NCBI RefSeq assembly: GCF_000374565.1
Contig: NZ_KB894698.1
Coordinates: forward strand, 1-64,000
Length of the DNA: 64,000 nt
Direction of reading: 5' to 3'
Source of the DNA: Siminovitchia fordii DSM 16014 = CIP 108821
Lineage (GTDB): Bacteria > Bacillota > Bacilli > Bacillales > Bacillaceae_C
A model generated the notes under the pieces. It worked only from the letters and a program-made list of their open reading frames with translations. It made no database searches and had not been told where the DNA came from. Position 1 is the stretch's first letter, and each line of letters opens with the position of its first letter. The translations under genes and the position numbers were made by a program. This document shows positions 1 through 64,000 of this stretch, in pieces.

Positions 1-103
1 TAAGTCAACATCGCTCCACTGCGTTCCGCGTGTTTCCTTTATCTCGTCGAAGCCACTCCAGTCTGTACGTCGCTAAACGTCGCCCTCCGCTTTTCTTTTC
101 CAA
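1..103 (-). repeat. Dispersed intergenic repeat, partial, inverted copy
   Basis: Read on the minus strand this stretch matches the tandem repeats near 63.5-63.9 kb: a GAAAAGCG-type head, then GTACAGACTGGAG, GAGATAAAGGAAACACG and GATGTTGACTTA in the same order. It is cut by the window edge. It contains no open frame with a ribosome binding site. Such GAAAAGCG-headed intergenic repeats are common in Bacillaceae genomes; the function is unknown. Confidence 0.7.
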
Positions 104-168
104 TCTGTATAAAAGCGTATAATTTATTTTCATACACATTTGACGATGTTTTTACAATTTTTATTTAA

Positions 169-174
169 TATAAT
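169..174 (+). promoter_or_regulatory. Possible sigma-A -10 box for the ectoine operon
   Basis: A perfect TATAAT lies about 40 bases before the first gene. TTGACG at 140-145 would be 23 bases away, too far for a normal -35, and TTTACA at 151-156 is too close, so only the -10 is convincing. Confidence 0.3.
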
Positions 175-213
175 GAATTTAAAATTGTAAGCACTTGCAA
201 AGGGGGATTTTAT

Positions 214-1407
214 ATGTTGCCATTCAGCTATGAAGAATATCAGCACAGGCTGGAACAGACGAAGAAAAAAATGTTGGAAAAAGGTATCGAAGTATTGCTC
301 ATCACGAACCCAGCAAATATGAACTATTTATCCGGGTATAACGGCTGGTCATTTTATGTTGACCAACTGCTTGTAGTCATTATTGACGAAGAGCAGCCGA
401 TCTGGATTGGCAGACATATGGATGCCAACGGCGCAAGAGCTACGACTTGGCTGTTTGATGAACGCATCATCCCTTATCCGGAAACCTATGTACATTCCGA
501 CAAACATCCTATGGAATTCGTAGCGGATATATTAAATCAGATTGGACAATCAAACCGCAGAATCGGGCTTGAAATGGAATCTTACTATTTTTCGGCCCTT
601 GCTTATGAAAAGCTGAAGCAAAGTCTTCCGAATGCGGTGTTTACAGATGCTAGTTTGCTAGTTAACTATGTCCGGCTAGTTAAGTCGGACCAGGAGATTG
701 AATATATCAAGCGGGCTGCAAAAATTGTTGAAAAAGGAATGGACGCAGCTGTTCAAAATATCGCAGCAGGTGTCCGCGAATGTGATGTAGTCGCAGAAAT
801 CTATAAAAACCTGGTTTCCGGAACTCCGGAATTCGGAGGCGATTATCCATCAATCGTTCCGATGCTTCCATCAGGAGAAAATACTTCAACACCGCATTTA
901 ACATGGACAGACAGACAGTATAAATACGGAGAGATGGTCATCATCGAACTGGCAGGCTGTCACCAGCGTTATCATTCGCCGCTGGCAAGAACGGTTTCGA
1001 TCGGCCAGCCGAGTGAAGAAGCCTATAATGTTTCTCAGATTGTAGTTGAAGGTCTGAACACGGCACTTGAAGCGGTTAAACCAGGTGTCACCTGCGAAGA
1101 AGTTGAACTTGCCTGGTATAACGTCATTAAAAAATATGGGATCGAAAAGGAATCCCGCCTTGGCTATTCAATGGGATTGAACTATCCACCTGATTGGGGC
1201 GAGCATACCGCAAGTATCAGACGCGGAGATCTTACAGTATTGGAGCCAAACATGACTTTTCATATGATTCCTGGTCTTTGGTTTGATGACTATGGAATCG
1301 AGATAAGCGAGTCGTTCCGGGTGACGGAAAACGGATGCGAGGTACTCGCCGATTACAGAAGAGAGTTAATCATAAAGGAAGATTTGGATTTAACTATTAT
1401 TAGCTAG
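214..1407 (+). CDS. doeA: Ectoine hydrolase DoeA/EutD (M24 family)
   Basis: Probably opens the ectoine ring to N-acetyl-diaminobutyrate in the cytoplasm, the first step of ectoine breakdown. The 397-residue length and the N-terminal block NPANMNYLSGYNGWSFY followed by HMDANGARATTWL are what I recognise as the DoeA/EutD signature within the M24 (creatinase/prolidase) fold. The usual M24 metal ligands are not kept: the DxG..D motif is replaced by ELAGCHQRYHSPLART, as expected for a creatinase-like member. It is the first gene of a co-directional run ending at 8.29 kb, with an AAGGGGGA ribosome binding site. EutC follows after 11 bases. A generic Xaa-Pro peptidase is less likely given the neighbours. 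Confidence 0.88.
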   Translation: MLPFSYEEYQHRLEQTKKKMLEKGIEVLLITNPANMNYLSGYNGWSFYVDQLLVVIIDEEQPIWIGRHMDANGARATTWLFDERIIPYPETYVHSDKHPMEFVADILNQIGQSNRRIGLEMESYYFSALAYEKLKQSLPNAVFTDASLLVNYVRLVKSDQEIEYIKRAAKIVEKGMDAAVQNIAAGVRECDVVAEIYKNLVSGTPEFGGDYPSIVPMLPSGENTSTPHLTWTDRQYKYGEMVIIELAGCHQRYHSPLARTVSIGQPSEEAYNVSQIVVEGLNTALEAVKPGVTCEEVELAWYNVIKKYGIEKESRLGYSMGLNYPPDWGEHTASIRRGDLTVLEPNMTFHMIPGLWFDDYGIEISESFRVTENGCEVLADYRRELIIKEDLDLTIIS

Positions 1408-1418
1408 GTGGTGGGGAA

Positions 1419-2426
1419 ATGCGTATTTTTACTGAATCAGAGATTAAACAAATGATCCAGCTTGAAGAAAAAATTCTGCCTGTCATTGAAGATGCTTTTA
1501 CACAGTTGGCCGTAAAGGATGTCATCATGCCCCCAATTATGCGGGTGGATGTAAAAGAGAGTAACGGGGAAGTCGATGTTAAAACCGCGTACATTCCGGG
1601 AAAAGATATGTTTGCCTTGAAAGTTTCATCCGGCTTCTTTAATAATTACAAGCTTGGCCTGCCAAGTGCAAACGGACTGATGATGCTGATAAGCACAGTC
1701 ACCGGTGAACCAAAAGCATTACTGCTGGATAATGGCTACTTGACAGAGGTCAGGACTGCCGCAGCAGGAGCGATTGCCGCAAAGCATATCGCAAAAAAGG
1801 ATGTTCAAACAGTAGGGATCATCGGGACAGGAGCACAGGCGCGCTACCAGTTGAAGGCGTTGAACTTGGTCCGCGATTTTGAAAAAGTGTTGGTTTACGG
1901 GCGCTCTCTTGAAAACGCGAAACAGCTGCAAGCAGATATGGAGGATATTCTGGATGCTGATATCCAAATTGCTGAAGATGTGGAAACGGTTGTCCGCAAC
2001 AGTGACATTGTTGTAACAACAACACCTGCCACAGAGCCCCTGATCAAAGCGGATTGGCTGCACCCTGGTCTCCATATCACGGCGATGGGCTCGGATGCAG
2101 AGGAAAAGCAGGAACTCGAAGCGGATGTTTTAAAGAAAGCTGACAGGTTCGTCTGTGATACGAAGGCGCAATGTGCAAGGCTTGGCGAGCTCCATCACTC
2201 GATTGATCAAGGATTTATTTCAGAAGATGCCTCAATTATAGAATTGGGTGAAGTGACTTCAGGAAAAACAGAAGGAAGACTGAGCGACGAGGAAATTACT
2301 GTATGTGATTTGACAGGGACTGGTGTCCAAGATACAGCCATCGCCCTTCTGGCATTCAAGCTTTTAACAGAAAAAGAAGGCATTGGATTACAGATTGATA
2401 ACAAAAAGTCTCTTCACTTCACATGA
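1419..2426 (+). CDS. eutC: EutC-like ornithine cyclodeaminase family protein
   Basis: A 335-residue member of the ornithine cyclodeaminase/mu-crystallin family. The NAD-binding Rossmann loop is visible as VGIIGTGAQARYQLKAL near residue 135, preceded by the family block TEVRTAAAGAIAAKHIA. In ectoine/hydroxyectoine clusters the family member is EutC, normally paired with a threonine-dehydratase-like EutB and assigned to the hydroxyectoine branch. No EutB gene is present in this window. It sits 11 bases after doeA with a GGTGGTGGGG ribosome binding site, so it is almost certainly co-transcribed. The exact reaction is inferred from the neighbourhood; a 2,4-diaminobutyrate-derived substrate is possible. 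Confidence 0.75.
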   Translation: MRIFTESEIKQMIQLEEKILPVIEDAFTQLAVKDVIMPPIMRVDVKESNGEVDVKTAYIPGKDMFALKVSSGFFNNYKLGLPSANGLMMLISTVTGEPKALLLDNGYLTEVRTAAAGAIAAKHIAKKDVQTVGIIGTGAQARYQLKALNLVRDFEKVLVYGRSLENAKQLQADMEDILDADIQIAEDVETVVRNSDIVVTTTPATEPLIKADWLHPGLHITAMGSDAEEKQELEADVLKKADRFVCDTKAQCARLGELHHSIDQGFISEDASIIELGEVTSGKTEGRLSDEEITVCDLTGTGVQDTAIALLAFKLLTEKEGIGLQIDNKKSLHFT

Positions 2427-2450
2427 ACAGCGGTAGACGGGGGTTAAACC

Positions 2451-3656
2451 ATGATCACGGATAAACAGACAATCATTGAAGAAGTTCGGGCGATTTCACA
2501 TCAACTGTGCGAGTGGCGCCGTCATCTTCATCAATACCCTGAATTGAGTTTTCAAGAATATGAAACTGGCCGGTTTGTCAGCAGCAAGTTAAATGAATTT
2601 GGAAATATCTCTGTTCAGACAAACGTTGCCAAAACGGGTGTCGTCGGTACGCTTTCATCAGGAAGCGGACCGACGATTGCCATCCGTGCCGACATGGATG
2701 CCTTGCCTATCTTGGAGCAGAACACCCACTCTTATCGATCGAAAAGGGACGGAGTGATGCATGCTTGCGGTCATGATGCCCATACGGCAATCTTACTCGG
2801 CATCGCCAAAATTTTTTCCGATAGATGTAAAGAAGGGAAAATGTCCGGCACAATCAAGTTTTTATTCCAGCCTGCTGAAGAGGATCCTGATGATGAGGGG
2901 TTATCAGGTGCACCCAGGATGATTCAGGAAGGAATCCTTGACGATGTCGAAACGGTAGTCGCCCTTCATGTCTGCCCTTGGCATCCTGTCGGCGTAATCC
3001 AGGTCAATGACGGCTACAGCATGGCCAATGTCGATGTTTTTCATGCGAAAATCATCGGATCAGGCGGACACGGCGGCTATCCGCATCTGACAAAAGATCC
3101 GATTTGGATGCTTGGCTCTGTTTTACAGGCGTTCTATGGATTGGTCTCAAGAAGGATATCACCGCTTGATACAGCAGCGGCAAGCATCGGGAAAATCAAT
3201 ACTGGAACGGCCAGCAACATTATTCCGGAGGAAGTGTCCATTACAGGAACTCTTCGAACCTACTCTCCGGAAGCAAGAGAGCAGCTGATCAAAGAAGTTG
3301 AAAACGTTTTTAAAATAACAGAATCCTTCGGTGGCAGCTATACCTTCAATGTTGAAAGAGGGGAACCTGCATTAAAAAATGATCCGGCTGTCAATGCATT
3401 ATTGGTCCAAACAGCGAGGGACCTGTATCCGGAAATACAAGTGGAAAGGGAACCTTTCGGAATGGGAGGGGAAGATTTCGGCTATATGACGCAAAAAATA
3501 CCAGGGGCCATGTTTTTCCTAGGCTGCTCGCTTGAAGACGGAAAGAACCGGGATCTTCATACAAATATTTTTGATATCGATGAACGCTGCTTGGAGATGG
3601 GAGTATCCATATTGGCGGAAACGGCCGACCGTTTGCTTGCAGGAAAAGGTCTATAA
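2451..3656 (+). CDS. M20D amidohydrolase, probable N-acetyl-diaminobutyrate deacetylase
   Basis: A 401-residue zinc amidohydrolase of the hippurate/N-acyl-amino-acid hydrolase type (M20D). Visible motifs are RADMDALPI, the metal-binding HACGHDAHTAILLG, QPAEE near residue 145, SGGHGGYPH in the dimerisation domain and GMGGEDFGYM near the C-terminus. It occupies the position where DoeB/EutE is expected, but DoeB belongs to the succinylglutamate desuccinylase/aspartoacylase family, so this would be an unrelated enzyme for the same deacetylation. The family deacylates N-acetyl or N-benzoyl amino acids, which fits the DoeA product. It has a GGGGG ribosome binding site and starts 24 bases after eutC. 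Confidence 0.8.
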   Translation: MITDKQTIIEEVRAISHQLCEWRRHLHQYPELSFQEYETGRFVSSKLNEFGNISVQTNVAKTGVVGTLSSGSGPTIAIRADMDALPILEQNTHSYRSKRDGVMHACGHDAHTAILLGIAKIFSDRCKEGKMSGTIKFLFQPAEEDPDDEGLSGAPRMIQEGILDDVETVVALHVCPWHPVGVIQVNDGYSMANVDVFHAKIIGSGGHGGYPHLTKDPIWMLGSVLQAFYGLVSRRISPLDTAAASIGKINTGTASNIIPEEVSITGTLRTYSPEAREQLIKEVENVFKITESFGGSYTFNVERGEPALKNDPAVNALLVQTARDLYPEIQVEREPFGMGGEDFGYMTQKIPGAMFFLGCSLEDGKNRDLHTNIFDIDERCLEMGVSILAETADRLLAGKGL

Positions 3657-3692
3657 GAAATTCAGGGTCATACAATCATCTGGAAAGGCGTG

Positions 3693-5153
3693 ATGAATTT
3701 GTCTACAAAAGTAAGGGGAAGAGAAATGTATCTGGCCGGAAAGTGGGTGGGGAGCGACCGGACGACAGATGTTCTCAACCCCCAGGATAACTCGTTGATT
3801 ACTACTGTTCCCGCAGCCACTGCAGAGGATATGCTATTTGCGATAGAGGAAGCGAAAAAAGGGGCGGAAATTGCTGCAAACATGCCGGTTCACCTTAGAA
3901 TGGGCATCATCAATAAAGCAGCAGATTACATTAAAGAAAGAAGCGAAGCATATGCAGTGACCATCTCGCAGGAAGGCAGCAAGACGATAAAGGAAGCAAG
4001 GAACGAGGTAAAACGCTGTATTCAGACGCTAAGATTGAGCGCGGAAGAAGCAAGACGGATCAATGGAGAAACAATCCCGTTCGACCAATCTGAAAGCGGC
4101 GAAAACCGGGTCGGTTACTTTTACCGTTTCCCAATTGGCATCATCGGTGCGATTACGCCATTCAATGATCCGCTGAACCTGGTTGCCCATAAAATTGGTC
4201 CGGCTATTGCATCGGGGAATGCGATCATCGTCAAGCCGGCGACAATGACCCCCTTAAGTGCCCTTCTCCTGGCAAAGGCGTTTGACCATGCAGGACTTCC
4301 TGAGAAAATACTATCTGTCGTAACGGGGAGCGGCAGGGACGTTGGTGATGTCCTTGTAACTCATCCGGACGTCAGGATGATATCTTTTACCGGTGGTCTG
4401 GAGACTGGTGAAAGCATTGCACGTAAAGCCGGTTTGAAAAAACTGAGCATGGAGCTTGGATCTAATTCTCCAGCTATTGTTTTAAAAGATGCCAATATCA
4501 AGGAAGCTGTTGATGCATGTGTATCCGGTGCTTATTCCGCAGCAGGACAAAACTGCATTGGCGTCCAAAGGATTTTCATTGAAGAAGAAGTCTATGCAGA
4601 TTTCAAATCTTCTTTCTTGCAAAAGACGGCTTTATACAAATTTGGGGACAAGAGCTTGGAAACAACTGACATGGGTCCTTTAATCAATGAAAAAGAAGCC
4701 ATCAGAATTGAAACGTGGGTAAATGAAGCAGTGGATATGGGGGCAGAACTTTTAATCGGAGGAAAAAGGGACGGTGCGTTTTATACTCCGACTGTATTGG
4801 AAAATGTACCGGAAAGCGCAATGATTGCCAAAGAAGAAATTTTTGGGCCAGTTGTTTTGTTATACCCCGTTACTGATATAGAAGAGGCAATTGAAAGATC
4901 AAATGATGTTAACTTTGGACTTCACGCAGGAATTTTTACGAAGGATATTGAAAAGGCATTTTCTGCCATTCATCAGCTCAATGTTGGGGGCATCATGATC
5001 AATGACAGCGGCGATTACCGGATTGACGGCATGCCGTTTGGCGGGGTCAAAGGCTCAGGGCTAGGTAGAGAGGGCGTCAAATTTGCCATACAGGATATGA
5101 CCGAACCAAAGGTGGTCAGTTTTAAACTTCAGAATGTCGGAACCCAGCTATAG
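3693..5153 (+). CDS. Aldehyde dehydrogenase, DoeC-type (aspartate semialdehyde to aspartate)
   Basis: An NAD(P)-dependent aldehyde dehydrogenase of 486 residues. The catalytic cysteine lies in AAGQNCIGVQR, the general-base glutamate in LSMELGSNSPA, and EEIFGPVV and the C-terminal PFGGVKGSGLGREG block are present. In ectoine degradation DoeC oxidises aspartate semialdehyde to aspartate, and this gene sits between the deacylase and the DoeD-type aminotransferase, so that role is inferred. A GTG three bases upstream is an alternative start; ATG at 3693 is chosen with the GGAAAGG ribosome binding site in front. It is followed by 221 non-coding bases before the transporter. Confidence 0.78.
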   Translation: MNLSTKVRGREMYLAGKWVGSDRTTDVLNPQDNSLITTVPAATAEDMLFAIEEAKKGAEIAANMPVHLRMGIINKAADYIKERSEAYAVTISQEGSKTIKEARNEVKRCIQTLRLSAEEARRINGETIPFDQSESGENRVGYFYRFPIGIIGAITPFNDPLNLVAHKIGPAIASGNAIIVKPATMTPLSALLLAKAFDHAGLPEKILSVVTGSGRDVGDVLVTHPDVRMISFTGGLETGESIARKAGLKKLSMELGSNSPAIVLKDANIKEAVDACVSGAYSAAGQNCIGVQRIFIEEEVYADFKSSFLQKTALYKFGDKSLETTDMGPLINEKEAIRIETWVNEAVDMGAELLIGGKRDGAFYTPTVLENVPESAMIAKEEIFGPVVLLYPVTDIEEAIERSNDVNFGLHAGIFTKDIEKAFSAIHQLNVGGIMINDSGDYRIDGMPFGGVKGSGLGREGVKFAIQDMTEPKVVSFKLQNVGTQL

Positions 5154-5170
5154 ATTATAACTTCATTCAG

Positions 5171-5350
5171 CAGAAGTCTCCCACTTCTGTAATTGTTGAG
5201 ATGAACGCATATTGGTACTCCATTTCAGTGGGGGGTCAAACACCGGCTGAATAAAGTTAAAGCCTCCGGCGGATGCCACAGATTTTCAGAGGAAATTTAT
5301 CGAGTGGAGCTCGAGAAAAATCTGGGCGCAAATACGCCAAGGCGCATTTG
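5171..5350 (+). promoter_or_regulatory. Structured 5' leader of the BCCT gene, class unknown
   Basis: The 221-base gap holds several potential stems. CAGAAGT/ACTTCTG pairs at 5171-5189. AGATTTTC near 5280 can pair with the A-rich AAAATCT near 5322, enclosing CGAG/CTCG. CAAATACGCC at 5329-5338 pairs with GGCGCATTTG at 5341-5350, with one mismatch. The last stem ends just before the ribosome binding site. I see CAAAC and AAAGCC-type segments but no match to a riboswitch class I know. It may tune transporter expression. Confidence 0.35.
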
Positions 5351-5374
5351 ATACTAATAAGTGGGGAGCATCTT

Positions 5375-6925
5375 ATGAAGAAAAAAACGAAGCCGAGTTT
5401 TATGAATAGTACCTTTTGGATTTCAGCCATCATCGTATTTTTAGCCGTACTGTGGGGTGCGGTAGATCCTGCTGGCTTGTCGAATGCGGCAAATGCTGCA
5501 TATGAATTTACAACGAATACTTTTGGATGGTTTTACCTGTTAGCCGTATTGTTTATTGTCGTATTTCTCATTGGATTGGCTCTTAGTAAATATGGCAGCT
5601 TGAAGCTTGGAAAAGATGATGAAAAGCCGAAGTACTCCTTCTACACATGGATCGGCATGCTGTTCAGCACCGGATTTGGTGCAGGACTTGTTTTTTGGGG
5701 AGTTGCCGAGCCGATGAGCCATTTTGTCAACAGTCCGCTGGCATTGGAGGGAAAGTCCCCTGAAGCGGCAAGGGTCGCCATGCAGTATTCATTTTTCAAC
5801 TGGGGTATACATCAATGGTCCGTATTCACCATTGTCGGGTTAGTGTTGGCCTATTTCCAGTTCAGGAAAGGTGAGAAAGCGGAAATTAGTACGACATTGA
5901 ACCCGTTGATCGGGAGAAGAGGTAAAAACGGAATTCGTAAAACAATCAATGTACTGGCTGTCATTGCAACGGTGATGGGGGTTGCTACTTCACTGGGCAT
6001 GGGGATTCTGCAAATCAACGGCGGGCTGGACTATTTATTTTCAATCCCGCAAAATACCCCGAGTCTCCTGATCATCACCGCAATTTTACTGGTCATGTAC
6101 CTTACTTCAGCGGTCACTGGGCTTGATAGAGGAATCAAAATTTTAAGCATTTTAAACCTAAGTATGGCATTGGGATTGGTTGTTATCGTCCTGCTATTGG
6201 GACCGACTAGATTTATACTTGAAAGCTTTACTTTAGGTATCGGCGACTATATCCAGAATTTTTTCGGCATGAGCTTGGCATTGTCGCCCTACCAAGGAAG
6301 TACTTGGACGAAGGAATGGACGATCGCCTATTGGGCATGGGTCATTGCCTGGTCTCCATTTGTCGGTGCATTCATCGCAAGGATTTCGCAGGGAAGAACA
6401 ATCCGGGAATTTATCTTCGGCGTATTGATCGTCCCTCCATTGATAGCTACTATGTGGATCGGAGTTTTTGGAGGCACTGCAATTCATATGGATCTTTTCC
6501 AAGGTGGCAATATTGCGGATGCCGTTCAAACTGACGTGACAAGTGCCTTGTTCGCCACATTCGGTAACTTCCCGATGAGTACTGCTCTTTCAATTGTATT
6601 TATTTTGTTGATTGTCACATTCTTGGTTACTTCGGCAGACTCGGCTACCTTTATTCTAGGAATGATGACATCAAATGGTGATATGAATCCATCGACTTTG
6701 GTTAAAGTGATCTGGGGTGTTCTTATGGCCGCTATCGTTGCTGTGCTCATCATCAGCAGCGGATTGCAAGGGCTGCAGACGGCGTCGCTTGTCACAGCGC
6801 TTCCATTTACTGTTATATTGCTACTTATTACCTATTCGCTGATCAAAACAATCAAAGAGGATCACAAACCGAAAATCACATCGGAATCAGTGCCAGAGTT
6901 TGTAAGAAAAAGAAAGGCTCAATAA
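5375..6925 (+). CDS. BCCT family transporter (ectoine/betaine-type uptake)
   Basis: A 516-residue secondary transporter of the betaine/choline/carnitine family with about 12 membrane helices. Family features include WGVAEPMSHF near residue 110 and FFNWGIHQWSVF near residue 145, plus TADSATFILGM near the end. It lies in the middle of an ectoine catabolic operon, so uptake of ectoine or hydroxyectoine, probably sodium-coupled, is the likely role; glycine betaine remains possible. An open frame extends upstream to 5273, but the start at 5375 is preferred because GTGGGGAG lies seven bases before it and MKKKTKPSFM is a typical N-terminus. The extension would run through the structured leader. Confidence 0.85.
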   Translation: MKKKTKPSFMNSTFWISAIIVFLAVLWGAVDPAGLSNAANAAYEFTTNTFGWFYLLAVLFIVVFLIGLALSKYGSLKLGKDDEKPKYSFYTWIGMLFSTGFGAGLVFWGVAEPMSHFVNSPLALEGKSPEAARVAMQYSFFNWGIHQWSVFTIVGLVLAYFQFRKGEKAEISTTLNPLIGRRGKNGIRKTINVLAVIATVMGVATSLGMGILQINGGLDYLFSIPQNTPSLLIITAILLVMYLTSAVTGLDRGIKILSILNLSMALGLVVIVLLLGPTRFILESFTLGIGDYIQNFFGMSLALSPYQGSTWTKEWTIAYWAWVIAWSPFVGAFIARISQGRTIREFIFGVLIVPPLIATMWIGVFGGTAIHMDLFQGGNIADAVQTDVTSALFATFGNFPMSTALSIVFILLIVTFLVTSADSATFILGMMTSNGDMNPSTLVKVIWGVLMAAIVAVLIISSGLQGLQTASLVTALPFTVILLLITYSLIKTIKEDHKPKITSESVPEFVRKRKAQ

Positions 6926-6951
6926 AATTAAAAAACTAGGAGGAATGTAAT

Positions 6952-8289
6952 ATGGCTATGCAAATAAGGAACGATGCACAAGTGAAATTCGAGGAACTTT
7001 CTACTCTTGATAAAAAGCACTTTTTACATCCGTCAACTTCCATCAAACAGCATATGGAAAACGGACCTGGATTTATTTTTACAGAAGGTGAAGGGATTTA
7101 TTTAAAAGATGTCAGAGGCAGAAAACTGATTGACAGCTTATCTTCCCTTTGGAATGTAAATATCGGTCATGGCAGATCGGAACTGGGCCATGCGGCGGCA
7201 GAGCAAATGTCAAAGCTGGCATTCAGTTCAACATTCGCTGGGAACAGTCACGAACCGGTTATCGAACTGGCTCAGAAAGTGGCTGAATGGGCACCTGGTG
7301 ATTTAAACACAACGTTCTTTACGTCCGGCGGCTCTGAATCAAATGATACGGCTTTTAAAACGGTCCGCCATTATTGGAAAGTGAAAGGCCAGCCGAATAA
7401 AACCAAAATTATTTCCCGTAGCCTCTCTTATCATGGCGTAGCAATGGGAGCGACAAGCGCAACAGGAATCGAGCCATTCAGGGAGTTCACTACGTCTTTG
7501 GCGCAAGGCTTCCTATATGTAGATTCGACAATTGAATCGCTAAAAGCATTGATTGAAAAAGAGGGCGCAGAGAACATAGCTGCATTTATTTCCGAGCCAA
7601 TTCAAGGATCCGGAGGAGTTAATCCACCGTCAGAGGGCTATTTCCAGGAAGTCCGCAAAATCTGTGACGAGAACGATATTCTGTTCATCGCTGACGAGGT
7701 TATTTGCGGATTCGGAAGAACGGGCAAGAACTTTGGTATGGATCTATTTGGAGTCGTTCCAGACATCATCTGTATGGCTAAAGGAATTTCCAGTGGCTAT
7801 GCTCCAATTGGTGGAATGGTCATTTCTGACAAAATCAAAAATGAGTTGATGGAAAACTATGAGGGTAACTTCTGGCATGGCTACACATATAGCGGTCATC
7901 CGATGTGCTGTGCTGTTGCGCTTAAAAACCTGGAAATCATCGAAAATGAGAACATGGTCGAAAATGTCCGCTACATGGGAGAAGAGCTTCAAAAAGGTCT
8001 AAAGTATCTTGAAGAGACGCATGCATTCATGGGTAACCGCAGGGGAGTCGGCCTGCTTGGTGCCATTGAGTTCTTCAAAAATGTAGAAACGAAAGAAAGA
8101 TATGCGGAGGCGATTTCTGCAAAAGTGGTAGCCAAAGCCCTTGACCGTGGCCTGCTGGGCAGAAGTATTGTGTATGGGGGCCAAGATACATTGGCATTCG
8201 CACCACCGTTCTGCATTACACAAGAAGAAATTGGAACTATGATTTCCATTATTGACGATTCTATTGTTGAAGTGAAAAAAGAGCTGTAA
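6952..8289 (+). CDS. Class III aminotransferase, DoeD-type (diaminobutyrate transaminase)
   Basis: A 445-residue PLP-dependent class III aminotransferase. Visible motifs are SSLWNVNIGHGR, the PLP-phosphate loop TSGGSESNDTAFK, ADEVICGFGRTG with the pyridine-nitrogen aspartate, and the Schiff-base lysine in MAKGISSGYAPIGG near residue 280. In the ectoine pathway DoeD converts 2,4-diaminobutyrate to aspartate semialdehyde, and the gene ends the operon. It has an AGGAGG ribosome binding site 26 bases after the transporter and an intrinsic terminator just downstream. A close family relative is encoded on the other strand at 41.6-43.0 kb, so amine-acceptor specificity cannot be fixed from sequence alone. 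Confidence 0.82.
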   Translation: MAMQIRNDAQVKFEELSTLDKKHFLHPSTSIKQHMENGPGFIFTEGEGIYLKDVRGRKLIDSLSSLWNVNIGHGRSELGHAAAEQMSKLAFSSTFAGNSHEPVIELAQKVAEWAPGDLNTTFFTSGGSESNDTAFKTVRHYWKVKGQPNKTKIISRSLSYHGVAMGATSATGIEPFREFTTSLAQGFLYVDSTIESLKALIEKEGAENIAAFISEPIQGSGGVNPPSEGYFQEVRKICDENDILFIADEVICGFGRTGKNFGMDLFGVVPDIICMAKGISSGYAPIGGMVISDKIKNELMENYEGNFWHGYTYSGHPMCCAVALKNLEIIENENMVENVRYMGEELQKGLKYLEETHAFMGNRRGVGLLGAIEFFKNVETKERYAEAISAKVVAKALDRGLLGRSIVYGGQDTLAFAPPFCITQEEIGTMISIIDDSIVEVKKEL

Positions 8290-8306
8290 AGTTTCTGTTT
8301 TTTATG

Positions 8307-8337
8307 AACTGCACCCTATTAGGAGGTGCAGTTTTTT
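8307..8337 (+). terminator. Intrinsic terminator of the ectoine operon
   Basis: AACTGCACC at 8307-8315 pairs with GGTGCAGTT at 8325-8333, followed by a run of T. It closes the co-directional block that begins at 214. Confidence 0.88.
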
Positions 8338-8727
8338 AGCTTGAATTCTTTTGCAACACAAAAGATGGAGGTTGTAGCGGGAAACTTTATTATGGAGAAT
8401 TTTTTTGAGGAAATCAATCGAGTACGATAACAGAAATATATTTCAATACCATTGGGTGGATTTCTTAGGAGACAGGCCCATTTCTTCTTTTTCGTTCGAA
8501 GGATCTCTGGTCTCCTTAATAATAGGTGTCCGCATTCATGTATCCCTGTCTACATTTCAGCTTTCTGAGTCAATAACTATCAAAATATTATAAATAAAAC
8601 TTATATTTTAAATAAACTTATGTTATTATGTATATATTCGAAATATTTGTTGAAAGGTGGGCAGTCAGTTGGAGTTGGCAGCTAAAAACTGAACCTTTTG
8701 AAGCATACATATTGGCGGGGTGAAAAG
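8338..8727. other. Non-coding gap between ectoine operon and tusA-like gene
   Basis: A 62-codon open frame runs at 8405-8593 but has no ribosome binding site and no recognisable sequence. The stretch near 8595-8645 is very AT-rich (TTATGTTATTATGTATAT) and probably holds the promoter of the next operon. Nothing else is identified. Confidence 0.5.
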
Positions 8728-8973
8728 TTGGTTCAAAATTCCTTAAAAGCAGATGTTGTTTATGATGCGGGCCCTACGGGTTGTGGAGAATTGATCATGA
8801 ATCTATTTATGAAAATGAATAAAATGAATAAGAATCAAGTGATAGAGGTCAAATCCTACGACTTGGGTGCAAGGGAAGATATCCCGGCATGGTGCCGCTT
8901 GCAGGGGCATACGTTATTGAAGCGGGTGGATCAAGGGAAAGAAAGTGTATATTACATTCGGAATAATACATAA
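8728..8973 (+). CDS. TusA-like sulfur-carrier protein lacking CPxP
   Basis: A protein of about 81 residues with the TusA/SirA fold pattern: DAGPTGCGELIMNL at the start of helix 1, then VIEVKSYDLGAREDIPAWCRLQGHTLL, which matches the family's strand 2 and the DIPAWC..GH segment. TusA proteins carry a sulfur-accepting cysteine in a CPxP motif; here the cysteine is kept but the prolines are not (CGEL). TTG at 8728 is chosen over the longer TTG at 8698 because GGGGTG lies five bases before it. It is the first gene of a trio with a DsrE-like and a TusA-OsmC fusion protein, suggesting handling of persulfide or another thiol species. Confidence 0.7.
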   Translation: MVQNSLKADVVYDAGPTGCGELIMNLFMKMNKMNKNQVIEVKSYDLGAREDIPAWCRLQGHTLLKRVDQGKESVYYIRNNT

Positions 8974-8993
8974 ATTTCAAGGGGGAAATATAC

Positions 8994-9353
8994 ATGGGGA
9001 AAATTGCAGTCAGTATTACTTGTGCTAAAAATGATACGGATAAAGCAACTGTTGGATTTGTTGTAGCAAACGCTTCTGTTGCATCAGGACAAGAAACGGT
9101 CGTTTTTCTAACTGTTGATGGCGTCTATCTGAGTGAAGAGGGATATACAAATGATATCCATGAAGAAGGTTTCGCTCCATTAAAAGAACTAATGAGTCAA
9201 TACCTGGAAGCAGGAGGACAACTGTGGGTTTGCAGCCCATGTTTTAAAAAACGCGGGTTGGATGAGGAGAAACTGGTAAATGGAGCAAAAATAGTCGGTG
9301 GTGCAAAGCTTATTGAATTCCTTTCTCAAGGTGCTGCCTGTATCACTTATTAG
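8994..9353 (+). CDS. DsrE family protein
   Basis: A 119-residue cytoplasmic protein of the DsrE/DsrF-like fold. The pattern VAVSITCAKND-type strand 1, the ATVGFVVANASVASGQETVVFLTVDG helix-strand unit, and the C-terminal CSPCFKKRGL with LIEFLSQGAACITY are typical. The cysteines in CSPC are candidates for sulfur transfer. DsrE-like and TusA-like proteins often act together in sulfur relay. It has an AAGGGGGAAA ribosome binding site, 20 bases after the tusA-like gene and 11 bases before the fusion gene, so one transcript is likely. No substrate can be named from the sequence. Confidence 0.72.
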   Translation: MGKIAVSITCAKNDTDKATVGFVVANASVASGQETVVFLTVDGVYLSEEGYTNDIHEEGFAPLKELMSQYLEAGGQLWVCSPCFKKRGLDEEKLVNGAKIVGGAKLIEFLSQGAACITY

Positions 9354-9364
9354 GGGGAATAAGA

Positions 9365-10087
9365 ATGAAGGAAATTCCGGCGGTTGCAGCAACTTGCGAT
9401 GGAGGAGACTTGGACTGTGGTTCAGGTCTTCTCCTTATTATTAAGAAACATATCGATGGTATCCAAAATGGGGAAGTATTAGAGGTCCGGAGTCGGGAGC
9501 GGACTGTTGCAGAAGATTTGCCAGCCTGGTGCAGAATGGTTAAACATGAATATCTTGATTCCAGGAAAAATGAAGAGGATGTGAGTTACTTTATCAGAAA
9601 AGGCGGAACAGAAAGCAGCCTTCAGGAAGACTTTGAAGCAGCTCGAAATTACCAATGGAGCGTACGCGTTCAAGCGAAAGAAGGATTGACGGCCAATGTC
9701 CACAGTCGAAATCATACGTTTAAAGCAGGCCAGCCGGCTGATTTTTCAGCTGCTGTGGATGCACCCAGTGCGGTCGATTATTTGTTGGGTTCTCTTGGGA
9801 CTTGTCTTGTTGTAGGTTACAAACAGCATGCATCTCGCAGAGGCTTAACTATAGATGCTTTGGAGTGTAGTGTAAAAGGAAGGATCGACAATGTCCTTTA
9901 TCATATGCAGCTTGAAGATGAAGGAAGTCCAATGCTTATAGAGATAAGCGGTACGTTTTATGTAAGTTCACCGGAAGAAGCAAATTTGCTGGAAGAAGCT
10001 TGGGAATTGACTTTGGAACGATCTCCAATTTTTCAAACATTATCCCGAACCGTACATATTGATATTAGATTTGCACCAGTTTTTTAG
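9365..10087 (+). CDS. TusA-like / OsmC fusion protein
   Basis: A 240-residue two-domain protein. Residues about 1-78 are TusA-like (CDGGDLDCGSGLLLIIKKH, then VAEDLPAWCRMVKHEYLDS), again with Cys but no CPxP. Residues about 92-238 are OsmC-like: the first peroxidatic-type cysteine is in LLGSLGTCLVVGYKQHA and the second in ALECSVKG, the spacing seen in OsmC/Ohr proteins. OsmC proteins reduce organic or fatty-acid hydroperoxides through a thiol pair, so the fusion hints at a sulfur-carrier domain serving a peroxidase domain. Neighbours are TusA-like and DsrE-like genes. The fusion looks intact and continuous, with a GGGGGAATAAGA ribosome binding region. Confidence 0.78.
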   Translation: MKEIPAVAATCDGGDLDCGSGLLLIIKKHIDGIQNGEVLEVRSRERTVAEDLPAWCRMVKHEYLDSRKNEEDVSYFIRKGGTESSLQEDFEAARNYQWSVRVQAKEGLTANVHSRNHTFKAGQPADFSAAVDAPSAVDYLLGSLGTCLVVGYKQHASRRGLTIDALECSVKGRIDNVLYHMQLEDEGSPMLIEISGTFYVSSPEEANLLEEAWELTLERSPIFQTLSRTVHIDIRFAPVF

Positions 10088-10106
10088 GAAGAAGGAGGGG
10101 CAGGAA

Positions 10107-10427
10107 ATGGAGCTACCGTTGTTTCCTACTACAGTTGTTGGAAGCTGGCCTAGGTCCAAGGAGATATTACATGGACTTCGCGACAAAAAGGCTGGCAGAA
10201 TAAATGAGAGCGAATTTAATAAAATTGCCGACAAGGCGGTAATCGATTGTTTGAGATTGCAGGAAGAAGTTGATCTTGACATTGTATCAGACGGAGAGCA
10301 GCGACGGGACAATTTTATCTCTTTTGTAGCTGGAAAATTAGATAATCGTAGTCGCGGATTCGGGTTTTATTCGTCGTTCCAACATCTATTAAAATTGCTT
10401 GGCTTTTCGCAAAAACCTTTCATGTAA
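10107..10427 (+). pseudogene. Truncated cobalamin-independent methionine synthase-like fragment
   Basis: The first ~80 residues match the N-terminus of short MetE C-domain-type methionine synthases: LFPTTVVGSWPRS, then EEVDLDIVSDGEQRRDNF. Such proteins are about 340-370 residues long; here homology stops after FVAGKLDN and the frame ends at residue 106. The zinc-binding His/Cys residues of the family lie beyond the break, so the product should be inactive. An AAGGAGGGGCAGG ribosome binding site precedes ATG 10107; a longer frame to 10059 overlaps the previous gene. The tail is the out-of-frame 5' end of the next regulator, marking a deletion junction near 10343-10360. Confidence 0.75.
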
Positions 10428-10456
10428 CGATTGATACGGTTCGTCATTATATAGAG

Positions 10457-11620
10457 ATGGGCTTGTTAATTCCGACGAAGAAAGGGTCCCATTATTATTT
10501 CGACTCAACTTGCACGGATGATATGGAATTGATCGTCAAGTTAAAACGGCTGCAATTTACTTTGCAGGAAATTCATAAAGTTATATCTTTGAAGCGTTTG
10601 ACCCATTTCGTTGATATCCAGGAAATAGATTTTTATTTGAAAGTGTTGATTGAAAAGAAGCAGGAACTTCTCAGGGAAAGGGAAAAATTAAACAAGTCCC
10701 TCCAGTTGCTGGATGAAAAAATCGAATCGATTCATCAGAAGAATGTTTCAACAGAAGAAACCGGCGTCCCGTTGATATTTTTACCGATGTTTTACTGCCC
10801 GCATTGCCAAGAAGCTCTTCATGTCACAGATGCTTTTATTAAAGAGCAGTATGTATTAAAGGGGGCTTTCCGCTGCTCCTGCGGATATGAAGCAGCAATC
10901 AGGGATGGGATTATTATCACGCCGAACCTTTCTACTTCGCCCCAGAACGAACATTATATATATGATCAGCAAATGATTAAAGAGATCACTCCAAGCTTCA
11001 TCAGTCTGCTTGAGAAAGCTAATCAGTGGATTTATAAACGGATGCAACGGAAACACTTTTCAAATAAGGTAATACTCGAAACAAACATAGAAACATATGT
11101 TTTTCCACCGAAGTTGCTATATACACTATGTCCTGATGCCCTCTATGTTTTTTGTGGAAATACGGTGGAGATGCTTAGGAAATTGAAGAGAAAAATAGAG
11201 CATTTCAACCCAAAACTGAATGTGATATATATTGTGAACAGCCAGTTGGACTTGCCCTTTAAGTACCAGTCAATCGACGTTGTCCTGGATGTCTTATCTT
11301 TTAATGATTATTCGCTGTTTAACAATGCTCTTCCTCTGAAGAAACTAACCCCGTATTTTAAGCAGGCAACTGCGATTTTCGGTTATAGCATTTATTATGA
11401 AAAGCAATCCCGTTCCTATAAAAGGTTGCAGGAGCTCTATCCCAATGGACACGTAGAGAATCTTCAATTCAGTTTTCTTGAAAGTAATCTTGCATGTAGC
11501 GGGTTTTTTCTGAAGGAAAAGGAAAATATCGGAAATACAGAAAACCCTGGAGAATATATTGATTACCACTATGAAAATGAAAAGCTGCATTGTGTGGCAT
11601 ACACTGCGGAGAGTAAATGA
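10457..11620 (+). CDS. MerR-type regulator with zinc-ribbon and methyltransferase-like domain, 5' end damaged
   Basis: From ATG 10457 the protein is 387 residues. The reading frame stays open upstream to a stop at 10349, and those codons encode the missing first part of the MerR helix-turn-helix (KTFHVTIDTVRHYIEMGLL spans the ATG). No ATG, GTG or TTG exists in that upstream part; only ATT codons at 10388 and 10394 could serve. After the winged helix comes a coiled coil (residues about 55-95), a ribbon CPHC..CSC near 110-135, and a degenerate SAM-methyltransferase-like segment (LPFKYQSIDVVLDVLSFND). The lost start coincides with the metE fragment junction, so the gene may be poorly or not expressed. 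Confidence 0.65.
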   Translation: MGLLIPTKKGSHYYFDSTCTDDMELIVKLKRLQFTLQEIHKVISLKRLTHFVDIQEIDFYLKVLIEKKQELLREREKLNKSLQLLDEKIESIHQKNVSTEETGVPLIFLPMFYCPHCQEALHVTDAFIKEQYVLKGAFRCSCGYEAAIRDGIIITPNLSTSPQNEHYIYDQQMIKEITPSFISLLEKANQWIYKRMQRKHFSNKVILETNIETYVFPPKLLYTLCPDALYVFCGNTVEMLRKLKRKIEHFNPKLNVIYIVNSQLDLPFKYQSIDVVLDVLSFNDYSLFNNALPLKKLTPYFKQATAIFGYSIYYEKQSRSYKRLQELYPNGHVENLQFSFLESNLACSGFFLKEKENIGNTENPGEYIDYHYENEKLHCVAYTAESK

Positions 11621-11627
11621 TGTTAAA

Positions 11628-11659
11628 CCTCTTTTCCAACTGGGGAAGGAGGTATTTTT
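11628..11659 (+). terminator. Intrinsic terminator after the MerR gene
   Basis: CCTCTTTTCC at 11628-11637 pairs over ten positions (two G-U) with the purine-rich arm ending at 11652, loop of five, followed by TATTTTTA. The 3' arm looks like a ribosome binding site in front of a 15-codon frame, but the hairpin explains it. Confidence 0.6.
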
Positions 11660-11721
11660 ATGGGAATTGTACAATTAAATGTATTTAAAAGCAGAAAATT
11701 CCGGTAATTCCCCCTGAAAAA

Positions 11722-12420
11722 TTATGAAATGACTCCATTTATGAATAGTTTAGCGACTGCATGTGAACGGTTTTTGGCACCAAGTTTTTTAATGGCTGTT
11801 TTAACGTATTGATTGACAGTTAATTCGCTAATGTCCATTAAGTATGCCATTTCCTTTGTACTTTCTCCTGCAGCAATCCGTTTCATTACTTCTAATTCTC
11901 TTCTGCTTAAGATTTGAGTGCCTGCATCTTCGTTTGAACTGTTAATTAATACTTTCCCTACTAGTTTCCCATAGAGGGTAAAAGAAGAAAGCAGGTGATC
12001 GTCAATGAGGGTGTTTTCTTCAAATTCTGAACTGCATATATAGCCAAAGACAACGGTGCCATAATAGATTGGGACAACAACGAGGGTATTGAAGTCGGAA
12101 GAAATGGAATATTTACTGCTCATTTTTTTCAAGTACTCAAGCCCAGTGCAATATTTTGCTTTCTTTTCACTAATGGCGGAATAAATAATGGGGAAGTTCC
12201 GAATATCATCCCGGATTTGCCCTATATGTACACCGCCTTCTGAGTTAAGGAAAATCAGTCCTTCTGCAAGATAGCCAAGTGGCGAATATCTTAACAAATA
12301 CCCATTTTCCACAGGGAAAATATCTATATAGAGTTCTAGAATGTTAAAAAGATGCTGTTCATGACTTGAGGCAGACTCTAAATTTTGTATGGATTGTTGA
12401 ATGGTATAGTGTGAGATCAC
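11722..12420 (-). CDS. GAF-LuxR family transcriptional regulator
   Basis: A 232-residue regulator. Residues about 15-150 resemble a GAF sensor domain (SSDFNTLVVVPIYYGTVVFGYIC), and residues 168-230 form a LuxR/FixJ-type helix-turn-helix: LSRRELEVMKRIAAGESTKEMAYLMDIS with TVNQYVKTAIKKLGAKNR. It is divergent from the Baeyer-Villiger monooxygenase operon across a 177-base gap that holds two palindromes, so it is the probable regulator of that operon, perhaps sensing its ketone substrate. The start is supported by AAAAAGGGGATGATTC on the minus strand. Confidence 0.8.
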   Translation of the reverse strand: MISHYTIQQSIQNLESASSHEQHLFNILELYIDIFPVENGYLLRYSPLGYLAEGLIFLNSEGGVHIGQIRDDIRNFPIIYSAISEKKAKYCTGLEYLKKMSSKYSISSDFNTLVVVPIYYGTVVFGYICSSEFEENTLIDDHLLSSFTLYGKLVGKVLINSSNEDAGTQILSRRELEVMKRIAAGESTKEMAYLMDISELTVNQYVKTAIKKLGAKNRSHAVAKLFINGVIS

Positions 12421-12432
12421 TGAATCATCCCC

Positions 12433-12459
12433 TTTTTAAGGTATATAATATCTTAAAAA
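12433..12459. promoter_or_regulatory. Palindrome, candidate operator 1
   Basis: An AT-rich imperfect palindrome: TTTTTAAG, TAT, ATA, CTTAAAAA arms around a short centre. It lies immediately upstream of the LuxR-type gene, a position suited to autoregulation. Confidence 0.35.
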
Positions 12460-12496
12460 TAGGCAATGTTCAAACATTTTGAAAATATGTATTATT

Positions 12497-12515
12497 TAGA
12501 TAAGCGTATTATCTA
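12497..12515. promoter_or_regulatory. Palindrome, candidate operator 2
   Basis: TAGATAA, five bases, TTATCTA: a perfect 7-bp inverted repeat about 80 bases before the monooxygenase gene. A LuxR-family dimer site is plausible. Confidence 0.4.
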
Positions 12516-12597
12516 GTAAGAGGAATCGTGGGAAAAGACAAACGGTTTTTAAGAAACTTTGTTCCTTCATTATCTTAATTAGGGAGGTAGTAAAAAG

Positions 12598-14223
12598 ATG
12601 TCAACTACTCTTGTGGAAGATTTGGATGCAGTTGTCATTGGAGCCGGCTTTTCTGGATTATATATGCTCCATCGTTTGCGGGAGTCAGGTTTCTCAACCC
12701 GAGTGTATGAAGCTGGGGATGGAGTAGGCGGGGTCTGGTATTGGAACCGTTATCCAGGAGCACGTTGTGATGTAGAAAGTATTTATTATAATTATACCTT
12801 CTCTGAAGAGCTCTATAAAAAATGGACTTGGACTTCCAGATACCCTGAACAGCCTGAAATTTTAAGGTATCTTAATTTTGTAGCAGATACATTTGATTTG
12901 CGTAAGGACATTCAGTTTAATACCCGAATAACCGCAGCACATTATGACGAGACAAAGAATAGATGGGATATTCAGATAAATGATGGTACATGCGTTTCGG
13001 CAAAGTATTTAATATCAGGAGTAGGATGTTTGTCCGCTGCCAATGTTCCTGATTTTAAAGGCTTAGATTGTTTTGAGGGAGAATGGTATCATACCGGACA
13101 CTGGCCGCAGAAAAAAGTCGATTTTAAAGGGAAGCGGGTTGGCGTCATTGGTACCGGATCAAGCGGGGTCCAGGCAATTCCTGTAATTGCGAAAGAAGCG
13201 GACCACCTTACTGTTTTTCAGAGAACCCCACAGTATACAATGCCTGCAAGAAACCGTCGCTATGACCCAAAGTTTATTAAGGAAACAAAAGCAAATTTTA
13301 AAAAAATCAAGGAGATCATGCGCAACTCTCCAACTGGAAACGGTATTCAACTTCGACCTATTTCTGCACTGTCCGATTCACCGGAAGAGCGTCAACAGGT
13401 ATATGAGAAAGCTTGGGAGGAAGGAGGCTATGCACTGACGTCCGCCTATTACGACCTTATTATCAATGAAGATGCCAATAAAACGGCGGCCGATTTTATC
13501 CGTTCGAAAATCAAGGAGACGGTACATGACCCTGAAGTAGCGGAAAAGCTGTTACCTGACTACTATTTTGGGACGAAGCGTCCAATCTTGGATACGGATT
13601 ATTACGAGACATACAACCGGGATAACGTTACCTTAGTAGATATCAAGAAAGTTCCAATTGAAGAAATCACTCCAAAGGGGCTTAGAACAACGGAAGCGGA
13701 ATACGAATTAGATATTATCATCTTCGCCACCGGTTATGATGGCATGACCGGCCCACTATTCAAGATTGATATTCGCGGAAGGGAAGGCGTATCTTTGAAG
13801 GAAAAATGGGAAGATGGCTCTAGAGTAAGGACATATCTTGGCCTCGCAACCGCAGGCTTTCCGAACTTCTTGATGATTACAGGTCCTGAAAGTCCATCCG
13901 TATTGGTTAATATGCCGTCAGCCATTGAGCAGCATGTGGAGTGGATTGCCGATTGTATGGAATATCATCGAAAGTATGGTGTAGAAACAATGGAGCCTAC
14001 CGCAAAGGCAGAAGAGGCTTGGAGCAAACATTGCCGGGAAGTAGCCGACAACACACTATATGTGAAAACAGATTCCTGGTATACCGGTGCGAATATCGAA
14101 GGCAAACCCCGTAGCTTCCTTATTTACCTTGCCGGGTTTGATGTATATAAGCAGAGATGCGATGAAGTGGTATCTGATGGATACAGCGGATTTACCTTAT
14201 CCCCTATGCAGGTAATGAATTAG
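12598..14223 (+). CDS. Baeyer-Villiger flavin monooxygenase
   Basis: A 541-residue FAD/NADPH monooxygenase that would insert oxygen next to a ketone to give an ester or lactone. The FAD-binding motif is VIGAGFSGLYM near residue 14, the NADPH-binding motif is GVIGTGSSGVQ near 181, and the type I Baeyer-Villiger fingerprint FxGxxxHxxxWP appears as FEGEWYHTGHWP near 160-171. GVWYWNRYPGARCDVES is characteristic of the cyclohexanone/phenylacetone monooxygenase group. The downstream SDR and esterase complete an alcohol-to-ketone-to-ester-to-acid route. Strong GGGAGG ribosome binding site. The substrate cannot be determined. Confidence 0.9.
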   Translation: MSTTLVEDLDAVVIGAGFSGLYMLHRLRESGFSTRVYEAGDGVGGVWYWNRYPGARCDVESIYYNYTFSEELYKKWTWTSRYPEQPEILRYLNFVADTFDLRKDIQFNTRITAAHYDETKNRWDIQINDGTCVSAKYLISGVGCLSAANVPDFKGLDCFEGEWYHTGHWPQKKVDFKGKRVGVIGTGSSGVQAIPVIAKEADHLTVFQRTPQYTMPARNRRYDPKFIKETKANFKKIKEIMRNSPTGNGIQLRPISALSDSPEERQQVYEKAWEEGGYALTSAYYDLIINEDANKTAADFIRSKIKETVHDPEVAEKLLPDYYFGTKRPILDTDYYETYNRDNVTLVDIKKVPIEEITPKGLRTTEAEYELDIIIFATGYDGMTGPLFKIDIRGREGVSLKEKWEDGSRVRTYLGLATAGFPNFLMITGPESPSVLVNMPSAIEQHVEWIADCMEYHRKYGVETMEPTAKAEEAWSKHCREVADNTLYVKTDSWYTGANIEGKPRSFLIYLAGFDVYKQRCDEVVSDGYSGFTLSPMQVMN

Positions 14224-14259
14224 TAGATAGATAGTCTAAATTCAGAATGGAGGAATTCA

Positions 14260-14994
14260 ATGACTATGAAAAATAAAGTTGCGGTCATAACTGGTGCCGG
14301 GAGCGGTATCGGCCGATCCGTTAGCTTCAAATTGGCAGAGCAAGGAATGCGTGTGGTGGTTGTTGACCTTGATCATAAACGGGGTGAAGAGACTCTTGCT
14401 TTTGTAAAAGAAAAGGGTGGAGAAGGCATTTTTATCAAAGCGGATGTTTCGAAAAATGGGGATCTTGAAAAGTATGTTTCCACTGTAAGGGAGAAATATG
14501 GCAGAATCGATGTATTTGTCAATAATGCAGCCATCCTTAATCAACCAGCTCTATTGGCGGACCATAGTGAGGAAATGTTTGATCAAATCATAGCGGTTAA
14601 TTTGAAAGGTGCATTTCTGGGACTGAAACATGTATTAAATGTGATGGAAAAGCAGAAATCAGGAGTGATTATAAATTCAGCCTCAACAGGGGGGATTCAT
14701 AGTACGCCATATTTAAGCGTTTATGCTGCGGCCAAACATGGAATTGTCGGTCTTACAAAAACGTCCGCCGTTGAATATGGACCGCTGGGGATAAGGATAA
14801 ATGCTATTTGTCCAGGCGGTGTCATCACTAATATGACGAAACACCTGGATATGAGTGACTCCGAACAAAACGGGCCGCTTGGAAGACCTGCAAACCCGGA
14901 GGAGATAGCGAATGTGGTCAGTTTTCTCGCTTCAGATGAAGCCAGTTATATGAACGGATCCATAGTCACCATTGATGGAGGTTTAACGGCATAG
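14260..14994 (+). CDS. SDR family oxidoreductase
   Basis: A 244-residue classical short-chain dehydrogenase/reductase. The NAD(P)-binding motif TGAGSGIG is at residues about 11-18, NNAAIL near 87, the catalytic serine in INSASTGG, and YAAAKHG carries the Tyr/Lys pair near 155-159. The C-terminal IDGGLTA is typical. An acidic residue after strand 2 (VVVDLDHKR) favours NAD. It lies 37 bases after the monooxygenase with a TGGAGGAA ribosome binding site, so oxidation of an alcohol to the ketone substrate is the natural inference. Confidence 0.85.
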   Translation: MTMKNKVAVITGAGSGIGRSVSFKLAEQGMRVVVVDLDHKRGEETLAFVKEKGGEGIFIKADVSKNGDLEKYVSTVREKYGRIDVFVNNAAILNQPALLADHSEEMFDQIIAVNLKGAFLGLKHVLNVMEKQKSGVIINSASTGGIHSTPYLSVYAAAKHGIVGLTKTSAVEYGPLGIRINAICPGGVITNMTKHLDMSDSEQNGPLGRPANPEEIANVVSFLASDEASYMNGSIVTIDGGLTA

Positions 14995-15096
14995 TTTGCT
15001 GCAGAAAGAAAACTATTCGGAACAATGGCCTAACCTATTGCAAAATAATTTGAAGGCACATACATCTTTTAAAAAATAAACTGGAGGAGATTAAGA

Positions 15097-15924
15097 ATGA
15101 AAAATAGAATTGATCCCGAATTACAAGAGACACTCGATTTTTTCCCACCCCTTGATTTAGATAATATTGAAGCGACTAGGAAGATGATGGCTGAAATGTC
15201 GCAAGCTATAGGAATCCCGATGGATCCGTCTGTTCAAATTTCTACGAGAATGGTTCCTGGTCTGGATGATAACCCTTCTGTTCGGGTACGGATTTATGAA
15301 CCGAAAGAAAAAAGCGGAATCTTGCCTGGGCTTTTATGGATCCATGGGGGCGGCTATGTTATGGGAGACCCGGAAGGTGATGACGTTTTGTGTCAGCGAT
15401 ATGTCACTGAAGCAAATTGTGTTGTTGTCTCCGTCGATTATCGCTTAGCGCCGGAACATCCGTATCCGGCAGGACTTGAGGACTGCTATGCTGCACTCAA
15501 TTGGTTTTCTGAACGTGCATCCCAATTAGGAGTCGATTCTTCTAGAATTGGAGTGGCGGGGGCAAGCGCAGGAGGCGGATTAACAGCAGCCCTATCATTA
15601 CTAGCCAGAGATAGAAAAGGTCCCGAATTATGCTTTCAAATGCCATTGTACCCAATGATAGACGATCGGAATAATACGCCTTCAAGTTTAGAAATAACAG
15701 GGAATATGATCTGGAATCATGATTTGAATCAAAAAGGATGGTCCATGTACTTAAATGGTAAAAATGGAACAGAACATGTATCTCAGTATGCCTCCCCAGC
15801 CAGGGCAACTGATTTAACAGGTTTGCCATATACCTATACATGCGTCGGACAATTAGATCCCTTCCGTGACGAAATACTGGATCACCCAAAATGGGATATT
15901 CTTATGCAAGAAACCTTGGCGTAG
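15097..15924 (+). pseudogene. HSL-type alpha/beta hydrolase (esterase), 3' end replaced by inversion
   Basis: The first ~262 residues are a normal hormone-sensitive-lipase-family esterase: oxyanion-hole motif HGGGYVMGDPEGD near 85, nucleophile serine in GVAGASAGGGL near 153, and the acid residue region GQLDPFRDEILD near 255. Homology stops at about base 15883. The expected continuation, including the catalytic histidine (CYHGFE), lies on the opposite strand at 16106-16256. The plus frame ends after 13 unrelated residues. The product therefore lacks the triad histidine and should be inactive. In the intact state it would hydrolyse the ester made by the monooxygenase. AGGAGA ribosome binding site. 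Confidence 0.75.
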
Positions 15925-16257
15925 TTGGCAGGGAGACATCGCAAATACATAGGGAGCCATTAGCATGTTACTGAATGGATTTGAACTACTTAAACTATGC
16001 AATCGCAGGACACACATAATAACCGCGCCAATGCAAGCGCGGCTGAAAGAAATGTATTGAACATCCGATATTGCTGACAAGAATCATTTTGAACCCAACC
16101 TAAATTTACAGATCTGGTTTCTTATTAAATGACTTACTCGAAGAAACATTTCCGGACCTGTTAACTTTCTTTTCAACCCCCTCAAACCCGTGATAACACC
16201 CTGGATATAGGTGGAACTCAACATCCACCCCAGCGCGGCAAAGGCGCGTTACATAAA
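15883..16257. other. Inverted segment breaking the esterase gene
   Basis: Reversing this ~375-base stretch would put YVTRLCRAG directly after the EILD of the esterase in frame, restoring its C-terminus. The right boundary coincides with the 5' truncation of the HAD gene at about 16259. No inverted repeat at the edges was found by eye, and flipping does not restore a HAD N-terminus, so a deletion is probably also involved. Confidence 0.6.
16106..16256 (-). pseudogene. Esterase C-terminal fragment, opposite strand
   Basis: On the minus strand this reads YVTRLCRAGVDVEFHLYPG followed by CYHGFEGVEKK and a short tail to a stop. This is the standard end of HSL-family esterases, with the catalytic histidine in CYHGFE. 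It is the missing end of the gene at 15097. The upstream codons of this open frame are antisense to the HAD gene and are not homologous. Confidence 0.7.
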
Positions 16258-16864
16258 TCATGCAGATGTGGTAGCTCTCCAGCGACATTGGGAAAACTTA
16301 CAATTTGAATATATTCAAGAAAAATATCGGCCTTATAAGGAGGTTCTTAGAAATACTTTACCGATGGCGTTTAGAGATTATGGGTATCCTTTCAGTACCG
16401 AAGATGCCATTCGTTTTTCGGATTCAATGGGAAGCTGGAAGCCCTTTCCTGATACTGTAGATGCTTTAAATGAATTAAAGAAATATACAAAAATTGCCCT
16501 CATTACAAATACGGATGACGCAATTATCTCTGAAACAGTCAAGCATTTGGGGGTTGAATTCGACGCAATTGTTACTGCTGAACAGGCGGGTAATTATAAA
16601 CCAAATCGTGATGGTTTCCATTTAGCACTTGAAAAATTAGGCCTTGATAAATCAGAAATCCTGCATGCTGGTTTCGGTTTTAAATATGACGTTATTCCTG
16701 CTTCAGAGCTTGGCATAAAAACTTGTTGGATTAATCGATATGGCGAAGTACGCCCTGCTAGTGTAAAAGAAACCTATCTGGTAGGGGATATGACAACTTT
16801 TACTTTACTGGTAAAAGGACTGATTCAAACCTATAACAAGGATGATCAAAATGTGCCCTTTTGA
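16211..16864 (+). pseudogene. HAD hydrolase (haloacid dehalogenase type II-like), 5' truncated
   Basis: Real homology begins at HADVVALQRHWENLQFEY (base 16259); the first 16 codons are antisense to the esterase fragment. Visible HAD parts are WKPFPDTVDALNELKK, motif II ALITNTDD, the motif III lysine region AGNYKPNRDGF, and the terminal LGIKTCWINRYGE. The N-terminal DxDGT-type nucleophile motif that forms the catalytic aspartyl intermediate is missing, so activity is not expected. There is no ribosome binding site in front of ATG 16211. A stem-loop terminator overlaps the stop codon. The intact gene may have belonged to the ketone/halo-compound cluster. Confidence 0.65.
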
Positions 16865-16880
16865 AGGGCACGTTTAATTT
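16853..16880 (+). terminator. Intrinsic terminator overlapping the HAD stop
   Basis: GTGCCCTT at 16853-16860 pairs with AAGGGCAC at 16864-16871, a three-base loop, then a T-rich tail. Confidence 0.75.
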
Positions 16881-17470
16881 TGTATGAGGGGAGCGGAAAA
16901 TTTGTTTCTAAGTAAATAATGCATGATCCGGAAAACGTTAAAGGATGGGTGGCAGATAAAACATTAACCTGCTATGGTGTGCAAATCCTGTTTAAAAGGA
17001 AAATGGTTTTCATGGAATACATAGAGAGAAATTCAGGAGAAATAAATGAAAATCAACATCAATAAAGTGTTTATTATCTAGATTCATAAAAGACAAAACT
17101 AGAATAAACATACGGATGAAAAAAGCTTTGCCTATTATAGGTTTCAAGGTATTTTCCATTTTTTTGAATTCATTATCTCCACTTTAGAGATCCGAGCTCG
17201 TATATTTGGCAACTTGGGGCGATGGAGTCGTCCTTGTCATGTTTTTCTAACTTCCTCAGATTGTACCATAGCCATATATTACTATGGTGGACATCCAGTG
17301 TATTTCCTTCCCCGAGAGTAAAACGCAGTGGGGGATGTCTAACAATACCTGCAGTATCAAATAAAAACACTTGAAGATTTATCCTCTGTCATTTACATTA
17401 TAAACAGAGCTTAATTCCAAAAAGGAATAAAGGTGATGGACACAGATATATTTTATCAGGGGGATGAAAA
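16881..17470. other. Long gap with gene debris
   Basis: A 48-codon frame at 16919-17065 (starting MHDPENVKGWVADKTL) lacks a ribosome binding site. On the minus strand a 65-codon frame at 17173-17370 (RHPPLRFTLGEGNTLDVHH) is protein-like in composition but unrecognised. Both could be remnants left by the rearrangement just upstream. An imperfect inverted repeat with GTTTATT and ATAAAC arms spans 17069-17109. The last ~70 bases hold the ROK gene's promoter and ribosome binding site. Confidence 0.4.
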
Positions 17471-18640
17471 TTGCTGAAAGAATTCCTGGCTGACGATTCT
17501 AGAAAAAATTCACTTTTAAAAGAGACATACAGACAGATCCAAAAGCGCAAATTCATTTCAAAAGCGGAGTTGATCGAGCTTTTACAGGCAAGGCCGACAA
17601 CGATGACCAGGACGATCGAGGAATTGCTCCAAAACGGCTGGATTAAGGAAGGAGGAATCGGTCCTTCCAGCGGTGGCCGTCCGCCAATCTTATATGAAAC
17701 GGTCAAGGAAGCTGCATGGGTTATCGGGATCGATATATCTCGGGCTGCCGTAAGAACGGTTCTGACGACGGTTGATTTTTCCATATTGGAGCGGCATGTC
17801 ATCCCGATGACGAAGGAACAGACGCCTGATGTTGTTTTTCAAGAGATCAATAATTTAATCGACAAATGGCTGGCGAAATATAATATATCCTTTAAAGACT
17901 TGCTCGGTATCGGGGTAGGAGCAGTTGGACCAATTCAAAGGAAAGAAGGAAAAATGGTGAATCCCGAATCATTTCTTTCTTCCGGATGGGAAAATGTTGA
18001 TATCAGGGAAAGGCTTTCCCGATTCCCCGTGCGCATTTTAGTTGATAATGGAGAAAATAGTGCGGCGGTGGCTGAATTTGTCAGGCATGGCGAATCGTTC
18101 CGCAATATTCTTTATTTTGTCCAAGGATACGGAATCAGGGGCGGTGTCATGAGTGATGGAAAAGTATTTAATTCCGACCGGGGGGATACAAGTGCCTTGG
18201 GACATGTTATTGTACAGGCAAACGGCAGGGTCTGCATATGTGGCAGGGAAGGATGTTTGAGCGCGTATGCATCTTTCCCTGTGATGGTTGAAGAATACAG
18301 AAGAGCCAGCGGTAAAAAGGAAATATCCTTTGAGGGTTTTTTGCAATTACTGAAAGAGAATGACCCCGAAGCAGTCCGGATTGCAAAAAAAGGCGCTTTC
18401 TACTTCGGAATCGGTCTGGCAAACATCATCAATTCGGTTCGTCCGGAACTCGTTGTTCTCCACGGCAGCCTTGTCTATGAGGTCCCTTTTTTTTATGAAG
18501 AAGCGACTGACTGCGCAAAATCCCATATGTATATGCCGGGTGCCTTGTCTCCTGCATTTAAAAAAGGCTCCTTAAAAGAAGAAGCCATTGCACTTGGAGC
18601 GGCCATGCAGGTGTTACAGTCATATTTTGATGTGGGCTAA
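17471..18640 (+). CDS. ROK family transcriptional repressor
   Basis: A 389-residue NagC/XylR-type ROK protein. Residues about 10-65 form a MarR-like winged helix (ISKAELIELLQARPTTMTR, then EELLQNGWIKEGG and the GGRPP wing). The ROK body follows with GIGVGAVGPI and the zinc-binding motif CICGREGCLSAYAS near 255. It would bind DNA and release it on binding a sugar or sugar-like ligand. TTG at 17471 follows AGGGGGATG at good spacing. The genes directly downstream encode a split chromate-type transporter, an unusual partner for a ROK regulator; co-transcription is possible because the gap is 53 bases. Confidence 0.85.
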   Translation: MLKEFLADDSRKNSLLKETYRQIQKRKFISKAELIELLQARPTTMTRTIEELLQNGWIKEGGIGPSSGGRPPILYETVKEAAWVIGIDISRAAVRTVLTTVDFSILERHVIPMTKEQTPDVVFQEINNLIDKWLAKYNISFKDLLGIGVGAVGPIQRKEGKMVNPESFLSSGWENVDIRERLSRFPVRILVDNGENSAAVAEFVRHGESFRNILYFVQGYGIRGGVMSDGKVFNSDRGDTSALGHVIVQANGRVCICGREGCLSAYASFPVMVEEYRRASGKKEISFEGFLQLLKENDPEAVRIAKKGAFYFGIGLANIINSVRPELVVLHGSLVYEVPFFYEEATDCAKSHMYMPGALSPAFKKGSLKEEAIALGAAMQVLQSYFDVG

Positions 18641-18693
18641 CAGGTATACTTTATTCTTAAAAGGAAAAAAGAAGAAAGGGGGCGTCTTTACAA

Positions 18694-19254
18694 ATGAAAG
18701 AAAAAAAGGTTCATTTACTCCTGCAGCTGTTTTGGACGTTCATGAAGATCAGCCCGGTCACATTTGGCGGGGGATTTGTCATGATGCCTCTAATGAAGAA
18801 AGAAGTTGTTGATAAGAAAAAATGGATTAAAGACGAAGAAATCGTCGATTCCATTGCACTTGCACAAGCAGCCCCTGGCTCAGTGGCGGTCAATTCGGCC
18901 GCTTTTGTCGGATATCGGATTGGGGGAGTGAAGGGAGCGATTGCCGCGACAATCGGTATGATGATTCCGACTTTTTTTATAGTCATCATTTTAAGCCTTT
19001 TATTTCTTACCGTCAGAAATAATCATTATGCAGAGGAAGCTTTTAAAGGGATCAGGCCGGCGGTCGTCGCCCTGATTGTATACGCTGCATGGACAACCGG
19101 CCGATCCTCTATTTCTGATAAGACAACCTTGACTATTATGGCATTGGCAGTCATACTGCTTATTTTCTTTCATATGCATCCTGTCCTTCTGATTACAGCA
19201 GGAATCTTAAGCGGGATCTCAATTAAAAAGTTGAAGTCATCAAAGAGGGAGTAA
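18694..19254 (+). CDS. Chromate transporter (CHR domain), first half
   Basis: A 186-residue membrane protein of the short-chain CHR family. The N-terminal signature FGGGFVMMPLMKKEVV is followed by AQAAPGSVAVNSAAFVGYR, both conserved in ChrA domains, with about five or six membrane helices. Short-chain ChrA proteins work as pairs of antiparallel halves, and the second half follows 41 bases downstream. They expel chromate in characterised cases, though physiological substrates are often unknown. GAAAGGGGGCG lies in front of ATG. Confidence 0.85.
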   Translation: MKEKKVHLLLQLFWTFMKISPVTFGGGFVMMPLMKKEVVDKKKWIKDEEIVDSIALAQAAPGSVAVNSAAFVGYRIGGVKGAIAATIGMMIPTFFIVIILSLLFLTVRNNHYAEEAFKGIRPAVVALIVYAAWTTGRSSISDKTTLTIMALAVILLIFFHMHPVLLITAGILSGISIKKLKSSKRE

Positions 19255-19294
19255 ATCGTCTAGATCAGAGGTCGACTAAGGAGGGGAACCGCAT

Positions 19295-19825
19295 ATGCTA
19301 TTGGATCTATTTCTTACGTTTTTGCTGGTCGGTTTTGTTTCATTCGGAGGTGGATACGCCATCATCCCGATGGTTGAATTGGAAGTTACACGTCATGGCT
19401 GGATGACATCCCAGGAACTGATCGATGTCATTGCGGTTGCCGGGATGTCGCCGGGGCCGATTGCCACGAACACAGCCGTTTTTATTGGTTTTCATACAGC
19501 TGGATTGCTCGGAGCTATTGTAGCGGCAGTTGCAATCACACTTCCTTCGGTTCTGATTGTATTCATCATCGCCGCTTTCTTTTACAAATTGTACGAAGCC
19601 CCCGCGGTACAATCCGCTTTTTATGGACTCCGTCCTGTCGTTACCGCGCTAATCATATTTGCAGCCTATTCATTCGCTGGCTCTAACGGCCTATTCTCTC
19701 TTTCGGAAGAGGCGTTGCCAGGAGGCCTCCTGTTTTTATTCTGCTTATTTGCCCTGATGAAATTCAAATGGCATCCCGCATTGATCATCCTCATCGCCGG
19801 TTTTGCAGGCATTGTCATATACTGA
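19295..19825 (+). CDS. Chromate transporter (CHR domain), second half
   Basis: A 176-residue CHR-domain protein, partner of the preceding gene. The signature is SFGGGYAIIPMVELEV, then VAGMSPGPIATNTAVFIGF. About six hydrophobic segments. The CHR pair is arranged head to tail with an AAGGAGGGGAA ribosome binding site, as expected for a heterodimeric exporter. Confidence 0.85.
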   Translation: MLLDLFLTFLLVGFVSFGGGYAIIPMVELEVTRHGWMTSQELIDVIAVAGMSPGPIATNTAVFIGFHTAGLLGAIVAAVAITLPSVLIVFIIAAFFYKLYEAPAVQSAFYGLRPVVTALIIFAAYSFAGSNGLFSLSEEALPGGLLFLFCLFALMKFKWHPALIILIAGFAGIVIY

Positions 19826-19915
19826 GACAATTACATTTGATATTGCACCTTCTGCCAGGCTAGGCTAATCTAGTATCACGGACTGGAAGGCTCTGTCGGG
19901 AGGTGTAGCTTTCTG

Positions 19916-21949
19916 TTGAAAAAACTTGTCATTATTTTTATAAGTTTTATTTTAGTATTCTTTCCTGTATCAGCTCAAGGGGATCAAGATGAAAGCCCTG
20001 CAAATGGGAAAAGTGTGAATTCTCTTGAAATTAAGGTTTTGAAGGTTGGTTTTGATCCGAAATCTCCGCCTTATCAATTTATCCGTGATGACCGGTATGT
20101 CGGTTTTAATATTGATTTGATAGAAAAAATTGCCGAGGATCAGAATTTCCGGGTGCAATATGTTCCGCTTACCATCAACCAGAGCATTGAAGCCCTTCGT
20201 GAAGGAGAGATCGATATCATCCTGGGGGTACCGTTCACGGCCGAATTTAGTGAAGTGGTTGATTTTACTGATCGGTATTTGACTTCTTCAGTTGGCGTCT
20301 TAGTTCCAGAGGGCAGTCCGATCAAGGAGCTCACTGATCTTCAAGGCAAGAGGGTTGCTATTCAGTACAATACAATGGAATATGGCTTTCTGAGGAATAT
20401 TCGGCATATCCATTATCACTCTGCCCACAATGTGAAAACCGGTCTTGAGGTTTTGTACAAGGAACGAGCGGATGCCTATGTCGGGAATCAGATTACAGCA
20501 AAATATCTATTGAAAGAAAAAGGGCTGGAAGATCAATATCAATTTTTAGACAGCCACTTATTGCCGCTTGAATACTCTTTTGCTGTTCAAAAAGGGAACT
20601 ATCAATTGATGCATCATTTGAATATAGGAATTCGGCAACTTAAACTGACGGACAGCTATTCCGAAATATATAATGAGTGGTTTGAAGATTTTGAGTCGCC
20701 ATTGAGCGAAAAATTAAAGAAAATCCGTGAGATGCTCATTTTTATTGTTGTCTCGGCGCTTATCATCTTCTTGCTGGGATTTCGTTGGAACCGAATCCTC
20801 CAGCGGGAAGTCAATCGAAAGACGAAAGACTTGCAAGCAATGAATCTGTCTTTAATAGAACAGGTTCAAAAAACCAAAAACAGCGACCAGTTCAAAGAGC
20901 AGATTTTAGAATCCAGCGCCAGAGGAGTCGTCACGTGTAACCATAATGGCATCATTACAACAATCAATAGTGTCGCCCTCGAAATGATGGGGGAAAAGCA
21001 AAAGCCGGAAGGAAAAAAAGCAAGTGATTTTCCTTTTCTATGGAATATGCTTGAAGGGAATATGGATGAAACAATCAAATCGGGAAAGAAGTTAATCGGA
21101 AAAGAACGGAAGGCGGCACTTCCGGGTAGGGAAGATTCCTATTTACGTTATGATATCCAGCCGTTATATAATTTCGAGAAAAGAACTACAGGCGTCCTCC
21201 TCTTTTTTGAAGATATTACAGCGGAAAAGAGAATTAAGGACCAATTGCAGGAACAGGAAAAGAGCCGTGCCCTGATTCAGCTTGTTGCAGGACTGGCACA
21301 TGAGATCCGAAACCCACTCACATCCATCAAAACATTTGTTCAACTTATCCCGATAAAAATGGACAATGAGAGGTTCCGAAATGAAATCTCCACTCTTGTA
21401 CCGAAAGAGATCGAGCGCCTTAATCAGCTTGTGGAAGGGTTGATTAATTACGCCAAGCCGGAGAGCGGTGTTGCAAAACCCCTTAATTTGGAAAAGCTCA
21501 TCCAATCTACGATTATTTTATTTAAACAGGAGGCAGAAAATAAAAATATCGAAATCAGGTGGGAAGTGGAGGCTGATTTATGGATTGAGGCGGATGAGAG
21601 CCAAATAAGCCAAGTATTGATCAACCTGTTTCTCAATGCTATTGAATCGATGGATAACAAAAGGAAAAATAATCAAGAACAGGAGACATTATCCCTTTTT
21701 ATAAGGGCCTGTCGGTCCGGAGAAACGGTGGTCGTGAAACTTTCCGACCAAGGGGAAGGGATATCGGAAGAAGAGATAGGAAAAATTTTCGAACCTTTCT
21801 ATACGTCAAAAGCATCAGGCGCCGGGCTTGGGCTCTCTCTTTCAAAGCAATATATAATAGAGAATAACGGATCCCTGACAGTCGAAAGTGAACCGGGCAT
21901 CGGAAGTATATTTGAGCTGAGGTTTCCTAAAAAGGAGAATCAAGAATGA
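19916..21949 (+). CDS. Sensor histidine kinase with periplasmic-binding-type input domain
   Basis: A 677-residue membrane kinase. Order: signal peptide (1-22), extracellular SBP_bac_3-like domain (about 40-265; VGFDPKSPPYQFIRDDRYVGFNIDLI), one membrane helix (about 273-291), a PAS-like domain (about 325-430), HisKA with the phospho-accepting histidine in LAHEIRNPLTSIK, and an ATPase domain with NLFLNAIESM, DQGEGISEEE and GLGLSLSKQYI. The input domain suggests direct sensing of an external amino-acid-like or organic-acid solute. TTG start behind GGGAGGTG. It overlaps the response regulator by four bases, and the pair precedes two TRAP transporters, so it probably controls them. Confidence 0.9.
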   Translation: MKKLVIIFISFILVFFPVSAQGDQDESPANGKSVNSLEIKVLKVGFDPKSPPYQFIRDDRYVGFNIDLIEKIAEDQNFRVQYVPLTINQSIEALREGEIDIILGVPFTAEFSEVVDFTDRYLTSSVGVLVPEGSPIKELTDLQGKRVAIQYNTMEYGFLRNIRHIHYHSAHNVKTGLEVLYKERADAYVGNQITAKYLLKEKGLEDQYQFLDSHLLPLEYSFAVQKGNYQLMHHLNIGIRQLKLTDSYSEIYNEWFEDFESPLSEKLKKIREMLIFIVVSALIIFLLGFRWNRILQREVNRKTKDLQAMNLSLIEQVQKTKNSDQFKEQILESSARGVVTCNHNGIITTINSVALEMMGEKQKPEGKKASDFPFLWNMLEGNMDETIKSGKKLIGKERKAALPGREDSYLRYDIQPLYNFEKRTTGVLLFFEDITAEKRIKDQLQEQEKSRALIQLVAGLAHEIRNPLTSIKTFVQLIPIKMDNERFRNEISTLVPKEIERLNQLVEGLINYAKPESGVAKPLNLEKLIQSTIILFKQEAENKNIEIRWEVEADLWIEADESQISQVLINLFLNAIESMDNKRKNNQEQETLSLFIRACRSGETVVVKLSDQGEGISEEEIGKIFEPFYTSKASGAGLGLSLSKQYIIENNGSLTVESEPGIGSIFELRFPKKENQE

Positions 21950-23325
21950 AAGTTTTAATCATAGATGATGAACAGGCCATTTGTTCTTCATTGAAGTTTG
22001 CGTTGGAAGATGAGTTTGAAGTGAAAGCAATGACAGATCCCTATAAAGGGCTTGCAATATTAAAAGAACAGGAGTTTGACTTTTGTCTGCTTGACCTTAA
22101 AATCGGTGCTGTGAACGGGCTTGATATATTAGAAGAAATTAAAATTATCCAGCCCGCCACAGTTGTTGTGATGATGACAGCGTACGGTTCCATTTCTTCT
22201 TCTGTGGAAGCAATAAAGAAGGGAGCTTATTCTTATCTTACAAAGCCCCTTCATATGGAAGAACTATTTTCTACGATGCGACAGGCAGTAAAATTCCAGC
22301 AGTTGAACAAAAAAGTGGAATATTTAAGCCAGGAACTGGAAAAGAGGTATGCTTACGAAGGGATCATCGGGAACAGTCCGGCCATGAAACATGTTTTTGA
22401 ATTGATAGATAAAGTGAAAGATATTGATTCAAACATACTTGTCACAGGAGAAAGCGGGACAGGCAAGGAATTGGTCGTCAGGGCAATCCATTATTCTGGA
22501 AAAAGGAAAAGGGAGCATTTTGAAGTAGTCAATTGTTCTGCCATCCCGGAAAATCTACTTGAAAGCGAACTGTTCGGCCATGAAAAGGGCGCTTTTACTG
22601 GAGCTATGTCTAAAAGGGAGGGTAAGTTCGAGCTTGCCCAGGGTGGAACGATTTTCCTTGATGAAATAGGAGAAATGCCTTTATCCCTGCAAGCCAAACT
22701 TCTTCGGGTCATACAGCAGCGGGAAGTGACTCCGCTTGGAGCGGTTAAACCGGTCAAGCTTGATGTCAGAATCATCGCAGCAACAAACAGAGATTTAAAA
22801 CAAGCAGTAGAACAAGGAATTTTTAGGGAAGATCTTTACTACCGCCTCAATGTATTGGAAATCACTTTACCCTCATTAAGGGAAAGGCGGCAAGATTTGC
22901 CGCTTTTGATCAATCACTTTATCGATGAATTCAATAAAGAGCTGAACAAGAAGATTAAAGGTTTTTCAGAAGAAGCACTAAAATGGCTTTTACATTATGA
23001 CTATCCGGGAAATATTCGCGAGCTTGCCAATATTGTGGAGTCTGCCATGATTGTTGAAAAAGTGGACAAACACGGATTGGTGGACCTGCCAAGAAGGTAT
23101 ACCCAAAAGCTGGTACAGCAGGGGGAAGATGTTGATACAATTGAAGCGGCAGCCAATATGCTTGCGGGAAATCCATTGAAGGAAATTGAAAAGAAAGTGA
23201 TACTGGCCACACTAAAGAAGAATGGTAACCACAGAAAAAAAACAGCGGAGATGCTGGGGATCAGTGAGCGAGGATTGCGTGAAAAGCTGAAAAATTATAA
23301 AGAAAGCGGCAAAACATTCCCTTGA
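21946..23325 (+). CDS. Sigma-54-dependent response regulator (NtrC/DctD type)
   Basis: A 459-residue activator. The receiver domain (1-120) has IIDDEQ, the phosphorylated aspartate in FCLLDLKIG and KP in YLTKPL. The AAA+ domain (about 140-370) has Walker A GESGTGKE and the sigma-54 contact loop GAFTGA. A Fis-type helix-turn-helix ends the protein (HRKKTAEMLGISERGLREKL). It shares an ATGA overlap with the kinase. A -24/-12 promoter occurs 70 bases after its stop, ahead of the TRAP-TAXI genes, which are therefore the likely target, analogous to DctB/DctD controlling dicarboxylate uptake. Confidence 0.92.
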   Translation: MKVLIIDDEQAICSSLKFALEDEFEVKAMTDPYKGLAILKEQEFDFCLLDLKIGAVNGLDILEEIKIIQPATVVVMMTAYGSISSSVEAIKKGAYSYLTKPLHMEELFSTMRQAVKFQQLNKKVEYLSQELEKRYAYEGIIGNSPAMKHVFELIDKVKDIDSNILVTGESGTGKELVVRAIHYSGKRKREHFEVVNCSAIPENLLESELFGHEKGAFTGAMSKREGKFELAQGGTIFLDEIGEMPLSLQAKLLRVIQQREVTPLGAVKPVKLDVRIIAATNRDLKQAVEQGIFREDLYYRLNVLEITLPSLRERRQDLPLLINHFIDEFNKELNKKIKGFSEEALKWLLHYDYPGNIRELANIVESAMIVEKVDKHGLVDLPRRYTQKLVQQGEDVDTIEAAANMLAGNPLKEIEKKVILATLKKNGNHRKKTAEMLGISERGLREKLKNYKESGKTFP

Positions 23326-23350
23326 GCGGAAATTTTTGCCGCATTTTTTT
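23306..23350 (+). terminator. Intrinsic terminator overlapping the regulator stop
   Basis: GCGGCAAAA at 23306-23314 pairs with TTTTGCCGC at 23334-23342, followed by seven T. It separates the two-component genes from the transport operon. Confidence 0.8.
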
Positions 23351-23392
23351 ATGTTCGACAATGGAAGCGCTTGAAAAGACAGGCTTTTTTAG

Positions 23393-23410
23393 TTGGCATG
23401 GATTTTGCAA
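23393..23410 (+). promoter_or_regulatory. Sigma-54 promoter of the first TRAP operon
   Basis: TTGGCATGGATTTTGCAA: GG and GC doublets are separated by exactly ten bases, matching the -24/-12 consensus. It lies 45 bases before the solute-binding protein and just after a sigma-54 activator gene. Confidence 0.85.
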
Positions 23411-23454
23411 TTTAAGAATACGAGAGCAATATTACAAATGGAGGGTCAAAAAAG

Positions 23455-24447
23455 ATGAAAAAATTATGGGTATTACTTTTTGCTCTAATACTTGTATTAG
23501 CAGCATGCGGGGGCAAAGATAAGAGTGCCTCGGACAGTAAGGGGAAAGACGGAGAAGCCTCATTTGACGACTTGTTCGTTACCATCGCCACAGGCGGTAC
23601 GTCAGGAGTCTACTACCCAATGGGGGGAGCGCTTGCAACGATTTTGGAAGACAATCTTGGGATCGATGCTTCGGTTCAGGCAACACAGGCCTCGGTTGAG
23701 AACGTAAATTTGATTCTGAGTGATCGCGCTGAGTTGGCCTTTATCACTGGGGACACTGGATTCCAGGCTTATGAAGGATCAGGTGCATTTGAAAAGGAAG
23801 GAGCAAAAAAAGACTTAAGAGCACTTGCTTCGTTTTATCCTAACTACCTGCAAATCATTGCAACTGAAGATTCAGGTATCAAATCTTTTAAAGACTTAAA
23901 AGGGAAAAAGATTGCGGTCGGTGCACCAAACTCTGGTACTGAGCTTGCTGCACGGGTTCTGTTGGAAGGCCATGGAATGAGCTATGATGATATTACACCT
24001 GACTACTTATCTTTTGCAGAAGCAGCAGAGCAAATGAAAAACGGTATTATTGATGCGGCTATTTTAAGCAGTGGAATTCCAAACTCTGCCATTATGGATT
24101 TGGAAACAACGCATGGTGTTAACTTCCTTCCAATCGAAGACGATGCAATGAAATATCTGACAGAAAAATACTCTTATCTAAAAGAGGCAAAAATCCCTGC
24201 CGGCTCATACAGCAATAAGGAAGATATTCCGGCAATTTCTATTACAAATGCATTGATTGTAAGCAAGGACTTATCAGAAGAAGAAGTGTACCATATTACG
24301 AAAGCGATTTATGAAAATCTCGATACTTTGAAAAATGCCCACAGTGCAGCAGAAGATATCGATGTGAAGAATGCTCCGGAAGGACTTGGCATTCCATTGC
24401 ATCCGGGGGCTGAGAAGTATTATAAAGAAGAAGGCGTTATAAAATAA
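23455..24447 (+). CDS. TRAP transporter TAXI-family solute-binding lipoprotein
   Basis: A 330-residue lipoprotein: MKKLWVLLFALILVLAAC with lipobox cysteine at 19. The TAXI fold is in normal order: IATGGTSGVYYPMGG at the start, IKSFKDLKGKKIAVGAPNSGTE at the crossover into domain 2, and PLHPGAEKYYKEEG at the end. It should capture a solute outside the membrane and deliver it to the fused permease two genes downstream. The sigma-54 promoter directly upstream ties it to the kinase/regulator pair. A strong hairpin follows. This protein is the reference against which the permuted protein at 27.1 kb is recognised. Confidence 0.92.
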   Translation: MKKLWVLLFALILVLAACGGKDKSASDSKGKDGEASFDDLFVTIATGGTSGVYYPMGGALATILEDNLGIDASVQATQASVENVNLILSDRAELAFITGDTGFQAYEGSGAFEKEGAKKDLRALASFYPNYLQIIATEDSGIKSFKDLKGKKIAVGAPNSGTELAARVLLEGHGMSYDDITPDYLSFAEAAEQMKNGIIDAAILSSGIPNSAIMDLETTHGVNFLPIEDDAMKYLTEKYSYLKEAKIPAGSYSNKEDIPAISITNALIVSKDLSEEEVYHITKAIYENLDTLKNAHSAAEDIDVKNAPEGLGIPLHPGAEKYYKEEGVIK

Positions 24448-24463
24448 ACAGTCAAACACAAAA

Positions 24464-24491
24464 AAGAAGGAGTTGGCTCCAACTCCTTCTT
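24464..24491 (+). terminator. Intra-operon hairpin after the TAXI gene
   Basis: A perfect 13-bp inverted repeat, AAGAAGGAGTTGG with CCAACTCCTTCTT and a two-base centre. There is no T-run, so it probably acts as an mRNA 3' stabiliser or partial terminator, giving more binding protein than permease. Confidence 0.6.
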
Positions 24492-24515
24492 CTTAAAAAA
24501 AGCTTTTGGATTGTC

Positions 24516-24959
24516 ATGATCATTTTTATTATTCTTACATCCTTTTTTATGTATTATAAACATCAATCTCTCGAACTGGTCCTGTGCGATCAAGAAGATG
24601 GGACTGAGTACATAAGAGAAGAAGTCAACCCAGACGATGAAATCATCGTTCACTGGAGACATTCGGTGGAAAGAACGATTTGGGAAGAAAAACTGAAGAT
24701 TGAAAAAGATGGAACCTTTACTTTGACAGAAACCCGTTTTCAATCATTTGGAGCAGGAGTTCCCAATGAAAAGGGCGGGAAAGTATCAATCAAAGATGGA
24801 TATGTAGTCATGGAAGATTTAAATGAGACAAAGCCGGCTTATTATTGGATTCATTCCCAACTGGCTGAATTGACGGTATATAAAAATGGAAAAGAACTTC
24901 TGCTGCCTGATGATATTCCTCATCATCATAAAGTGGAGATGATTATAGAGAAGGGGTGA
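24516..24959 (+). CDS. DUF1850 family protein
   Basis: A 147-residue protein with one N-terminal hydrophobic segment (MIIFIILTSFFMYY) and an extracytoplasmic body. The pattern HWRHSVERTIWEEKLKI with FQSFGAGVPNE is characteristic of DUF1850 proteins, which are regularly encoded between TAXI binding proteins and TRAP fused permeases. The role is unknown; an accessory part of the transporter is inferred. No clear ribosome binding site precedes ATG 24516, and coding potential in the same frame extends a few codons upstream (KSFWIV), so the true start is uncertain. Confidence 0.75.
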   Translation: MIIFIILTSFFMYYKHQSLELVLCDQEDGTEYIREEVNPDDEIIVHWRHSVERTIWEEKLKIEKDGTFTLTETRFQSFGAGVPNEKGGKVSIKDGYVVMEDLNETKPAYYWIHSQLAELTVYKNGKELLLPDDIPHHHKVEMIIEKG

Positions 24960-24963
24960 CAAA

Positions 24964-26931
24964 ATGAAAAAAGAAACGATTGGACAGGAGACCGCCGAAT
25001 TAGAACAAGGTCATGTGGAGATTTTGGAAAAATATGATGCAGAGTCACGTTTTCGGATGTTCAAGAACAAGTACATGACAATGTTGATTTCTATCATTGC
25101 GGTCGGGTTTTCTTTATATCATTTATATACATCTGTTTTTGGAGCACCTGCAACAATCAAGCACCGGGCGATTCACGTTGCACTTGTTCTTGTCTTGATC
25201 TTTTTATTATATCCAGCAAGCAAAAAGATGAGCAGAAGCAAGCTTAACTGGTTTGATGCCATTTTAGCCGTTTTATCTGTTTCTACGGCAGTGTACATCT
25301 TTGCAGATTATTTAGGAATCATCCAAAGGGGCGGAATTCCGAACAGTATGGATGTCGTTTTTGGTGTTCTGCTAGTGCTTCTTGTTCTAGAAGCAGCACG
25401 AAGGGTGACAGGCTGGGCGCTGCCTCTTTTAGCTGTGTTATTTTTCCTTTATGCACTGTATGGCCGCAGTTTCTCCGGCATATTCAGGCACAGGGGCTAT
25501 GAATGGGATATGGTAGTCAATCAGCTTTATGTGACGACGGAAGGGATATTCGGAACAGCTGTTGGTGTTTCAGCCACATATATTTTCCTGTTCATCCTAT
25601 TCGGAGCGGTATTGGGAAGGTCTGGAATGGGCCAGTTCTTCAATGACTTTGCCCTTGCGGTCGCAGGTCATACAAAAGGAGGACCTGCAAAAGTTGCTGT
25701 TATGGCGAGCGGGCTGTTGGGAAGTATTAACGGATCCGCGATAGCCAATGTTGTTACAACGGGCGCATTTACCATTCCTCTCATGAAAAAAATCGGTTAT
25801 AAAAAAGATTTTGCTGGAGCTGTAGAAGCCACTGCTTCGGTGGGGGGACAAATTCTTCCGCCAGTCATGGGAGCCGCTGCTTTTATTATGGCAGAAATGC
25901 TGAATATGCCATATTCTCAAGTGGCATTGGCAGCTATTTTACCAGCAGGCCTATATTATTTGGGGATCATCACGCAGATTCATTTAAGAGCATCAAAAGA
26001 CGGGTTACAAGGAATGAAGAGATCCGAACTGCCGAAGGTCTCCGAAGTGTTAAAAGAAAGAGGTCATCTGTTCCTGCCGCTTTTATTCCTAATTTACATG
26101 CTGTTTTTCAGTGGCAAAACGATAATTTTTGCTGCCTTCTGGACGATCGTTGTAACAATCCTCGCGGCGCAGCTGAGAAAAACGACAAGAATGTCATTGA
26201 AGGAAATTCTGGGTGCTTTGGAAGATGGTGCGAGGTCAGCGTTGTCTGTTGCTGTTGCGTGTGCGGCAGTTGGAATCATAGTCGGAGTAGCAACGTTGAC
26301 AGGTTTCGGTTTGAAGCTTGCGAGCGGAATTGTTGCTATCGGCGGGGACAGCCTGTTCTTGACTTTAGTATTTACAATGATAGCCTGTATCATACTGGGG
26401 ATGGGGCTTCCAAGTATTCCGACATACATCATCACAGCGACAATGGCTGCGCCTGCACTTGTACAACAAGGTGTACCGCCGTTTGTTGCACATATGTTTG
26501 TCTTTTATTTCGGCCTATTTGCGAATCTTACTCCTCCGGTTGCCCTTGCTGCCTTTGCAGCTGCCGGTATTTCTGGAGGAAGTCCGATGCGAACGGGATT
26601 TGTCTCTATGAAACTGGCGATCGCCGGATTTATCGTGCCATTTACTTTTGTATATAATCATTCTCTGTTGATGATTGACACAACATTTGTCGAAGGTGCG
26701 ATCGTTATTGTCACTTCTGTAGTGGGTGTGATTATGCTGGGGGTTGCTGCCGAAGGCTTTTTATTCACCGAGATGAATTGGCTGTTTAGAATACTGTCGC
26801 TTGCTGGTTCTGTTTTATTGATCACTCCAAATATGTTGCAGGATGTGATTGGTGTTTCTATTATAGTCATCGTGCTTGTTATTCAGCTGTTCAAAGTAAA
26901 AAAGAATAAAAATATAGCTATAGCATCTTAG
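24964..26931 (+). CDS. TRAP transporter fused permease (DctQ-DctM type)
   Basis: A 655-residue membrane protein combining the small (about residues 35-170) and large TRAP membrane subunits. Large-subunit hallmarks are GLLGSINGSAIANVVTTG near 260, VEATASVGGQILPPVMGAAAF near 290, and MGLPSIPTYIITATMAAP near 480. Powered by ion gradients, it imports the solute bound by the TAXI protein. It begins four bases after the DUF1850 stop with AGAAGGGGTG in front. The second permease at 28.4 kb is a close paralogue with the same N-terminal ILEKYD motif. Confidence 0.93.
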   Translation: MKKETIGQETAELEQGHVEILEKYDAESRFRMFKNKYMTMLISIIAVGFSLYHLYTSVFGAPATIKHRAIHVALVLVLIFLLYPASKKMSRSKLNWFDAILAVLSVSTAVYIFADYLGIIQRGGIPNSMDVVFGVLLVLLVLEAARRVTGWALPLLAVLFFLYALYGRSFSGIFRHRGYEWDMVVNQLYVTTEGIFGTAVGVSATYIFLFILFGAVLGRSGMGQFFNDFALAVAGHTKGGPAKVAVMASGLLGSINGSAIANVVTTGAFTIPLMKKIGYKKDFAGAVEATASVGGQILPPVMGAAAFIMAEMLNMPYSQVALAAILPAGLYYLGIITQIHLRASKDGLQGMKRSELPKVSEVLKERGHLFLPLLFLIYMLFFSGKTIIFAAFWTIVVTILAAQLRKTTRMSLKEILGALEDGARSALSVAVACAAVGIIVGVATLTGFGLKLASGIVAIGGDSLFLTLVFTMIACIILGMGLPSIPTYIITATMAAPALVQQGVPPFVAHMFVFYFGLFANLTPPVALAAFAAAGISGGSPMRTGFVSMKLAIAGFIVPFTFVYNHSLLMIDTTFVEGAIVIVTSVVGVIMLGVAAEGFLFTEMNWLFRILSLAGSVLLITPNMLQDVIGVSIIVIVLVIQLFKVKKNKNIAIAS

Positions 26932-26936
26932 TTTAC

Positions 26937-26974
26937 TAACAGGAGGCGGCTGAATCTTTGACTGCCTCCTGTTA
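26937..26974 (+). terminator. Hairpin after the first TRAP permease
   Basis: TAACAGGAGGC at 26937-26947 pairs with GCCTCCTGTTA at 26964-26974, 11 bp. The downstream tract is A/T-mixed rather than a pure T-run. Confidence 0.6.
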
Positions 26975-27026
26975 ATAAAATACTGGAGACGTAATCTTTT
27001 TTAAAATGAGATGTCTGAATATTTTA

Positions 27027-27055
27027 TTGAAGTGTGAATATAATTTTGATATACT
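27027..27055 (+). promoter_or_regulatory. Sigma-A promoter of the permuted TAXI gene
   Basis: TTGAAG, a 17-base spacer, TATACT. The position, 90 bases before the gene and after a terminator-like hairpin, gives the second TRAP system its own promoter. No -24/-12 site is seen here. Confidence 0.5.
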
Positions 27056-27145
27056 AATAGACATCAGTACTAGTTTTTTATGACCATATGAAAGCGGTGT
27101 CAATGTTTGTAAAAATATATAAATTTGTATGAAAGGGGAAAATGG

Positions 27146-28183
27146 ATGTTTATTAAAAAAAGAATTTCGTTCATTGCAGTATTATTCATGATCGCCGCAT
27201 TACTAGCAGCGTGCAGCAGCGGTTCAAGCGGTGATGGAGGCGGAGGAAGCGGAGGCGGCAAGAAGAAAGTAGCTATCGGACCGCCTGCGAGTGAAACGAA
27301 TTCTGTCTCAAAACTAATCATGGAAGCTTATGGTATTGAAGAAGGAGATTATGAGGCCTTTCAGGAAGCCTTTGGAGATGCGGCTGACGGAGTCCAGGAT
27401 GGGAATATTGAAGTATCAATAGGAATCCTTGGTTTACCGGCCGGTAGCATTGAAAGCTTACAAGCTTCAGCCGGTGATGTTAAAATGCTTGGGCTTTCTG
27501 ATGAGGCAATCAAGCATATTGAGGAGAAAAGCGGATACAAGCGACACACTATTCCGAAAGACACGTATGATTTTCTTGATGCTGATGTCGAAACAGTAAC
27601 TGCTTATGCCGTTTTAATGGGGAACACGGATACGATTGATGAAGAACTTGGGTATGAGCTTGCCAAAATCATGGTAGAAAATGCGAGTGAAAACACACAT
27701 GATCAGGCAAAACAGATGACACTTGAAAATGCACTGAATGGGGCGGAAGGGCTTCCTATCCATCCAGGTGCTAAGAAATATTATGAAGAACAAGGATTGA
27801 AGGTTGATAATCCTGTAGCTGAACTTAAGGCTGATAAGAAAAATAGAAAGAGTGAGTTGATCCTTGGTACGGGAAGCCAGGGTGGAACTTATTATCCACT
27901 CGGGGGAGAAATGGCTAATATTTGGAATAAACATATCGATGGCGTTAATGTAACGAACACAGAAACAGGTGCTTCCATTGAAAACCTTGCGAGTATCCGT
28001 GATGGAAACATGGATTTAGGCATGACTGTCCACGTGCCGGCACTGTCTGCTATTGAAGGCGAAGGGGACTTTGAAGGGGCAAAAGTAGAGAATGCTGCTT
28101 TCATTGGTCATATTTATCCTGAGGTCGTTCAGATTGTCACACGTGAAAAAACAGGAATCAAGAGCTTGGAGGATCTGAAATAA
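27146..28183 (+). CDS. Circularly permuted TAXI-family TRAP solute-binding lipoprotein
   Basis: A 345-residue lipoprotein with signal peptide and lipobox (LLAAC, Cys23) and a Gly/Ser linker (24-38). What follows is the second half of a TAXI protein first: KKKVAIGPPASETNSVSK (39 onward) to the normal C-terminus LPIHPGAKKYYEEQGL (203-218). A charged linker (about 220-236) joins this to the normal first half, LILGTGSQGGTYYPLGGE (238 onward), ending at GIKSLEDLK, exactly where KKVAIG should follow. Compare the ordinary TAXI at 23.5 kb, where IKSFKDLKGKKIAVG is contiguous. All fold elements are present once, in swapped order. ATG 27146 follows AAAGGGG. The permease gene follows after a terminator. 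Confidence 0.9.
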   Translation: MFIKKRISFIAVLFMIAALLAACSSGSSGDGGGGSGGGKKKVAIGPPASETNSVSKLIMEAYGIEEGDYEAFQEAFGDAADGVQDGNIEVSIGILGLPAGSIESLQASAGDVKMLGLSDEAIKHIEEKSGYKRHTIPKDTYDFLDADVETVTAYAVLMGNTDTIDEELGYELAKIMVENASENTHDQAKQMTLENALNGAEGLPIHPGAKKYYEEQGLKVDNPVAELKADKKNRKSELILGTGSQGGTYYPLGGEMANIWNKHIDGVNVTNTETGASIENLASIRDGNMDLGMTVHVPALSAIEGEGDFEGAKVENAAFIGHIYPEVVQIVTREKTGIKSLEDLK

Positions 28184-28318
28184 AGTAAAGCGCCAGTCAT
28201 AGGATCAAGCACAAGACGAATGTGACGAGGGAGTTTATAAAACTACGACAGCAATCGGGCTCGTATCATTAAACCAATGGTAGAACCTGACATACCTTAT
28301 CACAATAAAAAGCGATGG

Positions 28319-28354
28319 AAAAGGGATGATTGTACATACCGTCATCCCTTTTTT
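28319..28354 (+). terminator. Terminator between permuted TAXI gene and permease
   Basis: AAGGGATGA at 28321-28329 pairs with TCATCCCTT at 28342-28350, followed by six T. Readthrough or a separate promoter would be needed for the downstream permease. Confidence 0.8.
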
Positions 28355-28419
28355 CACTTTGGAAAGGCTGATGAAAGTTGTTAGCGCTTTTCGAAATAAA
28401 CATAGAGTGAGGTGTCTTT

Positions 28420-30378
28420 ATGAAAGAGAAAGAACATCTGGATGCCCAGGAAATACTTGAGAAGTATGATAGGGAAAATCAATTCAGGACTTCAATTGGA
28501 AAATGGGCATGGGTTGTTACGCTTCTAGGAGTTTCTTTGACGGTGTTCCATCTATATACTGGTTATTTTGGAACACTGCCTTCTCAGAAGCAGGGGGCGA
28601 TCCATTTGGGCACAGCTCTTGGGATCATTTATTTACTTTTTCCTGCTAAAAAAGGAATGCACAAGCTACAAAAGAAAGTTCCTTGGTATGATGTTGTGTT
28701 GGCGTTCGGTGCCATGTATGTCACTTACCATAAAATCTTCTTCTTTGACTCTATTTTAAAAAGCAGGATCACTGGATATAGCACAATTGATATTATCATT
28801 TCTATTATCGGGATACTCCTCGTTTTGGAAGCGACCCGCAGAACAGTAGGGGTACCTATTGTTGTTGTGGCGAGCATCACAATTTTATATGCTATTTTTG
28901 GTAAGCATATTCCGACAACCATTTTGTCGCATCCCGGATTCTCGGTGGACAGGATTGCCCCAAATCTTTGGTATCAGGAGAGTGGTGTTTTTGGAACACC
29001 TGTCCAAATTTCGGCCAAATTTATCTTTCTATTCCTGTTTTTTGGTGTCATGCTTGTCCACACGAAAATCGGACAGTTTTTCAATGATTTGGCATTTTCG
29101 CTGACTGGACGCTTTACGGGAGGGACTGCAAAGACGGCTGTTGTTGCCAGTGCTCTCCAAGGTATGGTTTCCGGAAGTTCTGTCGGAAATACGGTTGCTT
29201 CTGGATCATTTACCATCCCCATGATGAAAAAATCAGGATTTACCCCTGAGTTTGCAGGTGCAACGGAGGCTTCGGCATCAACGGGCGGGCAGATTATGCC
29301 TCCAATTATGGGAGCAGCCGCCTTTATCATGATGGAATACCTTGGTGTTCCCTATTCCACGATCATGCTTTCAGCTATGATTCCGGCTGTTCTGTACTTT
29401 ACAGGTATTTTTATTGGAACTCATTTCGAAGCGAAAAGATTAAAGATATTTGGCTTGCCAAAATCGCAGCTTCCAGTATTCAAAGATTTAATGCTAAAAA
29501 ACGGGTTTATGCTTTTACCGGTTGTTATAATGATCGGTACGATTCTCTCGGGATTTACACCGCAAAGAGCGGCGCTTCTGGGGATTGGAGCTGTTTTTAT
29601 CGTAAGCTTGGTCAGGAAAGACACGAGGCTTTCCATTCGGAAAATCTTTGAAGTGCTTGAACAGGGTGCAAGGGTAGCGCTGCCGGTTATTGCAGCTGTA
29701 GCAACTGCAGGAATCATTGCAGGGGTTGTGAGCATGACGGGACTTGGAGCCAAATTTGCTTCGGGAATTATCGCTCTATCAAGTGGGCATTTAATTTTGG
29801 CACTGTTCTTTACAATGGTTGCCTGTATCATACTCGGAATGGGACTTCCGACAACGGCCAATTATGTTGTTACGGCAACGGTTGCGGCACCGGCTCTCAT
29901 CAATGAGTTCGGCTTGGCACCGATTGCGGTCCATATGTTTGTATTCTATTTTGGAATTGTGGCGGACATCACTCCGCCGGTCTGCTTGGCTGCTTATGCC
30001 GGAGCGGGCATTGCCAGGGCGAACCCATTCAAAACAGGGGTCATTGCAGTAAAGCTTGCCATAGCGGCTTTTATCGTACCGTACATTTTTATTTACAATC
30101 CAATTTTGGTACTTGTGGATGTAACGCCTCTGGCACTTGTATTTGCGATCGTTACTTCGCTGATTGGCATGGCTGGCATTAGCAGTGCAGTCGTCGGATT
30201 CTACGCACGGAATTCATTTATGTGGGAGAGACTTGCCCTTTTTGCTGGCGGACTCATGATGATCTTCCCAGAAACGATCAGCGACTTTGTCGGCGCAGCC
30301 ATTCTGTTGGGCATTTGGATTATACAAAAACAGCGTAAAGATGACAGCAGTCAAATGAACAAGCAAGTGACAGTGTAA
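28420..30378 (+). CDS. TRAP transporter fused permease, second copy
   Basis: A 652-residue fused TRAP membrane protein, paralogous to the one at 25 kb. Shared blocks are AQEILEKYDRENQFR at the N-terminus, SALQGMVSGSSVGNTVASG near 255, TEASASTGGQIMPPIMGAAAF near 290 and MGLPTTANYVVTATVAAP near 480. It is the presumed partner of the permuted TAXI protein, 236 bases upstream. No DUF1850 gene accompanies this set. GAGTGAGGTG lies in front of ATG, and a terminator follows. Confidence 0.92.
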   Translation: MKEKEHLDAQEILEKYDRENQFRTSIGKWAWVVTLLGVSLTVFHLYTGYFGTLPSQKQGAIHLGTALGIIYLLFPAKKGMHKLQKKVPWYDVVLAFGAMYVTYHKIFFFDSILKSRITGYSTIDIIISIIGILLVLEATRRTVGVPIVVVASITILYAIFGKHIPTTILSHPGFSVDRIAPNLWYQESGVFGTPVQISAKFIFLFLFFGVMLVHTKIGQFFNDLAFSLTGRFTGGTAKTAVVASALQGMVSGSSVGNTVASGSFTIPMMKKSGFTPEFAGATEASASTGGQIMPPIMGAAAFIMMEYLGVPYSTIMLSAMIPAVLYFTGIFIGTHFEAKRLKIFGLPKSQLPVFKDLMLKNGFMLLPVVIMIGTILSGFTPQRAALLGIGAVFIVSLVRKDTRLSIRKIFEVLEQGARVALPVIAAVATAGIIAGVVSMTGLGAKFASGIIALSSGHLILALFFTMVACIILGMGLPTTANYVVTATVAAPALINEFGLAPIAVHMFVFYFGIVADITPPVCLAAYAGAGIARANPFKTGVIAVKLAIAAFIVPYIFIYNPILVLVDVTPLALVFAIVTSLIGMAGISSAVVGFYARNSFMWERLALFAGGLMMIFPETISDFVGAAILLGIWIIQKQRKDDSSQMNKQVTV

Positions 30379-30389
30379 AAGTACATTTT

Positions 30390-30424
30390 CTCCATTCACT
30401 TTTATGTGGATGGGGATTTTTTTT
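30390..30424 (+). terminator. Intrinsic terminator of the second TRAP set
   Basis: CTCCATTCAC pairs with GTGGATGGGG (G-U allowed) across a six-base loop, followed by a run of eight T. Confidence 0.75.
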
Positions 30425-30578
30425 ATGGGAGTGAAATATGACTTTGAAGAGATAGGCCTTTGTTCTAAATCGATTTTCTAACGTTAAAATAGATTTTCAC
30501 AAGACAATCAATTTAAAGATATATCTGGGTAAGGGAATCATTGACATTGGTTTTTGTTTTTGCATTATTGAAAAGTAA

Positions 30579-30594
30579 TTTGCAGTACTGCAAA
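30579..30594. promoter_or_regulatory. Perfect palindrome, candidate activator (UAS) site
   Basis: TTTGCAGTACTGCAAA is a 16-bp perfect palindrome about 75 bases upstream of a -24/-12 promoter. It is suited to a dimeric Fis-type helix-turn-helix and may be the binding site of the activator encoded just downstream. Confidence 0.5.
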
Positions 30595-30668
30595 ATATGA
30601 AGTATATCAATCGTTATTGTTATTTTTGAAAACGTTGTCTTTATGGGGAAAAAGATGGTTTGGGTAGT

Positions 30669-30686
30669 TTGGCATGCATCTTGCAA
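30669..30686 (+). promoter_or_regulatory. Sigma-54 promoter upstream of the activator gene
   Basis: TTGGCATGCATCTTGCAA: GG and GC separated by ten bases, nearly the same as the site at 23393. It drives the sigma-54 activator and probably the pxpB-hyuB genes behind it. Confidence 0.82.
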
Positions 30687-30748
30687 TATTGAAAGATATA
30701 AAGCATGCCTTCACTTTACAAAGAATGCGAAGAATCGGGGGAATTTTC

Positions 30749-32803
30749 ATGCACTGGGATTGGAAGGGTGTACTGCAGCCTATCAGGCTTTTCGTTAATT
30801 CTGATATGACGGTGAAACATGTTTTTGCACAACTGAAAGCAAAAGAAGCAGAAGTCGGTTTTGTTTTAGAAGATGAAGAGATTGTTGGGTATATAACGCC
30901 TCTATCTTTATTAGATCAACTGCTGGAAGAAGGAGGACCTGCCAGAAGAATTAAGCCGGAAAAAGATTTTTTGTTTGTCCGAGAAGAGGCTTTCGCCAAA
31001 AATATTCACAATTGTCACCTAGTCATAGGTGCCGATCATGCGAATCGGCCAACCGGCTATATGTTCATGGATCGTCTGAACCAATTTTTAAGTGAAGTGC
31101 AATTAAAGAACTTCAATGATGCTCTAAACAATGCCGAAATGGGGATTGTCACAATGGATGCATCTTTTCAGGTTATTTTCATGAATGAAAAAGCGGAACA
31201 AATCCTCGGAATGAAAAGATCAATCATCCAAGGTCGTGATTACCGGAAGTTAATCAGGATGGACGCATCTTTCGATGAGGTATTAAAGGGGCAAAAGTGG
31301 TTTGGGGTTGAAAATACATTCAACTTCAAAGTTATTTCCGGTCAATTTTCCCCCATTTATGAAAGCGGTAAAATAATTGGCATCATCCATAATTTCTATT
31401 TGAAAGATCAATTGGAAGAAGCAGTGCATGAAATTGATTTTGTCCGTGAAATGAATGAAGATCTTCAGGCGATTTATTCATTGTCGAATGAGCAGATTTT
31501 GGTTGCCAATTCCAACGGGATTATTACAAAAGTAGCGGGAGCTTATTTTAATAGTTTTTGGGGAGATATCGAACACAACGAATTGATTGGAGAAAGTGCA
31601 GCAGAATTGGAAAGAAGGGGGATTTTCACTCCAAATATCATTTCAGTCTGCATCGAAAAGAACAGCAGGGTCATGCTGACACAGAAGGGAAAGAACGGGA
31701 CAGTCCTGTCGACGGCCACTCCCGTGATGGAAGATGGAAAGATTAAAAGAATCATTGTCTTGTCCAAAGACGTTTCAGCGGAGGAGAAAGCGTTCCACAT
31801 GTCTGAGGACGAAGCCGAATTTCATAGTGAGCCTGTCATTTACCGTTCTTCCGAGATGTCTGTTCTGATGGAAGAAGTGAAGGCGGTTGCCCCACTTGAT
31901 TCCACTGTTTTAATCACAGGCGAATCCGGAGTTGGTAAAGAAGTCATTGCCCGGAGGATTCACCAGTTGAGTCGTAGGTCTTCCGGTTCGTTTGTAGCCA
32001 TTAACTGCGGGGCTATACCTGAACATCTGATGGAAAGTGAATTATTCGGCCATGAAAAGGGAGCCTTTACTGGGGCAGAATCCAAAAGAGTCGGACTTTT
32101 TGAGCAGGGGCATGAAGGAACGGTTTTTTTGGATGAAGTTTCCGAGCTCCCCTATGCCATGCAGGTGAAGCTGCTTCGTGTGTTGCAGGAAAGAGAGGTC
32201 ATACGTGTGGGCTCCACTGTTCCGGTGAAAATCAATGTCAGGGTCATTGCAGCAACAAATAAAAGCTTGCGTCAATTGGTTCAAGAGAAGCAATTTCGTG
32301 AAGATTTGTATTATCGTCTGCACGTCGTCCCGATCCAAATTCCAGCTTTGAGAAGCAGAAAAAAAGATATTGCCCCACTTGCTGTTTATTTTTTGCAAGA
32401 GCTGAATGAGCAAAATGAGTACGAAAAGAAAATTTCTACTAATGCTTTAAATCTTCTGGAAAGCTACCAGTGGCCTGGAAATATTAGAGAACTTCGAAAC
32501 GTCATTGAAAGATTGATTGTCATTTCCAAAGGGGAAGAAATTTCGGAAAAAGATGTTTACCGCGTGTTGTGGGAAACGGATTCCAATGAGCAAGGCTTTC
32601 TAACGATCAAAGGAATCATCCCACTGAAAAAGGCGGTCGAGGAGACGGAGAAACAGCTAATCGAGTTAGCGGTAGAGAAATATGGTACAGCAACGGATGC
32701 AGCAAAAGCCCTTGAAGTCAGTATTTCGACGGTCAGCAGACGGATGAAAAGATTTAATGGCGATCAGGTCTCAGGAGGTATGGCTCATGATCTTTTTTTC
32801 TGA
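30749..32803 (+). CDS. Sigma-54-dependent transcriptional activator with CBS-like and PAS domains
   Basis: A 684-residue regulator: an N-terminal CBS-pair-like region (about 1-115; VGFVLEDEEIVGYITPLSLLDQLL), two PAS-like regions (about 120-230 and 245-350), an AAA+ domain with GESGVGKEVIARR and intact GAFTGA, and a terminal Fis-type helix-turn-helix (ATDAAKALEVSISTVSRRMKRF). The open frame reaches back to 30674 but would start inside the -24/-12 promoter. ATG 30749 is chosen, with GGGGG seven bases upstream. The gene overlaps pxpB by 17 bases. The small-molecule signal is unknown. Confidence 0.88.
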   Translation: MHWDWKGVLQPIRLFVNSDMTVKHVFAQLKAKEAEVGFVLEDEEIVGYITPLSLLDQLLEEGGPARRIKPEKDFLFVREEAFAKNIHNCHLVIGADHANRPTGYMFMDRLNQFLSEVQLKNFNDALNNAEMGIVTMDASFQVIFMNEKAEQILGMKRSIIQGRDYRKLIRMDASFDEVLKGQKWFGVENTFNFKVISGQFSPIYESGKIIGIIHNFYLKDQLEEAVHEIDFVREMNEDLQAIYSLSNEQILVANSNGIITKVAGAYFNSFWGDIEHNELIGESAAELERRGIFTPNIISVCIEKNSRVMLTQKGKNGTVLSTATPVMEDGKIKRIIVLSKDVSAEEKAFHMSEDEAEFHSEPVIYRSSEMSVLMEEVKAVAPLDSTVLITGESGVGKEVIARRIHQLSRRSSGSFVAINCGAIPEHLMESELFGHEKGAFTGAESKRVGLFEQGHEGTVFLDEVSELPYAMQVKLLRVLQEREVIRVGSTVPVKINVRVIAATNKSLRQLVQEKQFREDLYYRLHVVPIQIPALRSRKKDIAPLAVYFLQELNEQNEYEKKISTNALNLLESYQWPGNIRELRNVIERLIVISKGEEISEKDVYRVLWETDSNEQGFLTIKGIIPLKKAVEETEKQLIELAVEKYGTATDAAKALEVSISTVSRRMKRFNGDQVSGGMAHDLFF

Positions 32804-33677
32804 GACAAAGTTCGATTTTTGTGGAGATGAGTATATTTTTGGCGAAATTTCCCGGGAAATGAAGATTGAAAGTACATTAAAGGCATTGTCCATTACAAAA
32901 GAATTAAGTAAACGCAACATTCCCGGCATTATTGAAATTTATCCGAACAATACTTCCTATCTAGTACGATATGATCCAAATATCATATCACCGCACCATT
33001 TATTAGATTATTTGCGGGATGTAGACAGAATGAAAAATGAAGAAGAAAGCCTGATTGTGGATAGCAAAATTATCGAAATTCCTGTTTTATATGACGATGA
33101 AGAAACAAGAAAGATTTCGCTTCAGTATTGCCATCATCATGGGGAGAGTGAGGAATCCAACTTTGACTTTGTCATGAAACTTGGTGGATTCAAAAGCGTA
33201 GAAGAAGTAATCAAGCGCCATTCAGACCCGCTTTATTTGGTAACAGCAATCGGTTTTAAACCGGGAACAGCGTGGTGTTTTCCTTTATCCGGTTCAAAAT
33301 CCGATATGATTGAAGTTCCAAAATATAAAAGCCCCAGGCCTTTTACACCGGAAAGGGCGGTCGGGCTCGGGGGCGTGTTTACTGTAGTATATCCATCGGA
33401 ATCTCCCGGAAGCTACCAGTTGATCGGAAGGTCAGCGGTTCCTGTATACGATGTCTATCAAAGACTTGCCCCATTTAATGAAAGCTTTGTTTTGGCCAGA
33501 CCGGGAGACTTATGGAAATACAGGCCGGTATCAAAAGCGGAATACCGGAACATCCGTGAAGAGGTTATTAATGGAACGTATGAATATAAGATAAAGCCCG
33601 TCTCCTTTTCGGCTGCAAAATATAATGAGATGGGAACGGCATATACAGATCAATTGAAAGAGGAGTTCAACCGATGA
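32787..33677 (+). CDS. pxpB: PxpB/KipI-like subunit (carboxyltransferase domain, allophanate hydrolase subunit 1 family)
   Basis: A 296-residue protein of the KipI/PxpB family. Recognisable blocks are IPVLYDDEE, KRHSDPLYLVTAIGFKPGTAWCFPL, and the C-terminal GLGGVFTVVYPSESPGSYQLIGR with RPGDLWKYRPVS. With the next gene it corresponds to the PxpBC half of bacterial 5-oxoprolinase, or to split allophanate-hydrolase-like modules. It is longer than the usual ~240 residues because of an N-terminal extension. The start is set at 32787 by AGGAGG eight bases upstream. It overlaps the regulator gene and, by four bases, the next gene. No PxpA (LamB/YcsF) partner is seen; HyuA/HyuB follow instead. Confidence 0.82.
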   Translation: MIFFSETKFDFCGDEYIFGEISREMKIESTLKALSITKELSKRNIPGIIEIYPNNTSYLVRYDPNIISPHHLLDYLRDVDRMKNEEESLIVDSKIIEIPVLYDDEETRKISLQYCHHHGESEESNFDFVMKLGGFKSVEEVIKRHSDPLYLVTAIGFKPGTAWCFPLSGSKSDMIEVPKYKSPRPFTPERAVGLGGVFTVVYPSESPGSYQLIGRSAVPVYDVYQRLAPFNESFVLARPGDLWKYRPVSKAEYRNIREEVINGTYEYKIKPVSFSAAKYNEMGTAYTDQLKEEFNR

Positions 33678-34645
33678 TTGAGCTGAAAGAACCGGGCATT
33701 CGCACAACAATTCAGGATATGGGAAGAATTGGTCACTATCACCAGGGAGTTCCGCCGGCTGGGGCGGCAGATAAATTTTCTTTTATGTTCGGAAACCTGC
33801 TTCTTGGTAATCCCCGCCATGTTGCAGCACTTGAAATGATGGTTAAAGGAGCAGCGGTTGAATTTCACAAAAAAACAACTGCTGTTGTTACAGGAGCCCC
33901 GGTGGAAGTATTTTTGAACGGGCGTGAGCTGCCGATGTGGACCGTGTTTGAGATTCAAAAAGGGGATTTACTGGAAATCGGACTTATTGAGAAAGGATTG
34001 TTCAGCTATCTGTGCGTTTCTGGAGGGTTTGATGTTCCAGAAGTGCTGGGGAGCAAGTCGACCTGTCTTGCCAGTGTTTTTCCAGGCATTACTGGAAGAC
34101 TTTTGTTGGCAGGTGACAAAATTCCGCTTTCCGAGCCACTCCCCGGGGCGGTTCAATACATAGGCAGAGAATTGATCCGTGAAGCTATGCCTGAATTTGG
34201 AAAAACTGAAACAGTACATGTCGTTCTTGGCATTACTTGTGATTTGATTCGAGATGAAGGCCTCGTTTCCTTTTTAAACAGTCACTGGACAATCCAGCCC
34301 CAATCAAATCGAACAGCATGCAGGATGAAAGGGGGGCACATCAGTTATTCAGAAATCGACCCGCCTTTTGGTTCTGGGGGAACACCAGGAAATATAGTCG
34401 ATATCCCTTACCCCATCGGCGCAGTCATTGTGCCGAATGAGGAAGAGGTGATTGTTTTACTGAACGATGGTACAGGCGGAGGAGGTTTTGTAACGATTGG
34501 AACAATCATATGGTCGGATATCAGCAAGTTGTCCCAAATGAGGCCGATGTCGAAAGTGAGGTTTCAGACGATTACAGTGGACCAGGCGATATCGATTAGA
34601 CGCGAGAAAGAAAGGTTAATAGAAAGGGTTGCAGGGAGTATTTGA
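33674..34645 (+). CDS. PxpC/KipA-like biotin-dependent carboxyltransferase family protein
   Basis: A 323-residue partner of the preceding protein (allophanate hydrolase subunit 2 family). It opens with IELKEPGIRTTIQDMGRIGHYHQGVPPAGAADKFSF, the family signature, and includes FGSGGTPGNIVDIPYPIGAVIVPNEE near 240. PxpB and PxpC form the complex thought to activate or phosphorylate the lactam substrate in the prokaryotic 5-oxoprolinase. The ATGA overlap shows translational coupling. Its presence beside HyuA/HyuB, the other 5-oxoprolinase type, is notable. Confidence 0.82.
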   Translation: MIELKEPGIRTTIQDMGRIGHYHQGVPPAGAADKFSFMFGNLLLGNPRHVAALEMMVKGAAVEFHKKTTAVVTGAPVEVFLNGRELPMWTVFEIQKGDLLEIGLIEKGLFSYLCVSGGFDVPEVLGSKSTCLASVFPGITGRLLLAGDKIPLSEPLPGAVQYIGRELIREAMPEFGKTETVHVVLGITCDLIRDEGLVSFLNSHWTIQPQSNRTACRMKGGHISYSEIDPPFGSGGTPGNIVDIPYPIGAVIVPNEEEVIVLLNDGTGGGGFVTIGTIIWSDISKLSQMRPMSKVRFQTITVDQAISIRREKERLIERVAGSI

Positions 34646-34742
34646 ACTCAATAGCTTAAAGGTGGTGATGCCCTCATAACGGACTATAGATTGACTGGAA
34701 ACGGATGAATATGACGAAAACCGATTAAACGGAGGCGAAAAT

Positions 34743-36785
34743 ATGAGTAAATCTACAGGCTACCATGTTGCAGTTGACGTTGGTGGAACTTTTACCGATG
34801 TGTTTGTTTATGATGAAAAGACAGGAGAGATGTTTGTAACGAAAACATCTTCTACGCCGTCCAACCCAGAAAAAGGGATTCTGAACGGAATACTAAAAGC
34901 TGAATTGACAGGCGATAAAATAAAAATGTTCTCGCACGGAACAACAGTCGGTACGAACGCATTGATCGAACGCAAACTTCCAAAAGCAGCCCTTGTGACG
35001 ACAAAAGGGTTCCGCGATGTACCAGAAATCCGTCGCGGGACAAAGCTTGACCTATGGGATGCTTATAATGATGTTGCTGAGCCATATATCAAGCGGAGAG
35101 ACCGCTTTGAACTTGAGGAGCGTGTTGGTTTTGATGGACAAATGCTGGAAGAAGTCAATGAAGAGGACATCCGTGAACTGGCAAGAATTTTAAAAAGGAG
35201 AGAAGTCGAAGCAGTCGCCATCTGTTTCATGAACGCATATGTAAATGCAGAAAATGAAAGAAAAACAAAAGAAATTTTGCAGGAAGAGCTTCCTGATGCC
35301 TACATCTGCACCTCTTCAGACACGCTTCCAGAAATCTTCGAGCACGAGCGGATGAGCACAACAATTGTAAACGCTGTACTTGGACCGACTGTAAGCAAAT
35401 ACATTCATACACTTGAAGGAAATATGAAGGATCTGGGATATAACGGAGATATTATCGTTCTTCATTCCGGCGGAGGGGTCATGACTTCACAAACCGTTCC
35501 CAAATATGCAGCGAGACTCGCGAGTTCCGGGATTGCTGCAGGAGCAATAGCAAGCAAGCATATTGCCAACCTTTGTGGTTACAAAAATGCTATTGGTCTG
35601 GATATGGGAGGGACAAGTACGGACATCTCATTAATGTATGACAATGAACTCCGAATTACGAAAGATTGGTATATCGAATATGGGTATCCAATCGGTTTCC
35701 CAAGTATTGAAATTTTAACAATCGGTGCCGGAGGTGGAAGCATTTCCTGGATTGATGATGGCGGATCACTAAGGAACGGTCCTCATAGTGCAGGGGCAGA
35801 TCCGGGACCGGCCTGCTATGGGCAAGGCGGAAATGAGCCGACAAACACGGATGCTAATCTTATTCTGGGCCGTTTGAGCACGAAGCTGATTGATGGCCAA
35901 ATGGAATTGGATAAGGAATTATCGAAAAAAGCGATTGAAGAAAAAGTCGGAAAGCCTTTGGGTTATGATATTCATGGAGCGGCCAATGCGATGATTCAAG
36001 TGGCTAATGCCAATATGTGTGATGCCCTCAACTTGATTTCCGTACGCCGTGGTTATGATCCGCGCGACTTTGCGCTAGTTGCATTCGGAGGAGCAGGAGC
36101 CCTGCATGGAGCGGATCTTGCAAGAGAAATGGAAATTCCTACTGTTATCGTTCCTGCACACCCTGGAGTAGCTGCCGCTATGGGCTGTCTGCTTGTTGAC
36201 GTACGTCACGATATTTCAAAGACTTATTTTGCTAACGCGACAGAAGTGACAAAAGAAGAGTTGGATAAAGAATTCATTGAGATGGAAAAAGAGGCCACAG
36301 ATCTTTTGGCAGAAGAAGGTATTGAAGAAGAGCAAATGCATCTTATCCGCTACATTGATATGCGTTATATCGGACAATGGAGAACGTTGTCTGTAACAAT
36401 CGACCGTCCCATCATATCGCTTGACGAAGCGGTTGAAAGATTCCACTTGGAGCATGAGCGTGAATTCGCCTTCGCTGACAGGGATAAAGGAATTGAAATT
36501 TACGGCCTGCGTGTAGAAGCGATCGGTGCAGTTAATAAGCCGGTCTTTGCCAAAGAAGGGCCAAAAGGGACACTTGAAGAGGCAATCAAAGAAACAAGGA
36601 ATGTTTATTTTGAAGAAGCCGGTGGAATGGTCGAGTCTAAAATCTTTGACCGCACAAAAATTCCTGTATTGTCCGAATTCAATGGACCGGCCGTCATTGA
36701 ACAGCTTGATTCAACCATCGTTGTTCCGCCTGATTACTCTGTCAAAATTGATGAATATCGAAATATCATCATGAGCCGGGGATAA
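34743..36785 (+). CDS. Hydantoinase/oxoprolinase subunit A (HyuA family)
   Basis: A 680-residue ATP-dependent lactam or hydantoin hydrolase subunit. The actin-like ATPase phosphate-binding loop VAVDVGGTFTDVFVYDEKTG is at the N-terminus; GLDMGGTSTDISLMYDNEL near 285 and SVRRGYDPRDFALVAFGGAG near 430 are the other signatures. It pairs with the HyuB-type gene that follows. Family members open 5-oxoproline, hydantoins or N-methylhydantoins, and related carboxylases act on acetone or acetophenone, so the substrate is open. GGAGGCG ribosome binding site, 97 bases after pxpC-like. Confidence 0.88.
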   Translation: MSKSTGYHVAVDVGGTFTDVFVYDEKTGEMFVTKTSSTPSNPEKGILNGILKAELTGDKIKMFSHGTTVGTNALIERKLPKAALVTTKGFRDVPEIRRGTKLDLWDAYNDVAEPYIKRRDRFELEERVGFDGQMLEEVNEEDIRELARILKRREVEAVAICFMNAYVNAENERKTKEILQEELPDAYICTSSDTLPEIFEHERMSTTIVNAVLGPTVSKYIHTLEGNMKDLGYNGDIIVLHSGGGVMTSQTVPKYAARLASSGIAAGAIASKHIANLCGYKNAIGLDMGGTSTDISLMYDNELRITKDWYIEYGYPIGFPSIEILTIGAGGGSISWIDDGGSLRNGPHSAGADPGPACYGQGGNEPTNTDANLILGRLSTKLIDGQMELDKELSKKAIEEKVGKPLGYDIHGAANAMIQVANANMCDALNLISVRRGYDPRDFALVAFGGAGALHGADLAREMEIPTVIVPAHPGVAAAMGCLLVDVRHDISKTYFANATEVTKEELDKEFIEMEKEATDLLAEEGIEEEQMHLIRYIDMRYIGQWRTLSVTIDRPIISLDEAVERFHLEHEREFAFADRDKGIEIYGLRVEAIGAVNKPVFAKEGPKGTLEEAIKETRNVYFEEAGGMVESKIFDRTKIPVLSEFNGPAVIEQLDSTIVVPPDYSVKIDEYRNIIMSRG

Positions 36786-36831
36786 GAGTATCAAAAGAAT
36801 ATTTCTATAATGAGCCAGAAAAAGGGGAGAT

Positions 36832-38793
36832 ATGATGTTTAATGTCGATACGAAACTCGATCCGGTTACATTTGAAGTGTTGAAAAATGGATTTGTGAAC
36901 CTTGTTGACCAGATGTCGGAGCAGGTATTGCGTACATGTTATTCATTCGTTATTTATAATCGTGACTTCAGCTCAGCGTTATGTGATGCCAAAGGAAATA
37001 CCATCATGCAGGGTACCCAGGATATTTCCGTTCATGTTGGGACACTTCATTTGACGGCGAAAGCGGTCATTGATGACTTTGGAGATGATATCCATCCTGG
37101 GGACGTCTTTATAGTTAATGACCCGTATCGTGGAGGAACCCACTTTAACGATACACGGATTATCCGACCTGTATTTTATGACGGGAAGTTGATTTCCTTC
37201 ATGCAGGTGAACGGGCACTGGGCTGATATGGGAGGGTCCACTCCAGGTTCGTTCGATGTAAACGCCAAAACTCATTATGGGGAAGGTGTACGGATTCCTC
37301 CGCTCCGCATTTGGAGCAAAGGGGAGTATCTGGAAGACGTAGCAAACTTGCTTGTCTCCAACATGCGTGTTCCTGAAGAACGGCTGGGAGACCTCCGTTC
37401 ACAGGCAGAAGCGACAAAAACAGGTGAAAGGCAATTGATTGCGTTTATTGAAAAATATGGACTTGATACAGTGTTGACCGCATTTGAGGAAGTTCAAAAC
37501 TATGTTGAACGTTTGACGCGAGCAAGAGTGAAGGAACTCCCTGATGGTGTATGGGAAACAACCGATTACATTGATATGGATCCTGAAGTGGGAGATGGAC
37601 TGATTCCAATCAAAGTGAAAATGACCATCAAAGATGATGAAATTCATTATGATTTGGCCGGTTCCCATGGGCATATTGCCTGCTTTCTGAATTCGGCATT
37701 CGGTTCATCCTTATCCGCTGCTTATGCGGGAACTAAAACATTCTTCCCGGATATTCCATTAAACTCTGGCTTTTACCGCGTTGTACATGTGGACCTTCCG
37801 GAAAATACAGTTGTGAATGCAAGCTGGCCGGTGGCGGTTACAGGATTCTGTTCAGGAGCCTATGAAAAAATTATGAATGCCTGCTTCGAGCTCTGGTCAA
37901 GCATCATGCCGGAACGGGCTTTGGCCTGCTCCTTTAACTTGGAGTACCTACTCATTGGCGGAGACGACAAGCGTAAAGGCTATAATAATTACTTTATGTG
38001 GTATGACTGGATGGCCGGAGGACATGGAGGCCGCAGTTCAAAAGACGGAGCCAACGCAACTTCACCGGTATTTGGAGTAGGGTTGAGTATCCAACCTTGT
38101 GAAGGACAGGAGCGGCTTTCACCGGTAATTACAACCAAACATGAAATTGTCACTGATTCCGGCGGTCCTGGTAAGTTCCGGGGAGGCTGTGGTGTAGAAA
38201 AAGGCGGAATCCTTACGGAAGCACACGATGCTGTTATGTCCTACTGTTGTGACAGATCCCGTTCGGTTACATGGGGAATTTTTGGCGGACTTCCATCAAC
38301 ACCGCATGGTGTTAAACTGCAAAGAAAAGGAATGGAAACGGAGTTCCTTGGAACAATCTTCTCCAATGTAAAAGTCGGAAAAGACGACTATTTTACACGT
38401 CCATCTGCTGGTGGGGGAGGACTGGGAGACCCGCTTGAAAGGGATCCGAAAGCTGTCCTTGAAGATGTCATCGATGAATACGTATCTATCGAACGTGCCG
38501 AAAAGGATTATGGTGTCGTCATCAAAGAGATCGACCGTGAAATCGATCTGTTTGAAATTGACGAAGATGGAACAGCCAATACACGTGAATGGATTCGTTT
38601 GAACCGTGAAAAATGGCTTAAGGAAGACCCTGAATCCGTCATGGAAAAATTCCATAATGGGGAAGTGGACATTCTTGACCTGATCCGTCGTTATGGAATC
38701 ATAATAGACCAACAAACAGGGGAATACTTGCCTAAAACAACAGCGCAAAACAGGGAAGCGATGAGAAATCGCTCTATGGCTTATTGGAAGTAA
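36832..38793 (+). CDS. Hydantoinase/oxoprolinase subunit B (HyuB family)
   Basis: A 653-residue HyuB-type subunit. It begins LDPVTFEVLKNGFVNLVDQM, and has FIVNDPYRGGTHFNDTRI near 93 and GGPGKFRGGCGVEKGG near 445, all family signatures. With HyuA it should form the ATP-dependent hydrolase. AAAAGGGGAGAT lies before two consecutive ATG codons; the first is used here. A structured non-coding region with a terminator follows. Confidence 0.88.
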   Translation: MMFNVDTKLDPVTFEVLKNGFVNLVDQMSEQVLRTCYSFVIYNRDFSSALCDAKGNTIMQGTQDISVHVGTLHLTAKAVIDDFGDDIHPGDVFIVNDPYRGGTHFNDTRIIRPVFYDGKLISFMQVNGHWADMGGSTPGSFDVNAKTHYGEGVRIPPLRIWSKGEYLEDVANLLVSNMRVPEERLGDLRSQAEATKTGERQLIAFIEKYGLDTVLTAFEEVQNYVERLTRARVKELPDGVWETTDYIDMDPEVGDGLIPIKVKMTIKDDEIHYDLAGSHGHIACFLNSAFGSSLSAAYAGTKTFFPDIPLNSGFYRVVHVDLPENTVVNASWPVAVTGFCSGAYEKIMNACFELWSSIMPERALACSFNLEYLLIGGDDKRKGYNNYFMWYDWMAGGHGGRSSKDGANATSPVFGVGLSIQPCEGQERLSPVITTKHEIVTDSGGPGKFRGGCGVEKGGILTEAHDAVMSYCCDRSRSVTWGIFGGLPSTPHGVKLQRKGMETEFLGTIFSNVKVGKDDYFTRPSAGGGGLGDPLERDPKAVLEDVIDEYVSIERAEKDYGVVIKEIDREIDLFEIDEDGTANTREWIRLNREKWLKEDPESVMEKFHNGEVDILDLIRRYGIIIDQQTGEYLPKTTAQNREAMRNRSMAYWK

Positions 38794-38902
38794 GAAAAGC
38801 GTAATCGCGTTGATCAGACACTGTAAACACAATACGATCCCCATGGTGGCAGTTCTTTAGCCGTCCATAAGGACCTACCTTAATGATTAATTGGCGAGTC
38901 AA

Positions 38903-38948
38903 CTTCAATCTCGGTCACTTGCCGCTCTGCCAATGACCGAGATTGAGG
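38903..38948. other. 15-bp inverted repeat of unknown role
   Basis: CTTCAATCTCGGTCA at 38903-38917 pairs with TGACCGAGATTGAGG at 38934-38948 (one G-U), with a 16-base loop. There is no T-run, so it is not a simple terminator; an RNA element or operator is possible. Confidence 0.5.
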
Positions 38949-39036
38949 ATATTACTGAAATCGCCTTTGTACCAATTCCTTCTTAATAAAATTGGAGTTC
39001 AATATTATATTTTATGTACTTTTTTACCGATTAAAA

Positions 39037-39069
39037 AAAAGAGAGCTGTCCTGCGGGCAGCTCTCTTTT
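39037..39069 (+). terminator. Intrinsic terminator after hyuB
   Basis: AAAAGAGAGCTG pairs with CAGCTCTCTTTT around a short CC/GG-closed loop, followed by T-rich sequence. Symmetric enough to work in both directions. Confidence 0.85.
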
Positions 39070-39151
39070 AGGTTTACGTTTATAAGTGAATCCTATAGGG
39101 CATCATCTAAAAAGAGGCTTGGATCCTAACAACCTTTAAAGAGGCGGTGGA

Positions 39152-39901
39152 ATGAATATGAAATTAAAAGATAAAGTAGCGATTGTCACAGGTGGGGCAA
39201 GTGGAATTGGTGAAGCGACTGTCCGTCTTTTTGCTGAAGAAGGCGCAAAAGTGGTCGTTGCTGATTATTCGGAGCGGGGAAACGATCTGTCTGAAGAATT
39301 AAATAATAGCGGACATGACAAGTTCTTTGTAAAAACAGATGTAACCAAAGAAGAAGATACGATCAATATGATCAATGAAACCGTTAATAAATACGGCAGG
39401 CTAGATATTATGTATGCAAATGCAGGTATTGCGGCTGATGCGCCAGCACATGAATTGAGCTACGAAAAATGGAAAAGAACTATAGATATTAACCTTTCGG
39501 GAGTATTTCTTTCCAATAAATATTCGATTGAACAGTTTCTCAAACAAAATACAGGCGGTGTTATTGTTAATGCTGGTTCGATTCACAGCTTCGTTTCATT
39601 ACCGAATCCAACTGCCTATTCTTCAGCAAAAGGAGGCGTAAAGCTGTTAACTCAAAATTTATGCACAGCTTACGCAAAAGATGGTATTCGTATTAATGCA
39701 ATTTGCCCCGGTTATATTGATACGCCTTTGCTCAAAGATGTAGATTCTCAAACGAAAGAATATTTAGTTTCTCTTCATCCACAAGGAAGACTTGGAAAAC
39801 CGGAAGAAGTAGCAAAAGCAGTCCTATTCTTGGCAAGTGATGATGCCAGCTTTGTTAATGGCACAACACTTCTTGTGGATGGCGGTTATACCGCACACTG
39901 A
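39152..39901 (+). CDS. SDR family oxidoreductase
   Basis: A 249-residue classical short-chain dehydrogenase. TGGASGIGEA is at residues about 12-21, NAGIAAD near 90, the catalytic serine in NAGSIHSF, the YSSAKGG Tyr/Lys pair near 157-161, and the terminal LLVDGGYTAH. AADYSE after strand 2 suggests NAD preference. It stands alone between terminators with an AGAGGCGG ribosome binding site, so no pathway can be assigned. Confidence 0.87.
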   Translation: MNMKLKDKVAIVTGGASGIGEATVRLFAEEGAKVVVADYSERGNDLSEELNNSGHDKFFVKTDVTKEEDTINMINETVNKYGRLDIMYANAGIAADAPAHELSYEKWKRTIDINLSGVFLSNKYSIEQFLKQNTGGVIVNAGSIHSFVSLPNPTAYSSAKGGVKLLTQNLCTAYAKDGIRINAICPGYIDTPLLKDVDSQTKEYLVSLHPQGRLGKPEEVAKAVLFLASDDASFVNGTTLLVDGGYTAH

Positions 39902-39920
39902 TTGGAATGTTCTAATTGCC

Positions 39921-39963
39921 AAGGCGGTCCTAAACATAGATGTTTTGGACTGCTTTGTTTTTT
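39921..39963 (+). terminator. Intrinsic terminator after the SDR gene
   Basis: A long imperfect stem (AAGGCGGTCCTAAACAT against ATGTTTTGGACTGCTT) followed by a run of T. Confidence 0.8.
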
Positions 39964-40021
39964 ATCTTTGAAAGCCGTTATTTATAAAAACAATCAACTC
40001 TTGAGGACCGAACCCTTGAAA

Positions 40022-40504
40022 TTAAACAAGGGAATCCCTTGAGACAATCACCCCGTCCTCATCCGCATATACGTAATCACCGGGCTTCCAGGTCACGCCT
40101 CCGAAGTTTAGAGTGCCATTCCGTTCGCCTTTGCCAGCCTTATTGCTTCTTAGCGGGCTTGTCCCTATGGCAAAAATCCCGATATCAATATGGGCAAGAT
40201 CGGCTGAATCACGTACGCATCCATTAATGATGACTCCTGCCAAGCCCCTGGAAGCAGCAATCCCAGCTAGTCGATCCCCCATCAACGCGCAGTTCCTAGA
40301 CCCTTCGCCATCGACCACAACAATAGACCCTGGAGATACCGATTTCAGCGCCTCCAAAAAGAGAACATTATCTTCAAAAACTTTGACCGTCTCAATCTTT
40401 CCGGAAAAGCGCGGTCTTTTACCATAAGAATAGAAAATGGTTTTGGAAATCTGTAGGCGTCCGTAGTGTTCATCACATAGATCAGCAGTTTTAAACTTTG
40501 TCAA
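40022..40504 (-). CDS. rraA: RraA-like protein (HMG/oxaloacetate-type aldolase family)
   Basis: A 160-residue RraA-family protein. TADLCDEH opens it; [24 protein letters not shown] near 75-98 carries the GD...NGxxRD residues that bind metal and substrate in class II 4-hydroxy-4-methyl-2-oxoglutarate aldolases, and the C-terminus has [14 protein letters not shown]. Short RraA proteins act either as regulators of RNase E in enterobacteria or as pyruvate aldolases/oxaloacetate decarboxylases; in a Bacillaceae catabolic context the enzyme role is more likely. It is divergent from the nitrilase gene and has a good AAGGAGGAGAT ribosome binding site. Confidence 0.82.
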
Positions 40505-40639
40505 TACAATCTCCTCCTTGGGATGAAGTAAAGAGTCTACTTATTCGATTATACTGAATTTAAAGGAATTTTACTGTATTTCTATTAATTTATCGGATTA
40601 TTGCCTGTATAGTAAATTTGTAGACTATATTTTATAGGA

Positions 40640-41590
40640 GTGAGATCAATAGAAAATAAAGTTAATGTTGCGATCGTTCAAGTGAAACCAGTCTATTTGG
40701 ATATAAAAGCTTCGCTGGAAAAAGCTGTTACAAATATTGAAGATGCTGCTAAACAAGGTGCTGATTTGATTGCCTTTGGTGAAACTTGGTTGACGGGCTA
40801 TCCCACATTTCTTGACTACGTACCAGCGGCTTGCCTCTGGAATCATAAGCCAACAAAAGAAGTGTATTCATTGCTTTTACAGAACAGTCCCACGATACAA
40901 GGCAAAGAAATTGATGTATTATCAGAGGCTGCTAAAACGCATAATGTTACTGTGGTCATGGGATTAAATGAAAAGGTCCAAGATGCTCCCGGGCATGGAA
41001 CGATTTATAACAGCCTCATAACGATCGGATCGGGAGGAAGGATATTAAACCATCATAGGAAACTGGTGCCTACCTTTACGGAGAGAATCATATGGGGGCA
41101 GGGAGATGGAGATGGACTTCAGGCAGTGGACACAAAAGCAGGAAAAGTGGGTGGTTTGATTTGCTGGGAACATTGGATGCCATTAGCAAGGCAAACGCTT
41201 CATAACTCTGCCGAACAAATTCACATTGCTGTTTGGCCGACTGTAAATGAGATGCATCAAATGGCTAGCAGGCATTATGCTTTTGAGGGAAGGTGCTTTG
41301 TTCTCGCTACTGGGCTGATCAGCTCGGTTGATGATTTGCCGAGACAATTCAGTATCCCTAAAGAGCTGAGTGATCATCCAGACAAGCTGCTTCAAAGGGG
41401 AGGCAGTGCAATTATCGGTCCGGATGGTCAATATGTTGTGGAACCGGTTTATGATGAAGAAACTATTGTAATGGCGGAAATTGATTTAAACAAAATACAT
41501 GAAGAATCAATGACACTCGATGTTACTGGACACTATACTCGGAATGATGTATTTTCTTTGCAGGTAAATAAACATATGAGAAGGTTGTAA
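40640..41590 (+). CDS. Nitrilase (carbon-nitrogen hydrolase, branch 1)
   Basis: A 316-residue nitrilase-superfamily enzyme with all catalytic residues: Glu in FGETWLTGYP, Lys in HHRKLVPTFTE, and Cys in GLICWEHWMPLAR. The CWEHWMPL form is typical of true nitrilases converting nitriles to carboxylic acids and ammonia. The start is unclear. GTG 40640 has no ribosome binding site, while AGGAGTG at 40636-40642 is ideally placed for codon ATA at 40649 (IENKVNVAIVQVK), where an ATG would be expected. It ends at a bidirectional terminator shared with the convergent aminotransferase gene. Confidence 0.85.
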   Translation: MRSIENKVNVAIVQVKPVYLDIKASLEKAVTNIEDAAKQGADLIAFGETWLTGYPTFLDYVPAACLWNHKPTKEVYSLLLQNSPTIQGKEIDVLSEAAKTHNVTVVMGLNEKVQDAPGHGTIYNSLITIGSGGRILNHHRKLVPTFTERIIWGQGDGDGLQAVDTKAGKVGGLICWEHWMPLARQTLHNSAEQIHIAVWPTVNEMHQMASRHYAFEGRCFVLATGLISSVDDLPRQFSIPKELSDHPDKLLQRGGSAIIGPDGQYVVEPVYDEETIVMAEIDLNKIHEESMTLDVTGHYTRNDVFSLQVNKHMRRL

Positions 41591-41611
41591 AATATAGGCA
41601 GGCAATTAATA

Positions 41612-41640
41612 AAAGAGCGATCCGCCGGATCGCTCTTTAC
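41612..41640. terminator. Bidirectional intrinsic terminator
   Basis: AAAGAGCGATCC and GGATCGCTCTTT around a three-base loop, a perfect 12-bp stem flanked by A and T tracts. It serves the nitrilase gene and the convergent aminotransferase gene. Confidence 0.9.
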
Positions 41641-41648
41641 AAATGATA

Positions 41649-42971
41649 TTAAAGTGATTTTTGAACTTCTAACACAGCTTCTTTGAAGATGCTTGCAAAT
41701 TCATTTACATCTTCTTCAGTCATGCAAAGCGGAGGCGCATAAACGATAGTATCTTTTTCCCAATAAACAACGTTACGTAGGATTAGGCCACGTTCTCTTG
41801 CTGCCGCTACAACTTTACCTGAGAGTTTTTCAGCAAAACGTTCGCCAGATTCTTGGTCTTTAACGATTTCAATTGCACCAAGTAAACCGAGGTGGCGAAC
41901 TTCACCAACGATGTCAGTTTCTTTTTGAAGCTCAGTTAATTTTTCTGCAAGCAGGTCACCCATCACTTTAGAATTCTCAACCATGTTTTCGTTTTCCATG
42001 ATTTCGATGTTCTTCAAGCCTACTGCACATGCAGTTGGATGGCCGCTGTAAGTAAATCCGTGCATTAATACGCCGCTAGAAAGTTCGATCAACTCTTTAT
42101 GGAGTTTCTCACGCAATACGACTGCACCTAATTGAACGTATCCGCTGGAAATACCTTTTGCAAGAAGCAGTACGTCAGGAACGATGTCAAAGTGTTCGGA
42201 AGCGAACATTTTTCCAGTACGTCCAAATCCGTTGATTACTTCGTCAGCGATGAATAAGATGTCGTTTTCATCACAGATTTGGCGGATTTCTTTGAGGTAG
42301 CCTTCTTTAGGGAAGTTAACTCCACCTGCACCTTGAATTGGTTCAGTCAAGAATGCTGCAATTGTATCTGCGCCTTCTTCTTTAATTAGTTGTCTGAAAG
42401 CTTCTGGAGAATCAGGGTCAACGTGAAGGAATCCTGGTGCCAAAGAAGTTGTGAAATCATGGAATGATTCGATTCCTGTAGCACTTGTAGATCCGGAAGC
42501 TACTCCGTGATAAGCTCTTTTACGAGCAACAATTTTAGTTTTTTCTGGTTTGCCTTTTACTTTCCAGTAGTGGCGTACAAGCTTGTATGCTGAATCGTTT
42601 GACTCAGAACCACCGGAAGTGAAGAATACACCATTCAGGTCGCCAGGTGTCATTTCAGCAATTTTAGCAGCGAGACGAATAGCAGGTTCATTACTGAAAC
42701 CAGAAAAACTGTTAGAGTAAGCGCATTTTTCAAGTTGTTCTTTTGCAACTTCAGCAAGTTCTTTTCTTCCATATCCAATATTTACGTTCCATAAGGAAGA
42801 CATACCTTCAAGGTACTTTTTACCATTAATGTCATAGCAATGAACGCCCTCAGCTCTATCAAAAATAATAGCTGGTCCGTTTGCCTGCTGGTCTTGTAAT
42901 GAAGATGTTGGGTGGATGAAATACTTCTTGTCCAATTCAACCAATTCTTGTCTTAATGCTTCATTGCTCAT
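41649..42971 (-). CDS. Class III omega-aminotransferase
   Basis: A 440-residue PLP enzyme, paralogue of the DoeD-type protein at 7 kb. Shared motifs are SSLWNVNIGYGRKEL, TSGGSESNDSAYK, ADEVINGFGRTG and the lysine in LAKGISSGYVQLG. It probably transfers an amino group from an omega-amino acid, diamine or beta-alanine-like compound to pyruvate or a keto acid. GGAGCGATTCT precedes ATG. It is followed by the nitrilase terminator and preceded by a terminator that separates it from the APC permease, so it is a single-gene unit. Confidence 0.86.
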   Translation of the reverse strand: MSNEALRQELVELDKKYFIHPTSSLQDQQANGPAIIFDRAEGVHCYDINGKKYLEGMSSLWNVNIGYGRKELAEVAKEQLEKCAYSNSFSGFSNEPAIRLAAKIAEMTPGDLNGVFFTSGGSESNDSAYKLVRHYWKVKGKPEKTKIVARKRAYHGVASGSTSATGIESFHDFTTSLAPGFLHVDPDSPEAFRQLIKEEGADTIAAFLTEPIQGAGGVNFPKEGYLKEIRQICDENDILFIADEVINGFGRTGKMFASEHFDIVPDVLLLAKGISSGYVQLGAVVLREKLHKELIELSSGVLMHGFTYSGHPTACAVGLKNIEIMENENMVENSKVMGDLLAEKLTELQKETDIVGEVRHLGLLGAIEIVKDQESGERFAEKLSGKVVAAARERGLILRNVVYWEKDTIVYAPPLCMTEEDVNEFASIFKEAVLEVQKSL

Positions 42972-43156
42972 TAGAATCGCTCCTTTTCAATGTTGATACT
43001 ATGAAAAAATTGCTCTGCACAATTATATATTATATCCCTTTGCTTTTATAAAAGAAAGGGGAGCAAACTCTTTTTTTGTAGAAATCCTGTAAATTCACTA
43101 AAAATTTCTTAAAAAACGATGTTTTGCTAATATCAGAGGCAGAATAATCCCGAAAG

Positions 43157-43198
43157 AGGCTGAAAACTTCCGCTTTCGTAAAATTTCAACCTCTTCCT
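43157..43198 (-). terminator. Intrinsic terminator of the APC permease gene
   Basis: On the minus strand GAGGTTGAAA pairs with TTTCAGCCTC (G-U allowed), followed by a pyrimidine-rich T tract. Confidence 0.65.
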
Positions 43199-44552
43199 AA
43201 GCTGTTTCTTCGGATGGTGCAGCCCCTTCATCCAAACTCAGTTGCGGGGGACTCTGCTTAAATCCTTTCGTTAAAAAGAAAAGATAAACAATCCCAAGCG
43301 CAAACCAGATGCTTCCCAAAACCTTTGAATGGATGTCCAAATTAAGAAGCAGCCAAAAATCAAGTGCTGCGCCAAGCCCAGGCAGAATCAAATATAGGAT
43401 GGTTCCTTTAACCGAACGCTCTTTCTTGCGAACGAAATAGTAAACAATGACTCCCACGTTGACGCTTATAAACGCAATAAATGCCCCGAAGTTAATAAAT
43501 GAAGCAACAAGTGTCAGGCTCAAAACGAGTGAAAGAAGAGACACCGCACTGATTAAAAGGATATTGTTTATCGGCGTTTGGTATTTGCGATGAAGCTTAC
43601 CGAAGAATTTCGGAAGCTGTCCGTCACGGCCCATTGCAAACAATACACGGGATGCACTGGCCTGGGATGACATCGCGGATCCGAAACAAGTGCAGAAGTA
43701 GACTGCCAGGAAAATGGATGCCAATGTTTTTCCGCCAACAAAAGTGATAATTTCATGGGCAGCGGAATCTGGATCAGTAAAAGTAGTGTAATCCGGCCAA
43801 ACATTATGGGCAAAATACGAAACGGACATGAATATGACTCCACCAACAAGGGTGATGATAATGACGGCCTTTGGAATCGTTTTCTTAGGGTTGATCGTTT
43901 CCTCCGCAAAAGCAGTGGCTGAATCAAATCCAAGAAAAGAGAAGCACAGTAAAGCCGCTCCAGCTACAATATAAGATAAAGACTGATCAGGGTTATAAAA
44001 AGGTTCGAAATTAAAAATAGTACCTGTACCTGTGCCCCCCAATATATCTTTGGCAGATAACCCAATAAAAATGAGTATGAACAATATAGAGGATACACTA
44101 ATAAAGGCGTTTGCCATTGTCGCTAGTCTTATTCCTTTTACGTTAACAAATGTGACCAACAAAAGCATACCTAAAATCCAAACATAACTTGGGATGGCCG
44201 GAAAAGCTGCCGAGAAAAAGATTCCAAACAGCAGGTAGTTGACCATTGGAATAAAGAGATAATCCATGAGTATGGCCCAGCCTACCATAAAACCGACGCT
44301 CGGGTTGATTGATTTTTGGGTATAAGCATAAGCGGAACCTGCAGACGGCACGACTTTAGCCATTTGTCCATAACTGTATGCAGTGAAGAGCATAACGACC
44401 AGTGCCAATAAATAAGAGCCTGAAACCATTCCGTGTGATATTTCAGCAGCAACACCATAGGTACTGAACACGGTTGCAAGGGCCATAAAAGAAAACCCGA
44501 AAAGAACAACCGGCAGAAGGGTGAGTGAGCGCTTCATTTTTTCTTGTTGCAT
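43197..44552 (-). CDS. APC family amino acid permease
   Basis: A 451-residue permease with about 12 membrane helices. Family marks are the helix 1 region YGVAAEISHGMVSGSYLLAL, AKVVPSAGSAYAYTQKSINPSVGF near 70-90, and FLGFDSATAFAEETINPKKTIPKAVI near 215-235. It would import an amino acid or amine. The frame begins at 44567, but that ATG overlaps the ribosome binding site (ATGAGGAGGATTTAC) of the ATG at 44552, which is preferred. It lies downstream of the sigma-54-controlled amidohydrolase gene with a 114-base gap, so it may belong to the same operon. Confidence 0.87.
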   Translation of the reverse strand: MQQEKMKRSLTLLPVVLFGFSFMALATVFSTYGVAAEISHGMVSGSYLLALVVMLFTAYSYGQMAKVVPSAGSAYAYTQKSINPSVGFMVGWAILMDYLFIPMVNYLLFGIFFSAAFPAIPSYVWILGMLLLVTFVNVKGIRLATMANAFISVSSILFILIFIGLSAKDILGGTGTGTIFNFEPFYNPDQSLSYIVAGAALLCFSFLGFDSATAFAEETINPKKTIPKAVIIITLVGGVIFMSVSYFAHNVWPDYTTFTDPDSAAHEIITFVGGKTLASIFLAVYFCTCFGSAMSSQASASRVLFAMGRDGQLPKFFGKLHRKYQTPINNILLISAVSLLSLVLSLTLVASFINFGAFIAFISVNVGVIVYYFVRKKERSVKGTILYLILPGLGAALDFWLLLNLDIHSKVLGSIWFALGIVYLFFLTKGFKQSPPQLSLDEGAAPSEETA

Positions 44553-44666
44553 GTAAATCCTCCTCATTAGCTGAAAAAATTATATGTCTATGCTGTAAAC
44601 GATTTCTATGTTGAAATAGCGCAGAAACCTTACCTCGACGGAGGCTTCTTCAATTGCTGTTTATGA

Positions 44667-46286
44667 TTAAACTGTTTTAGTCGCTTTTTCATAAACGATT
44701 TGGCCATCAACAATTGTCAGTTCTACATTTGTGTCTAAAATTTCTTTTTCTGGTATGTCAAACAAGTTTCTATCAAGAATGACAATGTCTGCAAGCTTGC
44801 CTTTTTCCAGCGTTCCGATTTCGTTTTCGCGGAAGACGCTATAGGCTGAACCGTAAGTGTAGGCTTTCAGTGCCTGTGCAAGTGTGACTTTTTCCTGTTC
44901 ATTCCACGTATCTACCAATGTATAATCTTTCCGTGTGACTGCATGATAGATTCCAAGCATTGGATTCAAAGGAATGACTGGATAGTCACTGCTGTACGGC
45001 ATGATATTCCCTTCATTAAAGAAAGTAGCGTTCGGATAAAGATAAGGGAATTTATCTTCGTCCACTCTTTCCGTGTGGCTTTCTCTAGGCATCAACGCCA
45101 TGTGATAAGGTTGGACGGAAGGCATGACACCAAGTTCCCTGAACCTTGGTATATCCTCGGGTGAAATGACTTCAATATGCTCAAGTGTATGGCGGGAATC
45201 ACGTTTTCCGTTTTCTTTTTGGGCATGTTCATATAAATCCAGTCCAAGCCTTACCGCCCCGTCTCCGATTGTATGGAACTTGATTTGATAACCTTCCTTA
45301 TCGGCAGCTGTTACCCATTCTTGAAGCTGCTCTTCGGAAAAACCAATTTCCCCACGTGTTTCCGGTTTATCTTTATATGGATCGAGCATATACGCCGTGT
45401 AGCCGGTTACAACACCGTCAATGAATTGCTTTAAACCGGCCATTTTCAAGTTCGGAGAATTGAATGTCTTCCTGAGTTCAGCTGCTTTTTCCAAGTCACC
45501 GTCCAACGGTGGGTATAAATGGATTCGGACAGTCAATTGGTTTTTTTCATCAAACTCTTTGAAAACTGTGTAACCCTGCAATTGTTCGTGGGCACGGCTC
45601 ATATAAAGGTCGTTCACAGAAGTCACACCAAGGCTTGCCGCATGATCCAGGAAAAGCTGAAGCATTTGTCTCTTTTGTTCCGCTGGAAAGTCATACGCAT
45701 ATTTTCCAACAAGGGCCATGGCTGATTCAATGAGGATGCCTGTTGGCTCGCCGTTTTCGTCCTTATAAATGTTGCCATAATCCGGATTGGCTGTATCCTT
45801 TGTAATGCCTGCAATTTCAATTGCCTTTGAGTTCACCCAACCGTAATGGGCTTCCGCATGAATGAGGAATACGGGCCGGTCGGGAATATACTGATCAAGT
45901 AAATACCTGTCAGGGAAATCGTTGTCTCCCCATGCTGTGTAGTCCCAGCCACTCCCGATAATCCATGCTGCATCAGGATGCTCATCTGCATACGCCTTCA
46001 CTTTTTCGGCGGCATCTTCAGCCGAAACGGTATCGCTTAGTGGTACGGCATAATGATTAAACAGGCTTCCCATCATGAGGTGAATATGAGAATCGAAGAA
46101 TCCAGGCATGACCAATTTGTCTTCAGCATCAACTATGCGTGTTTCTTCGTCAATGTATTTTTTAACAGCAGCATGAGTATCGACATCAATAATCTTGTTA
46201 TCTTTAACTGCGATGGACAACTTTTCAGGATGATCCTTTATTCCGGTAAAAACCGCATTGCTTTGTATGATGATATCCGCTTTCAT
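44667..46286 (-). CDS. YtcJ-type metal-dependent amidohydrolase
   Basis: A 539-residue amidohydrolase. The metal-binding HxH is in MPGFFDSHIHLMMGS near 68, GWDYTAW follows, with FHTIGDGAVRLGL near 310 and TLEHIEVIS near 345, then PYSSDYPV with the late metal-ligand aspartate and GKLADIVILDRN. Family members hydrolyse amide or cyclic-amide bonds in small molecules. The frame extends to 46352 but would run through a -24/-12 promoter. ATG 46286 has GAGGGGTG six bases upstream. A paralogue is at 48.5 kb. The substrate is unknown. Confidence 0.85.
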   Translation of the reverse strand: MKADIIIQSNAVFTGIKDHPEKLSIAVKDNKIIDVDTHAAVKKYIDEETRIVDAEDKLVMPGFFDSHIHLMMGSLFNHYAVPLSDTVSAEDAAEKVKAYADEHPDAAWIIGSGWDYTAWGDNDFPDRYLLDQYIPDRPVFLIHAEAHYGWVNSKAIEIAGITKDTANPDYGNIYKDENGEPTGILIESAMALVGKYAYDFPAEQKRQMLQLFLDHAASLGVTSVNDLYMSRAHEQLQGYTVFKEFDEKNQLTVRIHLYPPLDGDLEKAAELRKTFNSPNLKMAGLKQFIDGVVTGYTAYMLDPYKDKPETRGEIGFSEEQLQEWVTAADKEGYQIKFHTIGDGAVRLGLDLYEHAQKENGKRDSRHTLEHIEVISPEDIPRFRELGVMPSVQPYHMALMPRESHTERVDEDKFPYLYPNATFFNEGNIMPYSSDYPVIPLNPMLGIYHAVTRKDYTLVDTWNEQEKVTLAQALKAYTYGSAYSVFRENEIGTLEKGKLADIVILDRNLFDIPEKEILDTNVELTIVDGQIVYEKATKTV

Positions 46287-46333
46287 TTTTGCACCCCTCA
46301 CGTACTTAGATCCTTTTCTGTTTAAATCTATTA

Positions 46334-46350
46334 TGCAAAATATGTGCCAC
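46334..46350 (-). promoter_or_regulatory. Sigma-54 promoter of the amidohydrolase/APC operon
   Basis: On the minus strand TGGCACATATTTTGCAT, with GG and GC ten bases apart. It is almost identical to the site at 51510 and lies about 50 bases before the chosen start. Confidence 0.85.
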
Positions 46351-46545
46351 AATTTTAATTTAAGACATAATGAGGGAGGAGATAAAAATCCTCTGTATTC
46401 ATAAGGAAAAGTAGATATTTTATTAGTATGAATTATATATTTAAATCATTTTTGCATAAGTCCATGCGGAAGTGAATCGGATAAAATTGAGTTTGAAAGG
46501 AAATCGAATCAGTAAAACCCTTTAACAGCACAATTTTTCAAACTA

Positions 46546-46565
46546 CTGAATCATAATCGATTCAG
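46546..46565. promoter_or_regulatory. Candidate upstream activator site (TGAATC-N6-GATTCA)
   Basis: CTGAATC, six bases, GATTCAG: a perfect 7-bp inverted repeat about 200 bases upstream of the -24/-12 promoter. The same core occurs at 51677-51694. More TGAATC and GATTCA half sites lie nearby. Confidence 0.6.
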
Positions 46566-47074
46566 ATTTCAACCTGATTCAGCAAATGTTTATATTATAT
46601 TAGTAGGTTTTAAGGGGGAAGGAGAGAGAAAAAATTTGATGCTCTGCCAAGTTATACAATGGAGTATGGAAAATGACTTCATCTTAATAGGTTTCTGTGA
46701 ATATGTGAAAGGGATAGAAAAATAAGATGGGATTGCCAAAGACTGACAGCTTGATAAAGTGAACCTTTATCACTTGGGATGTACTTTTAATCTATTTTGT
46801 TCTTTGAATCCCTCAAACAAAGGGAAAAATGGTTGCGACATCCGGCTATTTCCGATAAATAAAAGGCTCCAATGATACGTTATAAAAAAATCGTCCATTC
46901 AAATGAAAGTGACGAAACTATCATTTGAGAAAGGACGATATTATGACGATATTATATAGTTATTATGATCACTTTAGAGGAATATAGCATATTCAGGGGC
47001 CTTCCTCTACAATCAAAGGTGGCGTTTTCAAATTGAAGCTATGAATCTCCTCTTGAAAGCTTTTTAAGGGTAGT
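46566..47074. other. Non-coding gap between two converging regulatory ends
   Basis: No gene is supported. A GATTCAG half site lies at its start, an AAGGGGGAAGGAG-like stretch near 46612 leads to no sizeable frame, and the SSS gene's terminator lies at 46883-46939. The rest is AT-rich without visible features. Confidence 0.5.
46883..46939 (-). terminator. Intrinsic terminator of the carbamoylase-SSS operon
   Basis: On the minus strand ATCGTCC pairs with GGACGAT, enclosing a CAAATGA/TCATTTG stem, followed by seven T. It lies about 135 bases after the symporter stop. Confidence 0.75.
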
Positions 47075-48517
47075 TTAGATGTGTTCTCCTTCTGGTGTCC
47101 GAACACTGTTCTTTTCACTTGTTAACAAGGAAATAACAAGTACCAACACAGTGGAAACAGGCAACCCTATAAATACTGGGTGAATCCCAAATGGATGTCC
47201 AGCCAATTGCCAGCCAACTGCAATGATGAGACCGATCCACATCGCCCATGCACCGCCGGCTTTTGTAGCACCTTTCCAAAATAGCCCGAATATGACCGGG
47301 GCAAGTAGTGATGAAACTAGCATGGCTGTGCCCGTGACCCATAAATTAACGAGTTGGGGAATATAAAGTGCCAATAACAATGCAAAAACGGAAACGAATA
47401 GGACTGACATCCGGCTGAAAAATAAAAGTTTTTTATCGTCCTGAACTTTAAGGCGCGGCCTGATCAGATCATTTACAATGGAGGAAGCCCCTGCCATAAA
47501 AAATGAATCTGCTGTAGAAATAACTGTAGCCAACAAGGCTATGATCATAACGACAACCATGGGGAAATTAAAGACATTTGCAATTATTTCATAATAGCTT
47601 AGTGTTGGGTTGATTTCTCCCATCTGCAGACCATATTTGCCAGCCACTCCAATGACAATGACGAAAAATCCTGTTAAAAATGCCAGAGTGATTGAAATCC
47701 AATAACCACGTGTTGCTGTTTTTAGGTTTTTTGCTGCCCAAAAGCGCTGCCATAGATCCTGTCTCACGAATTGATATGCACCAATGGTCAACAGGTACAC
47801 GAACACTTCTTTGGGGGATATGGTAAAAATGCTTAAATGGGTGCCCTCATTTATGGCAGCGGCACTTTGTGAAATGTTTTCCCAGCCGCCAGACACTGCG
47901 ATTACAACTACAAATAAGATGAAAATCCCAATTGTTTGAATGGTTCCGTGAAAAGCATCCTGCCAAATGACAGATTTCATACCACCGAAATAGGTTTTAA
48001 GCGTCAGTAAAATCCAGCTAATGATGATTCCGGCAGTTATACTCAGTCCAATGGTTAAATTCAATATAGTGGCAATCGCGACAAATTGCATACCCGTGAT
48101 GGCGCTATACGCAATTAAAATACTGAGAACAGTAGGAAAGCGTGCCCCTTCGCCAAAGCGTAAAACAGTGAAGTCGGCAATGGTAACCATGTTATATTTT
48201 TCTCCATATCCTCTTATCTTCTTTACAAAGAAAAACAACATGATGATCCCGGCAAGGAGGAGGCCGAAATTCAGCCATTGTTGGCCCATGCCAAATTTGT
48301 AGCCGTTTTCCATGAAACCGAGTAAAGTAGAGCCGCCGACCGCCGTTCCAACAAATGTCAGAATTAGTGGAAAAATGGAAACTGATCTACCTGCTACATT
48401 GTAATCATCGTACGTCTTAATGCTCTTATGGTTTATATAGAGTGAAACTCCAAACAAAAATAAGAAATAGATGATAACGAGTCCACCTAAGATTGTTTGT
48501 TCCTGTCCATTAAACAT
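47075..48517 (-). CDS. Sodium:solute symporter (SSS) family transporter
   Basis: A 480-residue membrane protein with about 13 helices. Family features are YDDYNVAGRSVSIFPLILTFVGTAVGGSTLLGF near 35-65, KTYFGGMKSVIWQDAFHGTIQ near 175 and TADSFFMAGASSIVNDL near 340. It would import an organic solute with sodium. It is the last gene of an operon with an amidohydrolase and a carbamoylase-type amidase, so it probably imports their substrate. GAGGGGG ribosome binding site; 16 bases after the amidohydrolase gene. Confidence 0.88.
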   Translation of the reverse strand: MFNGQEQTILGGLVIIYFLFLFGVSLYINHKSIKTYDDYNVAGRSVSIFPLILTFVGTAVGGSTLLGFMENGYKFGMGQQWLNFGLLLAGIIMLFFFVKKIRGYGEKYNMVTIADFTVLRFGEGARFPTVLSILIAYSAITGMQFVAIATILNLTIGLSITAGIIISWILLTLKTYFGGMKSVIWQDAFHGTIQTIGIFILFVVVIAVSGGWENISQSAAAINEGTHLSIFTISPKEVFVYLLTIGAYQFVRQDLWQRFWAAKNLKTATRGYWISITLAFLTGFFVIVIGVAGKYGLQMGEINPTLSYYEIIANVFNFPMVVVMIIALLATVISTADSFFMAGASSIVNDLIRPRLKVQDDKKLLFFSRMSVLFVSVFALLLALYIPQLVNLWVTGTAMLVSSLLAPVIFGLFWKGATKAGGAWAMWIGLIIAVGWQLAGHPFGIHPVFIGLPVSTVLVLVISLLTSEKNSVRTPEGEHI

Positions 48518-48533
48518 TGTATAACCCCCTCAT

Positions 48534-50159
48534 TTACTTGGAATCCAATTTCTCAGCGCATTTAGCATAAACTGTCTGTCCCTCGACAATCGTTTGAATC
48601 ACTTCAATTTCCTTGAGGGACTCCGGATCGATCATAAATGGATCTTGACTTAAAACGATTAGATCAGCATATTTTCCGATTGAAAGGGATCCTACCTTGT
48701 CTTCATCAAATCCCGAGACAGCGGCATCTGTTGTGTATGCCTTAATGGCATCCTCGACGGAAATGGCTTCTTTTGTTCCTAATTGCTGGCCGCTGACCGT
48801 TTTACGGGTGACCGCTGAATAGATTCCAAAGAAAGGGTTTCCATCAGCTACTGGCAAGTCAGAATTTCCTGGAGCGGCAATACCGTATTTCTTAAAGGAA
48901 GCGTGTGGAAAGACCCACTCGGCTCGATCTTTTCCGAGATTTGCTAAGTAGCTATCTCCAATTGAATAAATAAAACCAATGGATGACCCTGCTATAATTC
49001 CGTGCTGTGACATCAAATGTAAGTGTTCTTCTGTGGGCAAAGCGCAGTGTTCAATTCTATTCCGCATTTTTTTGTTTTCTTCGGCTGAATTCGCATTCAC
49101 TATCGCTTTAAGCGCCATATCAATTGCACGTTCTCCAATGCCGTGGATGGAGACACGCATCCTGTTTTGAATAGCCTGGGAAACAAGCTCGTCTAATTTC
49201 TCCTGCTGCATATAGAGAATCCCGCAGTTATCCTCCTCATTTTCATAAGGCTCATTAACAGCAGCTGTTCTCCCGCCGACACTTCCATCCAACATATATT
49301 TCAATCCTTGTATATTCAAACGGTCATTTCCGAAGAGACTTTCCACCCCAAGAGCCAAGGTCTCATCCTGAACCCCAATCCAATTCATTGAATCTACGGC
49401 CCATAGCCACATACGGACTTTCATACGAAATTCTTTCTCCGTCTGCAGTCGTTGGTAAACGGTCATTTCTTCCTTAGCGACCGCCATGTCGTGAATGGTT
49501 GTAATTCCCCATTTGAAAAATTTTTGTTGGGCCTGCAGCATTGATTCAATTAACTGTTCGGTGTTTAATGTAGGAACTGTAAATTCCATCATGGCATTCT
49601 CTTGAATAAGGCCGCTCGGTTTTCCTGTTGTTGGATCGATATGAAAATGTCCGCCTTCAGGATCTTTTGGGCTTTCCGGGAGACCGCTTTTTATAAAGGC
49701 CATTCGGTTAGCCACTGCATTGTGTACACATGTCCTTGTTAAAAATACTGGATGCTCAGGGGCAGCTTCACTAAGTTCATCTATTGTAGGGAATCGTTTT
49801 TCTTTTAATTTGCTGTCATCCCAACCCATTCCTGTAATCCACTGTCCTTTTGGTGTTACTCTTGCCTTCTCTTTTACTGCTTCGAGTATGCTTTCGATAT
49901 CCGGAGTGACTTCAGCTCTTAAGTCAAGGTGAAATAAATTTGAAGCAAAAGTCAAAGGATGAGCATGACTCTCGATGAGCCCTGGCAAAATTGTTTTTCC
50001 GTCCATATCGATACACTTCGTTGAAGGACCTTTGACCTCATCCGCCTTTTCGTCAAAAGCAATGATTTTTCCATGTTTAACCGCCACTTTGGTCGCTTTT
50101 GGATTTATCTCATCCATTGTATAAATGTTAGCATTTGTAATAATAAGATCCGCGAACAT
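48534..50159 (-). CDS. YtcJ-type metal-dependent amidohydrolase, second copy
   Basis: A 541-residue paralogue of the protein at 44.7 kb. The HxH is in LPGLIESHAHPLTF near 65, then WITGMGWDDSKL, SIHGIGERAIDMAL near 330, NRIEHCALP near 355, and APGNSDLPVADGNPFFGIYSAVTRKT. ATG 50159 is preferred over 50174, because the latter overlaps the GAGGAGG ribosome binding site. It lies in an operon with the amidase and symporter, under a sigma-54 promoter. A substrate with an amide or imide bond is inferred, not seen. Confidence 0.85.
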   Translation of the reverse strand: MFADLIITNANIYTMDEINPKATKVAVKHGKIIAFDEKADEVKGPSTKCIDMDGKTILPGLIESHAHPLTFASNLFHLDLRAEVTPDIESILEAVKEKARVTPKGQWITGMGWDDSKLKEKRFPTIDELSEAAPEHPVFLTRTCVHNAVANRMAFIKSGLPESPKDPEGGHFHIDPTTGKPSGLIQENAMMEFTVPTLNTEQLIESMLQAQQKFFKWGITTIHDMAVAKEEMTVYQRLQTEKEFRMKVRMWLWAVDSMNWIGVQDETLALGVESLFGNDRLNIQGLKYMLDGSVGGRTAAVNEPYENEEDNCGILYMQQEKLDELVSQAIQNRMRVSIHGIGERAIDMALKAIVNANSAEENKKMRNRIEHCALPTEEHLHLMSQHGIIAGSSIGFIYSIGDSYLANLGKDRAEWVFPHASFKKYGIAAPGNSDLPVADGNPFFGIYSAVTRKTVSGQQLGTKEAISVEDAIKAYTTDAAVSGFDEDKVGSLSIGKYADLIVLSQDPFMIDPESLKEIEVIQTIVEGQTVYAKCAEKLDSK

Positions 50160-50198
50160 ATTGAACCTCCTCATAGTTGCCGATTTAGCAGATTTTCC

Positions 50199-51437
50199 CT
50201 AAGCATTGGCCAATTTGCAAACAGTATGCAGCAACAGATTTGCGCCTTTTTCAATGGCTTCTTGGCTTGTAAATTCCTCTTGGCAATGACTTTTTCCATC
50301 GACGCATGGAATAAAAATCATGGCAGTAGGTGTTATTTCATTCATGTATTTAGAGTCATGCCCAGCTCCACTTATCATTTTCTGGCTGGTGTACCCTAAC
50401 TCTTCGGTTGTTTTGGAAATGACTTGGATCAATTCTTCGGAAAAGTGGCTCGAAGACGTTTCCCAGATCTTGTTGATTTCTATTGAAACGTTTTCAGTTG
50501 CTGCTGCAATGCTCAACTTTTCAATAATTACTTGGCTTAGATATTCTTTAACTGTATCATCTGAATGTCTGACATCAACCGAAAAAATAACCTCTCCGGG
50601 AACACAGTTTATCGAGTTAGGCTTAATTGCCATCCGGCCTACGGTAGCCGTTGCTTCCTCATTGTAGTTAATGATGGTATCTCTGATGAGCTGAATAAGT
50701 TTGGATGCAACATATAATGCATCTTTTCTCATGTTCATCGGGGTCGGGCCAGCGTGGTCGGATTGTCCGGTTATTTTGACCTCCAGCCAGTCCATTCCCT
50801 GGATGCCGGTAACAACCCCGATATCTAAGTTCTTATGTTCCAAGACGGGACCTTGCTCAATATGAAGTTCAAGATAGCAGTAACTGTTTTGAATCCGGTT
50901 TCTTTTCTCTCCGTGGTAACCAATCCGTTGTAACTCTTCGAGAAATGCTTTTCCTTCCCGGTCTGTTCGTGTATAAACAAAATCTTGATTAAAGTGGCCT
51001 GAAAGTCCGCCAGCACCTAATATAGGGGGCTCAAACCTTGATCCTTCTTCATTCGTAAAATTAATAATTTCAATCGGTCTTTCTGTCTGAATAGCGCTTT
51101 CATTCAATACAGTTAATACTTCGAGACCTGCCAGTACGCCAAGAATTCCATCGTAGCGCCCACCCTCAGGTTGAGTGTCAAGATGGGATCCGATAAGAAC
51201 CGGGGGAGCATCAGGATTTTTACCTTCTTTCCTTCCGTAAATATTACCGAAATCATCGATTCTAACTTGCAGTCCGATCTTTTTTAACCACTTAACATAT
51301 AAATCACGCATCTCTTTATCCTCATCCGTAAGCGCAAGGCGGCAAATTCCTCCACGGGAAAGCCTCCCTATTTCGGCACTCTCGTTAATTGTTTTCATAA
51401 GCCGTTTAATATCAATCTTGAGATCCTTTTCAATCAC
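50199..51437 (-). CDS. Zn-dependent hydantoinase/carbamoylase-family amidase
   Basis: A 412-residue M20-fold amidase of the AllC/N-carbamoyl-L-amino-acid hydrolase family. The metal-binding motif GSHLDTQPEGGRYDGILGVLAGLE is at about 82-105, NFTNEEGSRFEPPILGA near 125, HIEQGPVLE near 195 and SGAGHDSKYM near 360. It would remove a carbamoyl or related group and release ammonia and CO2 or an acid. First gene of the operon with an amidohydrolase and a sodium symporter, just downstream of a sigma-54 promoter; AAAGGAGGATCA ribosome binding site. N-carbamoyl-amino acids or ureido compounds are likely substrates. Confidence 0.87.
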   Translation of the reverse strand: MIEKDLKIDIKRLMKTINESAEIGRLSRGGICRLALTDEDKEMRDLYVKWLKKIGLQVRIDDFGNIYGRKEGKNPDAPPVLIGSHLDTQPEGGRYDGILGVLAGLEVLTVLNESAIQTERPIEIINFTNEEGSRFEPPILGAGGLSGHFNQDFVYTRTDREGKAFLEELQRIGYHGEKRNRIQNSYCYLELHIEQGPVLEHKNLDIGVVTGIQGMDWLEVKITGQSDHAGPTPMNMRKDALYVASKLIQLIRDTIINYNEEATATVGRMAIKPNSINCVPGEVIFSVDVRHSDDTVKEYLSQVIIEKLSIAAATENVSIEINKIWETSSSHFSEELIQVISKTTEELGYTSQKMISGAGHDSKYMNEITPTAMIFIPCVDGKSHCQEEFTSQEAIEKGANLLLHTVCKLANA

Positions 51438-51509
51438 CAGTGATCCTCCTTTTTTAATATCTAATAGATTCGCATCAGACCTAAGTTTTGTTCTTGCATT
51501 TTTTTATAA

Positions 51510-51526
51510 AGCAATATATGTGCCAA
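51510..51526 (-). promoter_or_regulatory. Sigma-54 promoter of the carbamoylase operon
   Basis: On the minus strand TTGGCACATATATTGCT, GG and GC ten bases apart, about 75 bases before the amidase start. It is divergent from the sigma-54 activator gene at 51743. Confidence 0.87.
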
Positions 51527-51676
51527 GTTCTTGTGTTGTTTTCGTAGATAAAAGCAAATTTTGGCTACATTTGTCGACCATTTTATAAACAACATGTAAC
51601 AAAAACGACTCAATTTGAGATAATTTGAATTGAAATCGAATCGATATTACTCTAAATATAAAGAAAAATTTAAGTT

Positions 51677-51694
51677 TGAATCGTAATTGATTCA
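51677..51694. promoter_or_regulatory. Candidate upstream activator site (TGAATC-N6-GATTCA)
   Basis: A perfect 6-bp inverted repeat with a six-base spacer, about 150 bases upstream of the -24/-12 promoter at 51510. It shares its core with the site at 46546. It also lies close to the activator's own start, allowing autoregulation. Confidence 0.6.
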
Positions 51695-51742
51695 TATTTC
51701 ATGGTATTCTAATCATATAGATAAAATGAAAGGGTGATTTAA

Positions 51743-53170
51743 TTGGAAAAAATTCAAGAAATTTTGGAACACCCGTATTTTACAAAAATTCTTAATGCCC
51801 TTTCTGACGGAGTTTTGATTTCTGATGGAGAAGGAAGAGTCATATGGTTAAATAAAGCTTGTGCAAACTTTTCGAACAGGCCGAAGTCATTTTTTATCGG
51901 AAAGGATGTTTACTTGCTTGAAGAGTTAGGTGTCTTTAAGCCATCTGTGACAAAAATGGTGATTGAAAAGCAAGCATCAGTGAGTACAGTGCAAACAACA
52001 ACTGGTAAAGACAGCAGATTTATTGTGACTGGATATCCAATCAAGGATGATGAGGGAAAAATAATCTTTATTATTGCCCAGACCAAGGACATTACGGAAA
52101 TAGTGCAAACAACGAATGAATTGGAAGAAACTCAATCATTATTGAAGAGATACAGCCAAGAGATTATGCGCATTAACTATGAAAAACAAATAGATTCGTA
52201 TTATTTTACTGGTCAGAGCCCTGCCTATCTATCATTGATGCAAACAATTGATAAGATAGCTCTTACGGAGTCGACTGTTCTGCTAAGTGGGGAAACAGGG
52301 GTCGGTAAAAACGTTGTTGCCCAGCGGATTCATAAGTTGAGTGAACGGGAGAATGGACCGTTTGTTGAGATAAATTGCGGAGCGATACCGGAATCCTTAA
52401 TCGAATCAGAATTGTTTGGCTATGCCAAAGGGGCGTTCACCGGTGCCAACAAAGCGGGGAAAGCCGGCTTGATCAAGATGGCTGATGGCGGTACTTTATT
52501 CCTTGATGAAATTGGGGAGCTCCCTGTTCATTTGCAGGCTAAATTACTTCAGTTTTTACAACGGAAGCAATTTCTTCCTATAGGATCGACAGAATATCAA
52601 ACAGCAAATGTAAGGATTATCGCTGCAACAAATTTGGATTTGTTGGAAGAAGTGAAGAAAGGGAACTTTCGTTCAGATCTTTACTACAGACTGAATGTCC
52701 TTCCGATTCACGTTCCGTCCCTCCGGGAAAGAAAAGATGATATCGTCGGCTTGCTTCAATTCAATATGGAAAAATATAATCGAAAGCATAAAAGGCAATG
52801 CCGACTTTCTGCTGATGTGATGGAATGTCTGCAAAATTATGATTGGCCGGGGAATATTCGAGAGCTTGAGAACCTCATTGAACGTCTTGTAATTATTGCA
52901 CCGGAAGATGAGATTCAAATGAGAGACTTACCGGCTAATATGAGAAATCATGATGACATAGACTTTGACCTTGCCGGTCTCAATAAGGGAGATTCATTGA
53001 CGGAGGTTTTGGAATCCGTTGAAAAAACCATCATATCCAAGGCGTATGCCCAGTTTAAAACTACAAGGAAAACAGCAGAGGAACTTGGTATCACGCAATC
53101 CTTGCTGATGAGGCGTTTGAAGAAATACAATTTGACAAAAAATGAGGAAAGTTCTTTTGAGGGTCAATGA
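51743..53170 (+). CDS. Sigma-54-dependent activator with PAS domain
   Basis: A 475-residue regulator: PAS domain (about 12-120; ALSDGVLISDGEGRVIWLNKA), AAA+ domain (about 150-385) with GETGVGKNVVAQR and intact GAFTGA, and a Fis-type helix-turn-helix (TTRKTAEELGITQSLLMRRLKKY). TTG start with AAAGGGTGA in front. It is divergent from the carbamoylase operon, whose -24/-12 promoter and palindromic site lie in the shared gap; the operon at 46 kb carries the same two elements. Both are probable targets. Confidence 0.9.
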   Translation: MEKIQEILEHPYFTKILNALSDGVLISDGEGRVIWLNKACANFSNRPKSFFIGKDVYLLEELGVFKPSVTKMVIEKQASVSTVQTTTGKDSRFIVTGYPIKDDEGKIIFIIAQTKDITEIVQTTNELEETQSLLKRYSQEIMRINYEKQIDSYYFTGQSPAYLSLMQTIDKIALTESTVLLSGETGVGKNVVAQRIHKLSERENGPFVEINCGAIPESLIESELFGYAKGAFTGANKAGKAGLIKMADGGTLFLDEIGELPVHLQAKLLQFLQRKQFLPIGSTEYQTANVRIIAATNLDLLEEVKKGNFRSDLYYRLNVLPIHVPSLRERKDDIVGLLQFNMEKYNRKHKRQCRLSADVMECLQNYDWPGNIRELENLIERLVIIAPEDEIQMRDLPANMRNHDDIDFDLAGLNKGDSLTEVLESVEKTIISKAYAQFKTTRKTAEELGITQSLLMRRLKKYNLTKNEESSFEGQ

Positions 53171-53350
53171 TTGTATTAAATTTACTAATGTTTTTATCAG
53201 AAAATAAAACGTTTATCAATTATTTTTAGTATTGACAGAAATTTAGCCAGCCGGTAATATTGTATTTAAGACGTACAAAATTTGCTTTCCGGATTAATTA
53301 CCTTTTTTCGGTTCAGGTAAAATAGTGCGCAACCTTATCACATAACATCG

Positions 53351-53469
53351 TTCAATAAGAAGACTGCCGAATCTGTCAACCAGCGGGTTTAACCGCGGGA
53401 CAAACGCAGAACAAACCAGTCGCTCATCCAACCCTTTTTTGTAAAGGGCTGATGGCGACTGGTTTTTTT
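53351..53469 (+). ncRNA. Leader-like structured RNA A with terminator
   Basis: A core containing AGACTGCCGAATCT, a GGTT/AACC hairpin and a CAGA segment that can close on TCTG, then a strong terminator: AAACCAGTCGC at 53413-53423 pairs with GCGACTGGTTT at 53455-53465 plus seven T, with inner CCCTTT/AAAGGG pairing. A related core and terminator occur at 61.03-61.15 kb. It lies 50 bases before a tiny Cys-rich gene. No known riboswitch class was recognised. Confidence 0.5.
53413..53469 (+). terminator. Intrinsic terminator of leader A
   Basis: An 11-bp outer stem plus an inner CCCTTT/AAAGGG stem and a run of T. As it precedes an open frame, attenuation is possible; it could also end the transcript of the sigma-54 activator gene. 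Confidence 0.85.
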
Positions 53470-53519
53470 ACGCCGGTTTTCTGATTCAACGGACAAATGA
53501 TTCTTAGGAGGAAAAGAAC

Positions 53520-53600
53520 ATGTGTCTCGCTAAATCAGGCTGTAAATTATGCGGCAACTGCAAAGGCTCTAAAGCGGCAAAAAACGATAAGAAAAAATAA
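53520..53600 (+). CDS. Tiny cysteine-rich protein
   Basis: A 26-residue product, MCLAKSGCKLCGNCKGSKAA plus a lysine-rich tail. Four cysteines form C-x5-C-x2-C-x2-C, a plausible metal-binding knot or thiol peptide. Support comes from an excellent AGGAGGA ribosome binding site eight bases before ATG, a leader-like RNA with terminator upstream, and a perfect 20-bp terminator directly behind the stop. I do not recognise a family. It is below the size limit of most gene finders. Confidence 0.6.
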   Translation: MCLAKSGCKLCGNCKGSKAAKNDKKK

Positions 53601-53607
53601 GGGGCCA

Positions 53608-53655
53608 AACGCAAAAAGAACAGGGATGATATCCCTGTTCTTTTTGCGTTCAAGG
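53608..53655 (+). terminator. Perfect 20-bp terminator hairpin
   Basis: A 20-bp exact inverted repeat, 53608-53627 against 53631-53650, loop GAT, with A and T tracts inside the stem. It closes the tiny Cys-rich gene. Confidence 0.85.
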
Positions 53656-53893
53656 GAAGTGATACGACAGACGAAGCCGGCACCAATAGAACGGGAACCT
53701 TTACGATCATCTCGCGGATAAGGCTTGTAAACCGGGAAACGGAAACAATTACACAACCAACTATTAAAAATATGTATAAGTGTTAAAAAGTATCACTGGA
53801 TTGAGTATTCAATCGGTAATGGAGTGATCACCAATGATCCCGAAAAAATGGTCTTTATCCCCACTACCTTTTCCATTTTTATCTAAACTATGT
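53656..53893. other. Gap with one very short open frame
   Basis: Open frames over 53500-53750 on both strands are products of the hairpins and not credible genes. A 20-codon frame at 53834-53896 (MIPKKWSLSPLPFPFLSKLC) has GGAG nine bases upstream; it is unrecognised and doubtful. Confidence 0.35.
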
Positions 53894-53924
53894 TGAAAAA
53901 CCAGGTTCGTAAACTTGAACCTGG
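53894..53924 (-). terminator. Intrinsic terminator of the acyl-CoA dehydrogenase-like gene
   Basis: CCAGGTTC and GAACCTGG with an eight-base loop. On the minus strand it is followed by TTTTTCA. It lies 33 bases after the minus-strand gene's stop. Confidence 0.8.
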
Positions 53925-53956
53925 CTTTTCATCAGGAATTACTGCTCCTTCTAATC

Positions 53957-55132
53957 TTATCCTAGGCTTTCCGATTTTTTCTTTCCTTGTTCAATGGCGG
54001 CCAGTGCCAGTTTTTGAATTGTCATATCGTCCATCGGCGGGTTATGCAGGCCTGCCCGAACGTCCCGGTAATACCGCTGCAACGGATTGGAGCGCTGAAG
54101 GCTTTTTGCTCCAGCCACTCGCATTGCCTTATCGACAATGGAAATCGCTGAGTTGGTAACTGTATGCTTAACCGCTCCGAGTTCATTAGCAATCAACGGT
54201 CTCCGCTCCTCATCATCGTACGCTTCGGCCACGTTGTATATGAAATGTCTTGCTCTCATCAGGTCAAGCTCGATCTCGCCTAACAAGCGCTGGACATTCG
54301 GAAGCTCGCTGATTGTTCCTTTTATACTGTTGGGCGAATGTTCGTTAGCAAATTGGATGGCGTAATCCCTAGCGGCTTGCGCGATTCCTAGATAGCAGGC
54401 TGGAATATGTAATACCCAACCGTTGATTTTGTTCCCGCGCGGGCCGTCATTGATCTCGACAAGCATAGAATCATCCGCATTGACATTATCCAAGAGTAAG
54501 TCATGGCTTTCTGTCCCTCTCATGGAGATGACGTCCCATGTTTCTTCAATGGAGAGTCCTTCAGTATCTTTATGCAATAGGAAAAATCCGATTGCTTCTT
54601 TTTCTTCAATCCAAGCGGAAGTGAGGAAATAGGTTAACGCCGGAGACATTGTAGTAAAGTTTTTCCGTCCATTGATGATCCAACGGCCATTTTCCCTTAC
54701 AGCTGTAGTACCTGGACGTCCACCCCTTGTCGGGCTGCCCGTTTGAGCTTCGCTCACAGCACGGTTCACAAGTGCTCCGTCCAGTACTTTCTTTGCGAAA
54801 AAATTTAATCGGTCGCCTGACCATAGTCTTTTCTCGTAAAGTTCGCCAACAGTACCGAGGTGCCAGCCGATGGAAAGTCCTGTAGCTGCATCAAAGCTGG
54901 CGATTGTCTCCTGCAAAAGCACCATATCATATACCCTTAATCCTTCACCGCCAAATTCTTTAGTCAAGGTCAAGCTCGTATACCCCATATTGACCAGTTC
55001 CTGAATATTCTCTTTAGGAAACTTTGCCTGTTCATCCGTTTTGGCTGATCTGCTTTTAAATTCCGCTTCTTTTTTATATAAATTGTTCAGCCATTGCTTT
55101 TGAATGTCGTTTTTTATAAATAAGTTTCTCAT
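53957..55132 (-). CDS. Acyl-CoA dehydrogenase family protein
   Basis: A 391-residue flavoprotein of the acyl-CoA dehydrogenase fold. MGYTSLTLTKEFGGEGL lies near 60; AVSEAQTGSPTRGG near 130 and INGRKNFTTMSPAL near 160 form the FAD-binding middle domain; the C-terminal helical domain follows with MRVAGAKSLQRSNPLQRYYRDVRAG. Related proteins include SfnB/DszC-like flavin monooxygenases of organosulfur use. Divergence from a cystine-type ABC transporter makes a sulfur-related role attractive, but this is inference. The frame extends to 55180; ATG 55132 is chosen because AGAGGTGAAGAG lies in front. Confidence 0.78.
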   Translation of the reverse strand: MRNLFIKNDIQKQWLNNLYKKEAEFKSRSAKTDEQAKFPKENIQELVNMGYTSLTLTKEFGGEGLRVYDMVLLQETIASFDAATGLSIGWHLGTVGELYEKRLWSGDRLNFFAKKVLDGALVNRAVSEAQTGSPTRGGRPGTTAVRENGRWIINGRKNFTTMSPALTYFLTSAWIEEKEAIGFFLLHKDTEGLSIEETWDVISMRGTESHDLLLDNVNADDSMLVEINDGPRGNKINGWVLHIPACYLGIAQAARDYAIQFANEHSPNSIKGTISELPNVQRLLGEIELDLMRARHFIYNVAEAYDDEERRPLIANELGAVKHTVTNSAISIVDKAMRVAGAKSLQRSNPLQRYYRDVRAGLHNPPMDDMTIQKLALAAIEQGKKKSESLG

Positions 55133-55271
55133 CTCTTCACCTCTAATATTGTATATGCATAAGATGCTTAAAATCAACAAATCCTATTAGTTTGATTGGT
55201 TTTAATCTTATCGAACTTGATTTTAAGCGTCAAGCTTTACTCGATAGTGAAGAAAGAGATTTAAAACCCAC

Positions 55272-55300
55272 TTTACAACTAAGAATAGTTGTGTTAATCT
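55272..55300 (+). promoter_or_regulatory. Sigma-A promoter of the ABC operon
   Basis: TTTACA, 17 bases, TAATCT, ending 37 bases before the ATPase gene. The upstream gap is rich in short inverted repeats, which could be operators for both divergent units. Confidence 0.45.
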
Positions 55301-55337
55301 TTGGGATAAATTTAAGAATAATAAAGCAGGGATCAAT

Positions 55338-56090
55338 ATGATTAAATTAAAAAAAATAAAAAAACAATTTCAAAAGAATCTTGTGTTAAACGGAATTGAT
55401 CTCGATGTGGAAAAGGGGGATGTATTAGTTATTGTCGGTCCGAGTGGATCAGGAAAAACTACTTTGCTCAGATGTATCAACTATTTGGAGCGCCCTGATG
55501 AAGGTTCCATTACAATCGATGGGTTTACTGTCCAAGGAAAGCATGCATCAAAGCGTGATGTGCTTGCTTTAAGAAGAAAGACAGCCATGGTTTTCCAGCA
55601 TTACAATTTATTCAAAAACAAGACTGTTGTGGAAAACGTAATGGAGGGGCTCATCGTGGCAAAAAAGATCCCCAAAAAAGAAGCGAAGGAAATCAGTGCC
55701 TCTTTATTGGAGAAGGTCGGACTGGCGGAAAAAATGGATGAGTATCCTTCTCAGCTTTCAGGGGGACAGCAACAGCGTGTGGGCATTGCCCGGGCATTGG
55801 CATTAAATCCGTCTGTTATTTTATTTGATGAACCGACCTCTGCATTGGATCCTGAGATGGTTGGCGAAGTGCTTTCCATCATCAAACAGATTGCCAAAGA
55901 AGGGATAACGATGGTTGTCGTCACACACGAGATTGATTTTGCCAGAGAAGTGGCAAACCGTGTCGTTTTCATGGACGGAGGAAGTATCATCGAGCAAGGA
56001 TCTCCTGAAGAAGTATTGATACATCCACAGCATGAACGAACGAAAAGATTTTTAAAGAGACTGGTCAAAGAACCGGATTATGCGATTTAG
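55338..56090 (+). CDS. Polar amino acid ABC transporter ATP-binding protein
   Basis: A 250-residue ABC ATPase of the GlnQ/TcyN type. Walker [10 protein letters not shown] near 35, Q-loop [17 protein letters not shown], signature [16 protein letters not shown] near 140 and Walker [20 protein letters not shown] are all intact. It energises the two permeases downstream. First gene of a four-gene operon whose binding protein begins 10 bases after its stop. A sulfur-containing amino acid such as cystine is a good guess, given the divergent flavoprotein. Confidence 0.92.
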
Positions 56091-56099
56091 GGGAGGAAC

Positions 56100-56954
56100 A
56101 TGGGGATGAAGAAATTATGGGCAGGAGCAGTGGCGTTATTAGGTTTTATATTTATTATTTCTGGCTGCTCCCAAAGTACAGCAAAGGAATCGGATGATGG
56201 AAAAAAAGTGGTCAAAATCGCGATCAGCGACGAAGTCAATCCTCCATTTTTATATGCCGATGAAAATAACGAACCAATCGGATATGATATCGACTATTTG
56301 AAGGAAGTAGAAAAAAAGCTGCCGGATTATAAATTCGAATACATTTGGGGAGAGGAAGAGTCCAATCTCGTCGGTGTGGACACGGGAAAATATGATTTTG
56401 CCATAAACTGGTTCTTCAAAAATCCGGAAAGACAGGAAAAATTCCTTTACCCAGAGCACGAATTTGGCTACTCTTTGACTTCTCTGGTAACCAAGAAAGA
56501 CAGAGATGATATTAAAACATTGGATGATATGGTTGGGAAAAAATTTCCACCAGTTTCTCCAAGCGGCGGGTTAAGAGCAATCTTGAATTCCTATAATGAC
56601 CAGCATCCAGATGATCCTCTAACATTGGAAAGTATGGATTCTCCGTCAAATGCAGAAAATTTGAAAATGGTGGATAAAGGAAAAGCGGACGCCATGTTCA
56701 TCAATGTAACGACATTCAATGAAATTCAAAAGGAATTAAATCTCAATCTTAAGGTCGCTGGCATCATATCCAAAGAACCGATTTTTACAGTTTACAGCAA
56801 AGAAAATGCGGAACTTGCAAAAGAGATTGACCAGGCAACTGTTGAACTAACAGAAGACGGCACATTATCCAAACTGGCTGAAAAATGGTTTGGGGTAGAC
56901 TTCTTCCAGGATCTTGAGTATATCAATGAAGAAGGATTTAATTTTGAAAAGTAA
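56100..56954 (+). CDS. Amino acid ABC transporter solute-binding lipoprotein
   Basis: A 284-residue family 3 solute-binding protein. Signal peptide with lipobox (FIFIISGCSQS, Cys23 counting from the first ATG), then VKIAISDEVNPPFLYADENNEPIGYDIDYLKEVEKK, typical of TcyJ/TcyK-like cystine-binding proteins. AGGGGAGG lies in front of two in-frame ATG codons at 56100 and 56106; spacing favours the second slightly. A hairpin follows before the permease genes. Confidence 0.88.
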   Translation: MGMKKLWAGAVALLGFIFIISGCSQSTAKESDDGKKVVKIAISDEVNPPFLYADENNEPIGYDIDYLKEVEKKLPDYKFEYIWGEEESNLVGVDTGKYDFAINWFFKNPERQEKFLYPEHEFGYSLTSLVTKKDRDDIKTLDDMVGKKFPPVSPSGGLRAILNSYNDQHPDDPLTLESMDSPSNAENLKMVDKGKADAMFINVTTFNEIQKELNLNLKVAGIISKEPIFTVYSKENAELAKEIDQATVELTEDGTLSKLAEKWFGVDFFQDLEYINEEGFNFEK

Positions 56955-56963
56955 ATCCGACTT

Positions 56964-57000
56964 TCCGTATTGGGTTGCTTAACAGCTCAATACGGATTTT
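56964..57000 (+). terminator. Intra-operon hairpin after the binding protein
   Basis: TCCGTATTG pairs with CAATACGGA, followed by only four T. It probably gives partial termination or mRNA protection so that the binding protein is made in excess. Confidence 0.65.
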
Positions 57001-57019
57001 CATTAGGTGGTGAATTTTA

Positions 57020-57721
57020 ATGACTTCCGGGCTAGCGGGCTGGATTGATTTATTTATAAAAGTACTTGAAAAGCTTCCGCTCACTTTACTTATGCTGGGG
57101 CTATCTTTATTCTTTTCTATTATTCTCGGTGTAGCGGTTGCCGTTATCCGGATTCAGAAACAACCCGTTCTCTATCAATTGGCGACCTTTTATTTATCTT
57201 TTACACGTTGTACACCGTTGCTTGTCCAGTTGTTTCTAGTTTACTTCGGACTTCCGCAACTCCTTTTGGCCTTTAACATTGATATCAATGGATGGGACCG
57301 TCTTGTCTTCCTTATCATTGCTTTTTCGTTTCATACAGCTGCTTATTTATCAGAGGTGTTCAGATCTGCATATCTTGCTGTCGGGCAGGATCAACTGGAA
57401 GCGGCATACAGTGTCGGAATGAGTTACCCGCAGGCACTATTCAGGATCATATTGCCGCAGGCTTTTGTCATTTCACTGCCTAATCTGGGAAACAACATTA
57501 TTGAACTGTTAAAAGATACATCGTTGGCTTTTACGATCGGAATTATCGATATCATGGGTCAGGTCAGAATTATCCTCGGCAACAACCACGGCATGGGAAT
57601 GTTCCAGATCTATGTCGTGATTTCCTTGGTATATTGGGGAACGTGTATTTTGATAGAAAGTGTCATCGGCTATTTGGAAAAAGTATTTAAAAAAGGCCGG
57701 GTGAGTTTATCAAGGCAATAA
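57020..57721 (+). CDS. Amino acid ABC transporter permease 1
   Basis: A 233-residue HisM/GlnP-type permease with about five helices. TRCTPLLVQLFLVYFGLP near 58-75 and the EAA loop LEAAYSVGMSYPQALFRIILPQAF near 128-152 contact the ATPase. It pairs with the next gene as a heterodimer. ATTAGGTGGTG ribosome binding site. Confidence 0.9.
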   Translation: MTSGLAGWIDLFIKVLEKLPLTLLMLGLSLFFSIILGVAVAVIRIQKQPVLYQLATFYLSFTRCTPLLVQLFLVYFGLPQLLLAFNIDINGWDRLVFLIIAFSFHTAAYLSEVFRSAYLAVGQDQLEAAYSVGMSYPQALFRIILPQAFVISLPNLGNNIIELLKDTSLAFTIGIIDIMGQVRIILGNNHGMGMFQIYVVISLVYWGTCILIESVIGYLEKVFKKGRVSLSRQ

Positions 57722-57742
57722 TATAAGAAGGGAGGGTCAACG

Positions 57743-58471
57743 TTGCTTTTCTCAATCATTAATCTGGAATTTGCGCTTGAACAATTTCCGGAGGTATTAA
57801 AAGGAGTGCCTGCAACACTGGCCATTGCGGTTGTTGCAATGATTTTCGGGCTGGTTTTCGGCCTTTTGATTGCTTTGTGCAGAATTTATCAAGTCCCAGT
57901 ATTGAATCGTTTTTTTATCGTCTATATTTCCTTTATCAGAGGAACACCGTTACTAGTCCAGTTGTATGTGTTTTTTTATGGTGTGCCAGTCCTTCTTGAG
58001 TTTCTGAACGAACAAACGGGAACAAGTTTTGATGCTTCGGAAATATCTCCATTGATTTATGCCTTCATCGCTTTTACATTGAATACTTCGGCGTATCAGG
58101 CGGAGATTTTTCGTTCGTCTATCAATGCGGTTAGCGCCGGACAGATGGAAGCTGCACAATCAGTGGGAATGACAACAGCGCAAGGGCTCTGGAGAATTAT
58201 TTTACCGCAGGCATTTGTTGTGGCCCTTCCCAACTTGGGAAACACCTTTATCGGTCTCATTAAAGCTACATCACTTGCATTTGCTGTAAAAGTGGTTGAG
58301 ATTTTGGCAATAGCCAGAATCATTGCCAATGACGGTTACAGGTTCCTGGAAATGTATCTGGTTGCCTCACTTATCTATTGGGTCATCTCCTGGGTTTTTG
58401 AAGTGCTGTTTGCGGTGGCCGAAAAGAAAATGAGGCGTTATGAAGACCGGGCTGCAGGAGAGGCTGCGTAA
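57743..58471 (+). CDS. Amino acid ABC transporter permease 2
   Basis: A 242-residue HisM/GlnP-type permease. IRGTPLLVQLYVFFYGVP near 68-85 and the EAA loop MEAAQSVGMTTAQGLWRIILPQAF near 140-163. TTG start behind GGGAGGG. Partner of the preceding permease; the operon ends at a terminator about 30 bases later. Confidence 0.9.
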   Translation: MLFSIINLEFALEQFPEVLKGVPATLAIAVVAMIFGLVFGLLIALCRIYQVPVLNRFFIVYISFIRGTPLLVQLYVFFYGVPVLLEFLNEQTGTSFDASEISPLIYAFIAFTLNTSAYQAEIFRSSINAVSAGQMEAAQSVGMTTAQGLWRIILPQAFVVALPNLGNTFIGLIKATSLAFAVKVVEILAIARIIANDGYRFLEMYLVASLIYWVISWVFEVLFAVAEKKMRRYEDRAAGEAA

Positions 58472-58498
58472 TGTAAAAAGAAGATCGGTGAATAAACT

Positions 58499-58550
58499 GC
58501 ACCCGGATTTTTTGGAAACCATCTAAAATTTCGGAGTGCTTTTTTTATGG
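58499..58550 (+). terminator. Intrinsic terminator of the ABC operon
   Basis: GCAC-CCG against CGG-GTGC with an internal mismatch and a long loop, then eight T. Confidence 0.6.
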
Positions 58551-59126
58551 CTAGGTATTACGTTTGAATTAGAATAACCGATATTTAAGGAGGAATGAAG
58601 GCTACAATACAACCCCGAATAAAACAGGAGATACTACAGTGTCTTGGTAATAGATTGGAAAAAATATATAGATAAAGCTGTCTTACATTGTTATACAAAT
58701 CATCCAATATAAATTGGAGGTAAATGGAACGTCTATCAATTGAAATTGCTAAACTATTAAATCAAGGATACTTTTTGGCAATGGCAACAATAAAGGGAAT
58801 AGACGCCCTGATACAAAAGAAAAGGACATCTATTCATGAAAAAAGAGCAAGGTATTATGAAGGCAGTTATTAAAAATTAGCTGGTACTCCAAGCTGCACA
58901 TGCTATGACTGGATAAAAAATTGATACCTCTGATAAAGATGTGCCTTTAAAGAAACTCAATCGGCAGTGTATAGTGGGGCAAGGTCGTACGGCTAACGCA
59001 CCATTTTGTAATGAACTCGATACCTTATACAACTTATTCATCACATGATGCAGGATGATATATAAGTTTTAGAATGGCATGTTTCTTTCATAATTGCCCA
59101 TAAGGTACATACCTGTGCTTCAATTA
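58551..59126. other. Gap with one short open frame
   Basis: A 49-codon frame at 58724-58873 (MERLSIEIAKLLNQGYFLAM) has GGAGG only three bases before ATG. It resembles no family I know and may be a real small protein or a remnant. The rest, up to the argJ stop, shows no coding signal. Confidence 0.35.
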
Positions 59127-60302
59127 TCAAGTCGTGTATTCTCCATTGATCCTTACATAATCGTAAGATAAATCACAACCCCAGCCGGTCGCTTTACCTG
59201 GACCGCTTCCAAGAGAGATGGAAATGACAATCTCATTGCTTTCCAAGTAATTTGTGAGTTCCTTCAGATTCGAGTCTGCCGGTTCTCCATTCCTAAACAC
59301 AGTAAGGTCACCAAATGCCACGGAAACCTTCTCCCGTTCAATAGGATACTTTGCATTTCCAATGGTTGAAATAATCCTTCCCCAGTTGGGGTCCGATCCG
59401 AAGATCGCCGTTTTGACTAACGGCGAGTTGATGATCGACTTCATCATCACTTTAGCTTCATCATCGTTTTTGGCACCTTCCACTCGTACCTCGACAAGCT
59501 TGGTGGCACCTTCCCCATCCTTTGCCAAGTCTTTGGCCAGGCTGATCAACATATCGGTCAGTGCTTTCTCGAATTTTTCAAGGTCAACCGGGCCTGCGAG
59601 CCCGTTTGCCATTGCTGCGACAGTATCGCTTGTGCTCGTGTCTCCGTCGACAGAAACCATATTGAAAGAGACATCCACCGCCCGTTTCAACATTGTTTTA
59701 AGCACTTCTTGTTCAATTTTAGCATCAGTCATAATATAGCTGAGCATTGTCGCCATGTTCGGCTCAATCATGCCAGAACCTTTTGCAATGGCACATAAAG
59801 TGGTGCCATCGATTTTTTTGGAGCGGAATTTTGCAAAGGTATCCGTAGTCATAATGGCTTCAGCAGAGTCCTTCAGACCATCTTTTTTCAACTCGCTTTT
59901 CAAGCCTGGAATTCCATCAACAATTCTTTGGACCGGTAGCGGGACGCCGATGACCCCTGTCGAGGAAGGGAGAATGTCTTCAGGATTAATCGTTAATTCT
60001 TCCGCAACTGCTGAAATGATTGTATGAACATCCTTAATTCCTTGTTTTCCTGTCGCGACATTCGCATTTTTGCTATTGATGACGAATGCTTGGAGAAAGC
60101 CATCTTTAATATGTTCTTTTCCGACAGTTACTGGTGCACCGCAAAATTGGTTTTTTGTAAACATGGCAGCCGCTGCTGCGCGAGTTTCGGAGTAAATGAC
60201 AGTAAAATCAGGTGTGTTGTCTTTTATCCCAAGTTTTTTCGCGCATGAATAAAAGCCCTTTGGAAGCAGTGTATTATCCATTGTAAGTTCTCCTATCTTC
60301 AT
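59127..60302 (-). CDS. argJ: Arginine biosynthesis bifunctional protein ArgJ
   Basis: A 391-residue ornithine acetyltransferase. The self-cleavage site with nucleophilic threonine is in GSGMIEPNMATMLSYI near 185-200, TSDTVAAMANG near 225, and the end shows GWGCDLSYDYVRINGEYTT. ArgJ moves acetyl from N-acetylornithine to glutamate, closing the acetyl cycle of arginine synthesis; some forms also use acetyl-CoA. It is not in an arg operon here; instead an ArgA-like acetyltransferase is divergent from it 157 bases away. The frame may start at MDNTLL, seven codons in; GATAGGAGAAC favours one of the early ATGs. Confidence 0.9.
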   Translation of the reverse strand: MKIGELTMDNTLLPKGFYSCAKKLGIKDNTPDFTVIYSETRAAAAAMFTKNQFCGAPVTVGKEHIKDGFLQAFVINSKNANVATGKQGIKDVHTIISAVAEELTINPEDILPSSTGVIGVPLPVQRIVDGIPGLKSELKKDGLKDSAEAIMTTDTFAKFRSKKIDGTTLCAIAKGSGMIEPNMATMLSYIMTDAKIEQEVLKTMLKRAVDVSFNMVSVDGDTSTSDTVAAMANGLAGPVDLEKFEKALTDMLISLAKDLAKDGEGATKLVEVRVEGAKNDDEAKVMMKSIINSPLVKTAIFGSDPNWGRIISTIGNAKYPIEREKVSVAFGDLTVFRNGEPADSNLKELTNYLESNEIVISISLGSGPGKATGWGCDLSYDYVRINGEYTT

Positions 60303-60459
60303 TATTTTCCATTTAAGAATATTATACAGGGGTCTTCATAAAAAGAAAGGTATAATTGAATAATTATTAGATAAAATGAATATTTATTTAAAAATCTATT
60401 GACTTTCCTTCTCCAATCGGTAAGATTAACATTATATATTGAATCAAAAGGTGATGAAA

Positions 60460-60915
60460 ATGATCGCAGTCCGTAAGGCTGTTCTCAAGGATATTGATAA
60501 AGTCTATGCGCTTGTCAACCAGTATGCCAACGAGGAGCTGCTGCTTCCCAGAACACGTGAATCTCTCATCATAAATATACAATCCATATTCGTAGCGGAA
60601 GAAAAGGGTGAAGTTCTTGGGGTTGCCTGCCTTGCTGTCCTTGGGCAGGACATGGCGGAAATTCGTTCTCTCGCAGTTGACGAAAAGGCGCAGGGGCGTG
60701 GTGTTGGAAAAATATTGGTGTCTAAAATTATTGAAGAAACAAAAAAAATAGGGATTTCCAAGTTGATTTCGTTAACTTATCAAGTTACGTTTTTTAAGAA
60801 ATGCGGGTTTGAAATTATACAAAAGGAAGAGATGCCCCAAAAGGTCTGGACAGATTGCATCCATTGTCCAAAATTTCCAGCATGTGATGAAGTGGCAATG
60901 GCAATCACCTTTTAA
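60460..60915 (+). CDS. GNAT acetyltransferase, short ArgA-like
   Basis: A 151-residue GNAT protein. The acetyl-CoA loop is AVDEKAQGRGVGKILVSKI near 75-90, and the C-terminal KVWTDCIHCPKFPACDEVAM with LTYQVTFFKKCGF matches short N-acetylglutamate-synthase-like proteins. Divergence from argJ supports a role in making N-acetylglutamate. ATG 60460 follows AAAGGTGA; the frame itself runs back to a TTG at 60439. Confidence 0.8.
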   Translation: MIAVRKAVLKDIDKVYALVNQYANEELLLPRTRESLIINIQSIFVAEEKGEVLGVACLAVLGQDMAEIRSLAVDEKAQGRGVGKILVSKIIEETKKIGISKLISLTYQVTFFKKCGFEIIQKEEMPQKVWTDCIHCPKFPACDEVAMAITF

Positions 60916-61021
60916 AAAGATAGGGAAAAAATATGTCTTATTCCTGAAAAATTAGATTGACAGTTTCTTTATATAGTTGCTATATTTATATCGTCATAGA
61001 TATTCATGACTGAATAACACT

Positions 61022-61151
61022 ATTTAAGAAAGACTGTCGAATCTAACCGGACTTTGTTGGAGAAGCAAAGCCTAACGTAGATTAGAGCCAGTTTACTTAG
61101 TAAATGACCGTTACTGAAAAAGGGGCATTTAAGGTAAAACTGGCTTTTTTA
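61022..61151 (+). ncRNA. Leader-like structured RNA B with terminator
   Basis: It shares AGACTGTCGAATCT with RNA A at 53.36 kb. AATCT can close on AGATT about 30 bases later, enclosing a CTTTG/CAAAG hairpin. A terminator follows: GCCAGTTTAC at 61087-61096 pairs with GTAAAACTGGC at 61134-61144 (one bulge) and then six T. No gene with a convincing ribosome binding site follows closely. Confidence 0.5.
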
Positions 61152-62011
61152 TTGCTTAGGAAAGCGTAAAGCAGTAGGGACATTCTGTTCGGCTACTGTG
61201 CCCAATCCTTAAAGGGGATAAGCGGACTCCTGTTGACTTATGAACTGTTTTCAATTTCTCGGGAATCTTCTTGATAGCCCATGCTAAGGCAGGGGGGCTT
61301 AAGCTTTTCTTTTATGCTTTGCATTTTTATCTAAAAAGGCTTGTCGTTGTTTATTCATCGGGAATAGGTCAAAAGCTGTGGAAGAACTATCCCCAAAGGA
61401 TTGAACAGCATAAAAGGAAATTATATCAATTCTGCAAGCGGTTCACTTTCTAAGAATGCTAGGTGAATGTGCACATTCATTTCGTGAGATGCACCGTGTC
61501 AAATATACAGTTTTAATCATCACCTACGATCAGTGCCATTCAGGACCGACTGTCAAAGTTTGTCTTATTCGTGTTTTCGCATGGTGCCGCATCAGGTATA
61601 TCCAGTCTAGGCACAATAACTTTGTGACCGGAGGTTTTTCCAAGCTGGTATTTATAAACAGCGTTACAAAAGAAATGAAAACGCCATTAAAATGGCCAGA
61701 AAGACACGGGCAAACCGGGGAATCGCAGTTTTCAGCCGTACCTTTACGGATGACCTTACGGGGAAGTCATGGTTTATCATTCGGTCCCATTCCAAGCAAG
61801 ATCTACAGGCTTCCACATCTATACTATGTAAAAAAACAATTGTAGGAAGCAAATGAGCTGATGTCAAATAGACTTGTAGAACATATTTCAGTGAAGCCGA
61901 TGAAGATTCCAGCAGTCTTGATAGAGTTCGTCCAGGTGCAAAGTTATTTGTTGTCTCGAGTTTTAAAAGATGAATCAGGAATATTATGGAGATTCAGGGA
62001 GAGTGAACATT
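61152..62011. other. 860-base gap with decayed coding sequence
   Basis: Several frames of 60-130 codons exist but none has a ribosome binding site or family match. A frame that stays open from about 61620 to the TGA at 61856 reads RNENAIKMARKTRANRGIAV and then FTDDLTGKSWFIIRSHSKQD, which looks like real but 5'-decayed protein sequence. I could not identify it. Confidence 0.35.
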
Positions 62012-63460
62012 GTGGAGAATTATTTGAATTTTATCGGCGGAGAATGGGTAAGTGCTTCTTCGGGAGAAAAGCATGAACATTTTAATCCGGCAAAACCTTC
62101 CGAAACTATTGGATTTACTGAAATTTCTACAGTAGAAGATGTAGAAAAAGCGATTGAAGCTGCAAATGCTGCGGCAGCGGGTTGGAAAGCGATGTCTTCA
62201 GTTAACCGTGGTGAAATCCTTCGAAAAGCAGCTGATATTTTGGAAGAACGTGCAGACGATATTGCCAAAACTGCTACGCAGGAGATGGGTAAAAGATTTG
62301 TCGAAACAAAAGGTGAAGCACTTAGAGGGGCGTCGATCCTAAGATACTACGCTCAAGAAGGCTATCGCAAAAAAGGAGAAGTTCTTCCTTCGGCAGCGGA
62401 CGGAACCACTTTGCTTTCGGTCCGTGTACCTGTAGGTGTTGTAGCAGCCATTACTCCTTGGAACTTCCCAATTGCCATTCCAATTTGGAAAATAGCTCCT
62501 GCGCTCGTATTCGGTAATCCGGTTGTGTGGAAGCCAGGACAGGAAACAGGAATTACAGCGGCAAAAGTGGCAAAAGTATTTGAAGATGCAGGACTTCCTT
62601 CCGGTGTTCTTAACCTTGTATTGGGCAGGGGCTCTGTAATCGGCGATGTTCTTACAACAAACAAACATGTAGCGGCTGTTACATTCACTGGCTCCAATGC
62701 AGTAGGCCAAAACATTGCAAAACTAGCAACTGAAAGTGGAAAGAAATTCCAATTGGAACTTGGCGGTAAAAACCCGGCTGTTGTACTAGCGGATGCAAAC
62801 CTAGACCTTGCTGCACGCCTCGTTGTGGAAGGTGCTATGAAACAGACAGGCCAGCGTTGTACTGCAACAAGCCGTGCTTATGTAGAAGCAAGCATATACG
62901 AAGAGTTTGTTGAAAAAGTGATTGAAAATGCCAAACAAATCACAATCGGTAATGGGCTTGAAGATGGGATCACAATGGGTCCTGTTGCATCCAAAAAGCA
63001 ATTTGAAACAGTTACAGGCTATATCCAAAAAGGGAAAGACGAAGGGGCTGACCTTCTGTATGGAGGAAGCACGTTGGATATCGATGGAGGATACTACATT
63101 GAGCCGACGATTTTTGGAAATGCTAACCACGAAATGACGATTATGAAGGAAGAAATATTCGGCCCGGTCGTAGCGCTGATGAAAGTGGCTGATTATGACG
63201 AAGCCCTTGAAAAAGCCAATGATACAATTTACGGATTAAGCGCTGCCGTATTTACAAATAGTCTTGAAAAAGCGTTCCATTTCATGGAAAACAGTGAAGT
63301 GGGAATGGTACAGATCAATGGTGAGACTGGGGGTGCTGAACCGCAGGCTCCGTTTGGAGGAACAAAAGCATCTGGTCAAGGTCCGAAAGAACAAGGGCAG
63401 TCAGCTGTTGAGTTCTTTACAACAAACAAGACTGTTACGATTAATCCATTCGCCAAATAA
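62012..63460 (+). CDS. Aldehyde dehydrogenase (alpha-ketoglutaric semialdehyde type)
   Basis: A 482-residue NAD(P) aldehyde dehydrogenase. Catalytic Glu in FQLELGGKNPAVVL near 255, catalytic Cys in TGQRCTATSRAYV near 290, EEIFGPVVALMK near 385, and the end PFGGTKASGQGPKEQG. ITPWNFPIAIPIWKIAPAL and the overall pattern fit 2,5-dioxovalerate/alpha-ketoglutaric semialdehyde dehydrogenases (YcbD-like). GTG 62012 is preferred: AGGGAGAG lies at proper distance and MENYLNFIGGEW is a usual N-terminus. ATG 61970 in the same frame has no good ribosome binding site. Confidence 0.85.
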   Translation: MENYLNFIGGEWVSASSGEKHEHFNPAKPSETIGFTEISTVEDVEKAIEAANAAAAGWKAMSSVNRGEILRKAADILEERADDIAKTATQEMGKRFVETKGEALRGASILRYYAQEGYRKKGEVLPSAADGTTLLSVRVPVGVVAAITPWNFPIAIPIWKIAPALVFGNPVVWKPGQETGITAAKVAKVFEDAGLPSGVLNLVLGRGSVIGDVLTTNKHVAAVTFTGSNAVGQNIAKLATESGKKFQLELGGKNPAVVLADANLDLAARLVVEGAMKQTGQRCTATSRAYVEASIYEEFVEKVIENAKQITIGNGLEDGITMGPVASKKQFETVTGYIQKGKDEGADLLYGGSTLDIDGGYYIEPTIFGNANHEMTIMKEEIFGPVVALMKVADYDEALEKANDTIYGLSAAVFTNSLEKAFHFMENSEVGMVQINGETGGAEPQAPFGGTKASGQGPKEQGQSAVEFFTTNKTVTINPFAK

Positions 63461-63472
63461 TAAAGTGTTTCA

Positions 63473-63508
63473 CCTGCCGAAAGTGAAAGTCTTTCGGCAG
63501 GATTCTTA
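63473..63508 (+). terminator. Intrinsic terminator after the aldehyde dehydrogenase
   Basis: CCTGCCGAAAG pairs with CTTTCGGCAGG around a seven-base loop; a short T-rich tail follows. Confidence 0.75.
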
Positions 63509-63510
63509 AT

Positions 63511-63672
63511 AGAAAAGCGAAAGCGTCTGATCATCAACGTACAGACTGGAGCGACTCTGACGAGATAAAGGAAACACGGCGAAGTGCGGACCTCCTGTCC
63601 ACCGTAGCCGATGTTGACTTATCGTAGGAAGAGAAGTGAAGTCTGCTAGTCGATAGACGCTGAAGCTAGCCA
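63511..63672 (+). repeat. Dispersed intergenic repeat, unit 1
   Basis: About 160 bases, starting AGAAAAGCGAAAGCGTCT and ending AGACGCTGAAGCTAGCC, so the ends can pair (GCGTCT with AGACGC). The next unit begins at once with the same head. Open frames inside it are artefacts. Confidence 0.85.
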
Positions 63673-63897
63673 ATAAGAAAAGCGAAAGCGTCTGATCATC
63701 AACGTACAGACTGGAGCGACTCTGAGGAGATAAAGGAAACACGGCGAAGTGCGGACCTCCTGTCCGTCGGCAGGCTTAATACGCGACATCCTGTCGCTTC
63801 GCTTGCACTAGGACCTCCTGTCCGTCGAAGCCGATGTTGACTTATCGTAGGAAGAGAAGTGAAGTCTGCTAGTCGATAGACGCTGAAGCTAGCCAAT
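63673..63897 (+). repeat. Dispersed intergenic repeat, unit 2 with internal insertion
   Basis: Nearly identical to unit 1 but longer by about 60 bases: after GGACCTCCTGTCC an extra segment (GCAGGCTTAATACGCGACA, and so on) ends in a second GGACCTCCTGTCC before the units realign. A third head (AAAAAGCGAAAGAG) starts at about 63898 and soon diverges; the final 100 bases hold a CAAAGCG/CGCTTTG inverted repeat and no gene. Confidence 0.85.
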
Positions 63898-64000
63898 AAA
63901 AAAAGCGAAAGAGTTTTTCAATAACGGACGATAGTCAAAGCGCTTGCTCGACCACCAAGTCCGCTTTGAGGAATTAGTGTTTTTGGGAAAAGGAAGAATA

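Follow-up and report, generated by a model that had tools for sequence, protein, structure and literature searches.

A TAXI solute-binding protein, naturally circularly permuted and encoded next to a fused TRAP permease

The gene at 27146-28183 of the window (the whole stretch of 64,000 nucleotides that was analysed) encodes a TAXI protein whose circular permutation is inherited; very probably it would still serve as a two-lobed clamp feeding a fused TRAP permease, with its lipid anchor moved. It consists of a single uninterrupted frame, from ATG at 27146 to TAA at 28181-28183. The gene, its parts and its neighbours are as follows:

23455-24447, forward: ordinary TAXI gene of a separate TRAP system, a distant paralogue (NMT1_3 in one stretch, profile 1-289)
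24516-24959, forward: DUF1850 gene of the ordinary TAXI system, between the ordinary TAXI gene and its permease
24964-26931, forward: permease of the ordinary TAXI system
27146-28183, forward: circularly permuted TAXI solute-binding lipoprotein, 345 residues (profile matches; 36 more distinct permuted genes)
27146-27214, forward: predicted signal peptide and lipobox with lipidated Cys23 (LLAAC, from inspection of the sequence and a regular-expression match)
27215-27259, forward: Gly/Ser tether running from Cys23 to the opening strand of lobe 2 (18 residues up to VAIGP)
27260-27799, forward: old C-terminal part (NMT1_3 profile 111-289), comprising most of lobe 2, hinge strand 2 and the second part of lobe 1 (profile; lobes mapped to VcGluP)
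27587-27625, forward: hinge strand 2, residues 148-160 (DSSP of the model; VcGluP 255-267)
27800-27862, forward: new linker of 21 residues, old C-terminus to old N-terminus (measured; 19-21 in 37 of 37)
27863-28180, forward: old N-terminal part (NMT1_3 profile 1-114), comprising the first part of lobe 1, hinge strand 1 and a short helix on lobe 2 (profile; lobes mapped to VcGluP)
28094-28144, forward: hinge strand 1, residues 317-333 (DSSP of the model; VcGluP 116-131)
28420-30378, forward: cognate fused TRAP permease, 652 residues (profile match to TIGR02123)
30674-32803, forward: probable sigma-54-type activator, a candidate regulator (motifs seen by eye, which we take to have this meaning)
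32757-34645, forward: two carboxyltransferase-domain genes, CT_C_D and CT_A_B (domain matches), presumably PxpB/PxpC-like
34743-38793, forward: two genes whose best matches are caprolactamase alpha and beta subunits (both under curated cut-offs)

When the protein was compared with the Pfam profile NMT1_3 (PF16868), two stretches were obtained in reversed order, profile positions 111-289 (at 27260-27796) preceding positions 1-114 (from 27863). The score of 216.7 bits is well above the cut-off of 27 and far beyond chance (E 6.6e-64). The TAXI profile TIGR02122 likewise matched in two stretches, with 225.4 bits against a curated cut-off of 84.35. By score the protein thus belongs to the TAXI family, while the usual succession of lobes along the chain (1, then 2, then 1 again) is absent; the reversal of the profile stretches indicates a permuted variant and not an ordinary TAXI member. 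What marks a natural permutation was found throughout: both halves are homologous to those of the family, their order is exchanged, each is present in one copy in an intact frame, and the arrangement is inherited. The original prediction of a TAXI protein with reversed halves, each occurring once, is borne out by these profile stretches and by the further genes, sisters and tree described below. As a side observation, the family profile names the permuted protein rightly while the swap stays hidden.

The same arrangement was looked for in related genomes, and after repeats had been dropped, 36 distinct permuted proteins were found besides that of the window, 27 in Bacilli and nine in the Halomonas family. 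A genome scan detected 25 loci (including Siminovitchia, Psychrobacillus, Sporosarcina, Oceanobacillus, Virgibacillus, Lentibacillus, Bhargavaea and others, with two in Halomonas), and the swapped order was present in one frame in all 25, with identities of 66-97%; since the scan uses short shared peptides, close relatives are favoured. Profile A1 gave whole-model matches in seven of 34 genomes of the window's family (6/6 within the genus, own genome included), in eight of 398 Bacilli genomes (own included), and in nine of 121 genomes of the family of a Halomonas genome (both starting genomes included). In the phylum of that Halomonas genome, 2/398 genomes matched, both already among the nine, and in a sample of 398 genomes from the window's phylum the window's own genome gave the sole whole-model match. 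On plasmids, 334 records matched, all below 60% identity, a figure that holds irrespective of half order. The permuted form is rare: 91 Bacilli genomes gave 86 NMT1_3 matches, amounting to about 83 whole or partial genes once split matches were joined by hand, and only two of these were permuted TAXI genes, those of the window and of genome G044. In the same material, a TAXI gene at G089:C36:294-1144 occupied two frames in normal order (profile 3-150, then 150-289), perhaps due to a frameshift.

This recurrence bears on the possibility that tandem normal TAXI genes were collapsed during assembly into a false permuted gene, an objection which the original prediction itself had anticipated. Although adjacent TAXI pairs do exist in Bacilli (two were noticed among 91 genomes), we consider such a collapse practically excluded: the swapped order recurs in all 25 scan loci from independent assemblies, among them L028 and L032, whose records are titled as complete genomes, matches in other genomes cover the whole model in a single match, the joining linker was found in 37 of 37 proteins, and the window's own genome harbours no normal-order copy exceeding 46% identity in either half.

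Close relatives which matched only half by half were detected in eleven genomes, ten of the 398-genome Bacilli search and G1194 from the sample of the window's phylum. All eleven, when fetched and read, proved to be normal-order genes, and we will call them sisters. Their halves share 49-68% identity with those of the window protein and are adjacent, with the order swapped in 11/11; the gap between the matched halves amounts to one codon in ten of them and two codons in L042. No normal-order sister above the same threshold was present in the eight permuted Bacilli genomes of the 398-genome search. The ordinary TAXI gene of the window (23455-24447), which had been put forward as a direct internal comparison, is a useful guide to the normal order; however, it is a distant paralogue and was rejected as parent, its halves being only 34% and 38% identical as compared with 49-68% for the sisters.

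In a tree of 56 proteins, for which the permuted proteins were rearranged to the old order beforehand, the permuted rows formed one clade (37/37, support 100/100) inside normal-order TAXI. Trees of the separate halves (54 rows, without L060 and L062, whose start motif was unmatched; L061, with a non-TAXI frame, was left out of all trees) joined the permuted rows to the same eleven sisters, with support of 100/99 for the N-half and 100/98 for the C-half. Within the N-half tree the permuted rows stayed together (100/99), and in the C-half tree they appeared as one group in only 44% of bootstrap trees. This last result would be compatible with a fusion of halves from two different TAXI genes instead of the permutation of one, and the duplication route considered below could itself mix two close copies. 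Nevertheless, a fusion of this kind is improbable, as each half separately joins the same eleven sisters with strong support, and identity to the sisters is similar for both halves. A single origin of the permutation from one TAXI subfamily is the simplest reading.

The site of the break was also mapped. In comparison with the normal-order sister of locus L033, window residues 47-225 correspond to sister residues 161-339 (60%) and residues 246-352 to 54-159 (64%), window residues being counted here from a TTG start, i.e. 7 higher than in the ATG numbering; sister residue 160 is the sole unpartnered residue within the aligned span. SLEDLK had been proposed to precede KKVAIG directly in the normal order, which needs a slight correction: one residue is missing between them, read by eye as Gly in the sisters. 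In the glutamate binder VcGluP, the hinge strands comprise residues 116-131 and 255-267, and domain 2 spans residues 132-254 (PMC11574862). By alignment, the break falls at VcGluP 143|146 in domain 2, i.e. within lobe 2, approximately 12 residues beyond the first hinge strand (116-131) and not at the hinge itself, where the original prediction had placed it. Both hinge strands thus survive. A single crossing between the lobes, as would result from a break at the hinge, was considered and dropped, since both long hinge strands remain.

The predicted structure is in line with this mapping. The model of the window protein (pLDDT 85.2, pTM 0.79) contains long strands at residues 148-160 and 317-333 by DSSP, which correspond by alignment to VcGluP hinge strands 255-267 and 116-131, respectively. 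According to the model, the protein is of the cluster F (type II) fold, with two alpha/beta lobes and two long antiparallel hinge strands. The original prediction had regarded a structure that does not close into the two-lobed fold as evidence against a permutation; instead, a confident model with both hinge strands was obtained, the strands being matched by alignment and not by coordinates. Over the whole model (residues 34-345), the best sequential structural alignment was that with OpuAC (2b4l; 211 residues, Z 14.5, rmsd 3.2), and the TAXI relative 9ibp aligned over model residues 38-225 only (Z 13.2, 186 residues); matches to other binding proteins indicate the fold alone. OpuAC and ProX themselves represent a permuted pair. 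A control model of the normal-order TAXI protein of the window was poor (pLDDT 52.9, three sequences).

From these data, the following course of events can be proposed. In an ancestor, the old gene ends became joined through a linker of 19-21 residues, and new ends arose inside lobe 2, between the helix ending in SLEDLK and the strand KKVAIG; the order of the parts and the site of the new ends are seen directly in the sequence. The chain is predicted, by analogy to VcGluP, to run from lobe 2 through hinge strand 2 into an uninterrupted lobe 1, and back through hinge strand 1 to a short helix on lobe 2. The resulting two-lobed clamp would capture an organic acid and pass it to the adjacent fused TRAP permease. 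In the sequence, the predicted lipid-bearing Cys now lies ahead of lobe 2, on a tether to its opening strand that is short in most members; in the normal order it lies ahead of lobe 1, where the tether is usually long.

As for the molecular route, tandem duplication followed by fusion and trimming would be a likely one. The 91 Bacilli genomes yielded no double-length TAXI fusion, as the longest listed frame, of 489 residues, contained one match. L063 and L064 contain adjacent normal TAXI pairs, 14 and 36 bases apart; at about 33% likeness, these are not recent duplicates. In six forward-strand translations of the flanks of the window gene, no remnants of lost half-copies were seen by eye, and in the relatives' loci, the best three tblastn pieces comprised nothing but the permuted gene itself and, for L008, L010 and L012, distant TAXI matches (27-37%).

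Circular permutation is a known kind of event, and it appears to be new in TAXI as far as the searched open-licence literature shows: no permuted TAXI or TRAP binding protein was described in the open-licence PMC literature searched, and a description elsewhere is possible. Many natural permutants have diverged too far from their unpermuted relatives for the event to be placed easily. Here, permuted and unpermuted relatives share the same permease family and, in part, the surrounding genes; a single inherited event seems to separate them. The sisters are so close that these proteins make a good test case, a natural experiment on how topology affects the way a TRAP binding protein folds, closes its hinge, is tethered to the membrane and docks. 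With normal-order TAXI proteins such as VcGluP and TtGluBP, the permuted form shares the family (by both halves), corresponding hinge strands and several pocket positions, and TRAP membrane partners; it differs in its swapped halves, its ends within lobe 2, the joining linker and an anchor placed before lobe 2.

Comparable topologies have been reported for other binding proteins. TpMglB-2 of Treponema pallidum is described as a naturally permuted, tethered binding protein, also occurring in Gram-positive bacteria, and anchoring is raised by its authors as a possible reason for the topology (PMC4990184). Unlike the permuted TAXI of a TRAP system, TpMglB-2 belongs to type I (cluster B) and binds sugar for an ABC transporter, and its permutation adds a fourth lobe crossing (PMC4990184), whereas both crossings are kept in permuted TAXI. 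Glycine-betaine binders, including OpuAC and ProX, are bilobed proteins reported to be related among themselves by circular permutation; these are ABC proteins less than 24% identical (PMC2395249), in contrast to the 49-68% per half between permuted TAXI and its normal relatives. The TAXI-GltS protein BP0403 is likewise of unusual TAXI architecture, but there extra N-terminal domains precede a standard SBP domain and the partner is GltS; the string 'permut' is absent from that paper's main text (PMC12344293).

The new position of the ends also affects the membrane anchor. Cys23 is invariant across 24 aligned permuted TAXI members, and 6-18 residues, with a median of 7, separate the lipobox Cys from the first strand across 35 permuted proteins (L048 and L055 omitted), the window protein's tether of 18 being the longest. 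In the sisters the median is 30 (n=11, with L037 entered as 12 by pattern and longer by eye); one sister, L059, has a genuine tether of 8, so a short tether is not strictly tied to permutation. The joining linker measures 19-21 residues in 37/37 permuted proteins, and contains VDNPVAEL in 16 of them and variants in the rest (counted by eye). Judging from the sequences, it is likely lobe 2, and no longer lobe 1, that carries the lipid anchor, in most members through a shorter tether; this would be the mechanical change. Somewhat speculatively, the permutation might have been kept because the anchor moved to lobe 2 and the tether was in most cases shortened (about 7 as compared with about 30 residues), so that the other jaw of the clamp would be the one held, fixing the orientation of the clamp over the fused permease. 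If so, this would represent a docking solution in which the order of the halves, and not the fold, was selected. As a separate observation, eight permuted proteins of the Halomonas family (L030, L032 and L049-L054) carry Gly or Ser after the lipidated Cys. By the E. coli rule, Gly or Ser at this position would route a lipoprotein to the outer membrane. Such routing would clash with a tether that is short and a permease that sits in the inner membrane.

Finally, we examined the neighbouring genes and the putative binding pocket. As is characteristic of TAXI proteins, the window gene is linked to a TRAP membrane component, the TIGR02123 permease downstream. Of the 39 permuted loci fetched, including three that duplicate genes counted elsewhere in the set, 38 have a homologue of this fused permease on the downstream side. 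No forward frame of at least 100 residues is listed between the permuted TAXI gene and its permease, the place that is occupied by the DUF1850 gene in the ordinary TAXI system. The one of the 39 loci that lacks the permease homologue is L016:4370-8570, where no TRAP permease was present in the fetched stretch and the next gene was of GGDEF/EAL type; a permease fusion had been suspected in this locus, until the gene proved to be of that type. The counterparts of VcGluP Y45 and E125 are conserved in permuted proteins (for Tyr at the Y45 position, three of 11 sisters were unmatched by the pattern, and S75 was judged on permuted members only). In contrast to VcGluP, both permuted proteins and sisters possess V at the Q93 position (37/37 and 11/11) and G at the Y200 position (36/37, with one unmatched, and 11/11).

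It might be argued that the permutation is real while the transport role was lost, the protein serving as a decoy, sensor or adhesin. The L016 locus without a nearby permease is compatible with this, and TAXI proteins are reported to have other partners in some cases (PMC12344293). Against it stand the permease in 38/39 loci, the retained Y45 and E125 counterparts, the sharing of V and G at Q93 and Y200 with the sisters, and low pairwise dN/dS (0.031-0.035 for the window gene against three relatives). We therefore regard loss of transport as very unlikely, and a binding protein feeding the TRAP permease remains the preferred reading.

As for the ligand, replacement of Q93 by alanine in VcGluP was reported to lower affinity 990-fold (PMC11574862); with V at this position, it is doubtful that glutamate is bound in the same way. 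All nine loci of the Halomonas family contain at least one of the genes for HglS (seven, three cut by the stretch), 2-aminoadipate transaminase (six) and a YdiJ-like protein (two), counts which rest on similarity to L030 and L052. In L030, HglS, 2-aminoadipate transaminase and L-piperidine-6-carboxylate dehydrogenase pass the NCBI curated cut-offs, and in L052 the YdiJ match lies below the NCBI cut-off, the gene being cut by the stretch. On the basis of these pathway neighbours, the putative ligand in the Halomonas family is likely 2-aminoadipate, a longer homologue of glutamate, or a relative of it. In Bacilli (window left out, stretches of unequal length), relatives (at least 54%) of a glutamate-1-semialdehyde-aminotransferase-like gene from L048 occur near four of 27 permuted loci and seven of 11 sisters, and an RpiR-type regulator near 2/27 and 7/11, respectively. 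In the window operon there are instead carboxyltransferase-domain genes and genes resembling those of caprolactamase (matches below cut-off). These neighbours give no pointer to 2-aminoadipate, and different lineages may therefore have different ligands. Beside the transporter, at 32757-38793, the carboxyltransferase-domain pair is followed by the two caprolactamase-like genes, an array which we take to be a possible ATP-dependent lactam-opening system.
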